This document shows positions 1 to 64,000 of a DNA stretch of 64,000 bases, one piece after another. The stretch comes from Verrucomicrobiota bacterium (lineage in GTDB: Bacteria > Verrucomicrobiota > Verrucomicrobiia > Chthoniobacterales > Terrimicrobiaceae). The stretch is taken from the NCBI GenBank assembly GCA_026398255.1, contig JAPLTG010000032.1:1-64000 (forward strand). The letters run 5' to 3'. The notes beneath the pieces are model-generated. The model was given only the letters and a program-made list of their open reading frames with translations. It was not told the origin of the DNA and ran no database searches. How positions within the stretch are numbered: position 1 is the first letter of the stretch; the number at the start of each line of letters is the position of its first letter. The position numbers and the translations under genes are program-made.

Positions 1-399
1 GTAAATGGACCCGTTCAGGACGGTGTGGATCGCTTGGAGCAATTCGTCCCCATCCGCGGATTTCATGATGTAGCCCCGGGCGCCGATCTCGAGGGCGCGG
101 CGGGCGTAGGTAGATTCCGAATGCATCGAGAGCATGAGCACTGGGAGGTGGGGACAGCGGGCCGCGAGATCTTGCACAAGTTCAAACCCGCTCCGGCCCG
201 GCAGCGTGACATCGGAAATCACGAGGGCAGGGGAATGGGCGATGGCTGCCGATAAGCCTTCTGCGGCCGTGCCAGCCTCGCCACAGACCTCCAATTTCGG
301 GTCTGTCTCGATCATTTGGCGCACGCCCACCCGGGCAAGGGGATGGTCATCCACGAGCAGGATCCCGCTTTTGGGTTTTCTTCGGCTGGTCTTCTTCAT
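1..399 (-). CDS. NarL/FixJ-type response regulator, receiver domain only (cut by window edge)
   Basis: The reading frame runs from ATG at 399 to the left edge, giving 133 residues without a stop. It is a receiver domain: acidic pair D17-D18 in LLVDDHP, phospho-acceptor D63 in VISDVTLPG, and conserved lysine K113 in YIMKSADG. Receivers of this type normally carry a C-terminal LuxR-type helix-turn-helix, which would lie outside the window. The start codon overlaps the stop of the upstream sensor kinase by four bases (ATGA), so the two are translationally coupled and almost certainly form one two-component system. The target genes cannot be deduced from what is visible. Confidence 0.93.
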   Translation of the reverse strand, partial: MKKTSRRKPKSGILLVDDHPLARVGVRQMIETDPKLEVCGEAGTAAEGLSAAIAHSPALVISDVTLPGRSGFELVQDLAARCPHLPVLMLSMHSESTYARRALEIGARGYIMKSADGDELLQAIHTVLNGSIY

Positions 400-2045
400 T
401 TTTTAAAAGTGCAATGAACGCTGGTGCCGCTTCCATTGTGGGAGTTGACGCAGACGCTGCCGTGGATGAGGGCGGCGCGGTGTCTCATGATCGTGAGCCC
501 CATGCCGTTCCCTTCGCCTTTATTGACATTCTTGTTTTCGATTCCAGAGCCGTTGTCGGTGATCGTGAGGATGCCATCGCGTTTCTTGAGATGCAGGGCC
601 ACCCGGATGCGGGTGGCATGGCCGTGCTTGATGGCATTTTGGATCGCCTCTTGAGCGATGCGGAAGAGGTTCGAGGAAACCTCCGGGGAGAACTTGGTGG
701 AGGGTTCCGGGCACTCGAATTCACAATCGATCTCGAAAAGCGAGGCGGTGTCGGCGGCGAGTTGCTCCAGGGCCGTGGGCAGTTCCCCATTTTCGAGTTC
801 GATCGGGGCGAGGCCTCGCGAGAGCAAGCGGGTGTGGTGGATGGAACGCTGCACGGCTTGGACGATGGCGTGGAGCGAGGCCTGAACGGGGGAGCTTTTG
901 CCGAGGCGCTTGGCGATGGCTTGGATCGAGTAGAAAATCCCGGCGAGTTCCTGGCAGATGCCGTCGTGCAAATCGTGTCCGAGCCGTCGGTGCTCCCGCT
1001 CGCTGACTTTCACCAACTCGCGCTCGAGGTGCTTGCGGGTCGAGATCTCGTTTCCGAGTTCCTCGTTGATGTGGCGGAGGGTCGTCGTGCGGCTCAGGAC
1101 CATCTCCTCGAGATCCTGCTGGTTGCGAAGAAGGGCTTGTTCCACCTTCTCGCGGTCACTCACATCATTGAGGAAGCACAGGATCGATCGGCAGGTGACA
1201 TTCTCATCAACAAGGCCGGAGAGATACCACTCGCCGTGCGACACATTTCCGTTCCGGTGGATGAAGCGGGTGGTCACGAATCCACTCATCTGCGTGCAGT
1301 TTCCCACGGATTCGTAGGCTTCCTGAAAACGCTTACGGTCCTCGGGGTAAACCAGAGGCATGGGGGCTGTGAGGGGTTGGCCGTCGCGGAATTTCGGCGG
1401 GCCGAAAAACTCCTCCGCCCTGTGATTCCACGAAAGGCATTGCCCTTCGGAATCGAACTCGATCACGGCGAGAGGGGAGTTGTTCATGTGATAAAGCAAG
1501 CGCTGGCCGGCCTCGGCGAGTCCGCTTTCACAGATCCGGTGGCGGGTCAAATCCCGCACGGTGGCGATGATGGATAGCGCTTCGATGGTGTCATCGGATT
1601 CCGGGCATGCTCGCACCTCGTAGTGCTTCGCTCCATGGGGTGACTGGATGGTAAACTCCCGGCAGGTTGTCGTTCGAGCGACGATCGTGCTTTGAACGAG
1701 TTTTTTCCAGAATTCGCACATGGCCTCGGGCAAGCCGATCTCGCGGCAATTCTTGCCAATCAGAAACTCCGGCTTCGTCCCGAGAATTTCCTCGCTCCGA
1801 GGGTTGGCGTAGAGCAGGCAACCGTCCGCGCTGATTCTCAGGATGATGTCGGGTGAATGCTCGAGGATCGATCGGTGATTGGTTTTCTTGGAAGCAGGGG
1901 CCGGGACCTCTGCCTGGGTGAAATCGACCGGTCGAAAAATCTCCCCTTGGTGTAAGTCGATCATGCTACGAGGAGCGGGATGAGGAGTGATAGGATGAGT
2001 TAGGGAGGAGGTGGGGGATATTGATCCCATGCGTGGGGAATGCAT
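396..2045 (-). CDS. PAS-domain sensor histidine kinase, NarX/DegS-like (HisKA_3)
   Basis: This 549-residue soluble kinase has no membrane segment, so it probably senses a cytoplasmic signal. A first PAS domain lies near residues 60-170 (SPDIILRISADG) and a second near 185-310 (NNSPLAVIEFDSEG). A short coiled linker follows. The HisKA_3 dimerisation helix has the phospho-acceptor in LGHDLHDGICQEL. The C-terminal ATPase domain has an N box (EAIQNAIKHG), a G1 box (ITDNGSGI) and a G2-like GMGLTIMRHRA. The start at 2045 is supported by AAGGAGAG just upstream. It is coupled to the response regulator that follows. Confidence 0.93.
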   Translation of the reverse strand: MHSPRMGSISPTSSLTHPITPHPAPRSMIDLHQGEIFRPVDFTQAEVPAPASKKTNHRSILEHSPDIILRISADGCLLYANPRSEEILGTKPEFLIGKNCREIGLPEAMCEFWKKLVQSTIVARTTTCREFTIQSPHGAKHYEVRACPESDDTIEALSIIATVRDLTRHRICESGLAEAGQRLLYHMNNSPLAVIEFDSEGQCLSWNHRAEEFFGPPKFRDGQPLTAPMPLVYPEDRKRFQEAYESVGNCTQMSGFVTTRFIHRNGNVSHGEWYLSGLVDENVTCRSILCFLNDVSDREKVEQALLRNQQDLEEMVLSRTTTLRHINEELGNEISTRKHLERELVKVSEREHRRLGHDLHDGICQELAGIFYSIQAIAKRLGKSSPVQASLHAIVQAVQRSIHHTRLLSRGLAPIELENGELPTALEQLAADTASLFEIDCEFECPEPSTKFSPEVSSNLFRIAQEAIQNAIKHGHATRIRVALHLKKRDGILTITDNGSGIENKNVNKGEGNGMGLTIMRHRAALIHGSVCVNSHNGSGTSVHCTFKK

Positions 2046-2089
2046 GGCTCTCCTTTATTTCCTAAAAAAATGAGACCACAAGCTAATCC

Positions 2090-2782
2090 TCATGAGAAGA
2101 GTTGGTGGGTGTAGCTCGACTTCCAAGATTCCTTGCTCCGGTCCCCGTCGTGAGTGGCGATGGCGACAAAGCGAGCGCGCAGGTCGGCCGCGAAATCCTC
2201 GACCAATTCGAAGGCCGAAGACGCCGTGAGTGCTTCCTTTTCATCGCCTGGCCGCCATTCGTCGGGATTCTGGGAAGAAGAGGGGCGGAGAGCGCGTTGC
2301 AAATCGGAGGCGGCACTGAGGCGGTGGCTATCGATCGGGGGGTGGCAGAAAAAATCAATGCCGTTGAGAATGGTCTTTCGCCGAAGGTAGGCGGCCACCG
2401 AGATCGCGCTGGGTCCGACATGGTCGCTGAAAAGAGCGAAAAGCGCGGCGCGTCCGCTTTGGTCGAGTTGCAACCAAGACTCCACCCATTGGCGTAATGC
2501 GGATGGGATTGGCTCGCGACCGGAGGCCGAGACGATCACCACATCAGCGAGCGATGAGGCATGGACGGCAGAACGGCGCGAGTCGCCATCTTGGAGGATA
2601 TCCATTTTCCAGATGTTGACCCCGAGCGAGACCGACTCGCCGACTTCCCCGCGAAGAAACTCGCAGGCCCGGAGGGCCCGGGCGGCGGAGACGAGGTTTT
2701 CATAAACGATGACGATTTGAAATTTCCGGTGGCCGGGCTTCACGCCGGCGATGTCGCTGCATTGTTCGATCAGGTGGTCCAT
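2090..2782 (-). CDS. Hypothetical protein, 230 aa
   Basis: I do not recognise a family. The product is acidic to neutral, without signal peptide or membrane segment. The N-terminal part alternates beta-like and helical stretches (FQIVIVYENLVSAARALRACEF; VADVVIVSASGRE-like), which suggests a Rossmann-like fold. The C-terminal 60 residues are polar and may be flexible. It lies immediately upstream of, and in the same direction as, the kinase/regulator pair, with about 45 bases between its stop and the kinase start, so it may be co-transcribed with them. Confidence 0.6.
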   Translation of the reverse strand: MDHLIEQCSDIAGVKPGHRKFQIVIVYENLVSAARALRACEFLRGEVGESVSLGVNIWKMDILQDGDSRRSAVHASSLADVVIVSASGREPIPSALRQWVESWLQLDQSGRAALFALFSDHVGPSAISVAAYLRRKTILNGIDFFCHPPIDSHRLSAASDLQRALRPSSSQNPDEWRPGDEKEALTASSAFELVEDFAADLRARFVAIATHDGDRSKESWKSSYTHQLFS

Positions 2783-2998
2783 TGGGATGATGAATTTTTG
2801 GAGTGGATGGTTGGTCGGGAATTCCGCCGGCCCCGTGCCAGCATTTCCCGGGGAGAGTTATCTTTTCCCGAGGGCCGGCGATCTATGGGGTGTTGGCCCT
2901 AGTCTCGTGGAGGAAGGGCTTTTGAAGCGGGTCTGGAGGGGATTTTAGGCGATCACCCCATGGAGGCGGGGAGCAGGTGGGCTTATCGATGCCCGCCT

Positions 2999-3199
2999 AT
3001 GAAACAAAACCAATTCTTCGACCTCGAAGCGGAAGAGCAGTTGGAACTCTTCGATGTCATCCCCGACATGCCGCTGCCGGGTCTCCTCGATGATCCAGCC
3101 AATGAACCGCACATGGAATGGCTGAAGCGCCAGTCCAATGACGGACTCCGGATTTTTCTCCAAATCCTCGAAAACACTCAGGGGTTCCGCCGCTCATGA
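2999..3199 (+). CDS. Small hypothetical protein upstream of cfa, 66 aa
   Basis: A short acidic ORF starting MKQNQFFDLEAEEQ. An in-frame ATG exists at 2960, but the internal ATG at 2999 gives a more natural start. Its stop overlaps the ATG of the following cyclopropane synthase by four bases (ATGA), which argues that it is translated and coupled to that gene. It has no cysteines, signal peptide or known motif; the core (IPDMPLPGLLDDPANEP) is rich in proline and acidic residues. Function unknown. Confidence 0.55.
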   Translation: MKQNQFFDLEAEEQLELFDVIPDMPLPGLLDDPANEPHMEWLKRQSNDGLRIFLQILENTQGFRRS

Positions 3200-4377
3200 G
3201 CACCGCCACCGCACCCGCACCTGCGCCGCGTCTCAAACGCGGTGCCGCACCCGCCAAAGTCGCCCGCGCCGAAAAGATCGTCACGGATCTCTTCGCCGAG
3301 GCGGATATTCAAATCAATGGAGTCCGTCCCTGTGACATCCGCGTGAATGATTCGCGGTTTTTCGCGAGGGTTCTGGCGGAGGGAACGCTCGGCTTCGGCG
3401 AGTCCTACATGGAATCCTGGTGGGACTGCGACGACATCGAGGAGCTTTGCTACCGATCGATCCGCAGTCGCATATACGACCGCATCCAGCCGAGCTTCGG
3501 AGCGATCGTGGAAGTCGCCCTCTCGATCCTTCTGAACCTCCAAACCAAATCCCGCGCCCGGGTGGTGGCTCGGAAGCACTACGAACTCGGGAATGATTTT
3601 TTCGGATCAATGCTCGACCCCTCGATGCAATACTCCTGTGCCTATTTCCATGGCACGGCGGATCTCGCCACCGCGCAGGAAATGAAGATCGAACTCATCT
3701 GCCGCAAGCTGGGTCTGAGCCCCGGAATGCGGGTGCTCGACATTGGTTGTGGCTGGGGAGGCCTCGCCCAACACATGGCCTCGAACTACGGCTGCGAGGT
3801 GGTGGGGCTGACCATCTCCGAGGAGCAGTGCCGCTACGCCAACAACCTCTGTGCGGACCTGCCCGTGGATATTCGATTGCAGGACTACCGCGATGTGGAT
3901 GGCGTCTATGACCGCATCGTGAGCGTCGGAATGTTCGAGCATGTGGGGCCAAAAAATCACCTGACCTACATGAAAAAAGTCCGCCGTTGCCTCAAGCCAG
4001 ACGGGCTTTTTCTCCTGCACACGATCACCGCGAATGAAATCCGGCGGACATGCGACCGGTGGATTTCGAAATACATCTTCGCGAATTCCATGGTCCCAAC
4101 CGCCTCGGAAGTGCTCCAGGCGTCGGAGGGATTATTCGTCACCGAGGACCTTCACAACCTGGGATTATATTATGTGCCGACGCTCCGTGCGTGGGAGTCG
4201 GCGTTCATGAAATCCCGCGAGGAATTCCGTTTCCGCTACGGCGAGGAATTCGTCCGAATGTGGAGACTTTACCTACTGAGTTGCTCCGGCGCTTTCCGCG
4301 CACGAAGCCTGCAAGTTTTTCAATTCCTCCTCTCTCCTGAAGGCATGGAGGGCCACGAGCCACTTCGCTTCTCCTAA
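3196..4377 (+). CDS. cfa: Cyclopropane-fatty-acyl-phospholipid synthase
   Basis: A 393-residue SAM-dependent methyltransferase that adds a methylene bridge across the double bond of unsaturated acyl chains in membrane phospholipids. The N-terminal region matches the Cfa cap domain (ARVLAEGTLGFGESYMESWWD). The SAM-binding loop is VLDIGCGWGGLA near residue 185, followed by GCEVVGLTISEEQ and VSVGMFEHVG. Length is close to the usual 380-390. The C terminus (FRYGEEFVRMWRLYLLSCSGAFRAR) is the conserved family ending. A strong hairpin with a T tract follows within 60 bases. Confidence 0.95.
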   Translation: MSTATAPAPAPRLKRGAAPAKVARAEKIVTDLFAEADIQINGVRPCDIRVNDSRFFARVLAEGTLGFGESYMESWWDCDDIEELCYRSIRSRIYDRIQPSFGAIVEVALSILLNLQTKSRARVVARKHYELGNDFFGSMLDPSMQYSCAYFHGTADLATAQEMKIELICRKLGLSPGMRVLDIGCGWGGLAQHMASNYGCEVVGLTISEEQCRYANNLCADLPVDIRLQDYRDVDGVYDRIVSVGMFEHVGPKNHLTYMKKVRRCLKPDGLFLLHTITANEIRRTCDRWISKYIFANSMVPTASEVLQASEGLFVTEDLHNLGLYYVPTLRAWESAFMKSREEFRFRYGEEFVRMWRLYLLSCSGAFRARSLQVFQFLLSPEGMEGHEPLRFS

Positions 4378-4387
4378 ACCCAAACCC

Positions 4388-4440
4388 GCCGGTGGCGTGC
4401 CGAGGGGGTTCACCCCATACCGCGCCGCCGGCAATTTTTT
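4388..4440 (+). terminator. Rho-independent terminator-like hairpin between cfa and the glycan locus
   Basis: GCCGGTGGCG (4388-4397) pairs with CGCCGCCGGC (4423-4432) over ten positions with one G-U pair. The loop contains a second small hairpin (GGGG/CCCC), and six T follow at 4435-4440. It fits termination of cfa. However, only 12 bases separate the T run from the GTG start of the next gene, so it may also act as a control point for the glycan operon. Confidence 0.65.
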
Positions 4441-4452
4441 AAGATACCAACC

Positions 4453-6738
4453 GTGAAAATCAAAAATCCTGAATTCCGAATCCTCACGATCGCTGCAGCG
4501 GTCGCTTTCTCCATGCTCCCCGTCCAATCCGCTCCGCTCGAATCGGGACGGAGCAAGGCCACATTTGAACTCCCCTTGCTCCAATCCGGCGATGGCCGAC
4601 TCGAGGGCGTTCTGGCCGAGCGGGAGTTTTCCTTCCGCCTGCCCGAGCATGTTCAACTCGATCCGGGCAGCGAGATGGTTCTGGGCTTCCGCTCCTCGCC
4701 GCTCCTCCTCGATGTCTCGACATTTACTGTCACCATCAATGAGCGCCAAATCGTCAGCGCCCGGCTTGGACACGAGCCAAAGGGAGAGGAGAAACAAACT
4801 GAAAACTCCCTCGTCGTTCCGATCCCCGAGGGAGTGCTCCAAGCGGGCTGGAATCGACTCACCGTTCGCTGCCTTCTGCAAACCACCCAAACCCTCTGCC
4901 GCGATGTGGACAATCCCGCGGCTTGGATGGAATTCGGGCCGGAGTCAGTCGTTCGGGTGGCCTACACCAATTTGCCGCTCTTCACGGAAATCCAGCGTTT
5001 CCCAGACTCGATCACCGAGCCCGTCCTCATGCAACTCCCGGAGTTCCGCTCCCCCGCTAAAAAAACCAAGGCCGCACCCGTTGTCTCACTTTTGCTGCCG
5101 GAGGAGTCGGGGGACCCGGAACTCCGGTCCTTCCTCATCGCCGCGGCCCGGCTTGGGCAGACGGTTTACACCCCGCCAGAGGCCGTCTCTGTCGGTGACA
5201 TTGGCGAATTTTCGGAAGTCTGCGAGAGCCGCAACGGAGTGCTGATCGGCACGCGCGACCAGTTGGCGGAGCAACCTCTGCCGGGTCATATCAAGAAAGC
5301 CCTCTCGGAACTCCAGCCGGGGCAGGGATTCCTCGCCGAGTTGATCTACGGCCCGCCGGAAACCACCCAGCGCCGCTGGATCATTCTGAGTGGTGCCGAT
5401 GGCGCCGGATTGGAAAAGGCCGCCCTGACACTCGGCAGTGCCGTCGCCCTGCGGAGTGTGCCATCGAATCCCTGGATCATCGCCAAGGAGCCGGAGATCT
5501 CGCCGTTGGTGGAAAAAATCTCCCAGCCCGAGGTGGGGCCGCTGAAGCTCTCCTCGCTGGAAAATGGCGAAATCCTCCTGCGCGGAATCTTCCGGAATAG
5601 CACCTCGCGCCGAATCTCGTTTCCGCCAGGTTTTGAAACAACCGGCGCGGGTTATGTGGATTTCGATTTCACCCACGCCGATCAGCTCGAGAGAGCCTCC
5701 GCGTTCGATGCGCGCTTGAACGATGCGGTTCTGGGCAGCGTGGCACTCGCTCCCAATAATTCGGGTCGGGTCAAACAGCGTCTCTCGATCCCGGCTGGAA
5801 TCGTTGGCCGAGACCCTTCCTTGATGACGGTATCGAGCTATCTGGACATCGGAAGCGTGGATTGCGCCCACCGAAACGCGGAGCGGGCCTGGTTGAATAT
5901 CTCGGGCGAGACCGTGGTGGACCTCCGCACGACTCCCTTGAAGATCGACGACCTTTCGCGCTTGAACCTGCTCTGCCTGCGGGATGCCTTCCTTCGGCGA
6001 GCCGCTCTGCTGGTGCCCGAGGATTCGGATTCCACTCGCAACGATCTGATCAAAACGATCGGCATGCACCTGGGGTCTCGCCTGCCGGACATGCCGGTTC
6101 TTTGGCCACAAGTCGCGACCTTTGGCCCCGAAATTCCTCCCGAGCCGCATCGCGTCGAAAAACGCTCCGGCTTGGTGCTGGGGTCCGCCTTTCAGTGGCC
6201 CGAAGCTTTCGGAGAAAACAGCCGACTCATCGTTCAGGGTGGGGGAATCAACCGCGACGAAATAATCCTTCGCGGGGAGAAAGTGCCGGTCACTGATTTC
6301 GATCCCAATCTCAGCTTTGTGCAACTCGTGGCCTCGCCATGGACCGATGGGGAGTTTTTTGCCGCGATCGGGGGACTCGAGAACTACGGCGGCAACGCCA
6401 CGATCGCCCTCATCAACAATCCCGGGATTTTCGAGCAGCTGCGAGGCACCATCTCGGCGCTGGATGGCGACTCGCGCCTTCTCACCTACGATGTGAGGTC
6501 GGTCCACGAGGTTTCGCTTTCGGATAAGATGCGCTTGGCGTTTTCCCCTATCCGGCGCGTGGAGGATTTGGAGGCCAAAGAGATCAAGATTACCGAGGCG
6601 GGCTTGGCAGCCACGGCCTTGAATATCGGCATTGGCACGGGCGCCATGGCGCTTCTGGCGAGTTTGTTTCTCATTCAGCGGTTCGTCGTTCGTCGCCGCC
6701 ACAAAAATCATTCCGTCGAGAAGGGAGACGAACTGTGA
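4453..6738 (+). CDS. BcsB-like periplasmic subunit of an exopolysaccharide synthase
   Basis: A 761-residue exported protein that resembles BcsB, the periplasmic membrane-anchored partner of cellulose synthase. It has an N-terminal signal sequence (ILTIAAAVAFSMLPVQSA), a large carbohydrate-binding-like region, and a single C-terminal membrane helix (ALNIGIGTGAMALLASLF) followed by a basic tail. The BcsB-like segment GWNRLTVRCLL...CRDVDNPAAWMEFGPES lies near residues 135-175. No BcsA is adjacent; the glycosyltransferase of this operon is NfrB-like, so this subunit probably receives that glycan rather than cellulose. The GTG start lacks a clear ribosome binding site. The stop overlaps the next start by four bases (GTGA). 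Confidence 0.82.
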   Translation: MKIKNPEFRILTIAAAVAFSMLPVQSAPLESGRSKATFELPLLQSGDGRLEGVLAEREFSFRLPEHVQLDPGSEMVLGFRSSPLLLDVSTFTVTINERQIVSARLGHEPKGEEKQTENSLVVPIPEGVLQAGWNRLTVRCLLQTTQTLCRDVDNPAAWMEFGPESVVRVAYTNLPLFTEIQRFPDSITEPVLMQLPEFRSPAKKTKAAPVVSLLLPEESGDPELRSFLIAAARLGQTVYTPPEAVSVGDIGEFSEVCESRNGVLIGTRDQLAEQPLPGHIKKALSELQPGQGFLAELIYGPPETTQRRWIILSGADGAGLEKAALTLGSAVALRSVPSNPWIIAKEPEISPLVEKISQPEVGPLKLSSLENGEILLRGIFRNSTSRRISFPPGFETTGAGYVDFDFTHADQLERASAFDARLNDAVLGSVALAPNNSGRVKQRLSIPAGIVGRDPSLMTVSSYLDIGSVDCAHRNAERAWLNISGETVVDLRTTPLKIDDLSRLNLLCLRDAFLRRAALLVPEDSDSTRNDLIKTIGMHLGSRLPDMPVLWPQVATFGPEIPPEPHRVEKRSGLVLGSAFQWPEAFGENSRLIVQGGGINRDEIILRGEKVPVTDFDPNLSFVQLVASPWTDGEFFAAIGGLENYGGNATIALINNPGIFEQLRGTISALDGDSRLLTYDVRSVHEVSLSDKMRLAFSPIRRVEDLEAKEIKITEAGLAATALNIGIGTGAMALLASLFLIQRFVVRRRHKNHSVEKGDEL

Positions 6739-7967
6739 GGCTTGCCGCGTTGTTTCTAGGTTTTGCGTTAGCGGGAACGGCCTTGGCTGGCGGGAGCACC
6801 CTGCTGATCTACGATTCGCCTTCCAAACCGTTCTCGTTGCAGAACGAGATCGAGCCGATTGCGATCCTGCTGGCGCGCTTTGACCCCGCCATCGAACGCC
6901 GCATGGGGAGTGAAGTTCGTCTGGCGGACATGGAAAAAGCCTCCCGCATCGTGGTGGCTGGCATTGGAGGGTTTCCCGCCATGTCGGCCCCGTGCCTTGA
7001 GTATCTCGAGAAAACCAAAAAACCACTCGTGGGCATCGGAGCGGCGGCGACCCTGGCCATTCCAGATTCACCGCGTCCATCCAAGCCGTCCGAGTCGTTG
7101 CCCAAGGGACAACTCGTTTACCTCGGCAGGGAATGGCCCGCCCAGGTCGATCCGTATTTTCCGGCGGCCGTCGATTCCTCGCTGATCCTTGCTCGAATTC
7201 ATGGGGCGGATGGTGAAAAGGCGATTTGCTGGAGGTCTGGCAATCGTCTGGGATTTGCCGCGCTTCCTACGGCGCCTCCGCTCTCGATGGTTTTCTCGGA
7301 TGCGGTGATGGACCTCTTCTCCCCGGGAGTCAGCACCGCGCCGGGGATTCTTTTCATCGTTCGGGACTTCAATCCCTCGTGCTCGCCCGATTCCTTTCGG
7401 AGGTTGGTGGATTATTTTTCCCACGACCGAATTCCCTTCGCGGTGACGGCGCAGATGCGAGACCTCCCCGAGGGAACCACCCCCATGCCACGTGAGGAAT
7501 TTCTCGCGGCGCTCCGATATGCCGAATCGCACGGCGGAAGGATTTTCGTCCGGGGAGGCGAGGGGCTCAAGGAGGCCGAGAAATTCGCTCCCGTGAAGCC
7601 CTGTGGAATCGAGGAACCCGACCAACCGGACACGACGGCCATTCAAATTGGGCGCCCGACATTTGCCCGAACGCCGGATGATCCAATCAGTCCGTTTTTC
7701 ATCCATGCCCCGATGCGTCTCGCGGGCGGGGGGTGGTTGTGGCCGGCCAATGTGCGCGGGGGATTGGATGGGAACCTTGTCTCCTCCATCCGCACGCAAG
7801 TCCGGGACATCATTCCATTCCGTGGAGCTGTCGCGGGTGTCGTGATCCCGGCCTGGCTTCCCTTCCAATCCATGCGCGCCCTAGCCGATGCCGCCCGATC
7901 CTTTGGCATCGCCCCCATCGACCCTCTCACCGCAGTTCCTGAACCCCTTTCGCAACATCATCCATGA
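6735..7967 (+). CDS. DUF2334-type (polysaccharide deacetylase-like) secreted protein
   Basis: A 410-residue protein with a signal peptide (RLAALFLGFALAGTALAG) and a GTG start overlapping the upstream stop. The middle part, ILFIVRDFNPSCSPDSFRRL then VDYFSHDRIPFAVTAQMRDL, matches the DUF2334 pattern. In that family a metal-dependent deacetylase-like fold carries an Asp in place of the usual deacetylase motif. The first 170 residues resemble a Rossmann-like regulatory half. Embedded between BcsB-like and NfrA-like genes, it may modify the exported glycan, for example by removing N-acetyl groups; this is inference. Catalytic residues cannot be confirmed by eye. Confidence 0.65.
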   Translation: MRLAALFLGFALAGTALAGGSTLLIYDSPSKPFSLQNEIEPIAILLARFDPAIERRMGSEVRLADMEKASRIVVAGIGGFPAMSAPCLEYLEKTKKPLVGIGAAATLAIPDSPRPSKPSESLPKGQLVYLGREWPAQVDPYFPAAVDSSLILARIHGADGEKAICWRSGNRLGFAALPTAPPLSMVFSDAVMDLFSPGVSTAPGILFIVRDFNPSCSPDSFRRLVDYFSHDRIPFAVTAQMRDLPEGTTPMPREEFLAALRYAESHGGRIFVRGGEGLKEAEKFAPVKPCGIEEPDQPDTTAIQIGRPTFARTPDDPISPFFIHAPMRLAGGGWLWPANVRGGLDGNLVSSIRTQVRDIIPFRGAVAGVVIPAWLPFQSMRALADAARSFGIAPIDPLTAVPEPLSQHHP

Positions 7968-9559
7968 AATTCTTCCTTCCCTGTATTCTGGCTGCCGCCA
8001 GCCTTCACGCCCAACCGCTCGAGCTTCTCGAGCAGGCCAACATTCTCTCCAACGAGGGATCGCACGCCGCCGCCGCGGATCTTCTCAAGCAAGCCAGCTC
8101 AGCCGATCCCGGCAATGAGGCGTTATCATTCCGATTGGCGAGTGCCTTGGTTTTCAGTCGCCGCCACACCGAGGCGAGGGTCCTTTTGGATCGTCTCTCG
8201 AAATCCTGGAATCCAGAAATGGCCGCGATGGCCGCATCGAGCCTGACGGCCCTGGATCGGGCCGAAGAGGTGGAGCGCGCCGCCAAGGCAAAACCTCCCA
8301 GCGCCGCGCAGTTGCAGGCCCAGCGGGACTATCTCGAAAGGAAAGCCCGGATGGACCGCCGGCAGACTGTTTATGATCTCCTCGCCAGCGGAGAAGATTC
8401 AAAAGCTCTGACTGCGATCGAGTCTTTGGAGCGGAAAAACGAGGCGACGCCCGATTTGTTGCAGGAAAAAGCGGGGATCCTTGGGCGGATGGGGCGCACC
8501 AGCGAGGCCCTCGCGATTTTGAGTCGATTGGCGGAGTCCGGAAATTCCTCCAAGGAAACCCAACTCCAACTCGCCTCCCTGCTCATGAAGGAGGGAAAGA
8601 CTCGGGAGGCATTTCAAATTTGGAGCGGCCTCCGCGAGCAATACGGTGATGCCCCGGAGGGCCGGCAAGCAGCAATGGAGATCGACGCCCTGGCGGCTCC
8701 CTACAATCTCGATCGCTGGTCGTGGGGGGAACTCGATCTCTACGCGAGCTATCTCCAGCGGTTCAATATCGGGGTGGCCAATGGACGCCTTCGCCAAGGA
8801 ACTTTTGTGCCCGGAGCACGGTGGATCGAGCCCTTCGTGCAGGCGGATTTCAGTTTGGACTCCGATCCCTACGGCAACGGAGCCGAGGGATTATCGACGA
8901 TCTACAACGAAAACCTCGCAGGCTTCCACGCCGGCGCGAGGATTCGGCCATTCGCCACGCAGTCGTTCACCCTTTATGCGCTGGGTGGAATTCAAAAAGA
9001 CCTTCGAGGAACCGAGCAACATCGGGGGCAGTGGTTTTGGGAACTCATCACGGGTGTCAATGGATTCTGGGCGTGGGGCCCCGGAAAGGAATGGGCATTT
9101 TCCGACCTGCAAGCCATCGCGCCGGGAGGTCTTCCGGTGATTCCCCAATCCGTCGCCAACTGGATGCCAAATACCTGGAGTCCAGCCCAACTGAGGTGGG
9201 ATTGGTTTGTGGAGGCTGGAGGCGACGCGGCCTACTACACCCGGCTTGCCGACTGCATTGCCTACGGGCAATCGCGGCAAGGAATCCGCTTCGCGCAGTT
9301 CGGCAAGGCGGCGGCTCTTGATGCGTATGCTTTCGAAAACCTGACGATGGATACCGAGGGAAACTACTACGACAATTACTTCGAGGCCGGCCCGGGAATG
9401 CGCTTCGTCACCTCGCCGGTCGGCGCGGCGGTCTTTACCACCAGCGTCGAATATGTCGTCGGCAGTTATCTGGGCAGGAATGAGGGGGACACGCGAGGTG
9501 ACCTCGACACCGCCTACTCGGATTTCCGAATCACCGCCTCGCTATCCCTTCGCTGGTAA
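7964..9559 (+). CDS. NfrA-like outer-membrane TPR/beta-barrel protein
   Basis: A 531-residue protein with a signal peptide (KFFLPCILAAASLHA), about 230 residues of tetratricopeptide helices (repeated A-A-L-L and alternating E-A patterns up to about residue 240), then a C-terminal part rich in aromatic residues and beta strands. It ends in ASLSLRW, a terminal aromatic typical of barrel proteins. This order (TPR then barrel) is that of NfrA, the outer-membrane glycan exporter that N4 phage uses for adsorption, and of PgaA. The next gene is NfrB-like, which supports the call. E. coli NfrA is considerably longer. It starts in an ATGA overlap with the preceding gene. Confidence 0.78.
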   Translation: MKFFLPCILAAASLHAQPLELLEQANILSNEGSHAAAADLLKQASSADPGNEALSFRLASALVFSRRHTEARVLLDRLSKSWNPEMAAMAASSLTALDRAEEVERAAKAKPPSAAQLQAQRDYLERKARMDRRQTVYDLLASGEDSKALTAIESLERKNEATPDLLQEKAGILGRMGRTSEALAILSRLAESGNSSKETQLQLASLLMKEGKTREAFQIWSGLREQYGDAPEGRQAAMEIDALAAPYNLDRWSWGELDLYASYLQRFNIGVANGRLRQGTFVPGARWIEPFVQADFSLDSDPYGNGAEGLSTIYNENLAGFHAGARIRPFATQSFTLYALGGIQKDLRGTEQHRGQWFWELITGVNGFWAWGPGKEWAFSDLQAIAPGGLPVIPQSVANWMPNTWSPAQLRWDWFVEAGGDAAYYTRLADCIAYGQSRQGIRFAQFGKAAALDAYAFENLTMDTEGNYYDNYFEAGPGMRFVTSPVGAAVFTTSVEYVVGSYLGRNEGDTRGDLDTAYSDFRITASLSLRW

Positions 9560-9566
9560 TCACGCC

Positions 9567-12092
9567 ATGGACATCCTCAATTCACTCTTTCTCATGATGG
9601 CCTACACGGCCGCCGTTGGTTTTTTCCTTTTTGGAATCGACGATTTATTTTTCGACCTTCAAATCCTCCGACGGTTGCGAGGCCGACGCGGAGAGCCACC
9701 GGTGCCGATCGAAACCCTCCGCAATGAACCGGAAAAACTCATCGCGATCTTCATTCCAGCATGGAACGAAGGGGGAATCGTCAACCGCATGGCGGACTAT
9801 GCGAGGAAGACGCTCCTCTATGAGAACTACGATCTTTTCATCGGCGTCTATGCCAATGATCCGGAAACCAACCGGTGCGTCGATGAGTTGGTGAAAATCT
9901 CCCCGCGTGTGCACAAAGCGGTCGTGCCACACGCCGGGCCGACCTCGAAGGCGGATTGCCTGAACTATATTTTCAACACCATGCGGGCCTGCGAAATCCC
10001 GGGCCGGCGCGAATACGCGATCATCGCCCTCCACGACGCCGAGGACATCCTGCATCCGCTCACGCTGAAGGTTTACAATCACTATGTCCCCGAGATTTTG
10101 GACATGGGGCAAATTCCTGTTTTCCCCCTCGAGCTGCCTCCGTTGACGAATTGGGTTGGCAATACCTACCTCGATGAGTTTGCGGAGCTGCATGTGAAGG
10201 ACATGTATGCCCGCGAAGCAATCGGTGGTGTCGTTCCCTCGGCAGGCGTCGGGACAGCCTTTTCACGCAAATCGCTCGATCAGCTCGCGGAGGAGAATAA
10301 CGGCGTGCCATTTCCTGATGGAAGTCTGGCGGAGGATTACTTTGTGGGAATGAAACTCGCGGCGATGGGTTTTCGGACGGGTTTCATTGAAAATCCGGTC
10401 GAGAGACAAGTGGTGCGTCGCGACGCGAAGGGCCGTGAGATTTCCCGAAAAAACATCACGGAACGCGTCGCAGTGAGGGAAAATTTTCCCAGACGCTTCT
10501 TTCAGGCTGTTCGGCAAAAAGCCCGCTGGATTATTGGCACGGCGTTTCAAAGCTGGGAGCATCAAGGATGGAAGGGGGGGCTCGCTGCGAAATACACCCT
10601 CGTTCGTGATCGCCGGGCGCCAGTCGTCCACACCATCAACGCCGCCGGATACTGCGCGGTGGCCTACATGATCGCGGATATCGGAATCCGCCACACGGTG
10701 TTGGCCAATTCGTTTTATCTGCCGCCACTCTTCGAAGCGAACGGCCTTCTTTGGAAGCTCGTTCTTGTGGACACCGCCCTGCTTTGCTACCGGGTCGGGC
10801 AGAAGGTCTACCATGTCACCGATGTTTATGGATGGAAGCAGGGCATCTTTTCGATCCCGCGCTATCCGGTGGTGAATTTCATCAACATGGGAGCCACCTT
10901 CTGGGCCATCGTCGTCTACTCGCGCCACCGCCTCCTTGGAAAACCCCTGGCTTGGGCCAAGACGACACACACTTTCCCAGGAAGTGCGGAACTGGGGGAA
11001 TTTAACCGCTCCGTGGAAGATCTGCTGATCGACGAAGGCTATGTCCTTCGCAACGACCTGGAGAACATTCTGGTAAAAAACAGGGATCGCTCCGCACCGC
11101 GGGCGCTACTCGAGATGGGGCTGATCGATGAGGGGCAATTCTGCGATATTTGGTCCAAACATTCCGGCCTCGATGTCGGCGATGTCGATGTCGCCATCAT
11201 CGACCTGAGTCTCCTCGATTCGTGGCCTGAAAAAAAGGCCCTTCGCCACGAGGCCATGCCCCTGCAGCGCCGTGATGATGGACGCACGGTCTTCGCCTTT
11301 GCGGAGCCTCCCACCGAGCGGGATTTGAATCGCGTGGTGGAAACGGCAGGAACCCCGGTGGAACCAGTCCTGACCGCGCCGACTCAAATCACAAATCTTC
11401 GCAACCACGCCTATCCGCGACGGATTTTGAAGCCGCGTGCATTTCCCCTCCTGCTGCCCGAGTCTCCCACCGCCCTAGTCAATGCCGCTCCGAGCATTTC
11501 GATCATTCGCGCTCTTGGGCCGTTCTTTTGCGAACTTCATGGGCTGCTGCCAATGCTCGATGGCTCAATCGCCGCGCGCTCTCCCGTTCATCCCGGCATT
11601 GCGGCCAGGATGCACAAGATTCTTGGCACGGAAGCGCCTCTTGTTTCCGATAAAACACGGGGTTTTCAAACAGCATGGCGCAAATTTGAGCGCCTCCGAA
11701 TGCCTCATTCCTCGCTTTTGCAGGAACTCGCCGAGGCCGAGATTCTCACCAAGGAAAACACCGAGCGTATCCAAAATATGGCCCGCCTCGTCAGCACGCC
11801 GATGGATCGCATGCTCGTCCAACTCGGCCTCGCAAACCGCAAACAAGTTTACAACGCCCTGCGTCGTTGCGGCGGCGTGGATGTCGCCGCGGATCATGAC
11901 CATCAGGTCGCTCGGGGTTGTGAGGACCTTCTGGCTCCGGGATTCAGCGCCAAGACCGGAGTCGTCGTCCACCATCTCGATGGAGACGGCTTGGTCATGC
12001 GTCTGAGCGGCATGCTGTCCCCTAGCGAACTGCGGGAAATCTTCGATCGCTGCGAGGGTTGGCCCCTCCGCTTTGAACTTCTCGCCCCCTGA
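9567..12092 (+). CDS. NfrB-like glycosyltransferase with C-terminal c-di-GMP-binding MshEN-type region
   Basis: An 841-residue inner-membrane enzyme starting MDILNSLFLMMAYTAAVGFF. The GT2 domain contains FIPAWNEGG, the DxD-like HDAED, the acceptor acidic pair in AEDYFVGMKL and the processivity motif QKARW. Several membrane helices follow (near residues 350-480). The last 330 residues contain two segments resembling MshEN c-di-GMP modules (ALLEMGLIDEGQFCDIWSKH and RMLVQLGLANRKQVYNALRR). In E. coli NfrB, c-di-GMP binding at the MshEN domain activates polymerisation of a ManNAc-containing glycan. The start at 9567 is eight bases past the previous stop; an in-frame ATG at 9453 would overlap NfrA and is rejected. 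Confidence 0.88.
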   Translation: MDILNSLFLMMAYTAAVGFFLFGIDDLFFDLQILRRLRGRRGEPPVPIETLRNEPEKLIAIFIPAWNEGGIVNRMADYARKTLLYENYDLFIGVYANDPETNRCVDELVKISPRVHKAVVPHAGPTSKADCLNYIFNTMRACEIPGRREYAIIALHDAEDILHPLTLKVYNHYVPEILDMGQIPVFPLELPPLTNWVGNTYLDEFAELHVKDMYAREAIGGVVPSAGVGTAFSRKSLDQLAEENNGVPFPDGSLAEDYFVGMKLAAMGFRTGFIENPVERQVVRRDAKGREISRKNITERVAVRENFPRRFFQAVRQKARWIIGTAFQSWEHQGWKGGLAAKYTLVRDRRAPVVHTINAAGYCAVAYMIADIGIRHTVLANSFYLPPLFEANGLLWKLVLVDTALLCYRVGQKVYHVTDVYGWKQGIFSIPRYPVVNFINMGATFWAIVVYSRHRLLGKPLAWAKTTHTFPGSAELGEFNRSVEDLLIDEGYVLRNDLENILVKNRDRSAPRALLEMGLIDEGQFCDIWSKHSGLDVGDVDVAIIDLSLLDSWPEKKALRHEAMPLQRRDDGRTVFAFAEPPTERDLNRVVETAGTPVEPVLTAPTQITNLRNHAYPRRILKPRAFPLLLPESPTALVNAAPSISIIRALGPFFCELHGLLPMLDGSIAARSPVHPGIAARMHKILGTEAPLVSDKTRGFQTAWRKFERLRMPHSSLLQELAEAEILTKENTERIQNMARLVSTPMDRMLVQLGLANRKQVYNALRRCGGVDVAADHDHQVARGCEDLLAPGFSAKTGVVVHHLDGDGLVMRLSGMLSPSELREIFDRCEGWPLRFELLAP

Positions 12093-12101
12093 TTTCTTAT
12101 T

Positions 12102-13268
12102 ATGAAAAAAACGATCGCCGTCATTGTCGGAACCCGTCCGGAAGCCATCAAGCTCGCTCCCGTGATCCGTGCCCTCGGTTTTTCCGACCACCTGCAACCC
12201 ATCACCATTTCGACCTCCCAGCACGGCGAGATGGTGGAGCAAATCTTCGAGAATTTCGGCATCACGGCCGATGTGGATCTTCAAGTCATGCGTCCACGCC
12301 AGAAGCTCTGGGACCTTACCGCGATCCTATCCACAGAACTCGGCGCGTATTTTTCCGATCATCCCGTGGATGCCGTGCTCGTCCAAGGCGACACGACCTC
12401 TGCTCTCATCGGGGGGCTCTCCGCTTTCTACCACAAAATTCCAGTCGGCCATGTCGAGGCCGGCCTGCGCTCGCATGATCGCTACTCGCCATTTCCCGAG
12501 GAATTAAATCGCACCCTCCTCACCCGCATCGCGCAATGGCACTTCGCTCCGACCCCCTACGCCGCGGATTTGCTTCGAAGCGAGAACATCGACAACGCCA
12601 CGATTTATATCACCGGCAATACCGTCGTGGACGCCCTGCATTGGATGTCTCGGCACCTTCGCCACAGCGAAATTCGTCCCGGCATTCTGAATGGGCAGCG
12701 AAAACTCGTCCTCGTCACTTGCCATCGCCGCGAAAACATCGGACTCCCCATGCGATCCGTCGCTCTCGCCATCAAGCACCTCGCCGACTCGCATCCCGAG
12801 GCCCACTTTCTTTTTCCCATGCACCCGAACCCCGGAGTCCGCGAGTTGATCCAGCCCATTCTTTCCAAGCAAAACGGCGTCACGCTTTGCGAGCCTCTGA
12901 ACTACGAGGAATTCCTCTCCGCCTTGCACCAATCCTATTTTGTGATCTCCGACTCTGGCGGGGTCCAAGAAGAAGCCACCGCCCTCGGCAAGCCCGTCCT
13001 CGTCCTGCGCCGCGAAACCGAGCGACCCGAAGGCGTCGAGGCCGGCACGCTTCGTCTCGTCGGAACCGATGTCCAAGAAATCCTCCGCGCGGGCCACGAG
13101 CTTTTGGTGAACCCCGAAAGCCACGGAGCGATGTCCAACGGATCCGGAGTTTTCGGAGACGGAAAAGCCGCTCAAAAAATCCAAAAAATCCTCGAGCAAA
13201 ACCTCAGCACCGCCAACCGCATCCTGCCCTTCAAGAAACCGACAGGTGAACTGGTTCTGATGGAGTAG
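12102..13268 (+). CDS. wecB: UDP-N-acetylglucosamine 2-epimerase (non-hydrolysing)
   Basis: A 388-residue cytoplasmic enzyme converting UDP-GlcNAc to UDP-ManNAc. Family motifs are GTRPEAIKLAPVI at the start, QGDTTSAL, GHVEAGLRSHDR, the RRENIG segment, and the C-terminal SDSGGVQEEATALGKPVLVLR that binds the nucleotide. It begins ten bases after the NfrB-like gene in the same operon. E. coli WecB supplies UDP-ManNAc to NfrB, so this gene closes the logic of the locus: substrate synthesis, polymerisation, and periplasmic and outer-membrane transport. Confidence 0.95.
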   Translation: MKKTIAVIVGTRPEAIKLAPVIRALGFSDHLQPITISTSQHGEMVEQIFENFGITADVDLQVMRPRQKLWDLTAILSTELGAYFSDHPVDAVLVQGDTTSALIGGLSAFYHKIPVGHVEAGLRSHDRYSPFPEELNRTLLTRIAQWHFAPTPYAADLLRSENIDNATIYITGNTVVDALHWMSRHLRHSEIRPGILNGQRKLVLVTCHRRENIGLPMRSVALAIKHLADSHPEAHFLFPMHPNPGVRELIQPILSKQNGVTLCEPLNYEEFLSALHQSYFVISDSGGVQEEATALGKPVLVLRRETERPEGVEAGTLRLVGTDVQEILRAGHELLVNPESHGAMSNGSGVFGDGKAAQKIQKILEQNLSTANRILPFKKPTGELVLME

Positions 13269-13274
13269 CGGAGA

Positions 13275-13670
13275 ATGGCGGAAGGGGCGGCGAGCGGCCT
13301 TTGGAGCGGAAGGATGCAGTGGCTCAATGTCCGCGCACTATTTCAGGTTGGGGGAGCATCTTTTTTTGGAATGGGAGAGCCGAGGGCCCAACCCTTCGGA
13401 TTGGCCGATGATGGTTTTCGGACTGGCCAGTTTCGGGGATCATCGCCCGGCGCGAGGATCGAGTTCAACGATGCATATGTCGGGACGACACCCTGCCGGA
13501 TTCGCGTGCCGGGAGGGGTAGGCAGAAAATTCAGCTCCGGCAAAATCCTCGGTCATGATTTTAAAGCCTTCCCACTGCCGTCGGGCGGCTCGACACAGAT
13601 CCAGCGGTTCGATGCAGGCAGCGATATTCCCGAGCACCTCTTCTTCGATATGAGGCTTTCTTACCGATGA
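13275..13670 (+). CDS. PEGA-like ORF, probably a 5'-truncated remnant
   Basis: A 131-codon frame whose first ATG lies inside the candidate attL repeat. The central part (PGARIEFNDAYVGTTPCRIRV) fits the PEGA pattern, a small beta domain found in secreted lipoproteins that often ends in GTTP. The later part (IPEHLFFDMRL) looks like a genuine protein. The first 60 residues have no signal peptide and read poorly, so I think the original N terminus was lost at the integration junction. It may be untranslated. Its stop overlaps the next small ORF (ATGA). Confidence 0.4.
   Translation: MAEGAASGLWSGRMQWLNVRALFQVGGASFFGMGEPRAQPFGLADDGFRTGQFRGSSPGARIEFNDAYVGTTPCRIRVPGGVGRKFSSGKILGHDFKAFPLPSGGSTQIQRFDAGSDIPEHLFFDMRLSYR
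13276..13290. repeat. Direct repeat of the tRNA-Ser 3' end (candidate attL)
   Basis: The 15 bases TGGCGGAAGGGGCGG are identical to 15882-15896, which are the encoded CCA, discriminator, acceptor strand and first T-arm bases of tRNA-Ser(CGA) read on the minus strand. The copy lies eight bases after the wecB stop. A duplicated tRNA 3' end in direct orientation is the normal footprint of site-specific integration by a tyrosine recombinase. Confidence 0.75.
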
Positions 13671-13795
13671 AGAACTTCTTTCGAATCACAATGGCAGGGT
13701 TCATCGCTCTGCTGGGCGCCAACCTCGCATGCCTTGCCCAGGAGAGTGGAGAAATCCACGAAGTCGAAGTTGTAGGGGAGGAGACTGATTCATAA
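13667..13795 (+). CDS. Short secreted peptide or truncated gene, 42 aa
   Basis: The frame starts with an ATG that overlaps the preceding stop and encodes MKNFFRITMAGFIALLGANL followed by ACLAQ, a clear signal peptide with a cleavage site after Ala. Only about 17 acidic residues follow (ESGEIHEVEVVGEETDS) before TAA. It is either a very small exported peptide or the 5' stub of a longer secreted protein lost during decay of the island. No ribosome binding site stands out beyond translational coupling. Confidence 0.4.
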   Translation: MKNFFRITMAGFIALLGANLACLAQESGEIHEVEVVGEETDS

Positions 13796-13803
13796 ATCTC
13801 AAA

Positions 13804-13858
13804 AATATAACTCGAAAAAATAGCTTTTCATGAGTTATATTGCATGGCTTTTTAACTC
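13804..13858. promoter_or_regulatory. Probable operator/promoter of the Fic gene
   Basis: AATATAACTC (13804-13813) and GAGTTATATT (13832-13841) form a perfect ten-base inverted repeat with an 18-base spacer. A third half-site, TTTAACTC, lies at 13851-13858 and abuts the ATG. TATATT at 13836-13841 could be a -10 box lying within the right arm, so a bound protein would block RNA polymerase. The patch is clearly AT-richer than its surroundings. The Fic protein has a C-terminal winged helix, so autoregulation is plausible. Confidence 0.5.
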
Positions 13859-14977
13859 ATGGAGACTTTGAAACGCTGGAATTGGCAGCAGGACGACTGG
13901 CCGCATTTTCGTTTTGATGCGAACCGGTTGGCTGCACTGGAGGAGAAATTCTTGAGGGCGGCGGGCGTTTTTTTTGGGAGTTTCAAGCACTTGGCCAATG
14001 AATCCAGGGCGCCGCTGGAGGTGGAACTCCTGAGCGAGGAGGCGGTGAAATCCTCGGAGATCGAAGGGGAAATGCTCAATCGCGACAGCGTGGTCTCCTC
14101 GATCCGGCGACAGTTCGGCTTGGCCACGGATCATCGCCGGGTTCCCCCTGCCGAGTTGGGGATTTCACAATTGATGGCGGAACTCCACCGGGAGTTTGAG
14201 GCCCCGGTGGATGAGGCGCGGCTTGCGCATTGGCACTCGCTGCTGATGAATGGCCGAAGCGACTTGGAAAAGATCGCTGGTTACCGACTGGAAGGTGATC
14301 CGATGCAAGTGGTTTCGGGTTCGCTCCACGATCCAAAAGTGCATTTCGAGGCGCCGTCCTGCTCGGCGGTGCCTTCTGAAATGTCCCAATTTCTGGACTG
14401 GTATGCGAGAACGGGCCCGAACGGACCTGATGGTCTACCAATCCTCACGAGGGCAGGTCTTTGCCATCTTTATTTTGTGAGCATTCATCCTTTTGAAGAC
14501 GGCAACGGACGTCTTGCGAGGGCATTGGCGGAAAAATGCCTTGCAGAGGGTCTCGGGCATCCGGTGCTGATTGCTCTTTCGGCAACGATTCATCGTGGTC
14601 GCAAAACCTACTATGAAATGCTTGAGCGGGCCAACAAGCGGAACGAGGTTACGGAGTGGTTGTTGTATTTCGCGGAAGCCATTCTTGCTGCACAAGCCGA
14701 AGCGCAAACTTGGGTTGAATTCTTGATCGAAAAGACAAAGCTCTTCGACCGGTTGCGTGGTCTTTTGAACAAGAGGCAGGAAAAAGTCCTCCTCCGCATG
14801 ACCCGCGAAGGCCCCGCTGGGTTCCAAGGTGGTCTGAGTGCGGAGAATTATTTGGCAATCACGGGCGCCTCTCGGGCTACGGCAACCCGAGACCTGCAAG
14901 AATTGGTGGAAATGGGGGCCCTTGTTCGCAGTGGGCGCCTGAAGGGCACTCGATACCGATTGGCCTTTTTAATCTAG
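13859..14977 (+). CDS. Fic-family protein with DUF4172 N terminus and winged-helix C terminus
   Basis: A 372-residue protein. The N-terminal 80 residues (RWNWQQDDWPHFRFDANRL) match DUF4172. The Fic core has the catalytic motif HPFEDGNGRLAR near residue 218, so AMP or another nucleotide phosphate could be transferred to a target hydroxyl. An inhibitory-helix motif of the S/T-xxx-E-G/N type is present upstream (SSEIEG), so the enzyme is likely self-inhibited. The C terminus (YLAITGASRATATRDLQEL) is a winged helix-turn-helix. It sits alone within the tRNA-bounded island and has no visible ribosome binding site, so translation may be leaderless. Confidence 0.9.
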   Translation: METLKRWNWQQDDWPHFRFDANRLAALEEKFLRAAGVFFGSFKHLANESRAPLEVELLSEEAVKSSEIEGEMLNRDSVVSSIRRQFGLATDHRRVPPAELGISQLMAELHREFEAPVDEARLAHWHSLLMNGRSDLEKIAGYRLEGDPMQVVSGSLHDPKVHFEAPSCSAVPSEMSQFLDWYARTGPNGPDGLPILTRAGLCHLYFVSIHPFEDGNGRLARALAEKCLAEGLGHPVLIALSATIHRGRKTYYEMLERANKRNEVTEWLLYFAEAILAAQAEAQTWVEFLIEKTKLFDRLRGLLNKRQEKVLLRMTREGPAGFQGGLSAENYLAITGASRATATRDLQELVEMGALVRSGRLKGTRYRLAFLI

Positions 14978-15367
14978 CGCGCGTGTCTCGCTTGCGGTCT
15001 TAAATTGCTCAAAGTCAGGATCTAAGGCCGCACTAGTGTGCCCGGCATGGGCATGAACAAGTCAGAAACAAAATAAAATCGAAAATGACCGGAAGCAGTG
15101 ACAGCAACCGTAGCGAAAGCCAAGGCGGGTTCCGCGTGGGACTCAGCACGAAAGAAGGCCGTAGCAAAGGGAACGACCGTAGGAACACGAACAGGCAGAG
15201 AGGCTGGATGCGGGCGATGAGCGTGCTAGCAGCCTATCGGGGTTTGATTATTTGAAATCTCAGGATTCCCATTTCTGGAATTTTGAAAATTTGGTTTTCG
15301 GGTCTCGCGGTTTCTATTTCGGGGCGTTTGGCTTGGTTTGGGTCAATGAGGCTGGAAATTTCCTGCT
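14978..15367. other. Non-coding spacer; possible 5' fragment of a group II intron
   Basis: No convincing ORF is present. From 15036 the sequence begins GTGTGCCCGGCATGGGCATG, similar to the conserved GUGYG 5' boundary and following bases of many bacterial group II introns. It continues with structured-looking purine-rich sequence (CCGTAGCGAAAGCC at about 15107-15120) to about 15235. No reverse transcriptase ORF and no domain V/VI can be seen, so at most a truncated domain I remains. From 15240 to 15367 the sequence is AT-rich and probably belongs to the end of the neighbouring insertion sequence. Confidence 0.3.
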
Positions 15368-15838
15368 TTATGCCGCTTGGAGCTTGGCTCCGAGGATGTG
15401 GAGGCGCTTGAGGTTGTAGGCCAGACAGACCAGATTCCATTCCGTGCTCGCTTTGGCGTGCCCTCGCATTGAGAAGCGCCGGAATTTCATCGCTTCTTTG
15501 ATGATTCCGAAGACGGGTTCGACCGTTTGCTGCCGCAATTTGTAGAGTGCTCGTCCGGCGGCGGTGGTGGTGCGGTGTTTCATCCTGGTAGCGAAATCGG
15601 CATAGGCTCCGGGCGGTTCGGGGTCGGGTTGCTATTCGAGTTGCTTGATTGTGCGACCGTGAGGTTGGCGCTCCATCGCGGTCAGGACTTGGAGGCCGGG
15701 GTTTTCGGCTTCGATCTTTTCGATGACGGCTTCGCTGACACAGCCGCTGTCGACAAGCACAGCAGCGGGTTCGGCGTTTTCCTTCACGACTTTCAAATCC
15801 TCGGCCAGCTCCTGCTTGTCGTTCGGAGATTGGCTCAC
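15368..15838 (-). pseudogene. Broken IS1182-type transposase
   Basis: Two minus-strand fragments lie in the same frame and are separated by a single TAG at 15632-15634. The first reads EAVIEKIEAENPGLQVLTAMER and the second reads KLRQQTVEPVFGIIKEAMKF then STEWNLVCLAYNLKRLHIL. The second is the conserved DDE C terminus of IS1182-like transposases, with the catalytic Glu in TVEPVFG. The N-terminal two thirds of the transposase are missing: frame similarity stops near 15850, just before the tRNA. The gene is therefore both truncated and interrupted by a stop. Confidence 0.75.
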
Positions 15839-15881
15839 GCGCTGGCGCCTTGGGATGGAAAAATCTCCGTGAAACGGAAAT

Positions 15882-15896
15882 TGGCGGAAGGGGCGG
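15882..15896. repeat. Candidate attR inside the tRNA-Ser 3' end
   Basis: Fifteen bases identical and in the same orientation as 13276-13290. Integration at tRNA 3' ends preserves the tRNA, as here, and leaves the duplicate at the far end of the element. Confidence 0.7.
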
Positions 15897-15971
15897 GATT
15901 CGAACCCGCGGTAGCTTGCGCTACGTTCGATTTCGAGTCGAGTGCCTTAAACCGGACTCAGCCACCCTTCC
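15882..15971 (-). tRNA. tRNA-Ser (anticodon CGA)
   Basis: Read on the minus strand, the gene begins GGAAGGGTGGC. Its acceptor stem GGAAGGG pairs with CCCTTCC, and the T arm GCGGG-TTCGAAT-CCCGC is perfect. The long variable arm (GTAGC-GCAA-GCTAC) marks class II. The anticodon loop CTCGAAA gives CGA, which reads UCG serine codons. The discriminator is G and CCA is encoded (15882-15884). The top pair of the anticodon stem is a C-A mismatch. The 3' end is duplicated at 13276-13290, so this gene is the integration target of the adjacent island. Confidence 0.95.
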
Positions 15972-16055
15972 TAAAGGTTCGATAGCGAACTAACGCCAAT
16001 CTCGTTCAATCTCCCACCCATCAGCAAGGAAAATGCTACGCCAATCTCCAAGCCA

Positions 16056-16850
16056 CTATTCGCGGGGTTGGCGGGTGACTTCTAGAAAATTGCGGACGCG
16101 TTTGATTTCGGGGAGGGAGATGGTGTTTTGGGCCCAGAGGGTGCTGGAGGATCCGCCGTCGAGGTTCAGGGCCATGGTGGGTTTCCAGGAGCCGAGGATT
16201 TTTGGGAGGGAGAGGATTTCGGCGGTGTCGGCGAGGGTGACGGAGGTCAGGTAGATGAGGGCGGCTTGGTTGGCGGGGCCGGTGGCCACAGCGGTGCGGC
16301 GGGCGATTTTTTCGGCGTTCAAGCCGGAGACGGGGGCGGAATTTTCGATGAGCATCGGGCCGCATTGGATGGCTTCGCGATAGGTGCCGGGATTGGGGTC
16401 GAAACGGGCGGAGCGGAAAATCGACAGGGTGCCTTTGGGGGAGGTGGCGACGATGCCGCTGAGAATTTTCGCTTTTTTGAATTTTTGGCGGGTTTTTCCC
16501 TCCGAAATGACGAGGCCGACGGGGGTGAAATCGGGCTCGAAATACCCACCGTTGACTCCGCCGATCGCTTGGCGGGATTCCAAAAGGCTGGCGAGCCGGG
16601 TTTCGCCGGGTTTCGGGCTATCCACCACGCGGATGGTGTGGGAGCGGGTGTTGAACACGATGGCGACGAGCCGGGCGTGGCCATCCGGGTTTTTCCGCTT
16701 CAACTGGGTTTCCACAACCTCGACGCCGTCGGCGGGGGTTCCGAGGATTTGGGTGGAGAGGATTTCCCAGTTGGCGCGGGCGGTTCCACAGAACGCAAGA
16801 AGGGCGGCAACGAATGCCGCCCTTTTGCTTTTTAGGATGGTTTTCAACAA
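16056..16850 (-). CDS. Secreted phosphodiester glycosidase family protein (NAGPA domain)
   Basis: A 264-residue exported protein with signal peptide SKRAAFVAALLAFCGTARA. The NAGPA-like core has the hallmark motifs GGVNGGYF near residue 97 and ALNLDGGSSSTL near 228, with QCGPMLI between them. Related enzymes cleave GlcNAc-phosphodiester links. In bacteria they are usually periplasmic or extracellular and act on wall or surface glycans; the substrate here is unknown. It begins eight bases after the acs stop in the same direction, so it is probably the second gene of the acs transcript. Confidence 0.85.
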   Translation of the reverse strand: MLKTILKSKRAAFVAALLAFCGTARANWEILSTQILGTPADGVEVVETQLKRKNPDGHARLVAIVFNTRSHTIRVVDSPKPGETRLASLLESRQAIGGVNGGYFEPDFTPVGLVISEGKTRQKFKKAKILSGIVATSPKGTLSIFRSARFDPNPGTYREAIQCGPMLIENSAPVSGLNAEKIARRTAVATGPANQAALIYLTSVTLADTAEILSLPKILGSWKPTMALNLDGGSSSTLWAQNTISLPEIKRVRNFLEVTRQPRE

Positions 16851-16858
16851 GGCCAGGA

Positions 16859-18805
<1,947 letters not shown>

Positions 18806-18911
18806 AGGGAACGGGGGGTCGATTTAATGCAGAATCCGGAGCTGTTGGCAATGCGGGTTCAGAAAAAATCCCTTCTTGCCAACCGAACCACGCTGTCGGC
18901 TAAGTGGGGTT

Positions 18912-19274
18912 GTGTTTCAGGTGATCTTCAACTCCATCAGCGCCGCAGAAATGGCCGCATTGCCGAAAGATTTGCAGCTCGATCTTTTGGCGGAGTTTCA
19001 TTTTTTGCCGAGTGATTTGGACTCCTTGGAGGATGAGAAATTCGGCCGTGTCTCGAGGGATGGTCGTTCCCTGCATCGCTACCGGGCGCGGGATTACCGG
19101 ATTTATTTCGAGCGCCACCCCGACGGATTTCTCATTCACCGCGTGCTCCATAAAAACACCATCCGCGATTTCCTTTTCCGCTCGAACCTCCCGCTTGATG
19201 AGGAGGACGGTGCTCTGGAGAAAACCAGCGGCTTCTGGTCCCTGATCCGCGAAGCCGAAGAGGCGAGGGCGTAA
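18912..19274 (+). CDS. RelE/ParE-like protein, 120 aa
   Basis: The proposed start is GTG at 18912 (VFQVIFNSISAAEMAALPKD), preceded by AAGTGGGG; an in-frame ATG at 18876 would add 12 poorly conserved residues. The fold signature is that of RelE/ParE toxins: a first strand, a helical region, then GRSLHRYRARDYRIYFERHP and GFLIHRVLHKNTIRDF, where the Arg/Tyr-containing strands correspond to RDYRIYF. No antitoxin ORF lies next to it, and many stand-alone chromosomal copies exist in this phylum, so it may be a domesticated interferase or have another role. Confidence 0.65.
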   Translation: MFQVIFNSISAAEMAALPKDLQLDLLAEFHFLPSDLDSLEDEKFGRVSRDGRSLHRYRARDYRIYFERHPDGFLIHRVLHKNTIRDFLFRSNLPLDEEDGALEKTSGFWSLIREAEEARA

Positions 19275-19326
19275 TCCACGCCACCTCTTGCCAACTCTCT
19301 CACGGATTGGTTATCTCTCTTTGCTT

Positions 19327-20049
19327 ATGAAATTTTATGCAACAGCGATTGCGCTTTTGGCGTCCGTCATGTCTTCCCAGGCTGCTCCGCAGGAACCCGC
19401 CGAGACAACCCTCTGGCAGGTTTTGGTATCCGGCGGGCCGGTGATGTATCCGCTGGCTGGCTTGTCGATTTTGGCGTTGATGCTGATCGTGGCTTACACC
19501 TTTTCCATGCGGCGGGGATCGGTGGTCAGCGGGCGCTACATGCAGGCGGCCGAGGCTCTGATTCGAAAAAAGGATTACCTCGGTCTTCTCTCGCTCTCCA
19601 GTCGCCACGGCCAGGCGATCGCCGGCGTGATGGAGCGCTCCATGAATTTTCTCACTCAAAACTCCAACGCCTCCCTCGCCGAGGCCCGCGAAATCGCCCA
19701 AGCCGAGGGCGTTCGTCTCGCCGGGCTGTGGAATCAACGCATCAGCTATCTCGCGGATATCGGATCGATCGCGCCGATGCTCGGGCTTTTTGGAACGGTT
19801 TTGGGAATGATCAAATCCTTCTCCGTCGTGGCGAGTGACATCGCGGCCTCGCGTCCGATGATGCTGGCTGATGGCGTCGCCGAGGCACTTGTGACGACCG
19901 CCGCCGGCTTGATGATCGGGATTCCAGTCATGGCCGCCTACGCTTTTTTCCGTGGCCGGGTGCAGTCGATGGTTTCGGATCTTGAGGCCGCGTCCACCAT
20001 TCTCATGGCCCAACTCGGGGCGGGCCAATCCGACTCCTCGAAGAATTGA
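19327..20049 (+). CDS. exbB: MotA/TolQ/ExbB-family proton channel protein with signal peptide
   Basis: A 240-residue inner-membrane protein. It starts with a cleavable signal-like segment (FYATAIALLASVMSSQAAP) absent from short ExbB forms. A first membrane helix follows (VMYPLAGLSILALMLIVAYTF), then the family pair RISYLADIGSIAPMLGLFGTVLGMI and ADGVAEALVTTAAGLMIGIP. It forms a proton channel with the ExbD subunit encoded next. The start at 19327 is chosen because the earlier in-frame ATG at 19288 adds residues in front of the signal peptide. It heads a three-gene unit with exbD and a large TPR protein; no TonB gene is visible. Confidence 0.9.
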   Translation: MKFYATAIALLASVMSSQAAPQEPAETTLWQVLVSGGPVMYPLAGLSILALMLIVAYTFSMRRGSVVSGRYMQAAEALIRKKDYLGLLSLSSRHGQAIAGVMERSMNFLTQNSNASLAEAREIAQAEGVRLAGLWNQRISYLADIGSIAPMLGLFGTVLGMIKSFSVVASDIAASRPMMLADGVAEALVTTAAGLMIGIPVMAAYAFFRGRVQSMVSDLEAASTILMAQLGAGQSDSSKN

Positions 20050-20053
20050 ACGA

Positions 20054-20467
20054 ATGAATTTTCGTGGCTCCATTCAAAACAACGCACCGGGTTTTCAGAT
20101 CGCCCCGATGGTGGATATTGTTTTCCTGCTGCTGATTTTCTTTCTCGTGACTTGGAATTTCTCGCGCAACGAGACCGAGTTGGATGTCAAAGTCCCGAAA
20201 GCCCGCGAGGGAAAGGAAACCCGGCGGGCTGTCGGGGAAGTGATCCTTAATGTCAAAAGCAATGGCACCGTGGTCATGAACCGCCGCCAAATGAACGCGA
20301 AAGAACTTCAGGACACTCTCCAAAAAATCGCCTCCCTCTACCCCGATCAGGCCGTGATCCTGCGTGGCGACGAGAGCACCGACTACCGCCATGTCGTCGA
20401 GGTTCTGGATACTTGCCGTCGGGCAAACATTTGGAATGTCGCGTTCGCGACCAGTCGTCCCGAATGA
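20054..20467 (+). CDS. exbD: ExbD/TolR-family protein
   Basis: A 137-residue protein with a single N-terminal membrane helix (IVFLLLIFFLVTWNF), preceded by the essential Asp in PMVDIVFLL that carries protons in this family. The periplasmic domain ends LRGDESTDYRHVVEVLDTCR and then IWNVAFAT, the typical ExbD closing pattern. It lies four bases after the exbB stop, and its own stop overlaps the next start (ATGA). Together with ExbB it should couple the proton gradient to an outer-membrane process. Confidence 0.92.
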   Translation: MNFRGSIQNNAPGFQIAPMVDIVFLLLIFFLVTWNFSRNETELDVKVPKAREGKETRRAVGEVILNVKSNGTVVMNRRQMNAKELQDTLQKIASLYPDQAVILRGDESTDYRHVVEVLDTCRRANIWNVAFATSRPE

Positions 20468-22968
20468 GGATTGCCGGCCTGCTGCTTCTCGCGGCAACCC
20501 CGCTGATCGCCCAAGAGCCCGTCGAGGTGCGGCGTGCCCTTCCGGCGACCGCTGTCGATCCGGCGGGTTATCAAAATCCCGCCTGGATGGATCACCTGCC
20601 TCCAGAAATCCGCCGCGCCGAGCCCGTTCATCCGGTCCAAGTCCCTGCGCCGGTCGTTATCGCCAATCCAGACCCCGTGCCGACTCCCATGCCAGTAGTC
20701 CCGCCTGTTCCCATTGCGACTCCAGAGCCCGCGCCGGTGGCTTTGGAAACCACCTCGACGAACAGCAAAGCCGAGGAAGCGCTTGCCAGAGCCAATAATT
20801 TTTACGCCCGCAAGATGCCCGAGTTCGCTATTCCGGAATACGAGAAATTCCTGATCTTGCAGACCAGTGGGCCGGGGAGGGACGGGGCGCTCTTCCGACT
20901 CGCCGAAAGCCACCGCATTTCCGGAAACCCCGCTGCAGCTCGCATCGGCTACGAAAAGCTCGTGAATGAATTTCAGTCCGGCGAGTTCGCGGCCGCCGGC
21001 GCGTTCCGTTTGGGCGAAATCCTCTTCGCCGAGAAATTCTACGAGCCTGCGACGATCCAATTCGAGTTGGCTGCCCGGGAGGCCAAGGAGCCTGGCATTC
21101 GTCTCGCCTCCACCTATTTTGCCGCCCGCGGGCTTGATGCCTTGAAACGCGAGGATTCCGCCGAGGAGCGGTATCGCTCCGTCCTCGAGCAGACGGCTGA
21201 TAATCCCTATCTCGAAAATGCGGCCATGGCCCTTGGAGTGCTCCAACTCCGTCGTGGAAAAAACGAGGCGGCCCTCAAGACCTACGAGACCCTTTCGCAA
21301 ATCGCCACCGCGCCTGATGTCTCCGCGAGCGCCGCCTTGCAAGCGGCACGGCTCGCCAAGGAATCCGGCGCGAATGCAAAAGCCTTCTCGCTTTTCGAGG
21401 CCGCGGCACAGAAATCCGCTGATCCGAAAACCCAATCCGAGGCGCTCGTGGAATCCCTGCGACTCCGCTACCAAGCGAAGGACTTCGAGGGCGCGGTGAA
21501 AGCAGCCACCGCCGCCGAGGCATCATTGGACCCCGCCGCCCGCGCCGAAGTCGTCCAAATCCTCGCCGCCTCCCTGCGCCAGACCGGTCGAGAAAATGAA
21601 GCCCGCCAAGCCTACGACCGGCTTCTTACCGAACACGCGGCGTCGGCCACGCCCGAGATTCTCTACCAACGCCTGTTGACTCTTTATGCGTTAAAAGACC
21701 CGATGCTGCCTGCCGAAGCCGACAAGTTTTTGCAAACCTCCGCCGAGCCCAAGCAGAAAGCCGCCGTGTCACTGCTCAAAGCCGAATCGCTTTTTCAGCG
21801 CAACGAATTCGCCGCCGCCGCGCGGGCTTACGAACCGATTCTGGCGAACACCTGGCTCACCAAAGATCAGCAAACAGCGGCTCTCTACAAATTCGCGTGG
21901 GCACTCAGCTCTTCGGGAGATTTTGCCGGAGCGGTGCGCGCCTACACCGAATTCCTCGCCAAAAATCCGAACGACAAACTCGCCTCCGGGGCGCTCTTTC
22001 AGCGCGGGTTGGCCCATCAAAAAATGAAAGCTTATCCCGAGGCCGTGGCGGATTTTGATTTGCTCCTGAAAGATTACTCGATGAGCAAGGATGTGGAATT
22101 GGCCTTGCTCCAAAAGGCTCTCACGCTGGGCACGCTGAACAAATATCCCGAGATGGCGTCCGTCTTTCGCGAGTTGCTCGCGAAGTATCCGCAGTCCGCC
22201 GCCGCCGCGCAGGCGAATTACTGGATTGGTTGGGAAGCCAGTGAAAAGAAGAACCACAAAGAAGCCCTGCCATTCCTCGACCGCGCCCGCACGCTCGACG
22301 CAAAAAACTACGGCGAGCGGGCCTCGCTTCGGATCATTCTTTCTTATTATCAGCTCGAAGATCTCGGTTCCCTCGGGGCCGAGGTCGATCGCTATCAAGG
22401 CGCGCCTCTGCCTCCCCAAATTCTCGCTTGGCTCTCGCAAGGCTTGATTGAAAAAGGCGAATTCGCCAAAGCCGCTAAAATCCTCCAACCCCTCGCCGAT
22501 CAGTCGGCCTCAGACACTCCGGATATTTTCATTCTTCTTTCCGAGGCGCGTCTTGGATTGGGAGATTTTGCCGGAGCGTGTCAGGCCGCTGACAAATTCT
22601 TGGCCGCTGTATCCCAGCCTCCCGCGCAGGCGAGGGGGAATATCGCCAAGGCCCGAGCCGAAGCTGGTCTGCAGCGTTTTCCGAGTGCCCGTCAAGCGGT
22701 GGACCAAGCCCTCTTTCTGCAACCCGAAGGCCGCCTCAACTCCGAAGCGCGCATCGCCTCAGGGGATGTTTATTTTGCCGAGGGGGACTACGACAGCGCC
22801 GCTCGGGCCTTTCTTTCCGTATCGGTTCTGAGTGATGACCAAAATCTCGCCCCGAAGGCCTTATCGCGCGCTGCCGAATCCTACGAGCGGGCCAACAACC
22901 GCGAGGAAGCCGACAAGGTGCTCAAAGAACTCTCGGAGCGTTTTCCCAACTACCGTCGCGATTCCTGA
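20464..22968 (+). CDS. Large periplasmic TPR-repeat protein
   Basis: An 834-residue protein beginning MRIAGLLLLAATPLIAQEP, a clear signal peptide. A proline-rich linker (residues 60-95, many P-V-P repeats) is followed by about 700 residues of tetratricopeptide-like helical repeats. Examples are FRLAESHRISGNPAAARIGY and AALYKFAWALSSSGDFAGAV. It is translationally coupled to exbD. In Verrucomicrobiota and Bacteroidota, ExbB/ExbD operons often end in such TPR proteins, which may act as periplasmic adaptors or lipoprotein-assembly scaffolds (inference). Not TonB: there is no N-terminal anchor helix and no TonB C-terminal domain. Confidence 0.85.
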   Translation: MRIAGLLLLAATPLIAQEPVEVRRALPATAVDPAGYQNPAWMDHLPPEIRRAEPVHPVQVPAPVVIANPDPVPTPMPVVPPVPIATPEPAPVALETTSTNSKAEEALARANNFYARKMPEFAIPEYEKFLILQTSGPGRDGALFRLAESHRISGNPAAARIGYEKLVNEFQSGEFAAAGAFRLGEILFAEKFYEPATIQFELAAREAKEPGIRLASTYFAARGLDALKREDSAEERYRSVLEQTADNPYLENAAMALGVLQLRRGKNEAALKTYETLSQIATAPDVSASAALQAARLAKESGANAKAFSLFEAAAQKSADPKTQSEALVESLRLRYQAKDFEGAVKAATAAEASLDPAARAEVVQILAASLRQTGRENEARQAYDRLLTEHAASATPEILYQRLLTLYALKDPMLPAEADKFLQTSAEPKQKAAVSLLKAESLFQRNEFAAAARAYEPILANTWLTKDQQTAALYKFAWALSSSGDFAGAVRAYTEFLAKNPNDKLASGALFQRGLAHQKMKAYPEAVADFDLLLKDYSMSKDVELALLQKALTLGTLNKYPEMASVFRELLAKYPQSAAAAQANYWIGWEASEKKNHKEALPFLDRARTLDAKNYGERASLRIILSYYQLEDLGSLGAEVDRYQGAPLPPQILAWLSQGLIEKGEFAKAAKILQPLADQSASDTPDIFILLSEARLGLGDFAGACQAADKFLAAVSQPPAQARGNIAKARAEAGLQRFPSARQAVDQALFLQPEGRLNSEARIASGDVYFAEGDYDSAARAFLSVSVLSDDQNLAPKALSRAAESYERANNREEADKVLKELSERFPNYRRDS

Positions 22969-23082
22969 GTTGGTGCTCCTCTTTGGCGACGGTCTGCTTC
23001 ATCTCCATCAATGATCAGAAGAGGGCGGTGCGAGGGTTTCCCTGATCTTGATTGGAGAAACCCAGTAGACCATGGTGGGTGA

Positions 23083-24018
23083 ATGACAGCTGTTTCGACC
23101 GATTTGATCTCGGAAATCCTCGAATTGAAGCGCGCCCGCAACGCGGTGATCCTCGCGCACAACTACCAGATCGCCGCCATCCAGGAAGTGGCCGATTTTG
23201 TGGGGGACTCGCTCGGACTCAGCCGCCAGGCTGCGGCGACGGATGCCGAGGTGATCGCCTTTTGCGGAGTTCATTTCATGGGCGAGACGGCGAAGATTTT
23301 GAGCCCAGGAAAAACCGTGGTCATTCCGGACATGGACGCCGGTTGCTCCCTCTCGGATTCCTGCCCTGACGAAAAGCTCGCCGCGTTTCTCGAGGAACAC
23401 CGGGATAAAAATTACTATGTCATCGCCTACATCAATTGCAGTGCGGGCGTGAAGGCACTCTCCGATGTGATTGTGACGAGTGGGAACGCCGTCAAAATCG
23501 TCAATGCCGCGCCTGCTGACCGCAACATTCTCTTCGTGCCCGACCAAAACCTCGGCGCGTGGGTGATGGAGCAGACCGGTCGCAAAATGGATCTCTGGCG
23601 GGGGAGTTGCTATGTCCATGTCGAGTTCACCCGCGAGAGCATCCATCGCATCAAGGCGGAATACCCCGGCGCGGTGGTGGTGGCGCATCCCGAGTGCACG
23701 CACGCGGTGCGTCTCTTGGCGGACGAGGTTTGTTCCACCGAGAAGATGGTTTCATTCTGTCGCGAGAATCCCGCGAAGGATTTCATCATCGTCACTGAGA
23801 GCGGCATGCTCCACCGGCTCCGCCGGGAGGTTCCGGACAAGAATTTCATTCCCGGCCCGACTGACCACTGCGCGTGTGCGGATTGCCGCTACATGAAATT
23901 AAACACGCTGGAAAAGCTGCGCGACTGCCTCAAGAACCTGGAGCCGCAAATCCACATCCCTGAGGAAACCCGCGCCAAGGCCGAGCGGTCCGTGAGGCGG
24001 ATGCTGGAGTTGTCCTGA
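23083..24018 (+). CDS. nadA: Quinolinate synthase A
   Basis: A 311-residue iron-sulphur enzyme that condenses iminoaspartate with dihydroxyacetone phosphate to quinolinate in NAD biosynthesis. Cluster-ligand cysteines are visible in FCGVHFMGETA, VVAHPECTHAV and CACADCRYMKLN. NAVILAHNYQI at the N terminus is the family start. The ATG at 23083 gives the standard length. An imperfectly explained hairpin (GGGTTTC 23034-23040 with GAAACCC 23057-23063) lies in the leader, but no known NAD riboswitch motif could be recognised. No nadB or nadC is adjacent. Confidence 0.96.
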   Translation: MTAVSTDLISEILELKRARNAVILAHNYQIAAIQEVADFVGDSLGLSRQAAATDAEVIAFCGVHFMGETAKILSPGKTVVIPDMDAGCSLSDSCPDEKLAAFLEEHRDKNYYVIAYINCSAGVKALSDVIVTSGNAVKIVNAAPADRNILFVPDQNLGAWVMEQTGRKMDLWRGSCYVHVEFTRESIHRIKAEYPGAVVVAHPECTHAVRLLADEVCSTEKMVSFCRENPAKDFIIVTESGMLHRLRREVPDKNFIPGPTDHCACADCRYMKLNTLEKLRDCLKNLEPQIHIPEETRAKAERSVRRMLELS

Positions 24019-24038
24019 AACGAACTCAGCGGAATTGA

Positions 24039-24073
24039 CCACAGAGGACACAGAGAGCACAGAGAGCACAGAG
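24039..24073. repeat. CACAGAGG-type degenerate tandem repeat
   Basis: CCACAGAGGACACAGAGAGC followed by two further ACAGAG units within 35 bases, downstream of nadA. Similar CACGGAGGCACGGGG-like strings occur at 41086-41112 and GACGCAGAGGAGG at about 41208-41220. These are degenerate intergenic repeats, not CRISPR, because there are no spacers of constant length. Confidence 0.6.
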
Positions 24074-24178
24074 GTAGAGGGAGTTTTTGGTATTTCGTCT
24101 TCATTATAAAAATCAGTTTTCCTGCGGAATCCATCATGCGGCCTCGACACCGGAGCCTCGGTGTGGAATGGGATGTTG

Positions 24179-24967
24179 ATGCCAGTTGACGCGATACTTT
24201 TTGATTTGGACGACACCTTGATCGTCGATGAGGCGGTTTCCAAAGAGGCGCTGGCCTCGACGGCGAAAAAAGCCTCGATGGCTTGCGGAGCCGATGCCAT
24301 TCGGTTGGCGAAAGATGTTCACCGGATCGGATCCGGGCTCTGGCGCGAAGGTCCATGCCATCCTTACACGAAGGGGATCGGAATTAGTTTTCATGAATGT
24401 CTCTGGGGGCGATTCGAAGGCGATGCGTCGGAGTTAACCGCGTTGAGGAATTGGGCCGTGCGCTATCGGGTCGAGGTATTCGCCACGGCCCTGGCAGAGC
24501 AGGAACTGCCCGACGAGGATTTGGCGGAGAAACTCTCCGAGCATTTCAGCTTCGAGCGGCGCCGACTGCAGCGACTCATGCCGGACGCGGTGGAAACACT
24601 CGTTCGCCTCAAGGCCACGCATCAAGTCGCTCTTCTCACCAATGGGGCTCCGGATTTGCAGCGCGAGAAAATCGCCTCCTCGGGCCTTGGTTCCTACTTC
24701 GATGCAATTGCTGTGTCCGGCGAGCGCGGGGTGGGAAAACCCAAACCTGAAATTTTTGAAATGCTCCTCTCCGATCTTGGTGTCTCAGCGGATCGAGCGG
24801 TCATGGTCGGCAATAGTCTCGAGCGCGACATTGCCGGGGCGATCAATGCGAAACTCGCCGCCGCCATTTGGATTCAAGTTCCAGGCTCCGAGGAGCGGGC
24901 CGAAGTGATTCCTCACCACACGATCCGGGGTTTGCATGAAATCCCCGCGATTGTGGCGTGGATGTGA
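24179..24967 (+). CDS. HAD-superfamily hydrolase (subfamily IA)
   Basis: A 262-residue phosphatase-like protein. Motif I is AILFDLDDTLI with the two catalytic Asp, motif II is VALLTNGAP, and the lysine of motif III lies in GVGKPKPEIF. Motif IV (VMVGNSLERDIAGAINA) carries the metal ligand Asp. An alpha-helical cap lies between motifs I and II. Substrate unknown; the closest general type is the YjjG/GS1-like nucleotidase and phosphoglycolate phosphatase group. The start at 24179 places MPVDAILFDLDD at the family start; ATGs at 24161 and 24173 are alternatives. Confidence 0.88.
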   Translation: MPVDAILFDLDDTLIVDEAVSKEALASTAKKASMACGADAIRLAKDVHRIGSGLWREGPCHPYTKGIGISFHECLWGRFEGDASELTALRNWAVRYRVEVFATALAEQELPDEDLAEKLSEHFSFERRRLQRLMPDAVETLVRLKATHQVALLTNGAPDLQREKIASSGLGSYFDAIAVSGERGVGKPKPEIFEMLLSDLGVSADRAVMVGNSLERDIAGAINAKLAAAIWIQVPGSEERAEVIPHHTIRGLHEIPAIVAWM

Positions 24968-25026
24968 TGCCGCTGCGCACGCGTGGGGAAAAAAGGCGCC
25001 GACGGAGCGTCGCCCTCCAACTGGCA

Positions 25027-25797
25027 TTAGGCCTTCCGCATGGGAAGGTGGTCCTGACAAAATTCTTGGCCTGTTGCGGTGACCCGGAATTCTGCCTCGG
25101 GGTGGGAAATCTCGGTGGCGCCGCAGGTTTCGCAGCGATGGAGTGATTCCGAGGTTTTGGACGCGGATTCAAAGCGGGCCCGGCGGTTGGCGGTTTGGCG
25201 TTGGTCGATCCGGTTTCGTAGGAACGCGGGGCCGAAGAAGAGGAGGTAGTTCCCGAGGCACATGATGACCATCATTTTGGCCGAGAGCGGCCCGAAAACC
25301 AGATACAGGAACGGAAGCAATAGACTGAACAGCGCCACCCATTTCATTTTCACCGGGAGGATCAGAAAGAGGAGAATCTCGAAATTCGGAGCCAGCGTGG
25401 CCACCGCGAGGAAGAGCGAGAGGTTCAGAAAAAAATTCCCGCCGCTGACACCGAAGATCAGAGCGGAGGCGATGCAGAGGAGCATCCCGAGGAGGTAATA
25501 GGCATTCAGGCGAAAAGCTCCCCAACTCGACTCGAGCATGTCGCCGATCCACCAAGTAAAAAGCAGATAGAAAATAATCCAAAGAATCCGGGTCGTTTCA
25601 GGAATGAAAATCCATGTCACCAATCGCCAGACCTCGCCGCGCAGGACGGCGGAGCGGTCGAGATCCAGCACGGCCGCGTAGCCTGGTTCGAATGTGACGA
25701 TCAGGAAAACCAAGGCGTTGAAGGCGACGACATAGCGTATCAAGCCAGGAATGGCGAAACGGCCGAGGGATTTTTCGAGGCGGTCGAGAAGGGGCAT
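25027..25797 (-). CDS. Rhomboid-like membrane protein with C-terminal zinc ribbon, probably not a protease
   Basis: A 256-residue protein with about six membrane helices. RGEVWRLVTWIFIP resembles the rhomboid L1 start and IFGVSGGNFF contains a GxSG-like motif. However, no histidine occurs in any membrane helix, so the Ser-His dyad of active rhomboids is absent. The polar C terminus has CETCGATEIS and FCQDHLP, a likely one-zinc ribbon facing the cytoplasm. It therefore resembles derlin or TMEM115-type pseudoproteases more than active GlpG. The start at 25797 avoids overlap with the RluD gene upstream. It converges with the HAD gene. Confidence 0.75.
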   Translation of the reverse strand: MPLLDRLEKSLGRFAIPGLIRYVVAFNALVFLIVTFEPGYAAVLDLDRSAVLRGEVWRLVTWIFIPETTRILWIIFYLLFTWWIGDMLESSWGAFRLNAYYLLGMLLCIASALIFGVSGGNFFLNLSLFLAVATLAPNFEILLFLILPVKMKWVALFSLLLPFLYLVFGPLSAKMMVIMCLGNYLLFFGPAFLRNRIDQRQTANRRARFESASKTSESLHRCETCGATEISHPEAEFRVTATGQEFCQDHLPMRKA

Positions 25798-25813
25798 GGT
25801 TGCGGGAAGTTCT

Positions 25814-26767
25814 CTATTTCGAATGCGTGTTTGTAAATTTCGGAACCTCACGGAGCGAGGCTTCGCGGGCCCACTCAGGGAAATCCTCGGGCAATGGCGC
25901 TGTGAAGGAGAGGACTTGGCCTGATGCGGGGTGGGTGAAGGCCAGCTTCCATGCATGGAGCATGTGACGCTCAAATTTTCCGCGCCGGCCATAGGCAGGG
26001 TCTCCCGACACGGAATGCCCGAGGTGTTTCAAGTGAACGCGGATCTGGTGCGTGCGACCGGTCTTGGGATGGCATTGCACGAGAGCTTTTCCCTCGCGGG
26101 AATCCAACACACGGTAGTGAGTCAGAGCCTCGCGGCCCCGATCGATGACGGCCATTTTTTGGCGGTGGATGGCGTGTCGGCCGATGGCGGCATCGATTTT
26201 TCCGTGAGGCATGCGGGGGACTCCATCGACGAGGGCGAGGTAGGTTTTTTCGACATTGCGGGAGGCGAACTGATCGGCGAGCGAGCGGTGGGTTTGTTCG
26301 GTTTTTGCGACGACGAGGACTCCGGAGGTTTCCTTGTCGAGTCGGTGAACGATGCCCGGACGCTCCGTTCCGCCGACGACCTCGATGCCCGCGCAGTGGT
26401 GGAGGAGGCCGTTGGCAAGAGTGCCTTCGCGGTTTCCCGCGCCCGGGTGGACGACGAGGCCGGCGGGTTTGTCGAGGACGAGGAGGTGTTCATCCTCGAA
26501 AAGAATGCCCAGCGGCATCTCCTGCGCGGCGAGGGGTGAGGGGAGGGTTTCCTCGGGAATTTCCAAAACCACGGAGTCGCCCTCGCGCAGGACGAGCGAG
26601 GGTTTGGCGGGCTGGGAATTCACGCTCGCGCGCCCATCGCGGATGAATCCCTGCAAGCGGGAGCGGGAAAAATCGGGACAGAGACCGCCGAGAAACCGGT
26701 CGAGGCGCTCACCGGCATCGGCGGGCCCGGCAATGGATTCGACGCGGTTGGAAGGCGGGTTGGACAT
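25814..26767 (-). CDS. rluD: 23S rRNA pseudouridine synthase, RluD type
   Basis: A 317-residue enzyme isomerising uridines in RNA. The N-terminal S4 RNA-binding domain (ERLDRFLGGLCPDFSRSRLQ) is followed by the RluA-family catalytic domain. The catalytic Asp lies in IVHRLDKETSGVLVVAKT, with the terminal motif CHPKTGRTHQIRVHL. The start at 26767 gives MSNPPSNRVESIAG; a longer frame to 26833 would overlap the divergent promoter region. RluD is preferred over RluA/RluC by length and the S4 domain, but exact site specificity cannot be read from sequence. Confidence 0.92.
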   Translation of the reverse strand: MSNPPSNRVESIAGPADAGERLDRFLGGLCPDFSRSRLQGFIRDGRASVNSQPAKPSLVLREGDSVVLEIPEETLPSPLAAQEMPLGILFEDEHLLVLDKPAGLVVHPGAGNREGTLANGLLHHCAGIEVVGGTERPGIVHRLDKETSGVLVVAKTEQTHRSLADQFASRNVEKTYLALVDGVPRMPHGKIDAAIGRHAIHRQKMAVIDRGREALTHYRVLDSREGKALVQCHPKTGRTHQIRVHLKHLGHSVSGDPAYGRRGKFERHMLHAWKLAFTHPASGQVLSFTAPLPEDFPEWAREASLREVPKFTNTHSK

Positions 26768-26821
26768 GGCGGAGAAGGTAGTGCAGTTTCGCCACCGCCG
26801 TAAACTCCAGTCCCTTCCTTC

Positions 26822-27778
26822 ATGCCAAACCACGAGGATTATCCGTCAGCTCCCGGCGAGGATTTGCCACTTTACGAATTATGCCCCGAATGTGGCGAGG
26901 TGATGGATATGAGCACGATTCGGATTTTCTCCCGCGTGGCGTGTTCAGCTTGTGGAGTGGAGTTCATGGCTCGGTGCCACATCGACCGGTTTCAAATCCT
27001 CGAATCGATTGCCGATGGAGGAACTTCGTCGGTTTTCAAGGCGCTGGATTCGGAATCCGGCAGCGTGGTGGCTCCAAAAATCATCAAGCAAGATCCAGGC
27101 GCAGATCCCGCCATAATAGAACACCACGAGGCCCAAGCCCACGCCATCGCCGAGATCGACCACGCCCACATCGTCAGGATTTTTCAGATTGGAAAAACAC
27201 AGGGATATTTCTATCTGGCGATGGAACTTCTCGGAGGCGGATCGCTCGATGATCGGATTCAAGCGAGGGGGCGTCTCGATGAGGAAACCGTGTTGCAAAC
27301 TGGAATCGAGGCGGCGGAGGGATTGGCAGCGCTGCTGGCGCAAGGCTTGCTGCATCGGGATATCAAACCCGCGAATATTTTGTTCACCGAGTCGCACTCC
27401 GTGAAGCTCGTGGATTTCGGATTGAGCGCGCCAGCGCTCGGGGAGATTTGGGGGACTCCAAACTACATCGCACCGGAAAAACTTGCAGAAGAGCCCGAGG
27501 ATTTCCGGAGCGATATCTTCAGTCTTGGAGCGACTTTGTTTCACGCCCTGGCTGGACGAGCACCTTGCGAAACCGACCACATCCCGCTGGAGGCGCTGCG
27601 GGAATTGAAGAAACATCCAGCCGATCTGCGTTCCCTTGCGCCCGGAGTTCGAGAGGAAACGGTTCAGATGATTGAACGCATGATGGCGCTGGATCCTGCG
27701 GAGCGTCCTGCTGGTTATCCCGAGTTGATCGAGCAACTCCGCGAGGTTTTGGGTAAAGTCCGGACTCCGGCACATTGA
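26822..27778 (+). CDS. Serine/threonine protein kinase with N-terminal zinc ribbon
   Basis: A 318-residue soluble kinase. The N terminus has two CxxC pairs (CPECGEVMD and CSACGVEF), a probable zinc ribbon. The Pkn2-type kinase domain follows from about residue 60: a glycine loop that is partly relaxed (ESIADGGTSSVFKA), a lysine in VAPKII, the catalytic loop LLHRDIKPANIL, metal Asp in VDFGLS and APE in YIAPEKL. Unlike most PASTA or WD40 kinases it has no membrane helix or sensor tail. It is divergent from rluD and upstream of lptG, with no clear functional link. Confidence 0.9.
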   Translation: MPNHEDYPSAPGEDLPLYELCPECGEVMDMSTIRIFSRVACSACGVEFMARCHIDRFQILESIADGGTSSVFKALDSESGSVVAPKIIKQDPGADPAIIEHHEAQAHAIAEIDHAHIVRIFQIGKTQGYFYLAMELLGGGSLDDRIQARGRLDEETVLQTGIEAAEGLAALLAQGLLHRDIKPANILFTESHSVKLVDFGLSAPALGEIWGTPNYIAPEKLAEEPEDFRSDIFSLGATLFHALAGRAPCETDHIPLEALRELKKHPADLRSLAPGVREETVQMIERMMALDPAERPAGYPELIEQLREVLGKVRTPAH

Positions 27779-27819
27779 CGCCCCGCGCTGCTGGGAGATA
27801 GTCTCGCGGCTTCCGCGAA

Positions 27820-28950
27820 ATGAGCATTCTAGACCGATATGTCCTGAAAAAATTCCTCGTGCCGTTCACCTACTGCTTTCTGGGTTTCGTGGGCATTTGG
27901 TTCATTTTTGATCTTGCCGACAATTTGCAGGATTTCATCCAAGGTCAGGCGACCTTCGAGGTTTTGCTCGGCTACTATGCCTCGCAGGTTCCTGAAATCA
28001 TTGTGATCGCGTTGCCGCTCGGAACGCTGCTGGCGTTGTTGTATGCCCTCTCGGCGATGTCCCGCGCCAACGAGATCATTTCGATGCTCGGAGCGGGCCG
28101 CAGCGTTGTGAGGATTCTCATTCCGCTCATGTTGGTGGGGTTGGTCCTCTCCGGAGTGAATGCATATTTCAATTACGAGAGCGCCCCGCAGGCCACGGGT
28201 ATGAAAAAAACCGTGGTCGGCGACATCAAGCGTGGGAAGAAAAAGGAGAGGGCCATCAGCGGGCACCTCTTCAAAAACCGCGAAGAGCACCGCGTCTGGT
28301 ATGCGGCCCGCCTCAATCTTGACACCGAGACGATGCAGGATCTGCAGATCATTCAGCAGGACGCCAATGGGCACATCCGCGAGCAATGGTATGCCTCTCT
28401 GGCCAGCTATGATCCAACCAGCGCGACCTGGAATTTACAAAACGCCCGCCATGTGGTGATGGAGCCGAATGGCGATATCGTGAAAACCGAAATGCTCGAA
28501 AGGATGCCCGTCGAGGGTTTCTCCGAAACGCCGTGGCGGGTGGCGAGTTCCCGGATGAATGCGGACTACCTTTCGGTTCCTGAATTGCGGGACTATCTGA
28601 AATACAACAGCGATTTTCCTGAGACACGCCTCGCTCCCTACCGCACGCACCTCTACTACCGATGGGCGTTGCCAATGGTTTGTTTCCTCGTGGTATTCGT
28701 TGCGGCGCCGTGTGGGATTGTTTATTCGCGCCGCGGAGTGCTGGGTGGGGTGGCTCTGGCGATCACGGTATTTTTTGCATTGGTTTTGACGAGTAATCTC
28801 TTCGTCGCGCTGGGGAAGGGGAGTCGGGTATCCCCTTTTGTAGCGGCTTGGGGGCCGATGATCGCTTTTTTCGCCGTCGGGCTGTATCTGCTCTGGATGC
28901 GTTCGACCAACAGGGACCTCCCTCGACTCCGAATTCCGGGACTTTCATGA
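27820..28950 (+). CDS. lptG: LPS export permease, LptG/LptF family
   Basis: A 376-residue inner-membrane protein. Helices lie near residues 10-35 (YCFLGFVGIWFIFDLADNL), 50-75 and 95-120. A periplasmic jellyroll segment of about 150 residues follows, then three C-terminal helices (MVCFLVVFVAAPCGIVY onward). RYVLKKF at the start is typical of YjgP/YjgQ proteins. With LptB it extracts lipopolysaccharide from the inner membrane; a second permease (LptF) is not in this window. The next gene starts in an ATGA overlap, and kdsA, lptC, lptA and lptB follow within 4 kb. Confidence 0.93.
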   Translation: MSILDRYVLKKFLVPFTYCFLGFVGIWFIFDLADNLQDFIQGQATFEVLLGYYASQVPEIIVIALPLGTLLALLYALSAMSRANEIISMLGAGRSVVRILIPLMLVGLVLSGVNAYFNYESAPQATGMKKTVVGDIKRGKKKERAISGHLFKNREEHRVWYAARLNLDTETMQDLQIIQQDANGHIREQWYASLASYDPTSATWNLQNARHVVMEPNGDIVKTEMLERMPVEGFSETPWRVASSRMNADYLSVPELRDYLKYNSDFPETRLAPYRTHLYYRWALPMVCFLVVFVAAPCGIVYSRRGVLGGVALAITVFFALVLTSNLFVALGKGSRVSPFVAAWGPMIAFFAVGLYLLWMRSTNRDLPRLRIPGLS

Positions 28951-29438
28951 TGCAAGCCGATTGGGAAATCAAATCACGGGCCCACCAGTGCTCACGCACC
29001 GGGCGGGAATTTGCTGAGGGTGAGTTTTTCTACACGATCCTTGTTCGCGAGGGGGAGGGCTTCCTTCGAGAGGACATGAGCGAGGAGGCATGGAACGAAC
29101 GAAACGAAAACATCCAGCCGTTCTCTTTCTGGCGTTCCAAATACGAGCCGCCCGCCCCGCCGCCCGCCGAGCCACTGCCTCGCGATGATGCCGAGGGATT
29201 GCTGCGCCGATTGATTCAGGAAAACGACCCGGCTTACTCGAATGTCCGCTACATTTTGGCCCTCATGTTGGAGCGCAAGCGAGTGATCCGGCCGCTGGAA
29301 AGTTCGGATGACGACATGCTGGTTTACGAACACCTCGCCACGGGGGAGACCTTCGTGCTGGCGAATCCCAAACTTTCGTTCGAACGCATTCCCGAGGTTC
29401 AACGCGAGGTCTCGGCCCTCCTCGATCCCTCCGCCTGA
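28947..29438 (+). CDS. Conserved hypothetical protein, 163 aa
   Basis: A soluble acidic protein coupled to lptG by an ATGA overlap. It opens with MMQADWEIKSRAHQCSRTGR then EFAEGEFFYTILVREGEGFL, a compact beta-type start, then an RRL/ALMLERKRVIRPLES region and a C terminus with FVLANPKLSFERIPEVQ. The pattern is found in planctomycete and verrucomicrobial unknowns; I know no assigned function. Position between lptG and dusB implies co-expression. Confidence 0.75.
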   Translation: MMQADWEIKSRAHQCSRTGREFAEGEFFYTILVREGEGFLREDMSEEAWNERNENIQPFSFWRSKYEPPAPPPAEPLPRDDAEGLLRRLIQENDPAYSNVRYILALMLERKRVIRPLESSDDDMLVYEHLATGETFVLANPKLSFERIPEVQREVSALLDPSA

Positions 29439-29439
29439 C

Positions 29440-30429
29440 ATGGACTCCGCCTCTGGGGTGCAAAAAGCCCCGCTGCTTTTCCTCGCGCCCATGGCGGGTG
29501 TGACGAATACGGTCTTTCGCCGCCTCTGCAAAAATCTCGGCGCCGATGTGCTCACCACGGAGTTCGTATCCGCCGAGGGGATCCTTCATCGCAATGAGCG
29601 AACCCGGCGCTACATCGAGTTTCAGCCCGATGAGCGTCCGGTGGGGGTTCAGCTTTTTGGTGCGAATCCCGAGCGGCTCGCCGAGGCCGCAAAGGCAGTC
29701 ATCGACTGGGTCGGGCCCGATTTCATTGATCTGAATTTCGGTTGTCCGGTGAACAAAGTGGTCTCTCGCAACGGAGGCTCCTCGCTGCTCAAAGATTGTC
29801 CGCTTTTGAAAAAAGTCGCCGCCTCGGTGGTCTCGGCGGCCGGGTCGGTTCCCGTCACCGCAAAAATCCGCATCGGCTGGGATTCGAAAACAATCAATGC
29901 CACGGAAACCGCGCGGATTTTGGAAGGCGAGGGGATTCAGCGTTTGGCCGTTCATGGGCGAACCAAGGAGCAGGGATACACTGGGCAAGCTGATTGGGCA
30001 GTGATTTCGGCGGTCGTTTCGGCCGTTCGGATTCCTGTGATCGGGAATGGCGATTTGGATTCCGCCACGATCGCCTTGGCGCGCTGGCAAGAATCCGGAG
30101 CCGCTGGCCTCATGATCGGCCGTGCGGCGATGAACCACCCGTGGATTTTCCGGGAAATCCGGATGGCCTTGGATGGGGGGGCGAGTGCTCCGGTGGTTGG
30201 TCTCCGCGAAAAGTGGGATTTCATCGTGCATCATGCCGAACTTGAAATCGCTTGGTGGAATGGCGTGGAGGAGCCGGCGATGAAATCCATGCGTTCCCGT
30301 CTCATGTCTTACACCCGGGGTCTGCCGGGTGGCGCCCGCTTGAGGGAGAGTTTGCAGCATCTGGACTCCTTAGCCCACCTCCGCGAAATCGCCGAGGGGC
30401 ATGTCTCCGCCCATCAGGAGTGCGCATAA
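29440..30429 (+). CDS. dusB: tRNA-dihydrouridine synthase
   Basis: A 329-residue FMN enzyme that reduces uridine in the tRNA D-loop. Family motifs are PLLFLAPMAGVTNTVFRRL, the catalytic cysteine in DLNFGCPVNKVV, KIRIGWDS, AVHGRTKEQGYTG for FMN phosphate, and GAAGLMIGRAAM (AGLMIGR). The ATG at 29440 directly follows the upstream stop. Dus family members are hard to split by eye; DusB is the common form in this phylum. Confidence 0.9.
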   Translation: MDSASGVQKAPLLFLAPMAGVTNTVFRRLCKNLGADVLTTEFVSAEGILHRNERTRRYIEFQPDERPVGVQLFGANPERLAEAAKAVIDWVGPDFIDLNFGCPVNKVVSRNGGSSLLKDCPLLKKVAASVVSAAGSVPVTAKIRIGWDSKTINATETARILEGEGIQRLAVHGRTKEQGYTGQADWAVISAVVSAVRIPVIGNGDLDSATIALARWQESGAAGLMIGRAAMNHPWIFREIRMALDGGASAPVVGLREKWDFIVHHAELEIAWWNGVEEPAMKSMRSRLMSYTRGLPGGARLRESLQHLDSLAHLREIAEGHVSAHQECA

Positions 30430-30483
30430 AAGATGGGAAAATCTTTGCGCGATCGAAATTCGAGCGGATAGGATCGCTCGCAC

Positions 30484-31305
30484 ATGGCAAAGCGTCGCCC
30501 TATCAAGATCGGTCGTCACACCCTCGGTGGCCGGGAACTCCTTTTTATTCTAGGCCCCTGCGTCATCGAGTCGCCGGCCTTCACTCGCCGGATGGCGACC
30601 CGGATCAAAAAAATCTGTGATGGCGAGGGAGCGTCCTTTGTTTTCAAAGCCTCCTACGACAAAGCCAATCGCACCTCGGTGAAATCTTTCCGCGGCACCT
30701 CGGTTCGTGATGGGTGTGCCCTCCTGGCCGAAATCGGAGCCGCCATCGAGGCTCCGGTCACCACGGATGTTCACTCGCCCGAAGAAGCCCTAATCGCTGC
30801 CGAGTTTGTCGATATCCTACAAATCCCGGCGTTCCTCTGCCGTCAAACCGATCTCATCGTGACAGCTGCCCAAACTGGCCGGGTGGTGAATGTCAAAAAA
30901 GGCCAATTCCTCGCTCCGTGGGATATGAAAAATGTCGCCACCAAACTCGTGGGGGCCGGTTGCCGGGACTATTTCTTCACCGAGCGCGGAACGACCTTCG
31001 GCTACAACAATTTGGTTGCCGACATGCGCTCGATCCCCTGGATGCAGGAGCTCGGCGCGCAAGTGGTATTCGACGCCACCCACTCGGTTCAGCGCCCCGG
31101 TGGGGCAGGGGATACCACTTCCGGCGATGGCGCGTTGGCACCTGTCCTGGCCCGCTCCGCGGTTTCCGCCGGTTGCGACGGGGTTTTTCTAGAGACTCAC
31201 GAAAATCCCGCCCGAGCCCTCTCGGATGGTCCAAACCAAGTGCCGTTGCGTGACCTCCCGCGTCTCATCAAACAACTCCGAGCCCTCCGTGAAATTGTCG
31301 CCTAG
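30484..31305 (+). CDS. kdsA: 3-deoxy-8-phosphooctulonate synthase
   Basis: A 273-residue aldolase that joins phosphoenolpyruvate to arabinose 5-phosphate, giving KDO-8-phosphate for the LPS inner core. Signature segments are LLFILGPCVIES, SFVFKASYDKANRTS, VTTDVHSPEEA, and FDATHSVQRPGG near the C terminus. The length is standard. The 3' end overlaps the start of the next (lptC-like) frame by 17 bases. Its place beside lptC/A/B makes a KDO-LPS assembly cluster. Confidence 0.96.
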   Translation: MAKRRPIKIGRHTLGGRELLFILGPCVIESPAFTRRMATRIKKICDGEGASFVFKASYDKANRTSVKSFRGTSVRDGCALLAEIGAAIEAPVTTDVHSPEEALIAAEFVDILQIPAFLCRQTDLIVTAAQTGRVVNVKKGQFLAPWDMKNVATKLVGAGCRDYFFTERGTTFGYNNLVADMRSIPWMQELGAQVVFDATHSVQRPGGAGDTTSGDGALAPVLARSAVSAGCDGVFLETHENPARALSDGPNQVPLRDLPRLIKQLRALREIVA

Positions 31306-31774
31306 AATTTTCCTGCTGACCCTAGGGTTTGCCATCCTTCCCCTGCAGGCGGATGACACGCCGAAGGCCCCGTCTTCCACCGAGGAGAAGGAATTGGATC
31401 TCCCTGTTCCGGTGGGCATTCCCGTGAATGGGATCAAGATTCCGCATTACAACGCGGATGGGAAAATGGCGCTGCTTCTCGAAGCCGATACGGCCCTGAA
31501 AAACGATGACGCCAATGTCCAATTCACCAATCTCAAGCTCGAGGCGCTGGACGAAGAGGACCGAAAAATTTTCGTTGAACTCCCTCAAGCGGTTCTTAAC
31601 CTCGACAACCGAATCCTGACTGGAGACAAAACCGTCAACATCCGCCGTGAGGATTTTACCATTTCCGCCGATTGGATTGAGTTCAACACCAAGACCCGTT
31701 TCGGAACAGTGAGGGGAAATATCCACATGGTTCTCACCTCAGATGATCCTGATCCAGAAGTTACAACCCCATGA
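31289..31774 (+). CDS. lptC: LptC-like periplasmic protein
   Basis: The GTG at 31289 (VKLSPRIFLLTLGFAILPLQ) gives a signal peptide or N-terminal anchor; an earlier ATG at 31226 lies inside kdsA and is rejected. The 120-residue body has the repeating beta-jellyroll strands of the OstA/LptC family (GKMALLLEADTALKN; LPQAVLNLDNRILTGDK; DWIEFNTKTRFGTVRGN). It starts within kdsA and ends in an ATGA overlap with lptA, so the three are translated together. It should hand LPS from LptB2FG to LptA. Similarity by eye is moderate. Confidence 0.8.
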   Translation: MKLSPRIFLLTLGFAILPLQADDTPKAPSSTEEKELDLPVPVGIPVNGIKIPHYNADGKMALLLEADTALKNDDANVQFTNLKLEALDEEDRKIFVELPQAVLNLDNRILTGDKTVNIRREDFTISADWIEFNTKTRFGTVRGNIHMVLTSDDPDPEVTTP

Positions 31775-32346
31775 AAAAAATCGCTTTATTCAGTCTTTCA
31801 TTGCTTTGCCCGGTGCTCCTTGCATCCGCACAGGAGTCCACGGGGGCCATTTCCACCTTGGAGGCCGACTCTAAAAAGAAGCCTGGTTTCCTGAGTCCCA
31901 TGGGGGAGCGCCCCAAAGGTGCGAAAACCGAAATCACCGCTTCCGAGGAGGCCTCTTTCGATAACGAAAAAAATGTCGCCGAATTCAAGGGTGGTGTCGT
32001 GGTGAAGGATACCCAGTTCACACTCTCCTGCGACAAACTGACCGTGAAGCTCGCCAAAGACAGAGGCGGCATCGAGGTCGCGGAGGCACGCGGGAATATC
32101 GTCGTCGTCCAAGCGACGGATCCTGCCAACCCCAAACAGGAAAAAGCCATCGGCCGTGCGGGCCAAATGACCTACAAGCCCGACACGGGCGACATCACCC
32201 TCCGCGAATGGCCCTCGATCCAGCAGGGCATCAACAATCAAGTCGCCACCGAGGCCGGCACCGTGATGTATCTCAAGAGTTCCGGCGAATCCCGGACGGT
32301 GGGTGGTAGCAAAACCGTCATTTCCGACACCGCAAAAGCCCAATGA
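31771..32346 (+). CDS. lptA: LptA/OstA-type periplasmic LPS transport protein
   Basis: A 191-residue exported protein with signal peptide KKIALFSLSLLCPVLLASA. The OstA-like beta domain reads EITASEEASFDNEKNVAEF then KGGVVVKDTQFTLSCDKLTVKL, the classical pattern for the LptA jellyroll. It bridges inner-membrane LptC and outer-membrane LptD. The start overlaps the lptC stop and the end overlaps the lptB start (ATGA). No lptD is present in the window. Confidence 0.9.
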   Translation: MKKIALFSLSLLCPVLLASAQESTGAISTLEADSKKKPGFLSPMGERPKGAKTEITASEEASFDNEKNVAEFKGGVVVKDTQFTLSCDKLTVKLAKDRGGIEVAEARGNIVVVQATDPANPKQEKAIGRAGQMTYKPDTGDITLREWPSIQQGINNQVATEAGTVMYLKSSGESRTVGGSKTVISDTAKAQ

Positions 32347-33089
32347 GCGACGCTGTTTCCTCCGCTGGCTCTCTCCTCCGCACCGAGGGTTTGGTGAAAA
32401 TCTACAATGGCCGCCGCGTTGTGAACGGTGTGGATATCAATGTCAAAAGCGGTGAGATCGTTGGGCTGCTCGGTCCCAATGGGGCCGGAAAGACAACGAG
32501 TTTCTACATGATCGTTGGCCTCGTGCGCCCGAACGGGGGACAGGTTTTTTTCCGCGATGCCGATGTCACCTCGATGCCGATGTATCAACGCGCCCGCCAC
32601 GGCATGGGTTACCTGCCACAAGAGGAATCGATTTTCCGAAAACTCACGGTCGAGGAAAACATCCTTGCGATACTCGAAACCACTGGCGCCTCGAAGAAGG
32701 AGCGCAAGCAGCGTTGTGAGGAATTGCTCACCCGCTTCGGCATCGACCACATCGCGAAAAACGAGGCTCTGACTCTCTCTGGCGGCGAGAAGCGCCGCCT
32801 CACCATCGCCCGCTCGCTCGTCACGAATCCCTCGCTCCTCATGCTCGACGAGCCTTTCAGTGGCGTTGATCCGATCGCCGTTCACGATGTTCAGCAAATC
32901 ATCCAGGACCTCCGCTCGCAGGGACTCGCGATTCTGATCACAGACCACAATGTCCGAGAGACGCTCAATATTGTGGACCGTGCTTACCTCATCTTCGAGG
33001 GCCGCGTGGAGAGCCAGGGAAACAAGGAGTTCCTGTTGAATGACCCGATTAGCCGAAAACTCTACCTCGGCGAATCCTTCTCCATGTGA
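32343..33089 (+). CDS. lptB: LPS export ABC transporter ATP-binding protein
   Basis: A 248-residue ATPase. Walker A is GPNGAGKTTSFYM, the LptB-typical Q-loop is GYLPQEESIFRKLTVEEN, the signature is LSGGEKRRLTIARSL, Walker B is LLMLDEPFSGVDP and the switch His is in ITDHNVRETL. The DHNVRETL string is characteristic of LptB rather than other importers. It powers LPS extraction together with LptG and LptF. Confidence 0.97.
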   Translation: MSDAVSSAGSLLRTEGLVKIYNGRRVVNGVDINVKSGEIVGLLGPNGAGKTTSFYMIVGLVRPNGGQVFFRDADVTSMPMYQRARHGMGYLPQEESIFRKLTVEENILAILETTGASKKERKQRCEELLTRFGIDHIAKNEALTLSGGEKRRLTIARSLVTNPSLLMLDEPFSGVDPIAVHDVQQIIQDLRSQGLAILITDHNVRETLNIVDRAYLIFEGRVESQGNKEFLLNDPISRKLYLGESFSM

Positions 33090-33161
33090 GAAATTGGAAT
33101 TTCCCGCTTGCGGACGCCGACTTGCTGGGTCCACTTAGGTAATCTTTTTCCGATCTTTCCA

Positions 33162-34124
33162 ATGACCCAATCGCCAAAAAAGGTAACGCACATCACCGTT
33201 GGCCATTTTTACGCGACCCACGCCGAAAAACTCGGTCTTCGTCTGGAGGGCAGTTCGCGTGGGCTCAATCGCCTCATCCGCGAGCCCACCATCAACCGCC
33301 CTGGCTTGGCTCTGGCGGGATTTTACAGCTATTTCGCCGTCAAACGCATCCAGGTCTTCGGCTCCGCCGAAATGGGATATCTCAAGAGCCTCAGCCCGGT
33401 GACGCTGAAGGAACGCGTGCGCGTCATGCTGGCTCGGAAAATGCCCTGCATCGTCGTGGCCCGAAACCTCCCGATTCCGCCCGCCCTCCTCGATGCCGCC
33501 TCGGAATTCGAAATTCCGATCATGCGAACCAGCATGATCACGATGAAATTCATCAACGCTGCCACGATCCTGCTCGAGACCGATTTCTCGCCCTCCACCA
33601 CCGAGCACGGCAGCATGGTCAGCATCCTCGGTGTGGGAACCCTCATCCGCGGTGCCAGCGGCATCGGAAAAAGCGAGTGCGTCCTCGGCCTCATCGAGCG
33701 TGGTTACAGCCTCGTCGCCGACGACCTCACGCGCTTCCGTTCCGTCGAGGGCTCCGAACTCATCGGCACGGCGGACGGCATTTCCCGATACCACATGGAA
33801 GTCCGCGGCATTGGCATTATCAACATCGCGTCGATTTTTGGCGCAGGCGCCGTGGTGCCACAGAAAAAACTCAACTTCGTCGTGACATTGAAGGATTGGC
33901 ACGAGGTCGAGAATGTGGATAGAATCGGATTGGATCGCGAAACTTATGAAATCCTTGGCATCAAAGTCCCACATGTCACCTTGCCGGTTCGCATCGGCCG
34001 CGACATTGCACGGCTCGTGGAAGTAGCCGCGCTGGACCAGAAGCTCAAGGACATGGGAGAAAACAGCGCTCAGGAGTTCAACCAAAAGCTCCTTCACATG
34101 ATCAGCGAACGCCGGAACAGATAA
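33162..34124 (+). CDS. hprK: HPr kinase/phosphorylase
   Basis: A 320-residue bifunctional enzyme that phosphorylates and dephosphorylates a serine of HPr. The N-terminal domain covers about 135 residues. The P-loop is GASGIGKSECVLGL near residue 165. The conserved capping region ADDLTRFR and the HprK signature MEVRGIGIINIASIFG follow. The gene directly abuts an HPr gene (stop TAA, then ATG). Most Gram-negatives with HprK place it near rpoN or lpt genes, as here. The start is taken at 33162; an ATG at 33108 adds a poor N terminus. Confidence 0.96.
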   Translation: MTQSPKKVTHITVGHFYATHAEKLGLRLEGSSRGLNRLIREPTINRPGLALAGFYSYFAVKRIQVFGSAEMGYLKSLSPVTLKERVRVMLARKMPCIVVARNLPIPPALLDAASEFEIPIMRTSMITMKFINAATILLETDFSPSTTEHGSMVSILGVGTLIRGASGIGKSECVLGLIERGYSLVADDLTRFRSVEGSELIGTADGISRYHMEVRGIGIINIASIFGAGAVVPQKKLNFVVTLKDWHEVENVDRIGLDRETYEILGIKVPHVTLPVRIGRDIARLVEVAALDQKLKDMGENSAQEFNQKLLHMISERRNR

Positions 34125-34433
34125 ATGGGAATCCTTACTAAGAAAAAAACCACGGACGACGCGCAGCGCTGCAATAGCGAAGTGGTGATCGAAAATCGCA
34201 ATGGCCTCCACGCTCGCCCTGCGGCGATGTTTGTTAAAATCTCCAGCCGCTATCGTGCCGAGGTTTGGGTTGAAAAAGACGGTGAGCGTGTGAATGGCAA
34301 AAGCATCATGGGTCTCATGATGCTCGCCGCCGGCAAAGGATCCAAACTCATCATCCACGCCGAGGGTGCTGATGCTGAAAAAGCCGTCGCCGAAATCAAA
34401 AATCTCGTCGAAACCCGGTTCGGGGAGGACTAG
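34125..34433 (+). CDS. HPr-family phosphocarrier protein
   Basis: A 102-residue protein. The active-site histidine lies in NRNGLHARPAAMFV and the regulatory serine in NGKSIMGLMMLAAGKG, exactly the site HprK modifies. The N-terminal 20 residues (MGILTKKKTTDDAQRCN) extend beyond the usual 88-residue HPr. Neither enzyme I nor sugar-specific EII genes are in the window, so it may act as a regulator more than a sugar transporter. A terminator follows within 15 bases. Confidence 0.94.
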   Translation: MGILTKKKTTDDAQRCNSEVVIENRNGLHARPAAMFVKISSRYRAEVWVEKDGERVNGKSIMGLMMLAAGKGSKLIIHAEGADAEKAVAEIKNLVETRFGED

Positions 34434-34446
34434 TCACTTTCCCTCA

Positions 34447-34473
34447 CACCCCATGCGGGTGATTTCTTTTTTT
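34447..34473 (+). terminator. Rho-independent terminator after the lpt/hprK/HPr run
   Basis: CACCC (34447-34451) and GGGTG (34457-34461) form a five-base stem with a five-base loop, followed by a T-rich tract (TTTCTTTTTTTC) to about 34473. The stem is short but the T run is strong. It separates this cluster from clpB. Confidence 0.55.
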
Positions 34474-34501
34474 CACTGCTTGGCTTAGATTTTCATACGC
34501 C

Positions 34502-37066
<2,565 letters not shown>

Positions 37067-37110
37067 TCCGCCACCCAAACAGCAGGCTGCTTTTGGGATC
37101 CGCAACGATA

Positions 37111-38517
37111 TCAATTTTCTGACTTGGTGATTTCGCCGCGCTGCTTGCGGCCCATGGCGTCGTAGGCCGCGTATTTATACATCTCGGAGAGGGTGGGGTA
37201 GTTGTAGCAGGTCTCGATGAAAATCGAGGCGGTCTGCTTGAGGAGAAGTGCGGTGAGTCCGATGTGAACGAGATCCGTGGCCTCCTCGCCGATGACATGG
37301 ATGCCGAGGAGTCGCATGTCGTCGGCAGCAAAGAGAAGTTTCAAAAACCCATCATCTTCTCCGATGATGAAGCCGCGGCTGTTTTGGGAGTAGCTGCTTC
37401 GGCCGACAACATACGGGATTTTCTTTTCGCGGAGGGATTCCTCGCTTTCTCCCGCGCTGGAGCATTCGGGAATCGTGTAAATACCCAGCGGGAGGATTCG
37501 GGCGAGGTCGGTTTTGTATTTGAGATCGAAGGCATGGCACATCGCGACACGGCCTTGCTCCATCGAGGTGGAGGCCAGGGCGGGGAAACCAATCACATCC
37601 CCTGCGGCGTAAATGTGTGGGAGCGAGGTCTGGTAGTGCTCGTTAACTTGAAGGAGTCCCCGTTTGTCAGGTTGGAGGCCGATTTCTTCGAGGCCCATCC
37701 CGCTGGTGTTGCCTTGGCGCCCGGCGGCGGCGAGGACGGTATCGAAGGACCGGACGCCTGCATTTTTCAGAACGGCTTCAATTTTTTCTCCGGAGGTGAG
37801 GGATTCGACCTGCTCGCCAAGGAGGAGTTCGATGCCCATTCCGCGCATGGCATTTTGGAGCGTCACGGAGACCTCGGCATCAAGAAAACCCAGCAGGCGA
37901 TCGCGACCATCTACCAAGACGACCTTCACGCCGAGCGCGGCAAAAGTGCAGGCATATTCACTGCCGATCACGCCGCCACCGATGATCAACATCGAGGCGG
38001 GGAGTTCGGGAATCGAAAGGATCGTGTCGGACTCGAAAAGCCGTGCGTCGTGCCAAGGGTAGGTGGCGGGATGGTGCGGACGGGTGCCGGTGGCGATCAG
38101 GATTTTTTCGGCGGTGAGGGTTTGGGCTGTGCCGGTGTTTTGCGCAACCGAGATGGTGTTCGCATCAGAAAAAATAGCCTTTCCGTGAATCACATCGACA
38201 TGGTGCCGGCTCATGTTTTTTCCAATCCGGTCGCGCTCGCGGGTGCGGACATTCTGGAAATGATGAAGGAAATTCTTGGCGCTGATGCGTTGGCTGAAGT
38301 CGAAATCGAGGCCGTAGATCTCGCGCTTGTGAAATCCCGAGAGGTGAAGTGCGGTCTCGCGAAGGGTCTTGGAGGGGAGGGTGCCAGTGTTGGCCGCTGC
38401 ACCACCGGGGAAGCCTTCCTTCTCAATCATGGCGACTTTTTTCCCGAAATACGCAGCCTGGGCAGCGCCCTTCTCTCCAGCCGGACCCGAGCCGATAACG
38501 ATCAAATCGTAGTGCAT
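37111..38517 (-). CDS. sthA: Soluble pyridine nucleotide transhydrogenase (SthA-like flavoprotein)
   Basis: A 468-residue FAD-dependent oxidoreductase of the dihydrolipoyl dehydrogenase family. The FAD fingerprint is YDLIVIGSGPAGEKGA, the second dinucleotide site is MLIIGGGVIGSEYACTFAALG, and the second FAD motif is LPHIYAAGDVIGFPAL. At the position of the redox-active disulphide it has GGAAANTGTLPSKT, with no cysteine, as in SthA. It therefore moves electrons between NADH and NADPH pools rather than reducing lipoamide. The start at 38517 is MHYDLIVIG. Its 3' end faces clpB. Confidence 0.92.
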   Translation of the reverse strand: MHYDLIVIGSGPAGEKGAAQAAYFGKKVAMIEKEGFPGGAAANTGTLPSKTLRETALHLSGFHKREIYGLDFDFSQRISAKNFLHHFQNVRTRERDRIGKNMSRHHVDVIHGKAIFSDANTISVAQNTGTAQTLTAEKILIATGTRPHHPATYPWHDARLFESDTILSIPELPASMLIIGGGVIGSEYACTFAALGVKVVLVDGRDRLLGFLDAEVSVTLQNAMRGMGIELLLGEQVESLTSGEKIEAVLKNAGVRSFDTVLAAAGRQGNTSGMGLEEIGLQPDKRGLLQVNEHYQTSLPHIYAAGDVIGFPALASTSMEQGRVAMCHAFDLKYKTDLARILPLGIYTIPECSSAGESEESLREKKIPYVVGRSSYSQNSRGFIIGEDDGFLKLLFAADDMRLLGIHVIGEEATDLVHIGLTALLLKQTASIFIETCYNYPTLSEMYKYAAYDAMGRKQRGEITKSEN

Positions 38518-38647
38518 CGCTTTGGATAAGACGCCTTGCACTGGGCTCTGCGCAAGGAAATTTCCCACTGGGACTTCCGCGGGATCCTTCGCCGCCGTGC
38601 GGCATGCGTTCTTTTCAATCAGCAGCTCCTCTGCTTAAGTCCCGCCC

Positions 38648-39238
38648 ATGTCTCGCTCGGCCACACTCGAACGCAAAACTTCCGAAACCGAAATCCGTCT
38701 GACCTTGAATCTCGACGGATCTGGAGTTTCCAAAATCTCCACCGGGATTGCGTTTTTCGACCACATGCTCTCCCTCTTCTCCAAGCATGGGTTGTTCGAT
38801 CTCGAGTTGACGGCGAAGGGCGACATCGAGGTTGATTTTCACCACACGGTCGAGGACACCGGCATCCTGCTTGGGCAGGCGATCACCAAAGCCCTTGGCG
38901 ACAAGGCCGGGATCCGCCGCTACGGATTTTTCTATGTGCCGATGGACGAGGCGCTCGTTCGCTCGGTCGTGGATTTGAGCGGGCGGCCATTTCTGGCTTA
39001 CAACGCCCCCGCCGATGTGCCCGCGATCGGGGCGGCGTTTTCGTTTCAACTCGTCGAAGAGTTCCTGCGCGCGATTTCCGTGAATGCCGGAATGAATCTC
39101 CATGTCGATGTGCTCGCGGGTCGTGATGCCCACCACATGGCGGAGGGAATTTTCAAATCCCTCGCCCGCGCGCTGGACGAGGCCACCCGCATCGACCCGC
39201 GCGTTCAGGGAATTCCCAGCACCAAGGGCGTGCTGTGA
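38648..39238 (+). CDS. hisB: Imidazoleglycerol-phosphate dehydratase
   Basis: A 196-residue mono-functional HisB (no N-terminal phosphatase) for step six of histidine biosynthesis. Manganese-binding histidine clusters are visible in FFDHMLSLFSKHG, DFHHTVEDTGI and GRDAHHMAEGIFK. Length is standard. The stop is coupled to the GTG of hisH (GTGA overlap), giving a hisB-hisH-hisA operon; hisF and hisI are not adjacent. Confidence 0.97.
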   Translation: MSRSATLERKTSETEIRLTLNLDGSGVSKISTGIAFFDHMLSLFSKHGLFDLELTAKGDIEVDFHHTVEDTGILLGQAITKALGDKAGIRRYGFFYVPMDEALVRSVVDLSGRPFLAYNAPADVPAIGAAFSFQLVEEFLRAISVNAGMNLHVDVLAGRDAHHMAEGIFKSLARALDEATRIDPRVQGIPSTKGVL

Positions 39239-39849
39239 GTTCACCGATCCTCGGCGTCATCGACTACGGCAGCGGCAATCTTCGAAGCGTCTGCAAGGCC
39301 CTCGAAGCCTCTGGCGCCTCGCCGCGCCTCATCACCTCGGCGTCCGAAATGTCGGGTCTCGATGCGATCGTCGTTCCCGGCGTCGGCGCCTTCGCGCACT
39401 GCGCGGAAAACCTCCGCGCCACTGGTTTGTGGGAACCCGTCCGCGAATGGGCGGCATCCGGCAAGTCCTACCTCGGCATTTGTCTCGGCTACCAACTCCT
39501 CTTCGAATCCAGCGAGGAATCGCCGGGCATCGAGGGGCTCGGCGTTCTTCCCGGTCGCGTCGTGCGTTTCGCTGCCGGCGATCTCAAGGTTCCCCACATG
39601 GGCTGGAATTCGCTCCGCGACACTGCCGGCCCGCTCTACAAGGGCTTTCCCGCCGAAGTCTCGATGTATTTCGTCCACTCCTACTACCCGGTTCCTGCCG
39701 ATGAGGATATACTCTCTGCCCAGTGCGATTATGGTGTTCCCTTCGCGGCCGGAGTCTCTCGCGGCGCGCTCCACGCTGTGCAATTTCACCCCGAGAAAAG
39801 CCAAGCCGCCGGGCTCGCGCTGCTCCGCAATTTTCTTTCCACACTATGA
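39235..39849 (+). CDS. hisH: Imidazole glycerol phosphate synthase, glutamine amidotransferase subunit
   Basis: A 204-residue class I amidotransferase that supplies ammonia to HisF. The nucleophile cysteine lies in GICLGYQLLFESSEE, and the His-Glu pair is in AVQFHPEKSQ. It begins with GTG overlapping the hisB stop and ends with an ATGA overlap onto hisA. Confidence 0.97.
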   Translation: MSSPILGVIDYGSGNLRSVCKALEASGASPRLITSASEMSGLDAIVVPGVGAFAHCAENLRATGLWEPVREWAASGKSYLGICLGYQLLFESSEESPGIEGLGVLPGRVVRFAAGDLKVPHMGWNSLRDTAGPLYKGFPAEVSMYFVHSYYPVPADEDILSAQCDYGVPFAAGVSRGALHAVQFHPEKSQAAGLALLRNFLSTL

Positions 39850-40562
39850 ATCTTCTTCCTGCCATCGACCTCATGGGCGGCGAGGTGGTCCGCCTCCGCC
39901 GCGGCCTCGCCACCGAAAAAACCGTTTATTCCTCCGACCCCGTCGCCTTCGCAAAAAAATGGGAGGACTCCGGCGCTGATTGGCTCCACCTCGTCGATCT
40001 CGACGCCGCCTTCTCCGGGGAACCCCGCAATCTCGATGCCGTCGAAAAAATCTGCGCCGCGGTGAATATCCCGTGCGAACTCGGTGGCGGAATGCGCGAC
40101 GCCGACAAAATCCAGTCCGCCTTCGATGCCGGCATCTCCCGCGTGATCCTCGGCACGAAAGCCTGCCAATCCCCCGAAGCGATTGCCGACCTCTGCACCC
40201 GCTTCGGCGGCCAGCATCTCGCCGTGGGCATCGACGCCAACAACGGCCTCGTCGCTGTGAAAGGCTGGACCGAGACCACTTCTACGAAAGCCTCCGACCT
40301 CGCCCTCGCCGCACAGAAAGCCGGCATCGGCACGATCATCTACACCGACATCGCCACCGACGGAATGCTCGAGGGACCGAATTTCGCCGAACTCGAAAAC
40401 CTCCTCGCCCTGCTGGATTGCAACCTCATCGCCAGCGGCGGCGTCTCTTGTCCCGAAGATCTCGTGCGCCTCGCCGCCATACCCCGACTGCACGGCGCCA
40501 TCATCGGCAAGGCCCTCTACGACGGTCGCATCACCGGGAATCTCCGCCAAATCATCGGCTGA
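39846..40562 (+). CDS. hisA: ProFAR isomerase
   Basis: A 238-residue (beta-alpha)8 barrel isomerase of histidine biosynthesis. The catalytic Asp lies in [15 protein letters not shown] and the second Asp in [29 protein letters not shown] and [11 protein letters not shown] complete the barrel phosphate sites. The CDS begins at the ATGA overlap with hisH. A small hairpin followed by TTTTTT (40563-40592) may end the operon. Confidence 0.96.
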
Positions 40563-40627
40563 CCGGGGCAAAGTCCCGCCCGTTTTTTCTTTGGCAGGCC
40601 GCCGGATTCGGTCTTCACTCCGCGCAA

Positions 40628-41047
40628 ATGAAAATCGCCCAAGAATTCCGTGAATTCATCTCCCGTGGAAATGTCATCGACCTCGCCGTCGGCGTGATCA
40701 TCGGCGCGGCCTTTGGAAAAATCGTTAACAGCCTTGTCGCCGAAGTCATCATGCCGCCGATCGGCGCGGCGATGAAAGGCGTCGATTTCAGCAGCCTCTT
40801 CGTTTCTCTCGACGGCAAAACCTACGAAACCCTCGCCGCCGCCAAGCAAGCCGGAGCACCAGTCATCGGCTACGGCGTGTTTTTCAATACAGTCATCGAA
40901 TTTGTCATCATCGCCGCCTGTGTCTTCCTGCTCGTGAAGGTCGTAAATAAAATCAAACGCGAGCCCGCCCCTTCGCCAGCCGCCCCCCCCGAGCCCACCC
41001 GCTCCGAAGTCCTCCTCGCCGAGATCCGCGACGCGCTGAAAAAGTAG
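40628..41047 (+). CDS. mscL: Large-conductance mechanosensitive channel
   Basis: A 139-residue pore protein that releases osmolytes on hypo-osmotic shock. It starts [23 protein letters not shown], the highly conserved N terminus and TM1 ([20 protein letters not shown]). A periplasmic loop is followed by TM2 ([19 protein letters not shown]) and the charged C-terminal helix with a proline-rich linker ([11 protein letters not shown]). Confidence 0.97.
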
Positions 41048-41080
41048 TCTCTTCCGCGTCTTGGCTGAGTGGAAGAATAG

Positions 41081-41140
41081 GGCCTCTCACGGAGGCACGG
41101 GGACGCGGAGGTGGGAGTTGTAGCAATGGCAGTCCTCTGC
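41081..41140 (+). repeat. 60-bp interspersed repeat, copy A
   Basis: Reads GGCCTCTCACGGAGGCACGG through GGAGGTGGGAGTTGTAGCAA to AGTCCTCTGC. Its reverse complement recurs, with substitutions, as copies B and C. Confidence 0.7.
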
Positions 41141-41307
41141 CCTTTTGAAAGGAAACCGCGAATGCGCCGTTTCCCCGAATCCAATTTCTCCCGCAGAGCC
41201 GCCAAGACGCAGAGGAGGTCATTTTGGCAATACCCGGGATTCTCCCTCTCTTCACTGCCGCTCTACATGATGCCGTTCTGCAAATATGAGAATGATGAGG
41301 GACAGCT

Positions 41308-41367
41308 GAGGACTGCCGTTGCTACAATGTTACCCTCTCCGTGGCTCTGTGCCTTTGTGAGAGCCCC
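41308..41367 (-). repeat. 60-bp interspersed repeat, copy B (inverted)
   Basis: GAGGACTGCCGTTGCTACAA followed by CCGTGGCTCTGTGCCTTTGT and GAGAGCCCC. The complement matches copy A in the same order; the middle part has diverged. Confidence 0.65.
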
Positions 41368-41539
41368 TGTTTTTCAAAACGGCCGAGACGGCCGTTCTAA
41401 CCTCTTTGCGGCTTTGGGTCTTTGCGTGGGGGATTGGGTTGGGGGGGGCGGCGCATTCGCGCCTGAAGTTTGGGTCCGCTCGGCGAGCCGCCCCTACCAA
41501 CTTTTCCGATTTGCGTGAATCGAGGTTCGCTCCCGAACA

Positions 41540-41600
41540 GCAGAGGACTACCGTTGCTACAACTCCCACCTCCGTGGCATCGTGCCTTCGTGTGAGCCCC
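41540..41600 (-). repeat. 60-bp interspersed repeat, copy C (inverted)
   Basis: GCAGAGGACTACCGTTGCTA followed by CAACTCCCACCTCCGTGGCA and TCGTGCCTTCGTGTGAGCCC. It is the closest complement of copy A, so A and C frame about 520 bases as an imperfect inverted repeat. Confidence 0.7.
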
Positions 41601-41668
41601 CTCATTGGAATCCGATAAAGATTCGGTTGTCATCCCCACGCGATGTAGTATGAGTAAAAGCCTTCTGT

Positions 41669-41743
41669 GGCGGGGTAGCCAAGTGGTAAGGCACGGCTCT
41701 GCAAAAGCTGTATTCGTCGGTTCGATTCCGACCCTCGCCTCCA
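41669..41743 (+). tRNA. tRNA-Cys (anticodon GCA)
   Basis: GGCGGGG pairs with CCTCGCC (one G-U), then U discriminator and encoded CCA. The D arm is GCCAAGTGGTAAGGC. The anticodon loop CTGCAAA is closed by CGGCT-like and AGCTG stems and gives GCA. The T arm GTCGG-TTCGATT-CCGAC is perfect. A T-rich run (CTTTTTTC) follows and may end the transcript. Confidence 0.96.
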
Positions 41744-41806
41744 CTTTTTTCTTCTGCGCCGCCGCCCAAAAACCTCCCTCCGAGATGCGGTGATTGGGGT
41801 TTTGAT

Positions 41807-42298
41807 CTAGCCTTCCTTTGGCACCCATTCGAGGGTTCCGTCCGCTTTTTCGACTTCGATCCATTCGCCTTTGAAGGCCATTTTGCGGGCGAGGTCGGCT
41901 TGTTTCTTCTGGACGGCTGGGAGGGGGATTTTGTCGCGGGCGGATTGCTCTTTCATCAAGGCCATGCGGGAGGCGTTTTCGGCATCGACGATTTTTTGGA
42001 GGTAGTCGCCTTCTTCGCCAGCGGGTTCGACGCGGATGGAGAGGAGGGCGCTGGCACTTTCTCCGATCAGTCGGGAGTTTTTAAAAGTCTGGATGTCCGC
42101 AGCGCGATTGAGTCTGTCAGGGCCGGGATTCGTGGCCGCCGCGGGTTGGCCGGGTTTTTCCTCTTTTTGGTGCTGATAGACATCGAGCCTCATGGAGATG
42201 TCGACTTTGACGGGTTCCGGTGTGGAGAGGTTCACGGTTGGACCGGCGCAACCGGCAAGGACAAGGGCTGTCAGGACGGTGGAGTTCCGGATTTTCAT
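41807..42298 (-). CDS. Lipoprotein resembling a YnbE-YdbL fusion
   Basis: A 163-residue lipoprotein with lipobox LVLAGC (Cys17). The next 30 residues (GPTVNLSTPEPVKVDISMRL) resemble the short lipoprotein YnbE. The last 70 residues (KIVDAENASRMALMKEQSAR through KGEWIEVEKADGTLEWVPKEG) resemble the DUF1318/YdbL domain, including the closing Gly-Glu-Trp and Trp. In E. coli these are two proteins that work with YdbH, whose homologue is directly upstream (ATGA overlap). A proline-rich linker joins the halves. The start at 42298 is chosen from the overlap and lipobox; a longer frame to 42511 lies inside ydbH. Confidence 0.75.
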   Translation of the reverse strand: MKIRNSTVLTALVLAGCAGPTVNLSTPEPVKVDISMRLDVYQHQKEEKPGQPAAATNPGPDRLNRAADIQTFKNSRLIGESASALLSIRVEPAGEEGDYLQKIVDAENASRMALMKEQSARDKIPLPAVQKKQADLARKMAFKGEWIEVEKADGTLEWVPKEG

Positions 42299-44274
42299 GG
42301 TCGAGCGGGTTTTTGCTTCCACTGGCCCTCGGGTGATTCGTCGGCGTGGAGCAGAGTCTGAAATGTGCGTGAACCTTGGGGGCCTTGCAACTTCAAGACG
42401 AGAATGCCCTGCCCGTCGGTGAACCAGAGGGATCCCTCGCTGGTGCGGTAGTCGAAATTGCGGAGGGATTCGAGGGCGATCCGGAGGCTGTCGCGTTTCA
42501 AGGCGGACCATCGCAGGGGAATCTTGGCGAGGAGGTCATCGAGTTTGCCGATCTCCATCGTGCCGGGCTGGGTCGTGCGGAACGATCCTTGGACGCGCTG
42601 AATGGATTTCGCCTCGGCGTTTGTCTGGCAGCTAAATTCGAGGGGCCCGGTCATGCTGAAATTTTGCGGAGCGATGACATCGGTGAGTTTTTTCAAATCG
42701 ACATCCTTGCCGCCGAGCCAGCCGATCCAGGGGGATTTCTCGGAGAAGAAAAAACCAAATCCTCCGGAGATATTCCCGCCGTAGAGGACTCCGCCAAAGG
42801 TGCTGTTGATGCCTTCGCGATCAAAGGTGGCGCTGATCCATGCGTCCGTGGCGAGGTATTGGCGCCAGCGGAGGGATTTGATCTTCACCGTGCCGACGAC
42901 ATTGCTGATGGCTTTTTCAGGGGGGTAGGAAAACCGCAGGTCGCCGGGTTTGGTTTCGAAGGCGATCTGGTAGTCGGGGAACTGGTAGTTCCGCGCAGGA
43001 ATCTCGAGGCTGCCGCTCAGTTTGAGGCTGGCGAGGTCATTGAGCGCGACATTTTCGGCGACCGTCTGGAAATTCAGCGGCAAGCCGTAATTGTCGCGTC
43101 CACCGCTGCCGATCACGAGGCTGCCGGATTTCACTTCCAGGCGCTGGATTTTCCATCCGGCAGAATCCGTCGCGGCCCCGCCGCCCCGACGGGATTGGGC
43201 TTGATCCATGTAGAGAAACAAATCCTCGCCGATGGAAACGACGGGACTCGTCAAGGTGACTCCACGGATTTCCTGATCGAGAAGGCCGGCGAGCGTGAAT
43301 TGGATGAGGACGCTCCGGAGCTTGAGGACATGGGTGAAGGGATCGCGCGGCGAGGGGATGGCGAGGTTGCTGAGTTCGATCGATTGCTCGGTCGCGCCGA
43401 GTTTGTTGGTGATTTCGGAGGGGGTGAGGTTTTGGAGTGTGGTGGCGATGGTGAAAGTGATGTCGCTCTCTGCGCGCCAGGCGTTCTCGCCGAGGCTGGC
43501 TCGAACGCCGGAGATTTCGAGGAGTCCGAGTCTCCAAGTGGGTGAGGGGTTCTGAGCGGGATTTTTCGGCAGATGCGTCAATTGGTCCAGGGCGGACCCA
43601 ATGGCCAACACCCCGCCGGAAATCCTCGCCTCGCGAAGTTCGAACCGCTCGAAAAGATCGCGGGGACTGGCTCGGAGTCGAATGAGGTCCAGAACAAGAA
43701 ACGGATTTTGAAAACCCGGGGCCGTGGCTTGGATATCCCACAGGGTGAAGTCTTGGAGCCCCTCGGAGTGGAAGTCGACCTCCTTCCAATCCATGCAAAA
43801 CTTCGCTGAGATGTCGGGCCGTCCGGTGCTGCTGCCTTCGTAGCGGACTTCGCCGAAGTCACAAAAAATCCGCCGAATCGTTGGTCCCGGGGCGCTTTTT
43901 GATTCGGCCGAAGTTTTCGGAAAAACCCCCGACCATCCTGGGGAGATGACCAAGAGGGGATTGACCAAATGGATTTCCCCGATGCGGCGCCGAAGGATAT
44001 CCGAAAAGGTGAAGACGAGGCGTCCCCGCTCCAGACGGAGGAGGGGTTTTCCTGTGATCGGATCGGGTAGAACGAAATTCTCGAAAATGATTTCGCCCGG
44101 TTCGCCGAAACGAACAGCGTCCACTGCAATGCCTGCCTGGGGCATGGCTTTTTTAAGAACCCACCGCGCGATAGTGGTGGGGTTTTGTGACAGCCAAAAA
44201 AGCCCGGCAGCACAGGCCAAAACAGCGATTCCCGCCACGGGCAGCCATGGAAACTTGCGGCGGTTTTTTTCCAA
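42295..44274 (-). CDS. ydbH: YdbH-family AsmA-like intermembrane bridge protein
   Basis: A protein of about 659 residues, starting at a probable TTG (44274; MEKNRRKFPWL) with an N-terminal membrane anchor (WLPVAGIAVLACAAGLFWL). A long beta-rich periplasmic body follows, typical of AsmA-like phospholipid-transfer proteins (VDAVRFGEPGEIIFENFVL near the start; FSMTGPLEFSCQTNAEAKSI and MEIGKLDDLLAKIP near the end). The C-terminal third is the YdbH-specific part. It should carry phospholipids from inner to outer membrane. The alternative ATG at 44403 would overlap the previous gene by 125 bases. It is coupled to the YnbE-YdbL-like lipoprotein. Confidence 0.8.
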   Translation of the reverse strand: MEKNRRKFPWLPVAGIAVLACAAGLFWLSQNPTTIARWVLKKAMPQAGIAVDAVRFGEPGEIIFENFVLPDPITGKPLLRLERGRLVFTFSDILRRRIGEIHLVNPLLVISPGWSGVFPKTSAESKSAPGPTIRRIFCDFGEVRYEGSSTGRPDISAKFCMDWKEVDFHSEGLQDFTLWDIQATAPGFQNPFLVLDLIRLRASPRDLFERFELREARISGGVLAIGSALDQLTHLPKNPAQNPSPTWRLGLLEISGVRASLGENAWRAESDITFTIATTLQNLTPSEITNKLGATEQSIELSNLAIPSPRDPFTHVLKLRSVLIQFTLAGLLDQEIRGVTLTSPVVSIGEDLFLYMDQAQSRRGGGAATDSAGWKIQRLEVKSGSLVIGSGGRDNYGLPLNFQTVAENVALNDLASLKLSGSLEIPARNYQFPDYQIAFETKPGDLRFSYPPEKAISNVVGTVKIKSLRWRQYLATDAWISATFDREGINSTFGGVLYGGNISGGFGFFFSEKSPWIGWLGGKDVDLKKLTDVIAPQNFSMTGPLEFSCQTNAEAKSIQRVQGSFRTTQPGTMEIGKLDDLLAKIPLRWSALKRDSLRIALESLRNFDYRTSEGSLWFTDGQGILVLKLQGPQGSRTFQTLLHADESPEGQWKQKPARP

Positions 44275-44278
44275 GGTG

Positions 44279-44803
44279 CTATTTTTTCCGGCGGCTGGAG
44301 ACCTCCTCGAAGAGATCGGCAATGCCGTCGTCCACCCGCAGATCGATGATCTTCCACTGCGCTCCCGAGCGGTAAAAATAAAACCGCCAGCGCATCGGCA
44401 CATCGGCGTTTAGCGAGACGCAGGTGAAGCGGATGAGTGAACTGCCGACTTCGAGGGATTCCACGATTTCGTAGCCTTTCACCGGCCCGAAATTGTCGAG
44501 TGCGACTCGGGTTTTCTCCTTGAGTTGATCGATGTTCTCGGTGCGTTCCGAGATGATCGTATTTTTCACGAGACCTTGGTAAGCGGAGTCGAGTTGATCG
44601 GCTTTCAGATCCTCGAAGAATTGCTTCAAAACCTCGGTCGGCTCCAGCACGCGAGCGGCGGGTGTGGTTGGCGAGGCGGGCTTTTGCGCTGATGGCTCGG
44701 CAGCGGTCGGAAATACCAGACGCTTTTTCCCATCCTCGGCAGCCGCTGGATGGCTCAGAAACGGAATGGCGAGAAGACCAATGACAAAGGGAGTGACGCG
44801 CAT
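44279..44803 (-). CDS. Secreted NTF2-like hypothetical protein
   Basis: A 174-residue protein with signal peptide TPFVIGLLAIPFLSHPAAA. A low-complexity stretch (PSAQKPASPTTPAA) precedes a small alpha+beta domain: VLKQFFEDLKADQLDSAYQG, then WRFYFYRSGAQWKIIDLRVD. This is the usual cone-fold pattern of DUF4878/NTF2-like proteins. It ends in SSRRKK six bases before the ydbH TTG, so it heads the ydbH operon. Role unknown. Confidence 0.75.
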   Translation of the reverse strand: MRVTPFVIGLLAIPFLSHPAAAEDGKKRLVFPTAAEPSAQKPASPTTPAARVLEPTEVLKQFFEDLKADQLDSAYQGLVKNTIISERTENIDQLKEKTRVALDNFGPVKGYEIVESLEVGSSLIRFTCVSLNADVPMRWRFYFYRSGAQWKIIDLRVDDGIADLFEEVSSRRKK

Positions 44804-44930
44804 GCGTGAGCTTTCGCTTCTTTTCCCCGGCGAGGCAAGCCCAGGCAGGAACCCAGTCCCTTCACCATGTGACGAAACTGTTTCACGATACCCTTTGTGC
44901 CCCGATGCGTGACCGAGTTACTTCCGGCGC

Positions 44931-44993
44931 TTCAACCAATGGGGGGTTGAATCGCGGGCGAAGGTTGGGGAACCTTCGTCCGCACTTTTTTTT
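44931..44993 (+). terminator. Tandem hairpins with T tract (orphan terminator or small-RNA 3' end)
   Basis: Hairpin 1: TTCAACC (44931-44937) with GGTTGAA (44945-44951). Hairpin 2: GCGGGCGAAGGTT (44954-44966) with AACCTTCGTCCGC (44971-44983), thirteen pairs with one G-U and loop GGGG, followed by AC and eight T. The strength is that of an intrinsic terminator in the plus direction, but no plus-strand gene ends here. It could be the 3' end of a small RNA from the 44804-44930 region, or an attenuator in the leader of the repeat protein at 45485. Confidence 0.6.
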
Positions 44994-44994
44994 C

Positions 44995-45058
44995 CAAGGA
45001 GAGTGGGCGTCCCACCCACATCGTTCGATTCCAGTGGGCGTCCCGCCCACTCTCCTTG
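44995..45058. repeat. Large palindromic repeat (CAAGGAGAGTGGGCG family)
   Basis: CAAGGAGAGTGGGCG (44995-45009) and its exact complement CGCCCACTCTCCTTG (45044-45058) flank a loop that itself repeats GTGGGCGTCCC units. A related 28-base copy lies at 45518-45545 inside the next coding frame. Confidence 0.75.
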
Positions 45059-45484
45059 AAAATTCCAGACACTTTCGAACATTGGATTGGGCGATTCCGA
45101 CCAATGATTCGACGGGGAAGCTTCGATAATCCGTGTTGCGGGATTGTTGCAAAAACGCAAGGCGCTTAAAAAGAGTAGCTAGCGTGACAGTTGTGGCCGG
45201 CGTGCTCATGCTTGGCATGTCGATTGCTTAATCAGTTTCGCAAAATCGCTTGGAAGTTACGGGATTGTTACGCGGGAGCAGTTGTGGTGCGCACACCGAT
45301 CTCCAAACTACGAGCACAATTCAAGTGCATCGGCCTACCTCATGAGGCGATGCCACCGCGCAAGCGGTCAGGGTCTCTCGCGGGACGGCGCCGCGGGCCA
45401 GGGATGAGTTACCAACTCTCTCTTGAACCAAAAGGAAAGGCAGACCCCCTCAGGGCGCCAACCAAAAACCTTTAGGAACAAGCG
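45059..45484. other. Long leader region of the repeat-protein gene
   Basis: About 425 bases without a supported gene. Small hairpins are visible (CCTCATGAGG near 45339; CCGCGCAAGCGG near 45355) and a GC-rich block near 45375-45400. No riboswitch class could be recognised. AGGAA at 45473-45477 is a good ribosome binding site for the ATG at 45485. Confidence 0.5.
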
Positions 45485-48400
45485 ATGAATCGAAACATTT
45501 TAAAATCCGACTGCCCTCAAGGAGCGTGGGCTTCGCGCCCACATCAAAAAGGGGTCATAGGCGTTCGGTCCGTGAGTGCGTCTCCTGGTAGCACCCGCGA
45601 TCTTTCCGCACTCTCGATTGAAAATCGGCACCGCATCTCCGACACGACCGGCAATTTTTCCAACATCCAATATCCAACATCCAAAATTCCAAAATTTCTC
45701 CCGCGCCGCCCCGTTTGGAATATCGCCTCGCCGGTTTTAAGGCTGGGCAGGACTTTGAGCTTCCTCGCGATCCTCGCTGCTTCGGTGGGGGCGATGAACA
45801 GCGCTCATGCTCAAACATACTATACTTGGAATTCGACCAGTGGAGCGGCGTGGTCAACCGCTGCTAGTTGGGCCCCCTCTGGACCTCCAAACACGTCAAC
45901 TGCAGTAGCTGAATTCGGCACAGTAACTAATGGCGCCACAACTCAATCTACAGGCATTGCTACGAATTATGTGATTGGAGCTATATCGCTCAATTCTACA
46001 CGAACAAGCAATGTAACCCTCGGAGCATCTGGAGCCTCAGCATATACAATGAAATTGGATGGGGTTACAATAAACTCTGTTTCAAACGTCATTTTAAGTA
46101 ACAATAGTTCGAAGAACTTGAATTTGAATGCAGCTACGACAGGAGTAGGGGCTGTCTCTTACTCGGCAAATAATACCTCCAATAATGTAATACTAATTCG
46201 CGGTTCAGGTAATATATTTATCAATGGGGTTTTAGGTGGTAACAGCATTACTCTTAATGCGACAAGCTCAGGAGAGTTAACCCTCAACGGCACCAACACC
46301 TACACCGGTAGCACCACCATCAACGCTGGCAACCTCACCATCAGTGGAGGAAACGCGATTGTGAACAACGGCACGGTCATCTTGGTGAACACAGCGGGCG
46401 TGAATTTCAATGTCAACGCCAGCGAGACGATCGGAACTCTGCAAGGCGGCGGGGCCACAGGCGGCACGGTAAACATCGCCGCCAGCCAGACTCTCACCGT
46501 CAATCAAACCAGCGATCAGACCTTTGCGGGCGTTATCGCCGGGTCAACGGGTGCTCTAACCAAAATCGGAGCCAATACCCTCACTCTCTCCGGCTCGAAC
46601 ACATATGGTGGACTAACCATGATCAACGCCGGAAACCTCACGATCAGCGGCGGCAGCGCGATTGCGAATACCGGAACAGTCACCCTCGCAAACACGGCCG
46701 GCGTGGGGTTCAATGTGAACTCCAGCGAGACGATCGCCTCTCTCCAAGGCGGCGGCTCCACGGGCGGCATTGTGACGATCGCCTCGGCGCAGACGCTGAC
46801 CGTGGCGGAAACCGGCTCCCAGTCATTTGCTGGCGCGCTGCAAGGTTCGGGCAGCCTCACCAAATCCGGCGCAGGCACGCTGACGCTGAGCGGTTCAAAC
46901 ACCAATAGTGGCGCGGTCTCGGTGACAACTGGCACGCTCGCATTGAGCGGAGCAAACGCTCTATCCAGCGGCATCTCATCACTCAACGCGACGAGTTCGA
47001 CCATCAGCCTCACCGATGGAACCGGTCGCACCTACACGATCAGCAATGGCGGGCTGAATTTGAGTGATGCGACAATGAGGTTCGACATCGGCGCCACATC
47101 CGACCGCCTCACATTTACAAACGGAGCCGCCACTCTTTCGGGAACAAATACGATCTATCTCAGCAATATCGGGTCTTTCAGCTACTCCTCGCCAATCACG
47201 CTGATCAGCGCGGCGAGCGGCCTGAATGGCGCGACATGGAGCCTGAACTCCACAGCAGCTCCCACAGGATACAGCTACTCCCTGAGCTCAAACGCCACGG
47301 AACTCTCACTTGTCGCCGTTCAGAACAGCGCCTTCTACTACTGGAAAGGGGCGAATGGTTCCACTTGGGGCACGGCGAACAACTGGACGAGCGACAGCGC
47401 GGGGAACACCCTGGTCGCAGGCGCGCCCACGAGCAACGCCGATGTCGTCTTCGCCGCCACTGGCGCATCGAATCTCAGCAATACGCTGGGAGCGGACTAC
47501 ACGATCAATTCCCTCTTGGTCAGCACAGCCGGCGTGACCATCGCCGGGGCAAACACCGTCACAGCCAGCGCCACTTCTATCTCCGCCTACAACATTTCCG
47601 CGACCAGCGGCACCACGGCGATCTCGGCCAATCTCGCGGGATCCGGCGCAGGCCTCACCAAATCTGGCGCTGGCACACTGACCCTCTCTGGCGCGAACAC
47701 CTTCGCGGGAGGAGTAGCGCTCAGCGCTGGCACGCTCAACCTGAATAGCGCCACCGCACCGGGCAATGGAACCATCACGATTACCGGAGGAACGCTCGAC
47801 AACACCAGCGGTGCCTCCGTAACGCTCTCCAATAACAACACGCAAAGCTGGAATGGCGACTTCACCTTCACCGGCACGAACACTCTGAATCTCGGCTCCG
47901 GCGCGGTGGCACTCGGAGCCAGTTGCACGGTAACTGTCAGCGGCGGCATACTCGGGGTCGGAGGTATCATTTCCGGCTCAGGCTATAGCCTCACCAAAGC
48001 AGGCGCCGGCACGCTCACGCTCAGAGGGGCGAATAACTACACCGGCGGCACGACCCTCAGTGCTGGAACCCTCAACATCAACAACGCCTCCGCCATTGGC
48101 GCGGGCACTTTCACCATCAGTGGCGGCACGCTCAACAACACGAGCGGCTCCAGCGTGACCCTCTCCACCAACAATGTCCAAAACTGGAATGGCGATTTCG
48201 CCTTCACCGGCACGAACGATCTCAACCTCGGCACCGGAGCGGTGACGATGAACGCCAACCGCATCGTCACAGTCAACGGCGGCAACCTCACCGTCGGCGG
48301 GGCCATTTCCGGAACCACCGCCAGTTTCACACTCACCAAGGCTGGCGCTGGCACGCTCATTCTCGGCGGCGCCAACGTTTATACCGGAGCAACCACTGTC

Positions 48401-50227
48401 ACAGGAGGAACCCTGCAAACCAGTGCGGCGGACCGTATCAATGACTCCTCCACCATCAGCGTATCCGCAGGAGCCGCCTTCGTGCTCGGAGGCAGCGAAA
48501 CCGTGGCCTCCATCGCCGGAGCTGGCAATTATTCTCTGGGAGCCAACACGCTCACTTTCGGTGACTCCTCCAGCCGAACGGTCTCCGGCATCATTTCGGG
48601 GACTGGCGGTTCGCTTGTTAAGAACGGCAGCGGCTCAATCACGCTCAGCGGAAACAATACCTACTCGGGAGGAACGACCATCTCGGCGGGAACGATCCGC
48701 ATCGGCCATGATAATGCGCTGGGCTCAGGAAACCTTTCGACCACGGGTAGCAGCGTCACTATCGCCAGTTCCGACTCCACGGCTCGCACGATTTCGGCGA
48801 ATTACACCAACCTCAGCGGAGGCGGTGTGACCATTACTTTTGGCGAAGCCTCCGGAGGAACGGGCAACCTCACTTTCTCTGGTGGGGCAGGCCTTGCGAT
48901 TGGAAACACCGGCCGCACTATGAATGTGCTGAATACAACCACGCTCACCGGCGCGATCGTTGGCGGTGGAGTCAATGCAGCCCTCATCAAAACTGGCGCA
49001 GGCACACTCATCCTCCTCGGAGCCAGCACCTACACGGGCAACACCACCATCAACGCAGGCACCCTCCAAATCGGCAATGGCGGCACCACCGGAGCGCTTT
49101 CCACCTCCAGCAACATCACGGTCAACGGCACGCTGTCTTTCAATCGCTCGAATGATGTCACCCAAGGCACGGATTTTAAATCCTCCGTAGTCATTTCCGG
49201 CACAGGTTCGCTCGTCCAAAACGGCACCGGCAACCTCACCTTGAATGCCGCCAACTCCTACACCGGCGGCACGACTCTCAATACCGGCACCTTGGTGATT
49301 GGCCATGCCGGCGCCGCGGGCAGCGGCACGATCACCCAAGCCAATGCCACATCGCTTCTGAAATTCGATACCGTCGGCACGATCACCAATGCCATGAGCG
49401 TCCACAATGTCCTCGCCACCCAAAGCGCCACTTTGAGCGGCGCGATCACGGTGAACAACGCCACTTGGGACATCGAGACCGGCGACACCCTCACCATTTC
49501 GGGCAACATCAGCGGACCTGGCGGCATCACCAAAAATGGAAGCGGCACCCTCGTGCTCTCTGGCTCGAATTCTTACAGCGCCCCCACAGTCATCAACGCC
49601 GGCACCTTGAATGCCACAACAGCCAATGCACTGGGATCCAACAACACCGTTCAAATCAACGGCGGCACGCTGCTCGTGGGTGCCGACGATGCCATCAACG
49701 GCAAGCAAATCACGCTCAACGGCACCAGCACGACGGTTGCGACTCTTTCCTTCAACAGCAACTACAATGGGACCGTCGGCCGGCTCACCCTGAGCGCGAA
49801 CTCCATCATCGACCTCGGCCCTGCCAACAACATCGCCCTCGAATTTGCCGATATGGCGATGGGCTTCTACAACCTGAGCATCTACAATTGGAGCGGCACC
49901 ACCAAGTGGGGGACAACCTATGGCACCGGCACCGACCGCATCTTTTTTGGCACAGGAAACTACACGGCCTCCAATGTGAAATTCTACAGCGGCGAGGTGG
50001 GCAGCGATAGCTTCGTCGGAAACGGCTTCGACATGGGCCTGCCAGCAACGACTTGGGAAGGCGGCTTCACCGGCCACTACATCCTCCCCGTCCCCGAACC
50101 CGAAACCTGGGCCACTGCTGTGATTTTGTTGGTGGGTGGAATGGTGTGGTTTTTGAAGCGGGCGCGGCATCCTTTGAAAAAGAAAGCGGCCCCCATTCCT
50201 CACGGCTCGCTCAATGAAACCAAATAA
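45485..50227 (+). CDS. Giant PEP-CTERM protein with autotransporter-associated beta-strand repeats
   Basis: A 1580-residue exported protein. The first 75 residues encode an intergenic-type repeat (QGAWASRPH) and an unusual leader. A signal segment follows (RTLSFLAILAASVGAMNSA, then HAQ) with cleavage near residue 110. The passenger has many beta-helix repeats of the type LTKSGAGTLTLSGANTYTGG and TTLSAGTLNI from residue 260 to 1470, two of them near-duplicates. The C terminus is a PEP-CTERM sorting signal: VPEPETWATA, a helix (VILLVGGMVWFL) and a basic tail KRARHPLKKK. In this system the signal is processed by an exosortase, placing the protein on the surface or in the matrix. ATG with AGGAA at seven bases; a downstream start may be the true one. 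Long antisense frames are artefacts of the repeats. Confidence 0.9.
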   Translation: MNRNILKSDCPQGAWASRPHQKGVIGVRSVSASPGSTRDLSALSIENRHRISDTTGNFSNIQYPTSKIPKFLPRRPVWNIASPVLRLGRTLSFLAILAASVGAMNSAHAQTYYTWNSTSGAAWSTAASWAPSGPPNTSTAVAEFGTVTNGATTQSTGIATNYVIGAISLNSTRTSNVTLGASGASAYTMKLDGVTINSVSNVILSNNSSKNLNLNAATTGVGAVSYSANNTSNNVILIRGSGNIFINGVLGGNSITLNATSSGELTLNGTNTYTGSTTINAGNLTISGGNAIVNNGTVILVNTAGVNFNVNASETIGTLQGGGATGGTVNIAASQTLTVNQTSDQTFAGVIAGSTGALTKIGANTLTLSGSNTYGGLTMINAGNLTISGGSAIANTGTVTLANTAGVGFNVNSSETIASLQGGGSTGGIVTIASAQTLTVAETGSQSFAGALQGSGSLTKSGAGTLTLSGSNTNSGAVSVTTGTLALSGANALSSGISSLNATSSTISLTDGTGRTYTISNGGLNLSDATMRFDIGATSDRLTFTNGAATLSGTNTIYLSNIGSFSYSSPITLISAASGLNGATWSLNSTAAPTGYSYSLSSNATELSLVAVQNSAFYYWKGANGSTWGTANNWTSDSAGNTLVAGAPTSNADVVFAATGASNLSNTLGADYTINSLLVSTAGVTIAGANTVTASATSISAYNISATSGTTAISANLAGSGAGLTKSGAGTLTLSGANTFAGGVALSAGTLNLNSATAPGNGTITITGGTLDNTSGASVTLSNNNTQSWNGDFTFTGTNTLNLGSGAVALGASCTVTVSGGILGVGGIISGSGYSLTKAGAGTLTLRGANNYTGGTTLSAGTLNINNASAIGAGTFTISGGTLNNTSGSSVTLSTNNVQNWNGDFAFTGTNDLNLGTGAVTMNANRIVTVNGGNLTVGGAISGTTASFTLTKAGAGTLILGGANVYTGATTVTGGTLQTSAADRINDSSTISVSAGAAFVLGGSETVASIAGAGNYSLGANTLTFGDSSSRTVSGIISGTGGSLVKNGSGSITLSGNNTYSGGTTISAGTIRIGHDNALGSGNLSTTGSSVTIASSDSTARTISANYTNLSGGGVTITFGEASGGTGNLTFSGGAGLAIGNTGRTMNVLNTTTLTGAIVGGGVNAALIKTGAGTLILLGASTYTGNTTINAGTLQIGNGGTTGALSTSSNITVNGTLSFNRSNDVTQGTDFKSSVVISGTGSLVQNGTGNLTLNAANSYTGGTTLNTGTLVIGHAGAAGSGTITQANATSLLKFDTVGTITNAMSVHNVLATQSATLSGAITVNNATWDIETGDTLTISGNISGPGGITKNGSGTLVLSGSNSYSAPTVINAGTLNATTANALGSNNTVQINGGTLLVGADDAINGKQITLNGTSTTVATLSFNSNYNGTVGRLTLSANSIIDLGPANNIALEFADMAMGFYNLSIYNWSGTTKWGTTYGTGTDRIFFGTGNYTASNVKFYSGEVGSDSFVGNGFDMGLPATTWEGGFTGHYILPVPEPETWATAVILLVGGMVWFLKRARHPLKKKAAPIPHGSLNETK
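45518..45545. repeat. Copy of the CAAGGAG/GTGGGC palindrome inside a coding frame
   Basis: CAAGGAGCGTGGGCTTCGCG followed by CCCACATC differs from 44995-45022 at four positions. In frame it encodes Q-G-A-W-A-S-R-P-H, a string that reflects the repeat and not protein function. Confidence 0.75.
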
Positions 50228-50277
50228 TTCTGATTTTTTTTGAAAGCGCCGCGACTCCCTATCTTCTCTTTATCTCA

Positions 50278-50658
50278 ATGAAAGCGCTCAAACCGGCCAC
50301 CGCGATCATGCTTCTAGAAACCCGGACGCTTCATCATGCGGGCACGACTGAGAAATCCGCCGAATCGTCCTGCTCGCTGGCAGACAAAATCGAGGAGTTG
50401 GTCCTCAAGATCGGCTACAGCAATGTCCAGGCGCTGAGCGTCGTCATCCAACTCCTCACGGTCGGAAAAATCCGCGTCGATTTTCGGGATTACAGTCAAC
50501 GGCTCCAGTTGGCCTCAAAATCCGATATCATGACACGAGCCCATGCCGCCGAGATTTTCGACACGCATCTCACCCAGATGAAAGTGGAGGCTCAATCCAA
50601 CAACGGGTTCACACAAAAAATCACCTTCCAGTCTCCGCGAATCCATCTGCCGAAGTAG
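50278..50658 (+). CDS. Hypothetical protein, 126 aa
   Basis: A soluble protein without signal peptide. The predicted helices DKIEELVLKIGYSNVQALSV and VIQLLTVGKIRVDFRDYSQR suggest a compact alpha-type fold; the C terminus is polar (SNNGFTQKITFQSPRIHLPK). I know no family. It lies 50 bases after the giant repeat gene in the same direction. Confidence 0.55.
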   Translation: MKALKPATAIMLLETRTLHHAGTTEKSAESSCSLADKIEELVLKIGYSNVQALSVVIQLLTVGKIRVDFRDYSQRLQLASKSDIMTRAHAAEIFDTHLTQMKVEAQSNNGFTQKITFQSPRIHLPK

Positions 50659-51193
50659 AAATGCTCGGTGTGAGAGCGCGCGCCCGGCGTTGTTAGGCTT
50701 CTCATACCAAAAGTAGCTTGCTTTTTGACTTATGAATGTAGCGCGGACGCGGGGATTTTCCTCGATGGGGTCGTGGAGTTCGGCGTGTGGATCGCGGTGA
50801 CACTGGGAGTGAGCAGGAGGAACACGGTTTTCATTTTCTTTCAAAAACAAGCCAATCGTTCAGAAGGTAAATTGCGAACCAATTTGCGGCGTTGAAGGTC
50901 GACCCGTGCGCAAGGAGGGACGACCTCCGTGTCGTCCCATTTTTGCGCAGCGAAGTCGAGCTCCATTCAACCAAACCACCCGCTCAGACGCACAAAAACC
51001 CACGACCCTGACGGAGCAGGGCCCGCCAGTTGTTTCGTCGGTCTATAAAAATGCGGGATAGGAATCACCCCAGTGGTTGGAGGGCGCCCTTACTGATCGG
51101 CTTTTCGCATTGTTGGATTCTTTGCAATAGGGCTTGCCACCCATTGAGATGGATTCTAGAGACAGGCAAGCTCCTCCGAGTTTTTTATTACCG
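50659..51193. other. Intergenic region with a palindromic repeat
   Basis: About 535 bases with no supported gene. The main structure is at 50907-50949: outer TGCGCAA/TTGCGCA arms and an inner GGGACGAC/GTCGTCCC stem with loop CTCCGT. It resembles the other dispersed palindromes in the window. Minus-strand frames here overlap the small upstream gene and look like shadows. Confidence 0.6.
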
Positions 51194-52714
51194 ATGAGCA
51201 ACAACAAGTCCAAAGCAGGGGAAAAATCGAAGGGTGCGGAGAACGCATCAATAAAGTCCGTTTCCAAAACCAAGACCTCTTCCCTCCTTGAAAAAAAATC
51301 CGCCAAGCGCCGGAACCTCGAGCGTGCGGTGAACAAGATGGACATCGATAAACTGGGATCGCTTCCGCACAGCTACGGAACGAATGCTATCTTTCTCGCG
51401 GCGCAGGATCCGCGTTGGCTTTTCACTTACTGGGATATTGACATCTCGCGTCACCCTGGCGGCCCTTGCCACTTGCGTTTGGAGGATGAAGTCGGCGCGA
51501 TTGAGCAGGAGATTGCTGTGCCTTTCGAAACACGGAACTGGTATGTGCCGGTCAAAACGGCTGGGAAAAATTACACGATCGAGATTGGTTTTTATCGCGG
51601 GAAAACATGGAAGACCTTGGCGCGATCGACCTCGGTGACCACGCCCCGCGACCGAATCTCGGAATCTGTGAGCTTCGATTACGCCACGATCCCGATCCAC
51701 ATCGGCTTTCAGAGATTGGTGGAAACGATCACCAACTCGATGTCGTTCGATCAAAATTTGGTCCCAGCCTTGGCGGAACTCCAGCGCTCTGTGGCGAACG
51801 GGGGATCCTCGTCTCTCCCGCTTCAGGACAACGAGAGGGCGATTCTTGCGACCCTCCTTGGGAATGAATTTCTCGCGGAACTTTCCAGTGCCCAGTGGGG
51901 CTCCGAGGAACTTCATTCCGCCATCCACCGCCGGTTGCAGGAGCGTCTTGGCTCCGGCGAATTGGGAGAGCTTTTGGCGCGGCTGCAGCTTGGCCATGCG
52001 GAGAGCAGTCTTTTCAGTATGTTTTCCCAGCTCGGCATGGAGCTGGGCGGCAGCTCTGGAAATCTCACCTCTTCGGGGCTGGCTGAACGCATGGCTTCAG
52101 GGCTTTCCAGTTGGTTAAGCAGTTGGAGCGTCGGAGCACCCGGCGGACTTGTCGCGCTATCGAGCGGGGAGTTTTCCAGTGGAGCAATTTCACTTGGCGC
52201 ATTATCGAGCGGGTCGGTCACGAGTGGGACAGGTGGTGCCTCGGAGACGATTCCTTGGAATCTCTCCTCGTGGTCGGGAGGCGTGACAAATTTGGCTGAG
52301 ACTTTGGCCTCGTGGAACCAATTGAGCAGCTGGCTCTCGGCCGTGGGGAGTTCGTGGAGCGGGATGAATCTTTCGAGTTTCGAGCAGGCGGCGCTGTCGA
52401 GTTGGTCTTCGTCGGCCTTTTCGAGTTGGGAATCGGGAGCTTTTTCGAGTTGGGGGTCGTCAGAGAATTCCTTTGGCCTCACGGCGGCGCAGGGCGACCT
52501 GCAGTTCAGTGCGGAAATCACCGTGCGTGGGCAAACGCATCCTCAAAATCGTGTGCTCGTGGACGGCCTGTCTGTCGAGGTTCGCGGCGATGGGTCCTTC
52601 GAACACAAGGTGGTCGTGGGTGGTGGGGGGCGGACCGTGCCGATCGAGGCTCGCAGTCCGGATGGGCGATCCACTCAGCGCACGGCGATTCTCTTGCAAG
52701 CCCCCACCATTTGA
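51194..52714 (+). CDS. DUF4912 protein with Ser-Ser-Trp repeat region
   Basis: A 506-residue protein. A basic disordered N terminus (K/S-rich, 50 residues) precedes the DUF4912 domain: LPHSYGTNAIFLAAQDPRWL then FTYWDIDISRHPGGP and FYRGKTWKTLARSTS. A helical middle (residues 170-290) is followed by about 130 residues of repeated S-S-W and S-S-G units (LSSWLSSWSVGA; ALSSWSSSAFSSWESGAF). A C-terminal beta domain (LQFSAEITVRGQTHPQNRVL) resembles the Ig-like end of other DUF4912 proteins. Function unknown. ATGs at 51149 and a TTG at 51134 are alternative starts. The stop overlaps the next start (TTGA). Confidence 0.85.
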   Translation: MSNNKSKAGEKSKGAENASIKSVSKTKTSSLLEKKSAKRRNLERAVNKMDIDKLGSLPHSYGTNAIFLAAQDPRWLFTYWDIDISRHPGGPCHLRLEDEVGAIEQEIAVPFETRNWYVPVKTAGKNYTIEIGFYRGKTWKTLARSTSVTTPRDRISESVSFDYATIPIHIGFQRLVETITNSMSFDQNLVPALAELQRSVANGGSSSLPLQDNERAILATLLGNEFLAELSSAQWGSEELHSAIHRRLQERLGSGELGELLARLQLGHAESSLFSMFSQLGMELGGSSGNLTSSGLAERMASGLSSWLSSWSVGAPGGLVALSSGEFSSGAISLGALSSGSVTSGTGGASETIPWNLSSWSGGVTNLAETLASWNQLSSWLSAVGSSWSGMNLSSFEQAALSSWSSSAFSSWESGAFSSWGSSENSFGLTAAQGDLQFSAEITVRGQTHPQNRVLVDGLSVEVRGDGSFEHKVVVGGGGRTVPIEARSPDGRSTQRTAILLQAPTI

Positions 52715-53637
52715 AGCGGCGGAAGGAAAAAACTGACGAGCCCGAGAGGGTTCCATTGGATCGATTGGCGGAGGAGTTTCTTCGCTATTTGGAGGCTGAG
52801 AAAAACGCCTCCCCTCTGACGGTGAAAACCTACCGGATCGCGCTCGAGGCGTTCCGGAAATTCCATCCCGATGGCTCGTGGACGGCGATGAGAGCGGATG
52901 ATTTTCGCGCCTGGATGCTCGAGATGATGAAGGCGGAGATGGCGCGGGCGAGCGTGCGGCTGCGCTTCGCGGCGATGCGGTCTTTTTATGCATTCCTGCA
53001 AATGCGCGGGAAGGTTTTGAAGAATGTCCTCCACGAGGTTTTGCTCCCGAAGCGGGAGAAGACGCTGCCTCGCTTTCTCACCAACTCCCAGGTTGAATCG
53101 CTGGTCGAGGCGCCGCTGAAAGCCGAAAAAAACAAACAGGCCCCCACATGGATGGCGGCCCGCGATACAGCGATCATCGAACTTTTTTACTCCACCGGAA
53201 TGCGACTCGCGGAGTTGGTGGGCTTGGATGTTCCCGATGTGGACCCCATCGGGGAGTCGGCGCGAGTGACTGGCAAGGGAGCGAGGGAGAGGATTTGCCC
53301 GGTGGGAGGTCCTGCACTGGAGGCCATCTCGCGCTATCGGCAGGCTGCTCGGGTGCACGCAGGGCCGCTGTTCATCAACAAATCCCGCCGTCGACTCTCG
53401 ACACGCTCGGTGAATTTTCTACTAAAGCTCCGGCTGGCCCAAGCCGGGTTGCCTGCCGATTTGTCACCCCACAAATTGCGCCATAGTTTCGCGACCCATC
53501 TGCTCGACGCCGGGGCTGATCTCCGGAGTGTGCAAACTTTGCTCGGGCACGCCAGCCTCTCGACCACGCAAATCTACACGCATGTCACAATCGAGCGATT
53601 GAAGGCGGCATACCTAGCCGCGCATCCTCGCGCGTAG
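52711..53637 (+). CDS. xerC: Tyrosine recombinase XerC-type
   Basis: A 308-residue site-specific recombinase of the kind that resolves chromosome dimers at dif. The core-binding domain (EEFLRYLEAEKNASPLTVKT) is followed by the catalytic domain: Arg in YSTGMRLAELVGLD, Lys in TGKGARER, the HKLRHSFATHLL box, and the nucleophile Tyr in TQIYTHVTIERL preceded by LLGHASLSTT. The likely start is the TTG at 52711, which overlaps the DUF4912 stop in a TTGA; no ATG or GTG fits. It is not inside the tRNA-bounded island, so it is probably the housekeeping enzyme. Confidence 0.9.
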   Translation: MKRRKEKTDEPERVPLDRLAEEFLRYLEAEKNASPLTVKTYRIALEAFRKFHPDGSWTAMRADDFRAWMLEMMKAEMARASVRLRFAAMRSFYAFLQMRGKVLKNVLHEVLLPKREKTLPRFLTNSQVESLVEAPLKAEKNKQAPTWMAARDTAIIELFYSTGMRLAELVGLDVPDVDPIGESARVTGKGARERICPVGGPALEAISRYRQAARVHAGPLFINKSRRRLSTRSVNFLLKLRLAQAGLPADLSPHKLRHSFATHLLDAGADLRSVQTLLGHASLSTTQIYTHVTIERLKAAYLAAHPRA

Positions 53638-53647
53638 AAAAAAGAAC

Positions 53648-55132
53648 TCAGCGAACTGAGGCCTGAGGAACTGCGGCGGGCGCCGAGGCGGGTTGCGGCG
53701 CGATTTGGTTGGCGGCTTGCTGGGTCGGAGTCGGAGGAGTCACTGGTGTCGCGCCGTTTTGTCCTATGGCTGGCAGGCCCGGTGCGGGAATCGGTTGGTT
53801 GATGAGAGGGAAGATTTCCTTCTCGGTTTTTTCGAGCCAGTTGAGGTGCTCAAAGCGCCACTCGGCCATTTCGCGCACGGTGGAAAGATTTTCACCCACG
53901 ATGCCTGTGCCGGTGGAGGTCTTGGCGGTAGCGGGAATTTTATCGATGATGTAGCGGTAGGCTTCGCGGGCGCGGTCGAAGTGGCGGAGGCGCTCGCAGC
54001 AGAGTCCGAATTGGTAAATCGCGGGTCCGCGCCAGTCCGGAGCGTCGTTGAGTTCGGCGAGCTTTTGGTAGATCTGTGCGGCGCCGTAGTAATCTCCGCT
54101 GCCGTAAAGTTCGTTGGCAATTTCGTTGCCGGTTTTCCGTTGCCAATAAGCCCAGACGGCCGGTTTTTTCTGACCGTATTTTTGACCGGCTTGGAGGAGT
54201 TCCAAAGTCTCCTTGGTGGCCTCGGTGTTGCGATTGAGTTTTTTGAGGGACTGGATGAAGAGGTATTGCGCCTCGGGGGCCAGCGGGCTGGTCGGGAAGG
54301 TGTCGAGGAAGAGTTGGGCCTCGGTGACGGATTTCGGATAATCACCGGCTAGGTAGGCGATGTAGGCGAGGCGGAATGCGAGTTCGCTCGATTCCTCCGG
54401 GGACATTTTCAGGAGTTTGACCTTCGAGTAGAGGTCTCCGGCTTTTTCATATTCCCCAGCGGCAAAATGCGTGTGGGCGATCTCCATTTTCGCACGGAGT
54501 GAGGCGTCGGTGTATTCGTCGCCATTTTTCAACTGAAGCGAGGAGTAGAGGACGCTGTAAAATTTATTCAGAGCCGAGGCATTGGCGCCGATGTTGCGGT
54601 AAAGGCGACCGAGGCGAAGGAGGATTTCGAGGGACTCGGGATCGTTTGGAAAATTCTGGATGAATTGTTCATAAACAACGATCGCTTTGGCGTATTGTTT
54701 TTGTTTTTCATCCAATTGCTTGCCCATGCGGAGCATGGCGTCGCGCTTGCGGGAGGTGGGGGCTCCGAGGCGCATGAGTTGGGCGAAGAGTTTTTCCGCC
54801 AGAGCGGGGTCGTTCATTTCCAGCGCCTGCTGGATTTCGATCTCCATGCTTTTCACGCTGGCAGCTTCGCCAACGCGGTCGCCGCCGAGTCCCAAGTCGT
54901 CTTCGAGCTCGGTTTCGAGGGAGTCAAATTGGATCGGGGAGGGGATTTTGGAGTTGTCGACTTTATCGGAAAGCGATTGAGGGTTGGGAGCGGGGGCTGA
55001 GGCGTGTTCCTCCATGGCGGGGCCGCCTGCAGGTGTCGGGTTTTCGCCGATCTGTGGTGGTGCGGCGATTTCTGCGTGGGTGTGGGCTGTGACTGCGAGG
55101 AGAGTCGCAAGCCCGGCAAGGCGTCTGATCAT
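53648..55132 (-). CDS. Periplasmic TPR-repeat protein
   Basis: A 494-residue exported protein with signal peptide RRLAGLATLLAVTAHTHA. A disordered linker (to about residue 75) precedes about 320 residues of tetratricopeptide repeats, for example YAKAIVVYEQFIQNFPNDPE and YEKAGDLYSKVKLLKMSPEE. These resemble YbgF/BamD-like TPRs. The tail is rich in P, A, Q and T. It starts four bases after a lipoprotein gene on the same strand, so the two probably work together in the envelope. Confidence 0.85.
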   Translation of the reverse strand: MIRRLAGLATLLAVTAHTHAEIAAPPQIGENPTPAGGPAMEEHASAPAPNPQSLSDKVDNSKIPSPIQFDSLETELEDDLGLGGDRVGEAASVKSMEIEIQQALEMNDPALAEKLFAQLMRLGAPTSRKRDAMLRMGKQLDEKQKQYAKAIVVYEQFIQNFPNDPESLEILLRLGRLYRNIGANASALNKFYSVLYSSLQLKNGDEYTDASLRAKMEIAHTHFAAGEYEKAGDLYSKVKLLKMSPEESSELAFRLAYIAYLAGDYPKSVTEAQLFLDTFPTSPLAPEAQYLFIQSLKKLNRNTEATKETLELLQAGQKYGQKKPAVWAYWQRKTGNEIANELYGSGDYYGAAQIYQKLAELNDAPDWRGPAIYQFGLCCERLRHFDRAREAYRYIIDKIPATAKTSTGTGIVGENLSTVREMAEWRFEHLNWLEKTEKEIFPLINQPIPAPGLPAIGQNGATPVTPPTPTQQAANQIAPQPASAPAAVPQASVR

Positions 55133-55136
55133 GGGA

Positions 55137-55580
55137 TTAATCCGAGGTGGTGTAGGTCGCTGTGCTCACCGGCTGATTGGGGGGGGCAGCTGGACGAAAA
55201 ACGGTATCGAAAAATCCCCCACCAAGCACGGCCTCGCCGCTGGGGGCGTCGCCAACGCCTTGGAAGAAGTCTTCAGGCTGGTCGTTCTCAATAAATTTAG
55301 GCACTGCAGACGAGACGGTTTTTGTTTCGGAGGGTGGGACGAGTTCATCGACCGCGCTGGTGGGCGAGTCGCTGGTCGTCGAGGTATCGACAATTTTTGG
55401 CAGAAGCGGTGCCTTGCGCCGGTTCGAGGTGTCGATTGCCACACGCATCGGAGCGGGTTTGGGAAGTTTTAGGGAAATCGGAGCGGGTGGGGGTGGGGAG
55501 TTTTTCTTCGATGTGCTGGCGCATCCCGTCAAAGCGAAAAGCAAGGTGATGCAAAAGGAAAAAGTTGAAAAGTAACGCAT
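55137..55580 (-). CDS. Small proline-rich lipoprotein
   Basis: A 147-residue lipoprotein with lipobox LFALTGC (signal FSTFSFCITLLFALTGC). The mature part is short of secondary structure: SPPPPAPISLKLPKPAP, then polar residues ending in TATYTTSD. It may anchor or tether the TPR protein encoded just downstream. The start at 55580 is preferred over a longer frame from 55706 because it puts the signal peptide at the N terminus. Confidence 0.7.
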   Translation of the reverse strand: MRYFSTFSFCITLLFALTGCASTSKKNSPPPPAPISLKLPKPAPMRVAIDTSNRRKAPLLPKIVDTSTTSDSPTSAVDELVPPSETKTVSSAVPKFIENDQPEDFFQGVGDAPSGEAVLGGGFFDTVFRPAAPPNQPVSTATYTTSD

Positions 55581-55791
55581 TGAAATAAATTTAAAGTTTC
55601 TTTTCTCGGAAAAATCCGCCGGGTTTGGACTGGAGGTTTCGGTCGATGACATACCTTCTATATCGATCGCAGATTGGAAAACTAAAGGGATTTCCCTTGG
55701 TCGCAAGAGGAATCTTGGCTTCGGGTAGGGCGCTTCTTTGGCATTTGGGAGTTTTCTTGTTCAAGGCACGGAAAATGCTACGCACGAGTCC

Positions 55792-56565
55792 ATGCGACCC
55801 TGTTTTTTTCCATCCTCGCTTATTGCCGTGCTCTCCGTGGCCCTTGTCCTGCCGGCTTGCTCCAATTCCAATTCCCGGACAGTCGGGGATAAAAATAATG
55901 CCGCGGCGACGACTGGTCGCATTAAACGCATTTCCGATCCCACGATGACCGCGCCGCCTCAACCCATCTCGAATGGGGTCGTCTGGCCGGCCGGAATGCG
56001 CCGCCTCGCGGTTCTCCCCATTTTTTCTTATCAACCGATCGACGATATGCAACGGGACATGGACGGAATTTTCCGGGGTGAGCTCTCGAAGGTCGTCAAA
56101 TACGAGATCGTGCAGGTCCCGCGTGATGAAATGCTCCAGCTCACCAGCAGGGAGGCTGTTTCTTCTTCCTCCATCATTTCACCTGATGTCATCAAGTCCC
56201 TCCGGCAAAAATATGCCGCCGACGCCGTGATGTTCATCGATTTTTCGGTCTTCCGACCCTACCGTCCGATCGCGATCGGAGTGCGCGCCAAGATTGTTGA
56301 TCTCAGAAATATGGAAGTCATTTGGGTGGCCGATGGGATCTTGGATACCGCCGAGCCGGATGTCGCCACGCTGGCCACGCAATTTGCCGGGATGGGCCTA
56401 AAAATTCCCTACATCAGTCCCTCGATACCGAAGGGCAAGTCGCGCGAGGCCGCCAGCGGAAACCAAATCATCCTACAAAGCCCGCGACTCTTTGCCGGGT
56501 TTGTCGCCCACGAGGCTTTTTCGACCCTGGCTCCGCCACCACCTCCGGTCTTGCCTCAGCGATGA
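55792..56565 (+). CDS. Lipoprotein with CsgG/LpoB-like domain
   Basis: A 257-residue lipoprotein (lipobox VLPAC). After a low-complexity stretch, RRLAVLPIFSYQPIDDMQRD and YAADAVMFIDFSVFRPYRPI, then AKIVDLRNMEVIWVADGIL, follow the strand order of the CsgG/LpoB/PelC class of outer-membrane lipoproteins that build secretion pores or regulate enzymes. C terminus is proline-rich. The class call is by pattern only. The upstream TTG at 55738 is an unlikely alternative start. Confidence 0.65.
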   Translation: MRPCFFPSSLIAVLSVALVLPACSNSNSRTVGDKNNAAATTGRIKRISDPTMTAPPQPISNGVVWPAGMRRLAVLPIFSYQPIDDMQRDMDGIFRGELSKVVKYEIVQVPRDEMLQLTSREAVSSSSIISPDVIKSLRQKYAADAVMFIDFSVFRPYRPIAIGVRAKIVDLRNMEVIWVADGILDTAEPDVATLATQFAGMGLKIPYISPSIPKGKSREAASGNQIILQSPRLFAGFVAHEAFSTLAPPPPPVLPQR

Positions 56566-56619
56566 ACCTGACCGCAGCGGGGATTTTGTTCTTGCCCCGA
56601 AGAGTGGTTCATTGAGCTT

Positions 56620-57405
56620 ATGCCATTAACCATGCCAGCTCCGGCCGACCCAAATATCTTGTTGGACGGAAGCTCCGGCGAGGCTCTGGTTTTGCGCCGG
56701 GCTTCCAACGAGCTGAATGCGGAATTGACCCCGGGGCTCATTCACGATGTGAACAATGTTCTCACCGGAATTTATTTTAATCTCGAGACCTGCCAGGAAT
56801 TGGTCGGCAGCGACGGAGGCGCTGGCAAAGCGCTTCAGGAAATCAGCCAAGGCGTCGAGCGCATCAAGGAGGTCCTTTCCCGGGCTACTCAGATCCACCT
56901 CAATGTCCAAGAGCACGAAACGACCTACCATGACTTGGAGGTGCTAGCGGCTTCGGAACTCGACCTGCTGCGTCTGGTATTTCCCAGAACGGCCAAAATC
57001 CAATTTCAACCTCCCGAATCCGCGATTCATGTGCGGGTGGCTGAGTTTCCCTTTCGCGTGGCGTTGCTCGCCATCGCCACAAGGCTTCGTCCTTTTGTTC
57101 CAACCGGCCGGATCGAAATTCCAGTTTCCGTTTTAACCACTTCCCGTCTTTTGGAAATTGCCACGAAACTCGGCAAAGAGGTTCCTCCGCATTCGGTCGC
57201 GGTTTCCTTTCATCTGCCCTGCGCCATCGACTCCGTCACGGAAATCGATAGCTACCCGGCGGGTGGCGGAGTCGCTGATATTTCCCTCGCGAAAGCGGAA
57301 AACATTCTTTCCGGAATCGGAGGGCGGCTACTCTTCTGGAACAACCCCGCCGCCGAGGAATGCCATGTGCTTCTTGTCCTTCCCTCTTGCGACCTCAACG
57401 AATAA
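56620..57405 (+). CDS. ChpT-like histidine phosphotransferase (degenerate kinase)
   Basis: A 261-residue soluble protein. Residues 33-90 form a kinase-type dimerisation helix with a candidate phospho-His in LIHDVNNVLTGIYFN. The second half has the strand and helix pattern of an ATPase domain (FRVALLAIATRLRPF; GGVADISLAKAENIL) but no N box, DxGxG or GxG motifs. This architecture is that of ChpT: a dimer that passes phosphate between receivers without ATP. It stands 15 bases upstream of a receiver-output gene, which fits that idea. It could also be an inactive kinase. Confidence 0.6.
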   Translation: MPLTMPAPADPNILLDGSSGEALVLRRASNELNAELTPGLIHDVNNVLTGIYFNLETCQELVGSDGGAGKALQEISQGVERIKEVLSRATQIHLNVQEHETTYHDLEVLAASELDLLRLVFPRTAKIQFQPPESAIHVRVAEFPFRVALLAIATRLRPFVPTGRIEIPVSVLTTSRLLEIATKLGKEVPPHSVAVSFHLPCAIDSVTEIDSYPAGGGVADISLAKAENILSGIGGRLLFWNNPAAEECHVLLVLPSCDLNE

Positions 57406-57420
57406 AAAACCACCAATCCC

Positions 57421-58680
57421 GTGAACACAAACCCTCCATCCATTTTATCGATCGATGATGACCCTCTCATCTTGAAGGTCCTCGAGGATCTGGTCACCCG
57501 ATCCGGTTATCAGTCCGTCACCACCACAAATTCCGACGAGGCCCTGCGCTACGCTCTGGATAGAAAATTCGCCGTGGTGATTGCGGACCACAACATGCCG
57601 GACATGCTGGGCGCCGACCTCCTGCACCGATTTGCACAAATCCAGCCCTCCTCCTCGCGCATTCTCATCACAGGAATCAAGTCCCTCGATGTGGTGACGG
57701 CCGCCGTAAACAGCGGCGAAATTTTCCGATTCGTGACCAAGCCTTGGATTTCCGCCGAGATGATGGCCACGCTCCACAACGCCGTTCAGCGTCATGAACT
57801 CATCGAAACCAATCGCTCGTTGGAACGAACGACTCTCGATCTCAACCAAAAACTCTCCGAAGCCAACACCCGGCTTGAGAAACAGCTCCGGGAACTCGAA
57901 GCCGGAAAGCGGGAACTCGACTTCTCCCACGAGGCGCTAAAAACAAATTTCAGCCGCTCGCTGGAACTCTGTCAGCGCATTCTCACGACCTTCAACCCAC
58001 TTCTCGGCGAGCAGGCCAAAGCGGCTCTGAAAATCGCGCAGATCATGGCCGAGACGCATTATTTCGACGAAGAGCAGAAACATGTGCTCGAGGTCAGCGC
58101 TCGCCTCTATGACATCGGCCTCGCGGCGATTCCTTCGGGCTTCATGATGGCGGTCCAGAACGATCTCGATGACTCGCCGCCGGAGATGAAAACCATTTTT
58201 CAAAACCACACGATCCATGGGCAAACCCTCGCCTCGTTCGTTGATTTGCTGAAGCCCGTGGGCGATACGATCCGGGCTCATCACGAGCGTTTTGACGGCA
58301 AGGGTTTTCCTGATGGCCTCGCCGGCGAGATGATTCCCTGGCCCGCCCGTTGCCTCGCCGTCGTGGTTTACTATGTCACATGTGGTCTGCCCCACGAGCA
58401 GGCTGTGGATCGGATTCTTGAGCAGTCCGGATCGGCGTTCGACCCCGATGCCACCAGACTCTTTCTGCGTTGTGCCCAAGCGACGACGCTGCCGAGGCTC
58501 GTGCGTGAGGTCATGGTCGATGAACTCGATATCGGCATGCAACTCGCCAGCGGCATTTACAGCCCGACCGGCGTTTTGCTCGTCGCGGAGGGATACCACC
58601 TCGACGAAAGCACGATTAAAAAAATCCGGAACTACAACTCAAGTTCCTCGCTCCTCCGTCAGTTGCTCGTTTATTGCTGA
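57421..58680 (+). CDS. Response regulator with degenerate HD-GYP output domain (RpfG-like)
   Basis: A 419-residue protein starting at GTG. The receiver domain has D12-D14, phospho-acceptor D56 (IADHNMPD) and K107 (VTKPW). A coiled linker covers residues 120-180. The output domain resembles HD-GYP phosphodiesterases, but the first metal pair H-D reads Y230-D231 (ARLYDIGLAAIP, normally HDIGK). The Lys is Leu and GYP is GFP (HHERFDGKGFPDGL), while the HH pairs at 263/266 and 287/288 are kept. c-di-GMP hydrolysis is therefore doubtful. A last 60-residue segment (GMQLASGIYSPTGVLLVAEG) resembles the C terminus of RpfG relatives. Confidence 0.85.
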   Translation: MNTNPPSILSIDDDPLILKVLEDLVTRSGYQSVTTTNSDEALRYALDRKFAVVIADHNMPDMLGADLLHRFAQIQPSSSRILITGIKSLDVVTAAVNSGEIFRFVTKPWISAEMMATLHNAVQRHELIETNRSLERTTLDLNQKLSEANTRLEKQLRELEAGKRELDFSHEALKTNFSRSLELCQRILTTFNPLLGEQAKAALKIAQIMAETHYFDEEQKHVLEVSARLYDIGLAAIPSGFMMAVQNDLDDSPPEMKTIFQNHTIHGQTLASFVDLLKPVGDTIRAHHERFDGKGFPDGLAGEMIPWPARCLAVVVYYVTCGLPHEQAVDRILEQSGSAFDPDATRLFLRCAQATTLPRLVREVMVDELDIGMQLASGIYSPTGVLLVAEGYHLDESTIKKIRNYNSSSSLLRQLLVYC

Positions 58681-58685
58681 GACCC

Positions 58686-60278
58686 TCAGTTCGCTAAAAG
58701 TGACCCGACGCGGGTGATGAGCTCACCAACGGCGAAGGGTTTTTTAAGGAATGCGTAGCCGGAATAGGCTGCAATGCCTTGCTGCTCGGGGTAGCCGGAA
58801 ACCAGAAGAATGGAGGCGTGCGGTTGTTTTTTGGAAAACACCTTGGCCAGTTCCAGTCCTCCCAAGCGGGGCATAACCATGTCGGCGATCAATAGGTCCG
58901 GCAACAAATCGGGATTCTGCTCGAGAATATTCAAAGCCTCCTCGCCATCGACGGCTTCGAGGACATGGTGGCCGAGGCGAGCGAGAACTGTTTTGGTGAA
59001 TTGCCGTAAAGATGAGTCGTCCTCAACGAGCAGAATGGTCGCAGCTTTCGATGCGCGCTTCGGCGTGGCGTCGTGCGGCGTCGGGGCAATGCCCTCGGTG
59101 ACGCTCGGGAAGTAGATATTGATTCGAGCCTTACCTCCCTCGGTATGGACAAACAGGAGACCTTCGTTTTGCTCGATAACGGCACGCGCCGCCGACACGC
59201 TTCGATTTTTTTCGAGATTGCGAGCGGGAGATTTTGTTGATCCCGGCTTCAAAGCAAGGCTGATGCGGACATAACTTCCGGCAGGCAGAACATGATCCCC
59301 AAAATGAGTGGCCTCGCCGTGCGCCTCGTTGGTTGGGGTGATGAGAACCTCCCCGCCTTCGACCATCGCTTCGCGGCAAGCCACGGCGAGATTGATAAAA
59401 GCCTGCTCGATCTGGCTGCGGTCGGCTTGCACAGCCCACAGGCCTTTCGAGGCATCGATTTTCAAGACGATTTTTTCGCCATGAAGCCGGTCGAGCATTT
59501 TCACCAACTCTTGGAGAAGTTCGCTGAGTTGCAGGGATCCCTTGCGCGTGGCGGGGGGCTTGCTGAATGCGAGCAGTTGGTTGGTGAGCGACGAGGCGCG
59601 CATGGCCGCTTTCTCAATCTCGCCTAGAAATCCAAGCCGCTCCTCGTTGTCTCCAGACTCTTCCATGAGGATTTGGGCGTAGCCAATCACCACGGAAAGC
59701 ATGTTGTTAAAATCATGGGCGACGCCGCCGGTCAGTTGGCTGAACGCCTCGACTCGCTGGGATTTTCGCACGCGGGATTCCAAATCCCGGAGATGCGAAA
59801 CATCCGACATCATCGAGGAAAGAACCGGATGCGCGCCTTGGGAGGGATCGATGAAGTAGCCGCGCTCCAGGAGGAGCGTGTGTTTGTCGCCGCGTTTTCG
59901 AATCCTGTATTCGATTTCAAAAGGGCCGCCTTCGGCGAGCACGCGCTGGATTTCCTTGCGATACTCGGCGCGATCGTCGGCATGAATCAGCAGAACCCAT
60001 TTCTCAAAACTTCCCATCAGCTCGTGAGGAAAAATTCCGAGGATTGACTCCGCTGCGCCGCAGTAAAGGGCTTCGTCAGCCGAGGTGTCCCACTCCCGCA
60101 GAATCAATCCCGTGGCTTCCACGGTGCCCTCCACGCGAAGACGGGATTGGCGCAACGAACGCAACTCAGAGTCCAAGGCGGAGATTTTATCCGCGTTAGG
60201 AAAAACATTTGCAGCGGGCTCTGTGGTGGACTTTTTCACAGTGAAAAACTGGATCACACTAAACCTGCAGCCGATCAC
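58686..60278 (-). CDS. PAS hybrid histidine kinase with degraded ATP-binding domain and C-terminal receiver
   Basis: A 530-residue protein; GTG start at 60278, with a later GTG at 60239 possible. A PAS domain (residues 55-160) is followed by an H box with H188 in GGVAHDFNNMLSVVIGY. The N box, normally NLAxNARDAM, reads NLAVACREAM and lacks the metal-binding Asn. The expected DTGxGM and GTGLGL boxes are missing. The receiver at the C terminus is intact: LVEDDSSLRQF, ADMVMPRLGG, FLKKPF. It is likely a phosphatase, scaffold or receiver-only component. It converges with the RpfG-like gene, six bases from its stop. Confidence 0.85.
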   Translation of the reverse strand: MIGCRFSVIQFFTVKKSTTEPAANVFPNADKISALDSELRSLRQSRLRVEGTVEATGLILREWDTSADEALYCGAAESILGIFPHELMGSFEKWVLLIHADDRAEYRKEIQRVLAEGGPFEIEYRIRKRGDKHTLLLERGYFIDPSQGAHPVLSSMMSDVSHLRDLESRVRKSQRVEAFSQLTGGVAHDFNNMLSVVIGYAQILMEESGDNEERLGFLGEIEKAAMRASSLTNQLLAFSKPPATRKGSLQLSELLQELVKMLDRLHGEKIVLKIDASKGLWAVQADRSQIEQAFINLAVACREAMVEGGEVLITPTNEAHGEATHFGDHVLPAGSYVRISLALKPGSTKSPARNLEKNRSVSAARAVIEQNEGLLFVHTEGGKARINIYFPSVTEGIAPTPHDATPKRASKAATILLVEDDSSLRQFTKTVLARLGHHVLEAVDGEEALNILEQNPDLLPDLLIADMVMPRLGGLELAKVFSKKQPHASILLVSGYPEQQGIAAYSGYAFLKKPFAVGELITRVGSLLAN

Positions 60279-60289
60279 TGCAAAAGGTC

Positions 60290-61957
60290 TTATTTTACGC
60301 CAAGGAGCGTTCGTGCGTGTTTTTTTGCGGTGTCGGCGGGGCCGCCGAGCATGCGTGCAATTTCGGTGATGCGTCCGGCAGCGTGGGTTCCCTCCAAGAG
60401 AGTCCGTGTGCGTGTGCCGTCACTTTCCTTGCTAACAATGAACTGGGACTCCGCCGAGGCCGCGACCTGGGGAAGGTGGGTGATGCAAAAGACCTGATGA
60501 CTTGTCGAAAGCTCCTTCATTTTCAGGCCCACCTTGGCGCCGATCTCTCCGCCGACATTGGCGTCAATCTCATCAAAAATCAAAATCGGCACGCTGTCCT
60601 GCGCAGCGAGAGAGGTTTTCAGCGCGAGCATCACACGAGAGATTTCTCCGCTGGAGGCAATGGCACGGAGGGGCCGTTCGGGTTCACCCGGATTCGGCGA
60701 AAAAAGAAATTCGATGTGCTCGTATCCTTCGGGCGAGGGGGCCGCCAAATCCTCGAAGGCCATACTGAATCCAGCCTGAGTGAAACCGAGGTCCGAGAGG
60801 TGGCGTCGAACGAGCGTCTCGAGTTTCGGTGCTGCTTTGCGACGGGCTTGGGAGAGTTTTTTTCCAGCTGCCTCGAGGGTCTTTTTTGCAGTTTCAATCT
60901 CGCCATCAAGCATGGCTCCGCGTTCTTCGCGATTTTTGAGAGAGGCGAGTTTTTGGGAGGCTTCGAGGCCAAATGCTAGGATCGCCTCCACGCTTGTGCC
61001 GTATTTGCGCTTCAGATTTTGGATGGTGTCGAGCCGGGCTTCGATATCAGCGAGTGCCCGGGGATCCGTATCGACGCTGTTCTGGTAGTGATCGATCTCC
61101 CGCGAGAGGTCTTGGAGGGACTCAAAAATTCCCGCAGCTGCTAGGGCAATCGATTCAGCCTCGGGATCAAGACGGCAGAGTTCCTTGGCAAGCCGCCCGA
61201 CATCTCCCCAGCGCGAGGTGATCGAATCCTCGGACTCAGTCAAAATTCCGGAGAGTTCCGCGCAAACTTCACCGAGGCGGTGCGAATTGGAAGTTGATCG
61301 TTGGCGGCTCACGAGACTCTCCTCTTCCCCGGACTTCAGTGCGGCGCCGTCGATCTCCTGAGTTTGGTGATTCAATAAATCCAACTCCCGAGCCAAAGCC
61401 TCGGCGTTTTCCACGAGGCGGCGTTGCTCGTTTTCGAGATCGATCCAACGGCGTCGCGATTCGGTAAACTCGCTCCGGATTTTTTCCGAACCCGCAAACG
61501 AATCGAGAACCCGCATCTGCTGTTCGCGGGAGAAAAGACTCTGGTGATCATGCGGCCCGTGGAGATCGACCAAGGAAATTCCCAGATCGCGCAAAAGGGC
61601 GAGGGTGCAGGGCGAACCATTTACGAATTGCTTTCCACCCCCCTCGGCAAGAACCGTGCGCTTGATGATGAGGGCTCCGTCTTCGCAGGGTTCAGCTCCG
61701 GCGGATTCGAGAATGGCATGGAGTGGCGATCCGGCATTGATTTGGAAGAGACCTTCCACAGCGCAGGATGCTGCTCCGCTGCGAACGAGGGTTCGGTCTG
61801 CTCGATCCCCGAGGAGAAGTTTCACAGCGCCGAGGATGATGGATTTTCCCGCTCCAGTTTCTCCGGTGATGGCGACAAAACCTGCGGGGGGTTCCCAAAG
61901 CAGATCCTCGACCAGTGCGAGGTTGCGGATGCGTAGAGATGCCAGCGTTGCGGACAT
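60290..61957 (-). CDS. recN: DNA repair protein RecN
   Basis: A 555-residue SMC-like ATPase for double-strand break repair. Walker A is GETGAGKSIILGAV at residue 31, then a coiled coil from about 150 to 350 and the C-terminal ATPase with IASSGEISRVMLALKT, Walker B ILIFDEIDANVGGEIG and CITHLPQVAAS. RIRNLALVEDLLWE at the start is the RecN signature. Length is standard. The ATG lies 39 bases from the ATG of the divergent hydrolase. Confidence 0.95.
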   Translation of the reverse strand: MSATLASLRIRNLALVEDLLWEPPAGFVAITGETGAGKSIILGAVKLLLGDRADRTLVRSGAASCAVEGLFQINAGSPLHAILESAGAEPCEDGALIIKRTVLAEGGGKQFVNGSPCTLALLRDLGISLVDLHGPHDHQSLFSREQQMRVLDSFAGSEKIRSEFTESRRRWIDLENEQRRLVENAEALARELDLLNHQTQEIDGAALKSGEEESLVSRQRSTSNSHRLGEVCAELSGILTESEDSITSRWGDVGRLAKELCRLDPEAESIALAAAGIFESLQDLSREIDHYQNSVDTDPRALADIEARLDTIQNLKRKYGTSVEAILAFGLEASQKLASLKNREERGAMLDGEIETAKKTLEAAGKKLSQARRKAAPKLETLVRRHLSDLGFTQAGFSMAFEDLAAPSPEGYEHIEFLFSPNPGEPERPLRAIASSGEISRVMLALKTSLAAQDSVPILIFDEIDANVGGEIGAKVGLKMKELSTSHQVFCITHLPQVAASAESQFIVSKESDGTRTRTLLEGTHAAGRITEIARMLGGPADTAKKHARTLLGVK

Positions 61958-61995
61958 CCGGAAACTATGCCACCCTCCAGCCCCGTTTCCAAGCG

Positions 61996-62778
61996 ATGGA
62001 AAATTTTCAAATCACATTTCTCGGCACGGGCACATCGCACGGCATTCCAGTGATTGGCTGCGAGTGCGCCGTTTGCAAATCCAGTGACCCGCGCGATAAG
62101 CGACTCCGCACCGCGATCCATATCCAAATGCCCTCGCTGTCCATCGCCGTGGATACGACCCCCGACTTTCGCACCCAATGCCTGCGCGAGGACATCACGC
62201 GCCTCGATGCCGTCCTCTACACCCACTCGCATGTGGACCACATTTTGGGATTCGATGATCTGCGTCGTTTTTGCGAACTCGAAAACAAGGCGATTCCCGT
62301 GCACGGATCGCACGAGACCCTCACCAGCCTCAAACGCGTTTTTCAATACGCTTTCGACGGTTCCGCTCGCTATCCGAACTATGTCCGCCCGGATCCCGTC
62401 ACGATGAGCGGAAAGTTTGCGATGGACGGCTTCGACATCATCCCGGTCGATTTGCCGCACGGTCGGATGGTCACGAATGGATTGGTCTTCGAAAAAAATG
62501 GCCGTCGCCTTTTTGCCTACTTCACCGATTGCCAGTCCGTGCCACCCGAGGCGGAAGAGGCCGCGCGGGGCGTCGAGGTTTTGGTCATCGATGCCTTGCG
62601 CCACACCGCCCACTCGACTCATCTCACGGTTCAAGGTGCGCTGGAGGCGGCACGGCGCATCGGAGCGCGCCAGACCTGGTTTATCCACATGTGCCACGAA
62701 CTCGGTCACGCTGCGACCGAGGCGGACCTGCCTCCGTATGTGCGGTTGGCCTACGATGGTCTGAGAATCCATGTTTAA
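61996..62778 (+). CDS. Metallo-beta-lactamase-fold hydrolase (PhnP-like)
   Basis: A 260-residue enzyme. Metal ligands are in YTHSHVDHILGFDDLRRFC (HxHxDH), then D/H residues in DLPHGRM, FTDCQSV and IDALRHTAHSTHL, with a final His in MCHELGH. The N terminus FLGTGTSHGIPVIGCECAVC contains the Cys ligands typical of PhnP-like phosphoribosyl cyclic phosphodiesterases. Substrate unknown; a cyclic nucleotide or phosphodiester is likely. The start at 61996 is chosen because the longer frame to 61915 overlaps recN. Confidence 0.9.
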   Translation: MENFQITFLGTGTSHGIPVIGCECAVCKSSDPRDKRLRTAIHIQMPSLSIAVDTTPDFRTQCLREDITRLDAVLYTHSHVDHILGFDDLRRFCELENKAIPVHGSHETLTSLKRVFQYAFDGSARYPNYVRPDPVTMSGKFAMDGFDIIPVDLPHGRMVTNGLVFEKNGRRLFAYFTDCQSVPPEAEEAARGVEVLVIDALRHTAHSTHLTVQGALEAARRIGARQTWFIHMCHELGHAATEADLPPYVRLAYDGLRIHV

Positions 62779-64000
62779 GCTCGCTGCTGGGTTTGTGGTG
62801 TTTCTCGCGCTGTGGGTGCCCACTGCTTTGGCCAAAGACCGACTCGCCTCCGCGACATTGGTTGTATTCAACTCCAACGACCCCGAGTCGGCGGAACTAG
62901 CACGCTACTATGCCTCGAAGCGATCGATCCCTGCCGCGCAGGTGATTGGCTTCGACCTCCCCGCTGGCGAGGAAATCACGCGGGAGGTTTTCAACCGCAA
63001 AATCGCCGATCCGCTCCGGAATCAACTCATCGAAAAGGGATGGTGGTTGGTCCGCCAACTTCCGGATGGCACCACGAGGGTTTTCGATACGCGCATCAGA
63101 TTCTTGGCTCTCATGCGGGGGGTTCCCCTGAAAATATCCTCGGATCCCTCCATTGAGCTCCCTCCGCCGATGGAGGGCATTCCGCCCGAGGTTTCAGGTC
63201 GCAACGATGCGAGTGTGGATAGCGAACTGGCTGCGATGGGATTGCCTGACTTTGTTCCCGGTGGGCTGATTCCCAATCCGTATTTTGGCCGTTTCACACC
63301 GATCCTTGAGGAGTCGGTTTCTCCGGGCCTTCTGCTTCCCTCGAGGCTCGATGCGCCAACGGCCGCGATGGTTCGGAAGATGATCGATGACTCGATCGCC
63401 ACCGAAAAAGAGGGCCTCTGGGGGTGGGCTTATGTGGATGGGCGCGATATCTCTAGCGGGGCGTATATAGAGGGGGATAACTGGATGCGCAAACTCGTCG
63501 AGATCCTCCGTCAGTCGGGAATCCCCACCATTTTTGATAATCTCCCCGAGACATTTCAGGAAAATTTCCCCATCACCGACGCAGCGGTTTATTTCGGTTG
63601 GTATGCCGGCGACATCAATGGCCCCTTTCTCCAAGAGGATTTTCGATTTCGACCCGGCGCTGTGGCGGTGCATCTCCACTCGTTCAGTGCGTCCTCGCTG
63701 AGAAGCTCTGCGAACCACTGGTGTGGTCCGCTCATCGCCCGAGGAGCCGCAGCCACACTCGGAAATGTGTATGAACCCTATCTCCCATTCACGGCGAATC
63801 TGGATGTCTTCCAAGATCGCTTGCTGGCTGGCGTGACCCTTGCCGAGGCCGGCTGGATGTCTCAGCGCGCGATCTCATGGATGGGAGTCGTCATCGGCGA
63901 TCCGCTCTATAAGCCTTATCAAGCATGGAATCAGTTTTCCGATCCGCGCAGTCGGCAAGAGAATCCCTTCCGTCGCTTTCGCAGCATCACACGCTCCTCA
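62771..64000 (+). CDS. TIGR03790-family secreted protein (cut by window edge)
   Basis: 410 codons from the ATG at 62771, which overlaps the end of the hydrolase by eight bases, to the right edge without a stop. Signal peptide KLAAGFVVFLALWVPTALA. The pattern ATLVVFNSNDPESAELARYY followed by ASKRSIPAAQVIGFDLP, then IRFLALMRGVPLKI, and later FGWYAGDING and VAVHLHSFSAS, is that of TIGR03790, a verrucomicrobial and planctomycete family of unknown role. The C terminus is missing. Confidence 0.85.
   Translation, partial: MFKLAAGFVVFLALWVPTALAKDRLASATLVVFNSNDPESAELARYYASKRSIPAAQVIGFDLPAGEEITREVFNRKIADPLRNQLIEKGWWLVRQLPDGTTRVFDTRIRFLALMRGVPLKISSDPSIELPPPMEGIPPEVSGRNDASVDSELAAMGLPDFVPGGLIPNPYFGRFTPILEESVSPGLLLPSRLDAPTAAMVRKMIDDSIATEKEGLWGWAYVDGRDISSGAYIEGDNWMRKLVEILRQSGIPTIFDNLPETFQENFPITDAAVYFGWYAGDINGPFLQEDFRFRPGAVAVHLHSFSASSLRSSANHWCGPLIARGAAATLGNVYEPYLPFTANLDVFQDRLLAGVTLAEAGWMSQRAISWMGVVIGDPLYKPYQAWNQFSDPRSRQENPFRRFRSITRSS

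Follow-up and report, generated by a model that had tools for sequence, protein, structure and literature searches.

In Escherichia coli, NfrB, NfrA and WecB make the N4 glycan receptor (NGR) (PMC8669469, PMC8669472), and NfrB is the standard example of a glycan synthase that c-di-GMP controls directly by way of an MshEN domain. For the 53-residue c-di-GMP-binding motif (PMC5013675), Wang et al. report that MshE no longer bound c-di-GMP once the first glycine was replaced, and Sellner et al. report that E. coli with NfrB G491L was no longer killed by phage N4 (PMC8669472). Hybrids of NfrB and BcsB are also already known: Sellner et al. described a BcsB homologue adjoining nfrA, nfrB and wecB in Achromobacter (PMC8669472), and in the PGR system of Acinetobacter baumannii the BcsB homologue PgrD is required for adsorption of phage StAb3 (PMC12507263).

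Here, we analyzed a related locus in a 64,000-nucleotide stretch of DNA (the window) from a Verrucomicrobiota bacterium (contig JAPLTG010000032.1), comparing it with 58 relatives and with 213 genomes of the same order, most of which are draft assemblies.

A conserved five-gene operon

Five co-directional ORFs on the plus strand were found within positions 4453-13268, all where the first-pass annotation had placed them (Table 1). Adjacent genes overlap by 4 bp at the first two junctions and are separated by 7 bp and then 9 bp at the other two, and the ORF coordinates thus bear out the description of five same-strand genes that overlap or lie less than 10 bp apart. The reading frame of the synthase, annotated from 9567 to 12092, is already open from 9453. 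A scan for promoters and terminators gave no signal above chance.

Table 1 Features of the five-gene locus, in window coordinates
Feature	Position	Strand	Basis or remark
BcsB-like periplasmic protein	4453..6738	+	761 aa; PF03170
Two BcsB carbohydrate-binding-type stretches	4582-5013, 5566-5973	+	PF03170 profile
DUF2334-like secreted two-domain protein	6735..7967	+	N domain resembling glutamine amidotransferases, followed by a degenerate DUF2334/NodB-like domain
Degenerate DUF2334/NodB-like domain	7353-7550	+	PF10096, sub-threshold
R273, aligned with the first His in the metal motif HGYTH of DUF2334	7551..7553	+	Alignment; second His also missing
TPR and putative outer-membrane barrel protein	7964..9559	+	531 aa, final residue W; NfrA/BcsC/PgaA-like by architecture
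NfrB-type processive GT2 synthase	9567..12092	+	841 aa; membrane helices, C-terminal GSPII array
GSPII domain 1 (predicted)	11004..11429	+	PF05157 in C-terminal half only; AlphaFold model
Degenerate 53-residue c-di-GMP motif position	11007..11162	+	Residues 481-532 of synthase
GSPII-like domain 2 (predicted)	11430..11651	+	~48 aa shorter than in every relative
GSPII-like domain 3 (predicted)	11652..12089	+	Helix/strand order in AlphaFold model
WecB, non-hydrolysing UDP-GlcNAc 2-epimerase	12102..13268	+	TIGR00236

Families were assigned with Pfam and NCBIfam models and their cut-offs. Of the gene set named in the first-pass annotation, BcsB, the NfrB-type GT2 and WecB scored above family cut-offs, whereas DUF2334 stayed below threshold and 'NfrA' could be recognized by architecture only. 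The glycosyltransferase domain of the synthase (PF13641, 118.8 bits) retains the equivalents of the catalytic residues D169, D267 and W330 (QxxRW). It matches NfrB (449 bits) far better than CelA, for which no match exceeded the cut-off, and it falls short of both NfrB equivalog models (NF008411, 449 bits versus 1170; NF012033, 475.6 versus 537). In a tree of this domain, the root of which is unset, the synthases of the window and its relatives (hereafter, the clade) form one branch with 100/100 support.

The BcsB-like protein scored 91.2 bits with PF03170 (cut-off 21), carries a signal-like segment at its N terminus and a membrane anchor at its C terminus, and its profile matches solved BcsB structures (for example, 9fmt and 6yg8, E ~2e-5). 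Its score with the curated equivalog model for the BcsB of cellulose synthase is 43.1 bits against a cut-off of 750, and its clade is very divergent from plasmid-borne BcsB-like proteins of Proteobacteria, which it matches weakly (hhalign E 0.0086). No BcsA/CelA-type synthase scored over its cut-off anywhere in the genus, in agreement with the original description of a membrane-anchored BcsB-like subunit without BcsA. One congener (G012) encodes a BcsA-like GT2, which sits in a separate GGDEF-EAL locus.

In the TPR/barrel protein, we detected TPRs (TPR_19, 48.2 bits); the search for NfrA_C (PF13283) suggested by the first-pass annotation found no match in this protein or its counterparts at loci L042 and L052. 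Its alignment to the NfrA profile is confined to 57 N-terminal columns in the TPR part, and hhalign against a single NfrA gave a weak match. WecB scored 419.5 bits with TIGR00236 (cut-off 210) and is the sole Epimerase_2 match over the cut-off in the host genome.

The DUF2334-like protein reached 16.9 bits with PF10096, below the cut-off of 26, and two relatives reached 17.4 and 20.1. The HxxxH metal motif is gone from all 11 clade copies, with RGG or similar in its place; together with the low score, this argues against the deacetylation proposed earlier. By hhalign, the protein aligns from its N domain into the start of DUF2334 with a DUF2334 protein encoded in an nfr cluster from Comamonadaceae (E 1e-6). 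The structural model has a mean pLDDT of 74.4 and a segment of low confidence at 295-345; its first half resembles class-I glutamine amidotransferases of the HisH type, and the model also shows a weak resemblance to polysaccharide deacetylases. Comparison of the profile with PDB sequences gave no meaningful match. Based on alignment and model, the protein is probably a pseudo-deacetylase, which may act as a scaffold or glycan-binding part.

The order BcsB, DUF2334-like, TPR/barrel, NfrB, WecB is kept in eight other genomes: seven congeners (G003, G005, G006, G007, G008, G013 and G014) and G048, which belongs to another family of the order. Four further loci of the genus (G001, G002, G011 and G012) are interrupted by contig ends and agree with this order as far as their contigs extend. 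Within the genus, the 12 genomes that have NfrB, and only those, also have a BcsB gene, whereas the remaining four have neither; a BcsB fragment was seen at a contig end in G477, a congener of G048. Given the constant gene order, this co-occurrence and the lack of a CelA-type synthase over its cut-off in the genus, the BcsB partner belongs to the operon. These results confirm that the five genes form one real, conserved operon.

The c-di-GMP motif and the GSPII array

The NCBI curated model of the c-di-GMP motif (NF053729; 53 positions, cut-off 38 bits) separates the clade from canonical NfrB. Seven canonical proteins scored 64.6-119.6 bits, including that of E. coli (66.4), two from alphaproteobacteria (64.6 and 80.1) and four from the phylum sample (98.8-119.6), whereas the window protein reached 16.7 bits and its 12 clade counterparts 13.9-28.1. 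Relative to E. coli NfrB, the window protein has E484 in place of G491, P511 in place of G519 and W529 in place of L537. Across the clade, all 13 proteins have E in place of the first contact glycine (G491, E. coli NfrB numbering). The second (G519) is replaced by P in 11 of them and by A in the other two, and every protein has S for R517, A for L518 and W for L537. Affinity dropped ~10- to 30-fold in an engineered PilF GSPII-A that has Ala at the position corresponding to the second glycine (PMC12002112). The MshEN model that the first-pass annotation proposed as a test does exceed its threshold here (PF05157, 35.8 bits versus 23.1), but the match covers only residues 545-618, after the c-di-GMP-binding region and thus on the non-binding half of the domain.

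The host genome, which is 100% complete, contained no GGDEF, EAL or PilZ match in a search that covers the usual enzyme families. Among the 12 carriers of the operon in the genus, GGDEF was not found in ten, one (G013) has an 87-aa fragment and one (G012) has two matches, while three of the four non-carriers have GGDEF. The NfrB of G012 is itself interrupted by a contig end ahead of the motif. A simple explanation, that the motif was lost as a consequence of GGDEF loss, is weakened by G048, in which the operon, with the same NfrB substitutions, occurs alongside four GGDEF matches; the motif change is therefore a property of the clade and not only of hosts without c-di-GMP. All five genomes with canonical NfrB in the phylum sample have GGDEF, and their NfrB proteins keep both glycines; in four of the five loci, a GGDEF gene lies on the same contig within ~10 kb. 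Their neighbours are of the NfrA and YbcH/DUF4434 types, and no BcsB homologue was found in the intervals viewed around these five loci. Because the glycines are widespread elsewhere, their loss in the clade appears to be derived, a polarity that depends on the root of the tree. With the motif degenerate in all 13 proteins and none of the three domain types detected in the host, c-di-GMP control of the clade NfrB is not supported by sequence. Other modes of c-di-GMP binding may operate, and diguanylate cyclases of an unrecognized kind may occur in hosts without GGDEF matches. In G012 and G048, which have GGDEF genes, c-di-GMP exists alongside the operon.

Beyond the motif, structural modelling of synthase residues 472-841 (AlphaFold, mean pLDDT 83.9) and profile comparisons between domains (hhalign E 2e-6 for domains 1 and 3, 4e-6 for 2 and 3 and 3e-5 for 1 and 2) indicate that the C terminus comprises three tandem GSPII-like domains. 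In Foldseek searches, the array model matched 5htl (E 4e-7, TMt 0.74) as well as the GSPII domains of PilF, one GSPII unit being matched at a time. For domain 1, the best single-domain structure by sequence is GSPII-A of Thermus thermophilus PilF (9g1w, 2.2e-9), which has been shown to be unable to bind c-di-GMP (PMC12002112). The region beyond domain 1 spans ~220 aa in the window and ~270 aa in relatives. A synthase with such a C-terminal region is restricted to the window's genus and G048 among the 58 relatives and 213 genomes of the order; a stand-alone array protein with a predicted membrane segment adjoins parA in the sister species G010 and G004, both without the synthase. Canonical NfrB proteins of several genomes contain two stretches that match the c-di-GMP motif model, one of them C-terminal in two of these proteins, so domain multiplication is not unique to the clade. 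The clade is distinguished by the loss of binding residues rather than by multiplication.

Proposed pathway and alternatives

We consider it probable that the locus is an NGR/PGR-type exopolysaccharide operon, with a polymer that probably contains ManNAc and a synthase uncoupled from c-di-GMP. The set that defines this type, nfrB, wecB, an exporter and a BcsB-type partner in one operon, is present, with the exporter assigned by architecture only. This reading builds on gene families, gene order, motif loss and the lack of detected GGDEF, EAL and PilZ in the sequence, and from it we infer the polymer chemistry, export route, scaffold role and alternative control. WecB would convert UDP-GlcNAc to UDP-ManNAc, which the NfrB-type GT2 would polymerize, alone or as part of a mix, across the inner membrane. 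In the periplasm, the membrane-anchored BcsB-like protein would receive and guide the chain, and the TPR/barrel protein would export it. The DUF2334-like protein, probably without catalytic activity, would handle the glycan or act as a scaffold, occupying the position that DUF4434/YbcH/PgrE fills in other systems. Rather than being switched by c-di-GMP, the synthase could be active constitutively, or a different ligand or a partner protein could control it. The hybrid pathway put forward in the first-pass annotation thus survives in its conserved core (NfrB-type GT2, WecB, TPR-porin-like exporter and BcsB without BcsA) and loses its c-di-GMP control and deacetylation.

An alternative that we regard as unlikely is that the GSPII array survives only as a degenerate structural relic, leaving a constitutive synthase controlled only by transcription or precursor supply. 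The ~48 aa missing from domain 2 of the window copy would fit such decay, as would the existence of NfrB-type homologues without a detected MshEN (one of 515 aa from Comamonadaceae and others of ~470 aa from sphingomonads). However, the clade shows little or no variation in the substituted residues themselves (S-A-P and W), and all full-length relatives as well as the stand-alone paralogues retain the three-domain array, which suggests a selected function. Less probable still is that the locus makes a cellulose-like or PNAG-like polymer without ManNAc and that WecB works in a different pathway: the partner is of BcsB type and the only full Epimerase_2 could feed other glycans, but wecB invariably closes the clade operon and is linked to nfrB in Proteobacteria too (PMC8669469), and the better fit of the glycosyltransferase to NfrB than to CelA points the same way. 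Finally, the original model of a c-di-GMP-activated NfrB with periplasmic deacetylation can draw on the PF05157 match, the DUF2334-like fold and the GGDEF genes of G012 and G048, but is made very improbable by the clade-wide degeneration of the motif, a host without GGDEF, EAL or PilZ and the loss of HxxxH from all 11 copies.

Within the preferred reading of an uncoupled synthase, we tentatively suggest, at somewhat less than even confidence, that the array has been repurposed to sense a ligand other than c-di-GMP or to dock a partner protein that gates polymer synthesis. The GSPII domain may be regulatory through binding of a PilZ-like protein, or it may be purely structural. If the array has indeed been repurposed, the second-messenger switch of a glycan synthase would have been rewritten while its fold was duplicated. 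In either case, the clade, which keeps and multiplies the domain, replaces its contact glycines and lives mostly in hosts without GGDEF, offers a natural test of c-di-GMP-free GSPII function. It also calls for caution, as a PF05157 match or the name NfrB alone does not establish c-di-GMP control.

Comparison with described systems

With the E. coli NGR, the window locus shares an NfrB-type GT2 with GSPII/MshEN, a TPR/barrel exporter and dependence on a WecB-type epimerase. The E. coli system binds c-di-GMP with the motif intact (Kd ~1 µM for NfrB residues 414-745, PMC8669469), uses DgcJ, has YbcH and has no BcsB in its operon, whereas in the window locus the motif is lost, BcsB and the DUF2334-like protein are added and YbcH is missing. 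The A. baumannii PGR offers counterparts in the NfrB-like PgrC, BcsB-like PgrD, WecB-like PgrF and porin PgrG (PMC12507263), but also has PgrE, which resembles the PgaB C terminus, and the degenerate GGDEF protein PgrA, and no DUF2334-like partner is described for it. The phage-receptor role that the first-pass annotation suggested may apply to the window locus, and it has precedent in both species.

A single-protein scan of genome contigs retrieved only GT2 homologues from sphingomonads, and the comparison across organisms draws on plasmids and on the G-numbered genomes. Plasmids of Nitratireductor, Variovorax, Pseudomonas and Paraburkholderia carry annotated clusters of the form wecB-bcsB-nfrB-nfrA; like the window locus, these clusters have a BcsB-annotated gene beside NfrB and WecB and lack BcsA, but the NfrB proteins tested keep both contact glycines and the Nitratireductor exporter has NfrA_C. 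The Comamonadaceae nfr cluster (L065) shares the DUF2334 protein, with homology that spans the N domain and one half of the DUF2334 region, although that protein keeps HGYTH (142 bits), the NfrB homologue there is without MshEN and the interval contains no BcsB. The GSPII-A domain of T. thermophilus PilF is likewise one of three tandem GSPII domains, but in a pilus ATPase rather than a glycan synthase. Compared with these systems, the window locus extends NfrB-BcsB hybrids beyond Proteobacteria, and what is new in it is the apparent clade-wide loss of the c-di-GMP motif, the predicted three-domain array and the degenerate DUF2334-like partner.

Motif models for c-di-GMP binding by NfrB

When applied to NfrB, PF05157, the Pfam MshEN model, aligned only over the MshEN_C half. 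Because the model covers that half only, a PF05157 match alone is uninformative on c-di-GMP binding, for which NF053729 (the NCBI model of the 53-residue c-di-GMP motif, cut-off 38 bits) is the model to apply instead. In two other genomes of the phylum sample, each NfrB matched the motif model twice, with the C-terminal match scoring better.

GSPII-like domains and flanking genes

In the window NfrB, the second GSPII-like domain is missing ~48 residues that are present in all full-length relatives, which may reflect a real deletion or an assembly effect. Two genus members lacking the synthase, G010 and G004, encode a separate membrane-anchored protein bearing the NfrB-type GSPII array. The cyclopropane-fatty-acid synthase gene also adjoins the operon in genome G003 (L049).

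A separate GGDEF-EAL cluster

The GAF-GGDEF-EAL/GT2/TPR cluster of genus members is a candidate c-di-GMP-linked glycan locus, represented by contig C49 of the operon carrier G012 and possibly by similar clusters in G004:C391 and G010:C2.

Coordinates of features in the window and in fetched loci (L)
Feature	Location	Basis or context
NfrB with two c-di-GMP motif matches	L084:6319-8385	motif model search
NfrB with two c-di-GMP motif matches	L085:7680-9746	motif model search
Cyclopropane-fatty-acid synthase	window 3196-4377	upstream of operon
Fic/DUF4172 protein	window 13859-14977	downstream of operon
Gap in GSPII-like domain 2	window 9567-12089, NfrB residues about 634-635	comparison with full-length relatives
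Stand-alone GSPII-array protein	L056:9913-11412 (G010)	adjoins parA
Stand-alone GSPII-array protein	L057:3155-4615 (G004)	adjoins parA
GAF-GGDEF-EAL protein, GT2 and TPR gene cluster	L120:6215-12014 (G012:C49)	distinct from operon

Follow-up and report, generated by a model that had tools for sequence, protein, structure and literature searches.

We identified an exact 15-base copy of the 3' end of a tRNA-Ser(CGA) gene beside wecB, 2.6 kb from the tRNA itself, in the 64,000-nucleotide stretch of DNA analysed here (the window). With a probability of about one half, this copy is the displaced 3' fragment (attR) of a mobile element that was once integrated at the T-stem/acceptor junction of tRNA-Ser(CGA). 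The interval between the two copies is probably the decayed footprint of an ordinary tRNA-Ser-targeting element, later used as a site of insertion and rearrangement, and is nothing new in kind. We infer that a mobile element would have integrated at the T-stem/acceptor-stem junction, rebuilding the tRNA at its other end and leaving the tail copy beside wecB; the integrase end would then have been deleted, possibly via an insertion sequence (IS) on the tRNA side, and the gap would later have been filled and eroded in further events that brought in a truncated IS1182-family insertion, a Fic gene with its operator, a dispersed repeat and a piece also present in another species. The locus shows that a tRNA-tail repeat may be secure on statistical grounds without the account of a single decayed island being so, and it identifies tRNA-Ser(CGA) as a phage attachment site and rearrangement point in a little-studied genus of Verrucomicrobiota.

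Table 1. Features of the interval and its flanks, in window coordinates.
Feature	Position	Strand	Basis or remark
wecB, UDP-GlcNAc 2-epimerase, last conserved gene of left-flank operon	12102..13268	+	TIGR00236, 419 bits
Distal 15-nt copy of tRNA-Ser(CGA) 3' end, putative attR remnant	13276..13290	-	Exact repeat; minus-strand letters CCGCCCCTTCCGCCA
Dispersed DNA repeat found in the genus, truncated here	13328..13441	+	84-98% identical to stretches in G007, G009, G010 and G011
346-bp fragment: C-terminal half of PEGA lipoprotein gene and initial 44 codons of the gene for a 490-aa secreted protein	13444..13789	+	94.5% DNA identity to G009 contig C122
Fic promoter with putative operator: TATAxCTC and TGAGxTATA half-sites, and TAACTCATG at the start codon	13787..13858	+	Half-sites kept in five species
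Intact Fic protein, 372 aa	13859..14977	+	Pfam PF13776, 2e-28; PF02661, 1.6e-14
Stretch called intron-like in the earlier note	14978..15225		248 nt
IS1182-family insertion sequence, 3' remnant of 620 bp	15226..15846	-	76-77% DNA identity to 1575-bp elements in G011 and G010; NF033551
Probable tRNA terminator, CCG-TTTCA-CGG hairpin followed by a T run	15847..15881	-	Sequence
tRNA-Ser(CGA), encoded CCA, integration target	15882..15971	-	ARAGORN; Rfam RF00005
Right flank: NAGPA-domain gene and acs, conserved pair	16056..18805	-	Not linked to tRNA-Ser or wecB in congeners

The repeat of the tRNA end

The sequence TGGCGGAAGGGGCGG stands exactly at 13276-13290 and 15882-15896 on the same strand, in agreement with an earlier note on this DNA, which had reported a 15-bp duplicate of the tRNA end eight bases after wecB. 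The repeat takes in the final four T-stem bases, the 3' strand of the acceptor stem, the discriminator and CCA, and thus starts within the T-stem, as for an attachment site at the T-stem/acceptor junction. The left copy begins 8 bases past the wecB stop codon, on the downstream side of the tRNA 3' end; it shares the orientation of the tRNA and ends at CCA, and a downstream position in the same orientation is the sole geometry possible for a 3' attachment fragment. With its flanks included, the repeat matches at 20 of 22 positions (13269-13290 versus 15875-15896), and the left copy diverges completely after 15 nt, so that nothing of the remaining tRNA was found beyond 13290. Terminator-like hairpins such as that of the window were also identified 3' of tRNA-Ser(CGA) in three congeners (G001, G004 and G008).

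Markov models of order 1-5 put the number of copies expected by chance at about 1e-5 for that strand of the interval and at 0.02-0.04 for the genome, which bears out the earlier judgement that a coincidental match was unlikely. The 2.6-Mb assembly of the organism contains only two exact copies, both at this locus, and two with one mismatch (a reversed 15-mer, searched as a control, gave one match, with one mismatch). Across 16 congeneric genomes we found 12 exact copies, compared to one for the reversed control. Nine of the 12 belong to tRNA-Ser(CGA) genes, of which one is truncated where its contig ends, and the other three are the left copy of the window, a phage attP and a tandem copy of the tRNA tail. 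Except for this tandem copy, in G008, no tail match of 12 nt or more adjoined the other tRNA-Ser(CGA) genes that were read.

The left copy could be a chance match in the G-rich sequence after wecB, given that the motif itself is G-rich and that rare coincidences are selected when many windows are read. The expectations above (about 0.03 genome-wide), and the finding that no exact copy among the 16 genomes falls outside a tRNA-Ser derivation, except possibly the left copy of the window, make this very improbable. We treat the repeat as non-random and derived from tRNA-Ser(CGA) but, in view of the many windows read, leave 10% for coincidence.

The arrangement is that of Islander-type tDNA islands of the junction sublocation, with an intact tRNA at one end, a same-orientation 3' fragment that reaches the tRNA end and falls outside any conserved domain at the other, accessory content in between, and a length of 2.6 kb that fits the 2-200 kb range of such islands. 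It differs from them in having no integrase inside, no known empty attB in congeners and an interior composed of a patchwork of broken pieces. Junction-type sites are one of the two main integration classes in Islander (PMC4383910), and the fragment length fits such sites, which we count in favour of the attachment-site reading; the left copy would fit a junction-type integrase.

Composition of the interval

The interval is made up of pieces with sharp joints and separate origins (Table 1). Each piece has its own joints, and therefore nothing ties the pieces to one element; the earlier proposal of a single integrative element reduced to a core with its Fic gene is not sustained, as the Fic unit also occurs at unrelated loci elsewhere. 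The content is nonetheless accessory, as had been proposed, and in part horizontally acquired, one piece of it being 94.5% identical to G009. The GC content of the interval (54.8%) lies within the lowest 3-4% of 2.6-kb stretches in the window. No PF00589 match was found in the interval, and none of the PF00589 matches of the genome falls there, consistent with the earlier statement that no integrase is left.

The left repeat copy is separated by 37 nt from the dispersed repeat, which (core CCCAACCCTTCGGATTGGCCGATGATGGTTTTCGGATTGGCCAGTTT) was also observed in several congeners (L221, L222, L223, L224 and L225), lying near hipBA-like genes in two. The 346-bp fragment starts two nt after the dispersed repeat, and both of its genes are broken here and complete in G009 contig C122. 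The two genomes are far apart (NAGPA 54% identical), and because of its high identity against this background the fragment must have moved between species. The 131-aa open reading frame at 13275-13670, which had been taken for a PEGA-like fragment, is a chance fusion reading across the dispersed repeat and the PEGA fragment, although half of a PEGA lipoprotein gene is indeed present; as this frame is an artefact, the left repeat copy does not lie within a conserved coding domain. Similarly, the signal-peptide stub of the earlier note exists, not as a separate piece but as the start of the next gene in the PEGA operon. A phage origin of the PEGA fragment was rejected, the similarity being at the domain level only and equally near to a chromosomal copy in G005, with no viral relative found by scan.

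The Fic gene is, as first described, the intact gene of the interval. Its product contains DUF4172, the Fic motif HPFEDGNGR (consensus HPFx(D/E)GNGRxxR; HPFEDGNGRLAR), an N-terminal SSEIEG inhibitory motif and a winged-helix-like C-terminal end. The closest solved chain, PDB 8cil, belongs to the same protein family along most of its length and also has the Fic motif, whereas copies 71-74% identical to the window Fic were found only within the genus. These copies, in four congeners, sit at unrelated loci and share only the promoter of about 70 bp with the surroundings of the window gene; Fic plus operator is a separately moving unit. The TATAxCTC and TGAGxTATA half-sites before the gene are invariant in five species, suggesting autoregulation, and together with TAACTCATG they form a probable autoregulatory operator of three half-sites (13787-13861). 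The protein itself is probably a self-inhibited AMP-transferase controlling its own promoter, the motif reading and the autoregulation both drawing on established Fic knowledge and on inference.

For the supposed intron-like fragment, we found neither an Rfam match at E<=5 nor a relative among the loci searched, and a group II intron was rejected for lack of an Rfam match. The IS remnant was correctly recognised, and was assigned to the IS1182 family by its transposase C-terminus and its terminal CTAGCAGCC end; intact elements of the family are present in G011 and G010. About 955 bp of its 5' part are missing on the tRNA side, and its frame contains an in-frame TAG. The missing half was absent from the rest of the genome, including the reciprocal breakpoint, and plasmids gave only partial matches to the element (68-71%).

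Synteny of the flanks

The left flank is an operon (4453-13268) that is kept in congeners and ends with wecB. The earlier note had predicted that sister genomes would hold a single-copy empty site with wecB beside tRNA-Ser, which we could not find: wecB adjoins tRNA-Ser(CGA) in none of the congeners where both were found, and no empty attB with contiguous flanks was identified, within synteny evidence that is limited by the fragmentation of many congener assemblies. The next gene after wecB encodes a receiver-domain protein in eight congener loci, and three other genes follow it in G003; the PEGA reading frame was considered as the conserved gene after wecB and rejected, being unrelated to this protein. 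In congeners, tRNA-Ser(CGA) neighbours a Leu-binding-type ABC gene (c3), a glyoxalase-like gene (c5, gloA-like) or mdh, with a variable 3' side. NAGPA-acs forms a third separate block in congeners, with no tRNA-Ser nearby; among GTDB contigs we found one NAGPA relative, 50% identical (L182) and likewise without a tRNA nearby.

In the genome of the window, c3, mdh and c5 lie on contig C42 at 198.6-201.7 kb, without the tRNA and about 183 kb from it, and adjoin relatives of the three post-wecB genes of G003. Because the usual tRNA neighbours lie elsewhere in the same genome, and the wecB neighbours differ, the wecB-tRNA and tRNA-NAGPA junctions are both new in the window lineage, requiring at least three breakpoints. 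A simple two-break inversion was rejected, as it would turn the 5' end of the tRNA, not its 3' end, towards wecB.

These junctions raise the possibility that the interval is breakpoint debris from a multi-break move of tRNA-Ser(CGA) beside NAGPA-acs and wecB, perhaps IS-assisted, with the tail copy as a by-product of repair. The displaced c3/gloA-like/mdh neighbours and their attachment to the G003 post-wecB genes, the novelty of both tRNA flanks and the truncation of the IS on its tRNA side point in this direction. A simple rearrangement, however, makes no same-orientation copy ending exactly at CCA, and the missing IS half occurs nowhere else in the genome; we consider this explanation doubtful. 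A mobile element using the tRNA-Ser(CGA) attachment site might also have taken the entire tRNA gene along, as cargo or by dragging it, over about 183 kb to wecB. The 15-nt copy would then mark a relocated tRNA rather than insertion into a resident tRNA gene, which we regard as highly unlikely. For integration at a resident tRNA, the absence of wecB-tRNA adjacency in relatives means that an extra, earlier rearrangement is needed, and the synteny result, which lends integration no support, is compatible with integration following such a rearrangement.

Tail copies and phage attachment sites at tRNA-Ser(CGA)

Copies of tRNA tails downstream of a tRNA are also known from RtT repeats (Rfam RF00391), described from the E. 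coli tyrT operon (PMC4986893). In G008 contig C258 (L101:21-145), tRNA-Ser(CGA) is followed by a 142-bp structured unit ending in a 19-nt tail copy, which matches Rfam RtT over its full length (25 bits, E 0.006 when searched alone, against a gathering score of 45), and a degenerate unit follows tRNA-Ser(CGA) in G001 contig C74 (L099:776-880; 19.5 bits). The hairpins of the two units appear to covary, and G008 additionally has a duplicated terminator. Tail copies downstream of tRNA-Ser(CGA) can thus arise without an evident integrase, and the presence of RtT-like repeats in Verrucomicrobiota would notably extend their range.

The left copy of the window might accordingly be a relic of tandem post-tRNA units, each ending in a tail copy as in tyrT, that were later split by insertions. 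The units of G008 and G001 lend this some support, but the G008 score is below the gathering score, the window copy is 15 nt and not 19 and lies 2.6 kb away, and no RtT body precedes it (no match in 13240-13480), making such an origin unlikely.

The attachment-site reading has its counterpart in the use of tRNA-Ser(CGA), by sequence, as an integration target in the genus. In the close congener G003, contig C47 repeats the 3' part of the tRNA-Ser(CGA) of that genome from the anticodon arm to CCA; this copy forms an attP core with CGGACAACA-type repeats on both sides, and a tyrosine integrase follows within about 100 nt. Six IMG/VR viral contigs have the same layout, with the integrase frame at a nearly equal distance. 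In this family the core is about 57 nt, with CGGACAACA-type arm repeats on both sides, and the integrase lies at about +98 to +1147; its DNA had no relative in the GenBank phage set. These verrucomicrobial temperate phages share with the window the target tRNA gene and the genus, but the interval is without the core, the arm repeats and the nearby integrase. The left copy has only the final 15 of the roughly 57 nt of the anticodon-arm-to-CCA core, and is therefore not a preserved site of this phage family. Genes of the interval showed no homology to the family beyond a weak PEGA-domain match (33%).

Members of the temperate phage family with a tRNA-Ser(CGA) attP were observed at loci L184, L186, L188, L189, L190, L191 and L179. 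In G013, contigs C61 (L106:1-29) and C45 (end of L107) both end within tRNA-Ser(CGA), possibly because of a repeat or because integrated and empty sites coexist in the population. A related integrase (47% identical) was found in the genome of the window on the 38.9-kb contig C38 (L229:3290-4566), behind a core that has GGGCAACA repeats to either side and resembles the 3' half of a different tRNA, probably tRNA-Leu(CAA). As this attP is apparently uncut, C38 may represent a phage of the window species that is extrachromosomal or was assembled separately. Finally, the window contains a strong Phage_integrase match (135.7 bits) at 53074-53592 on the plus strand, within a 445-aa open frame about 11 kb from tRNA-Cys(GCA).
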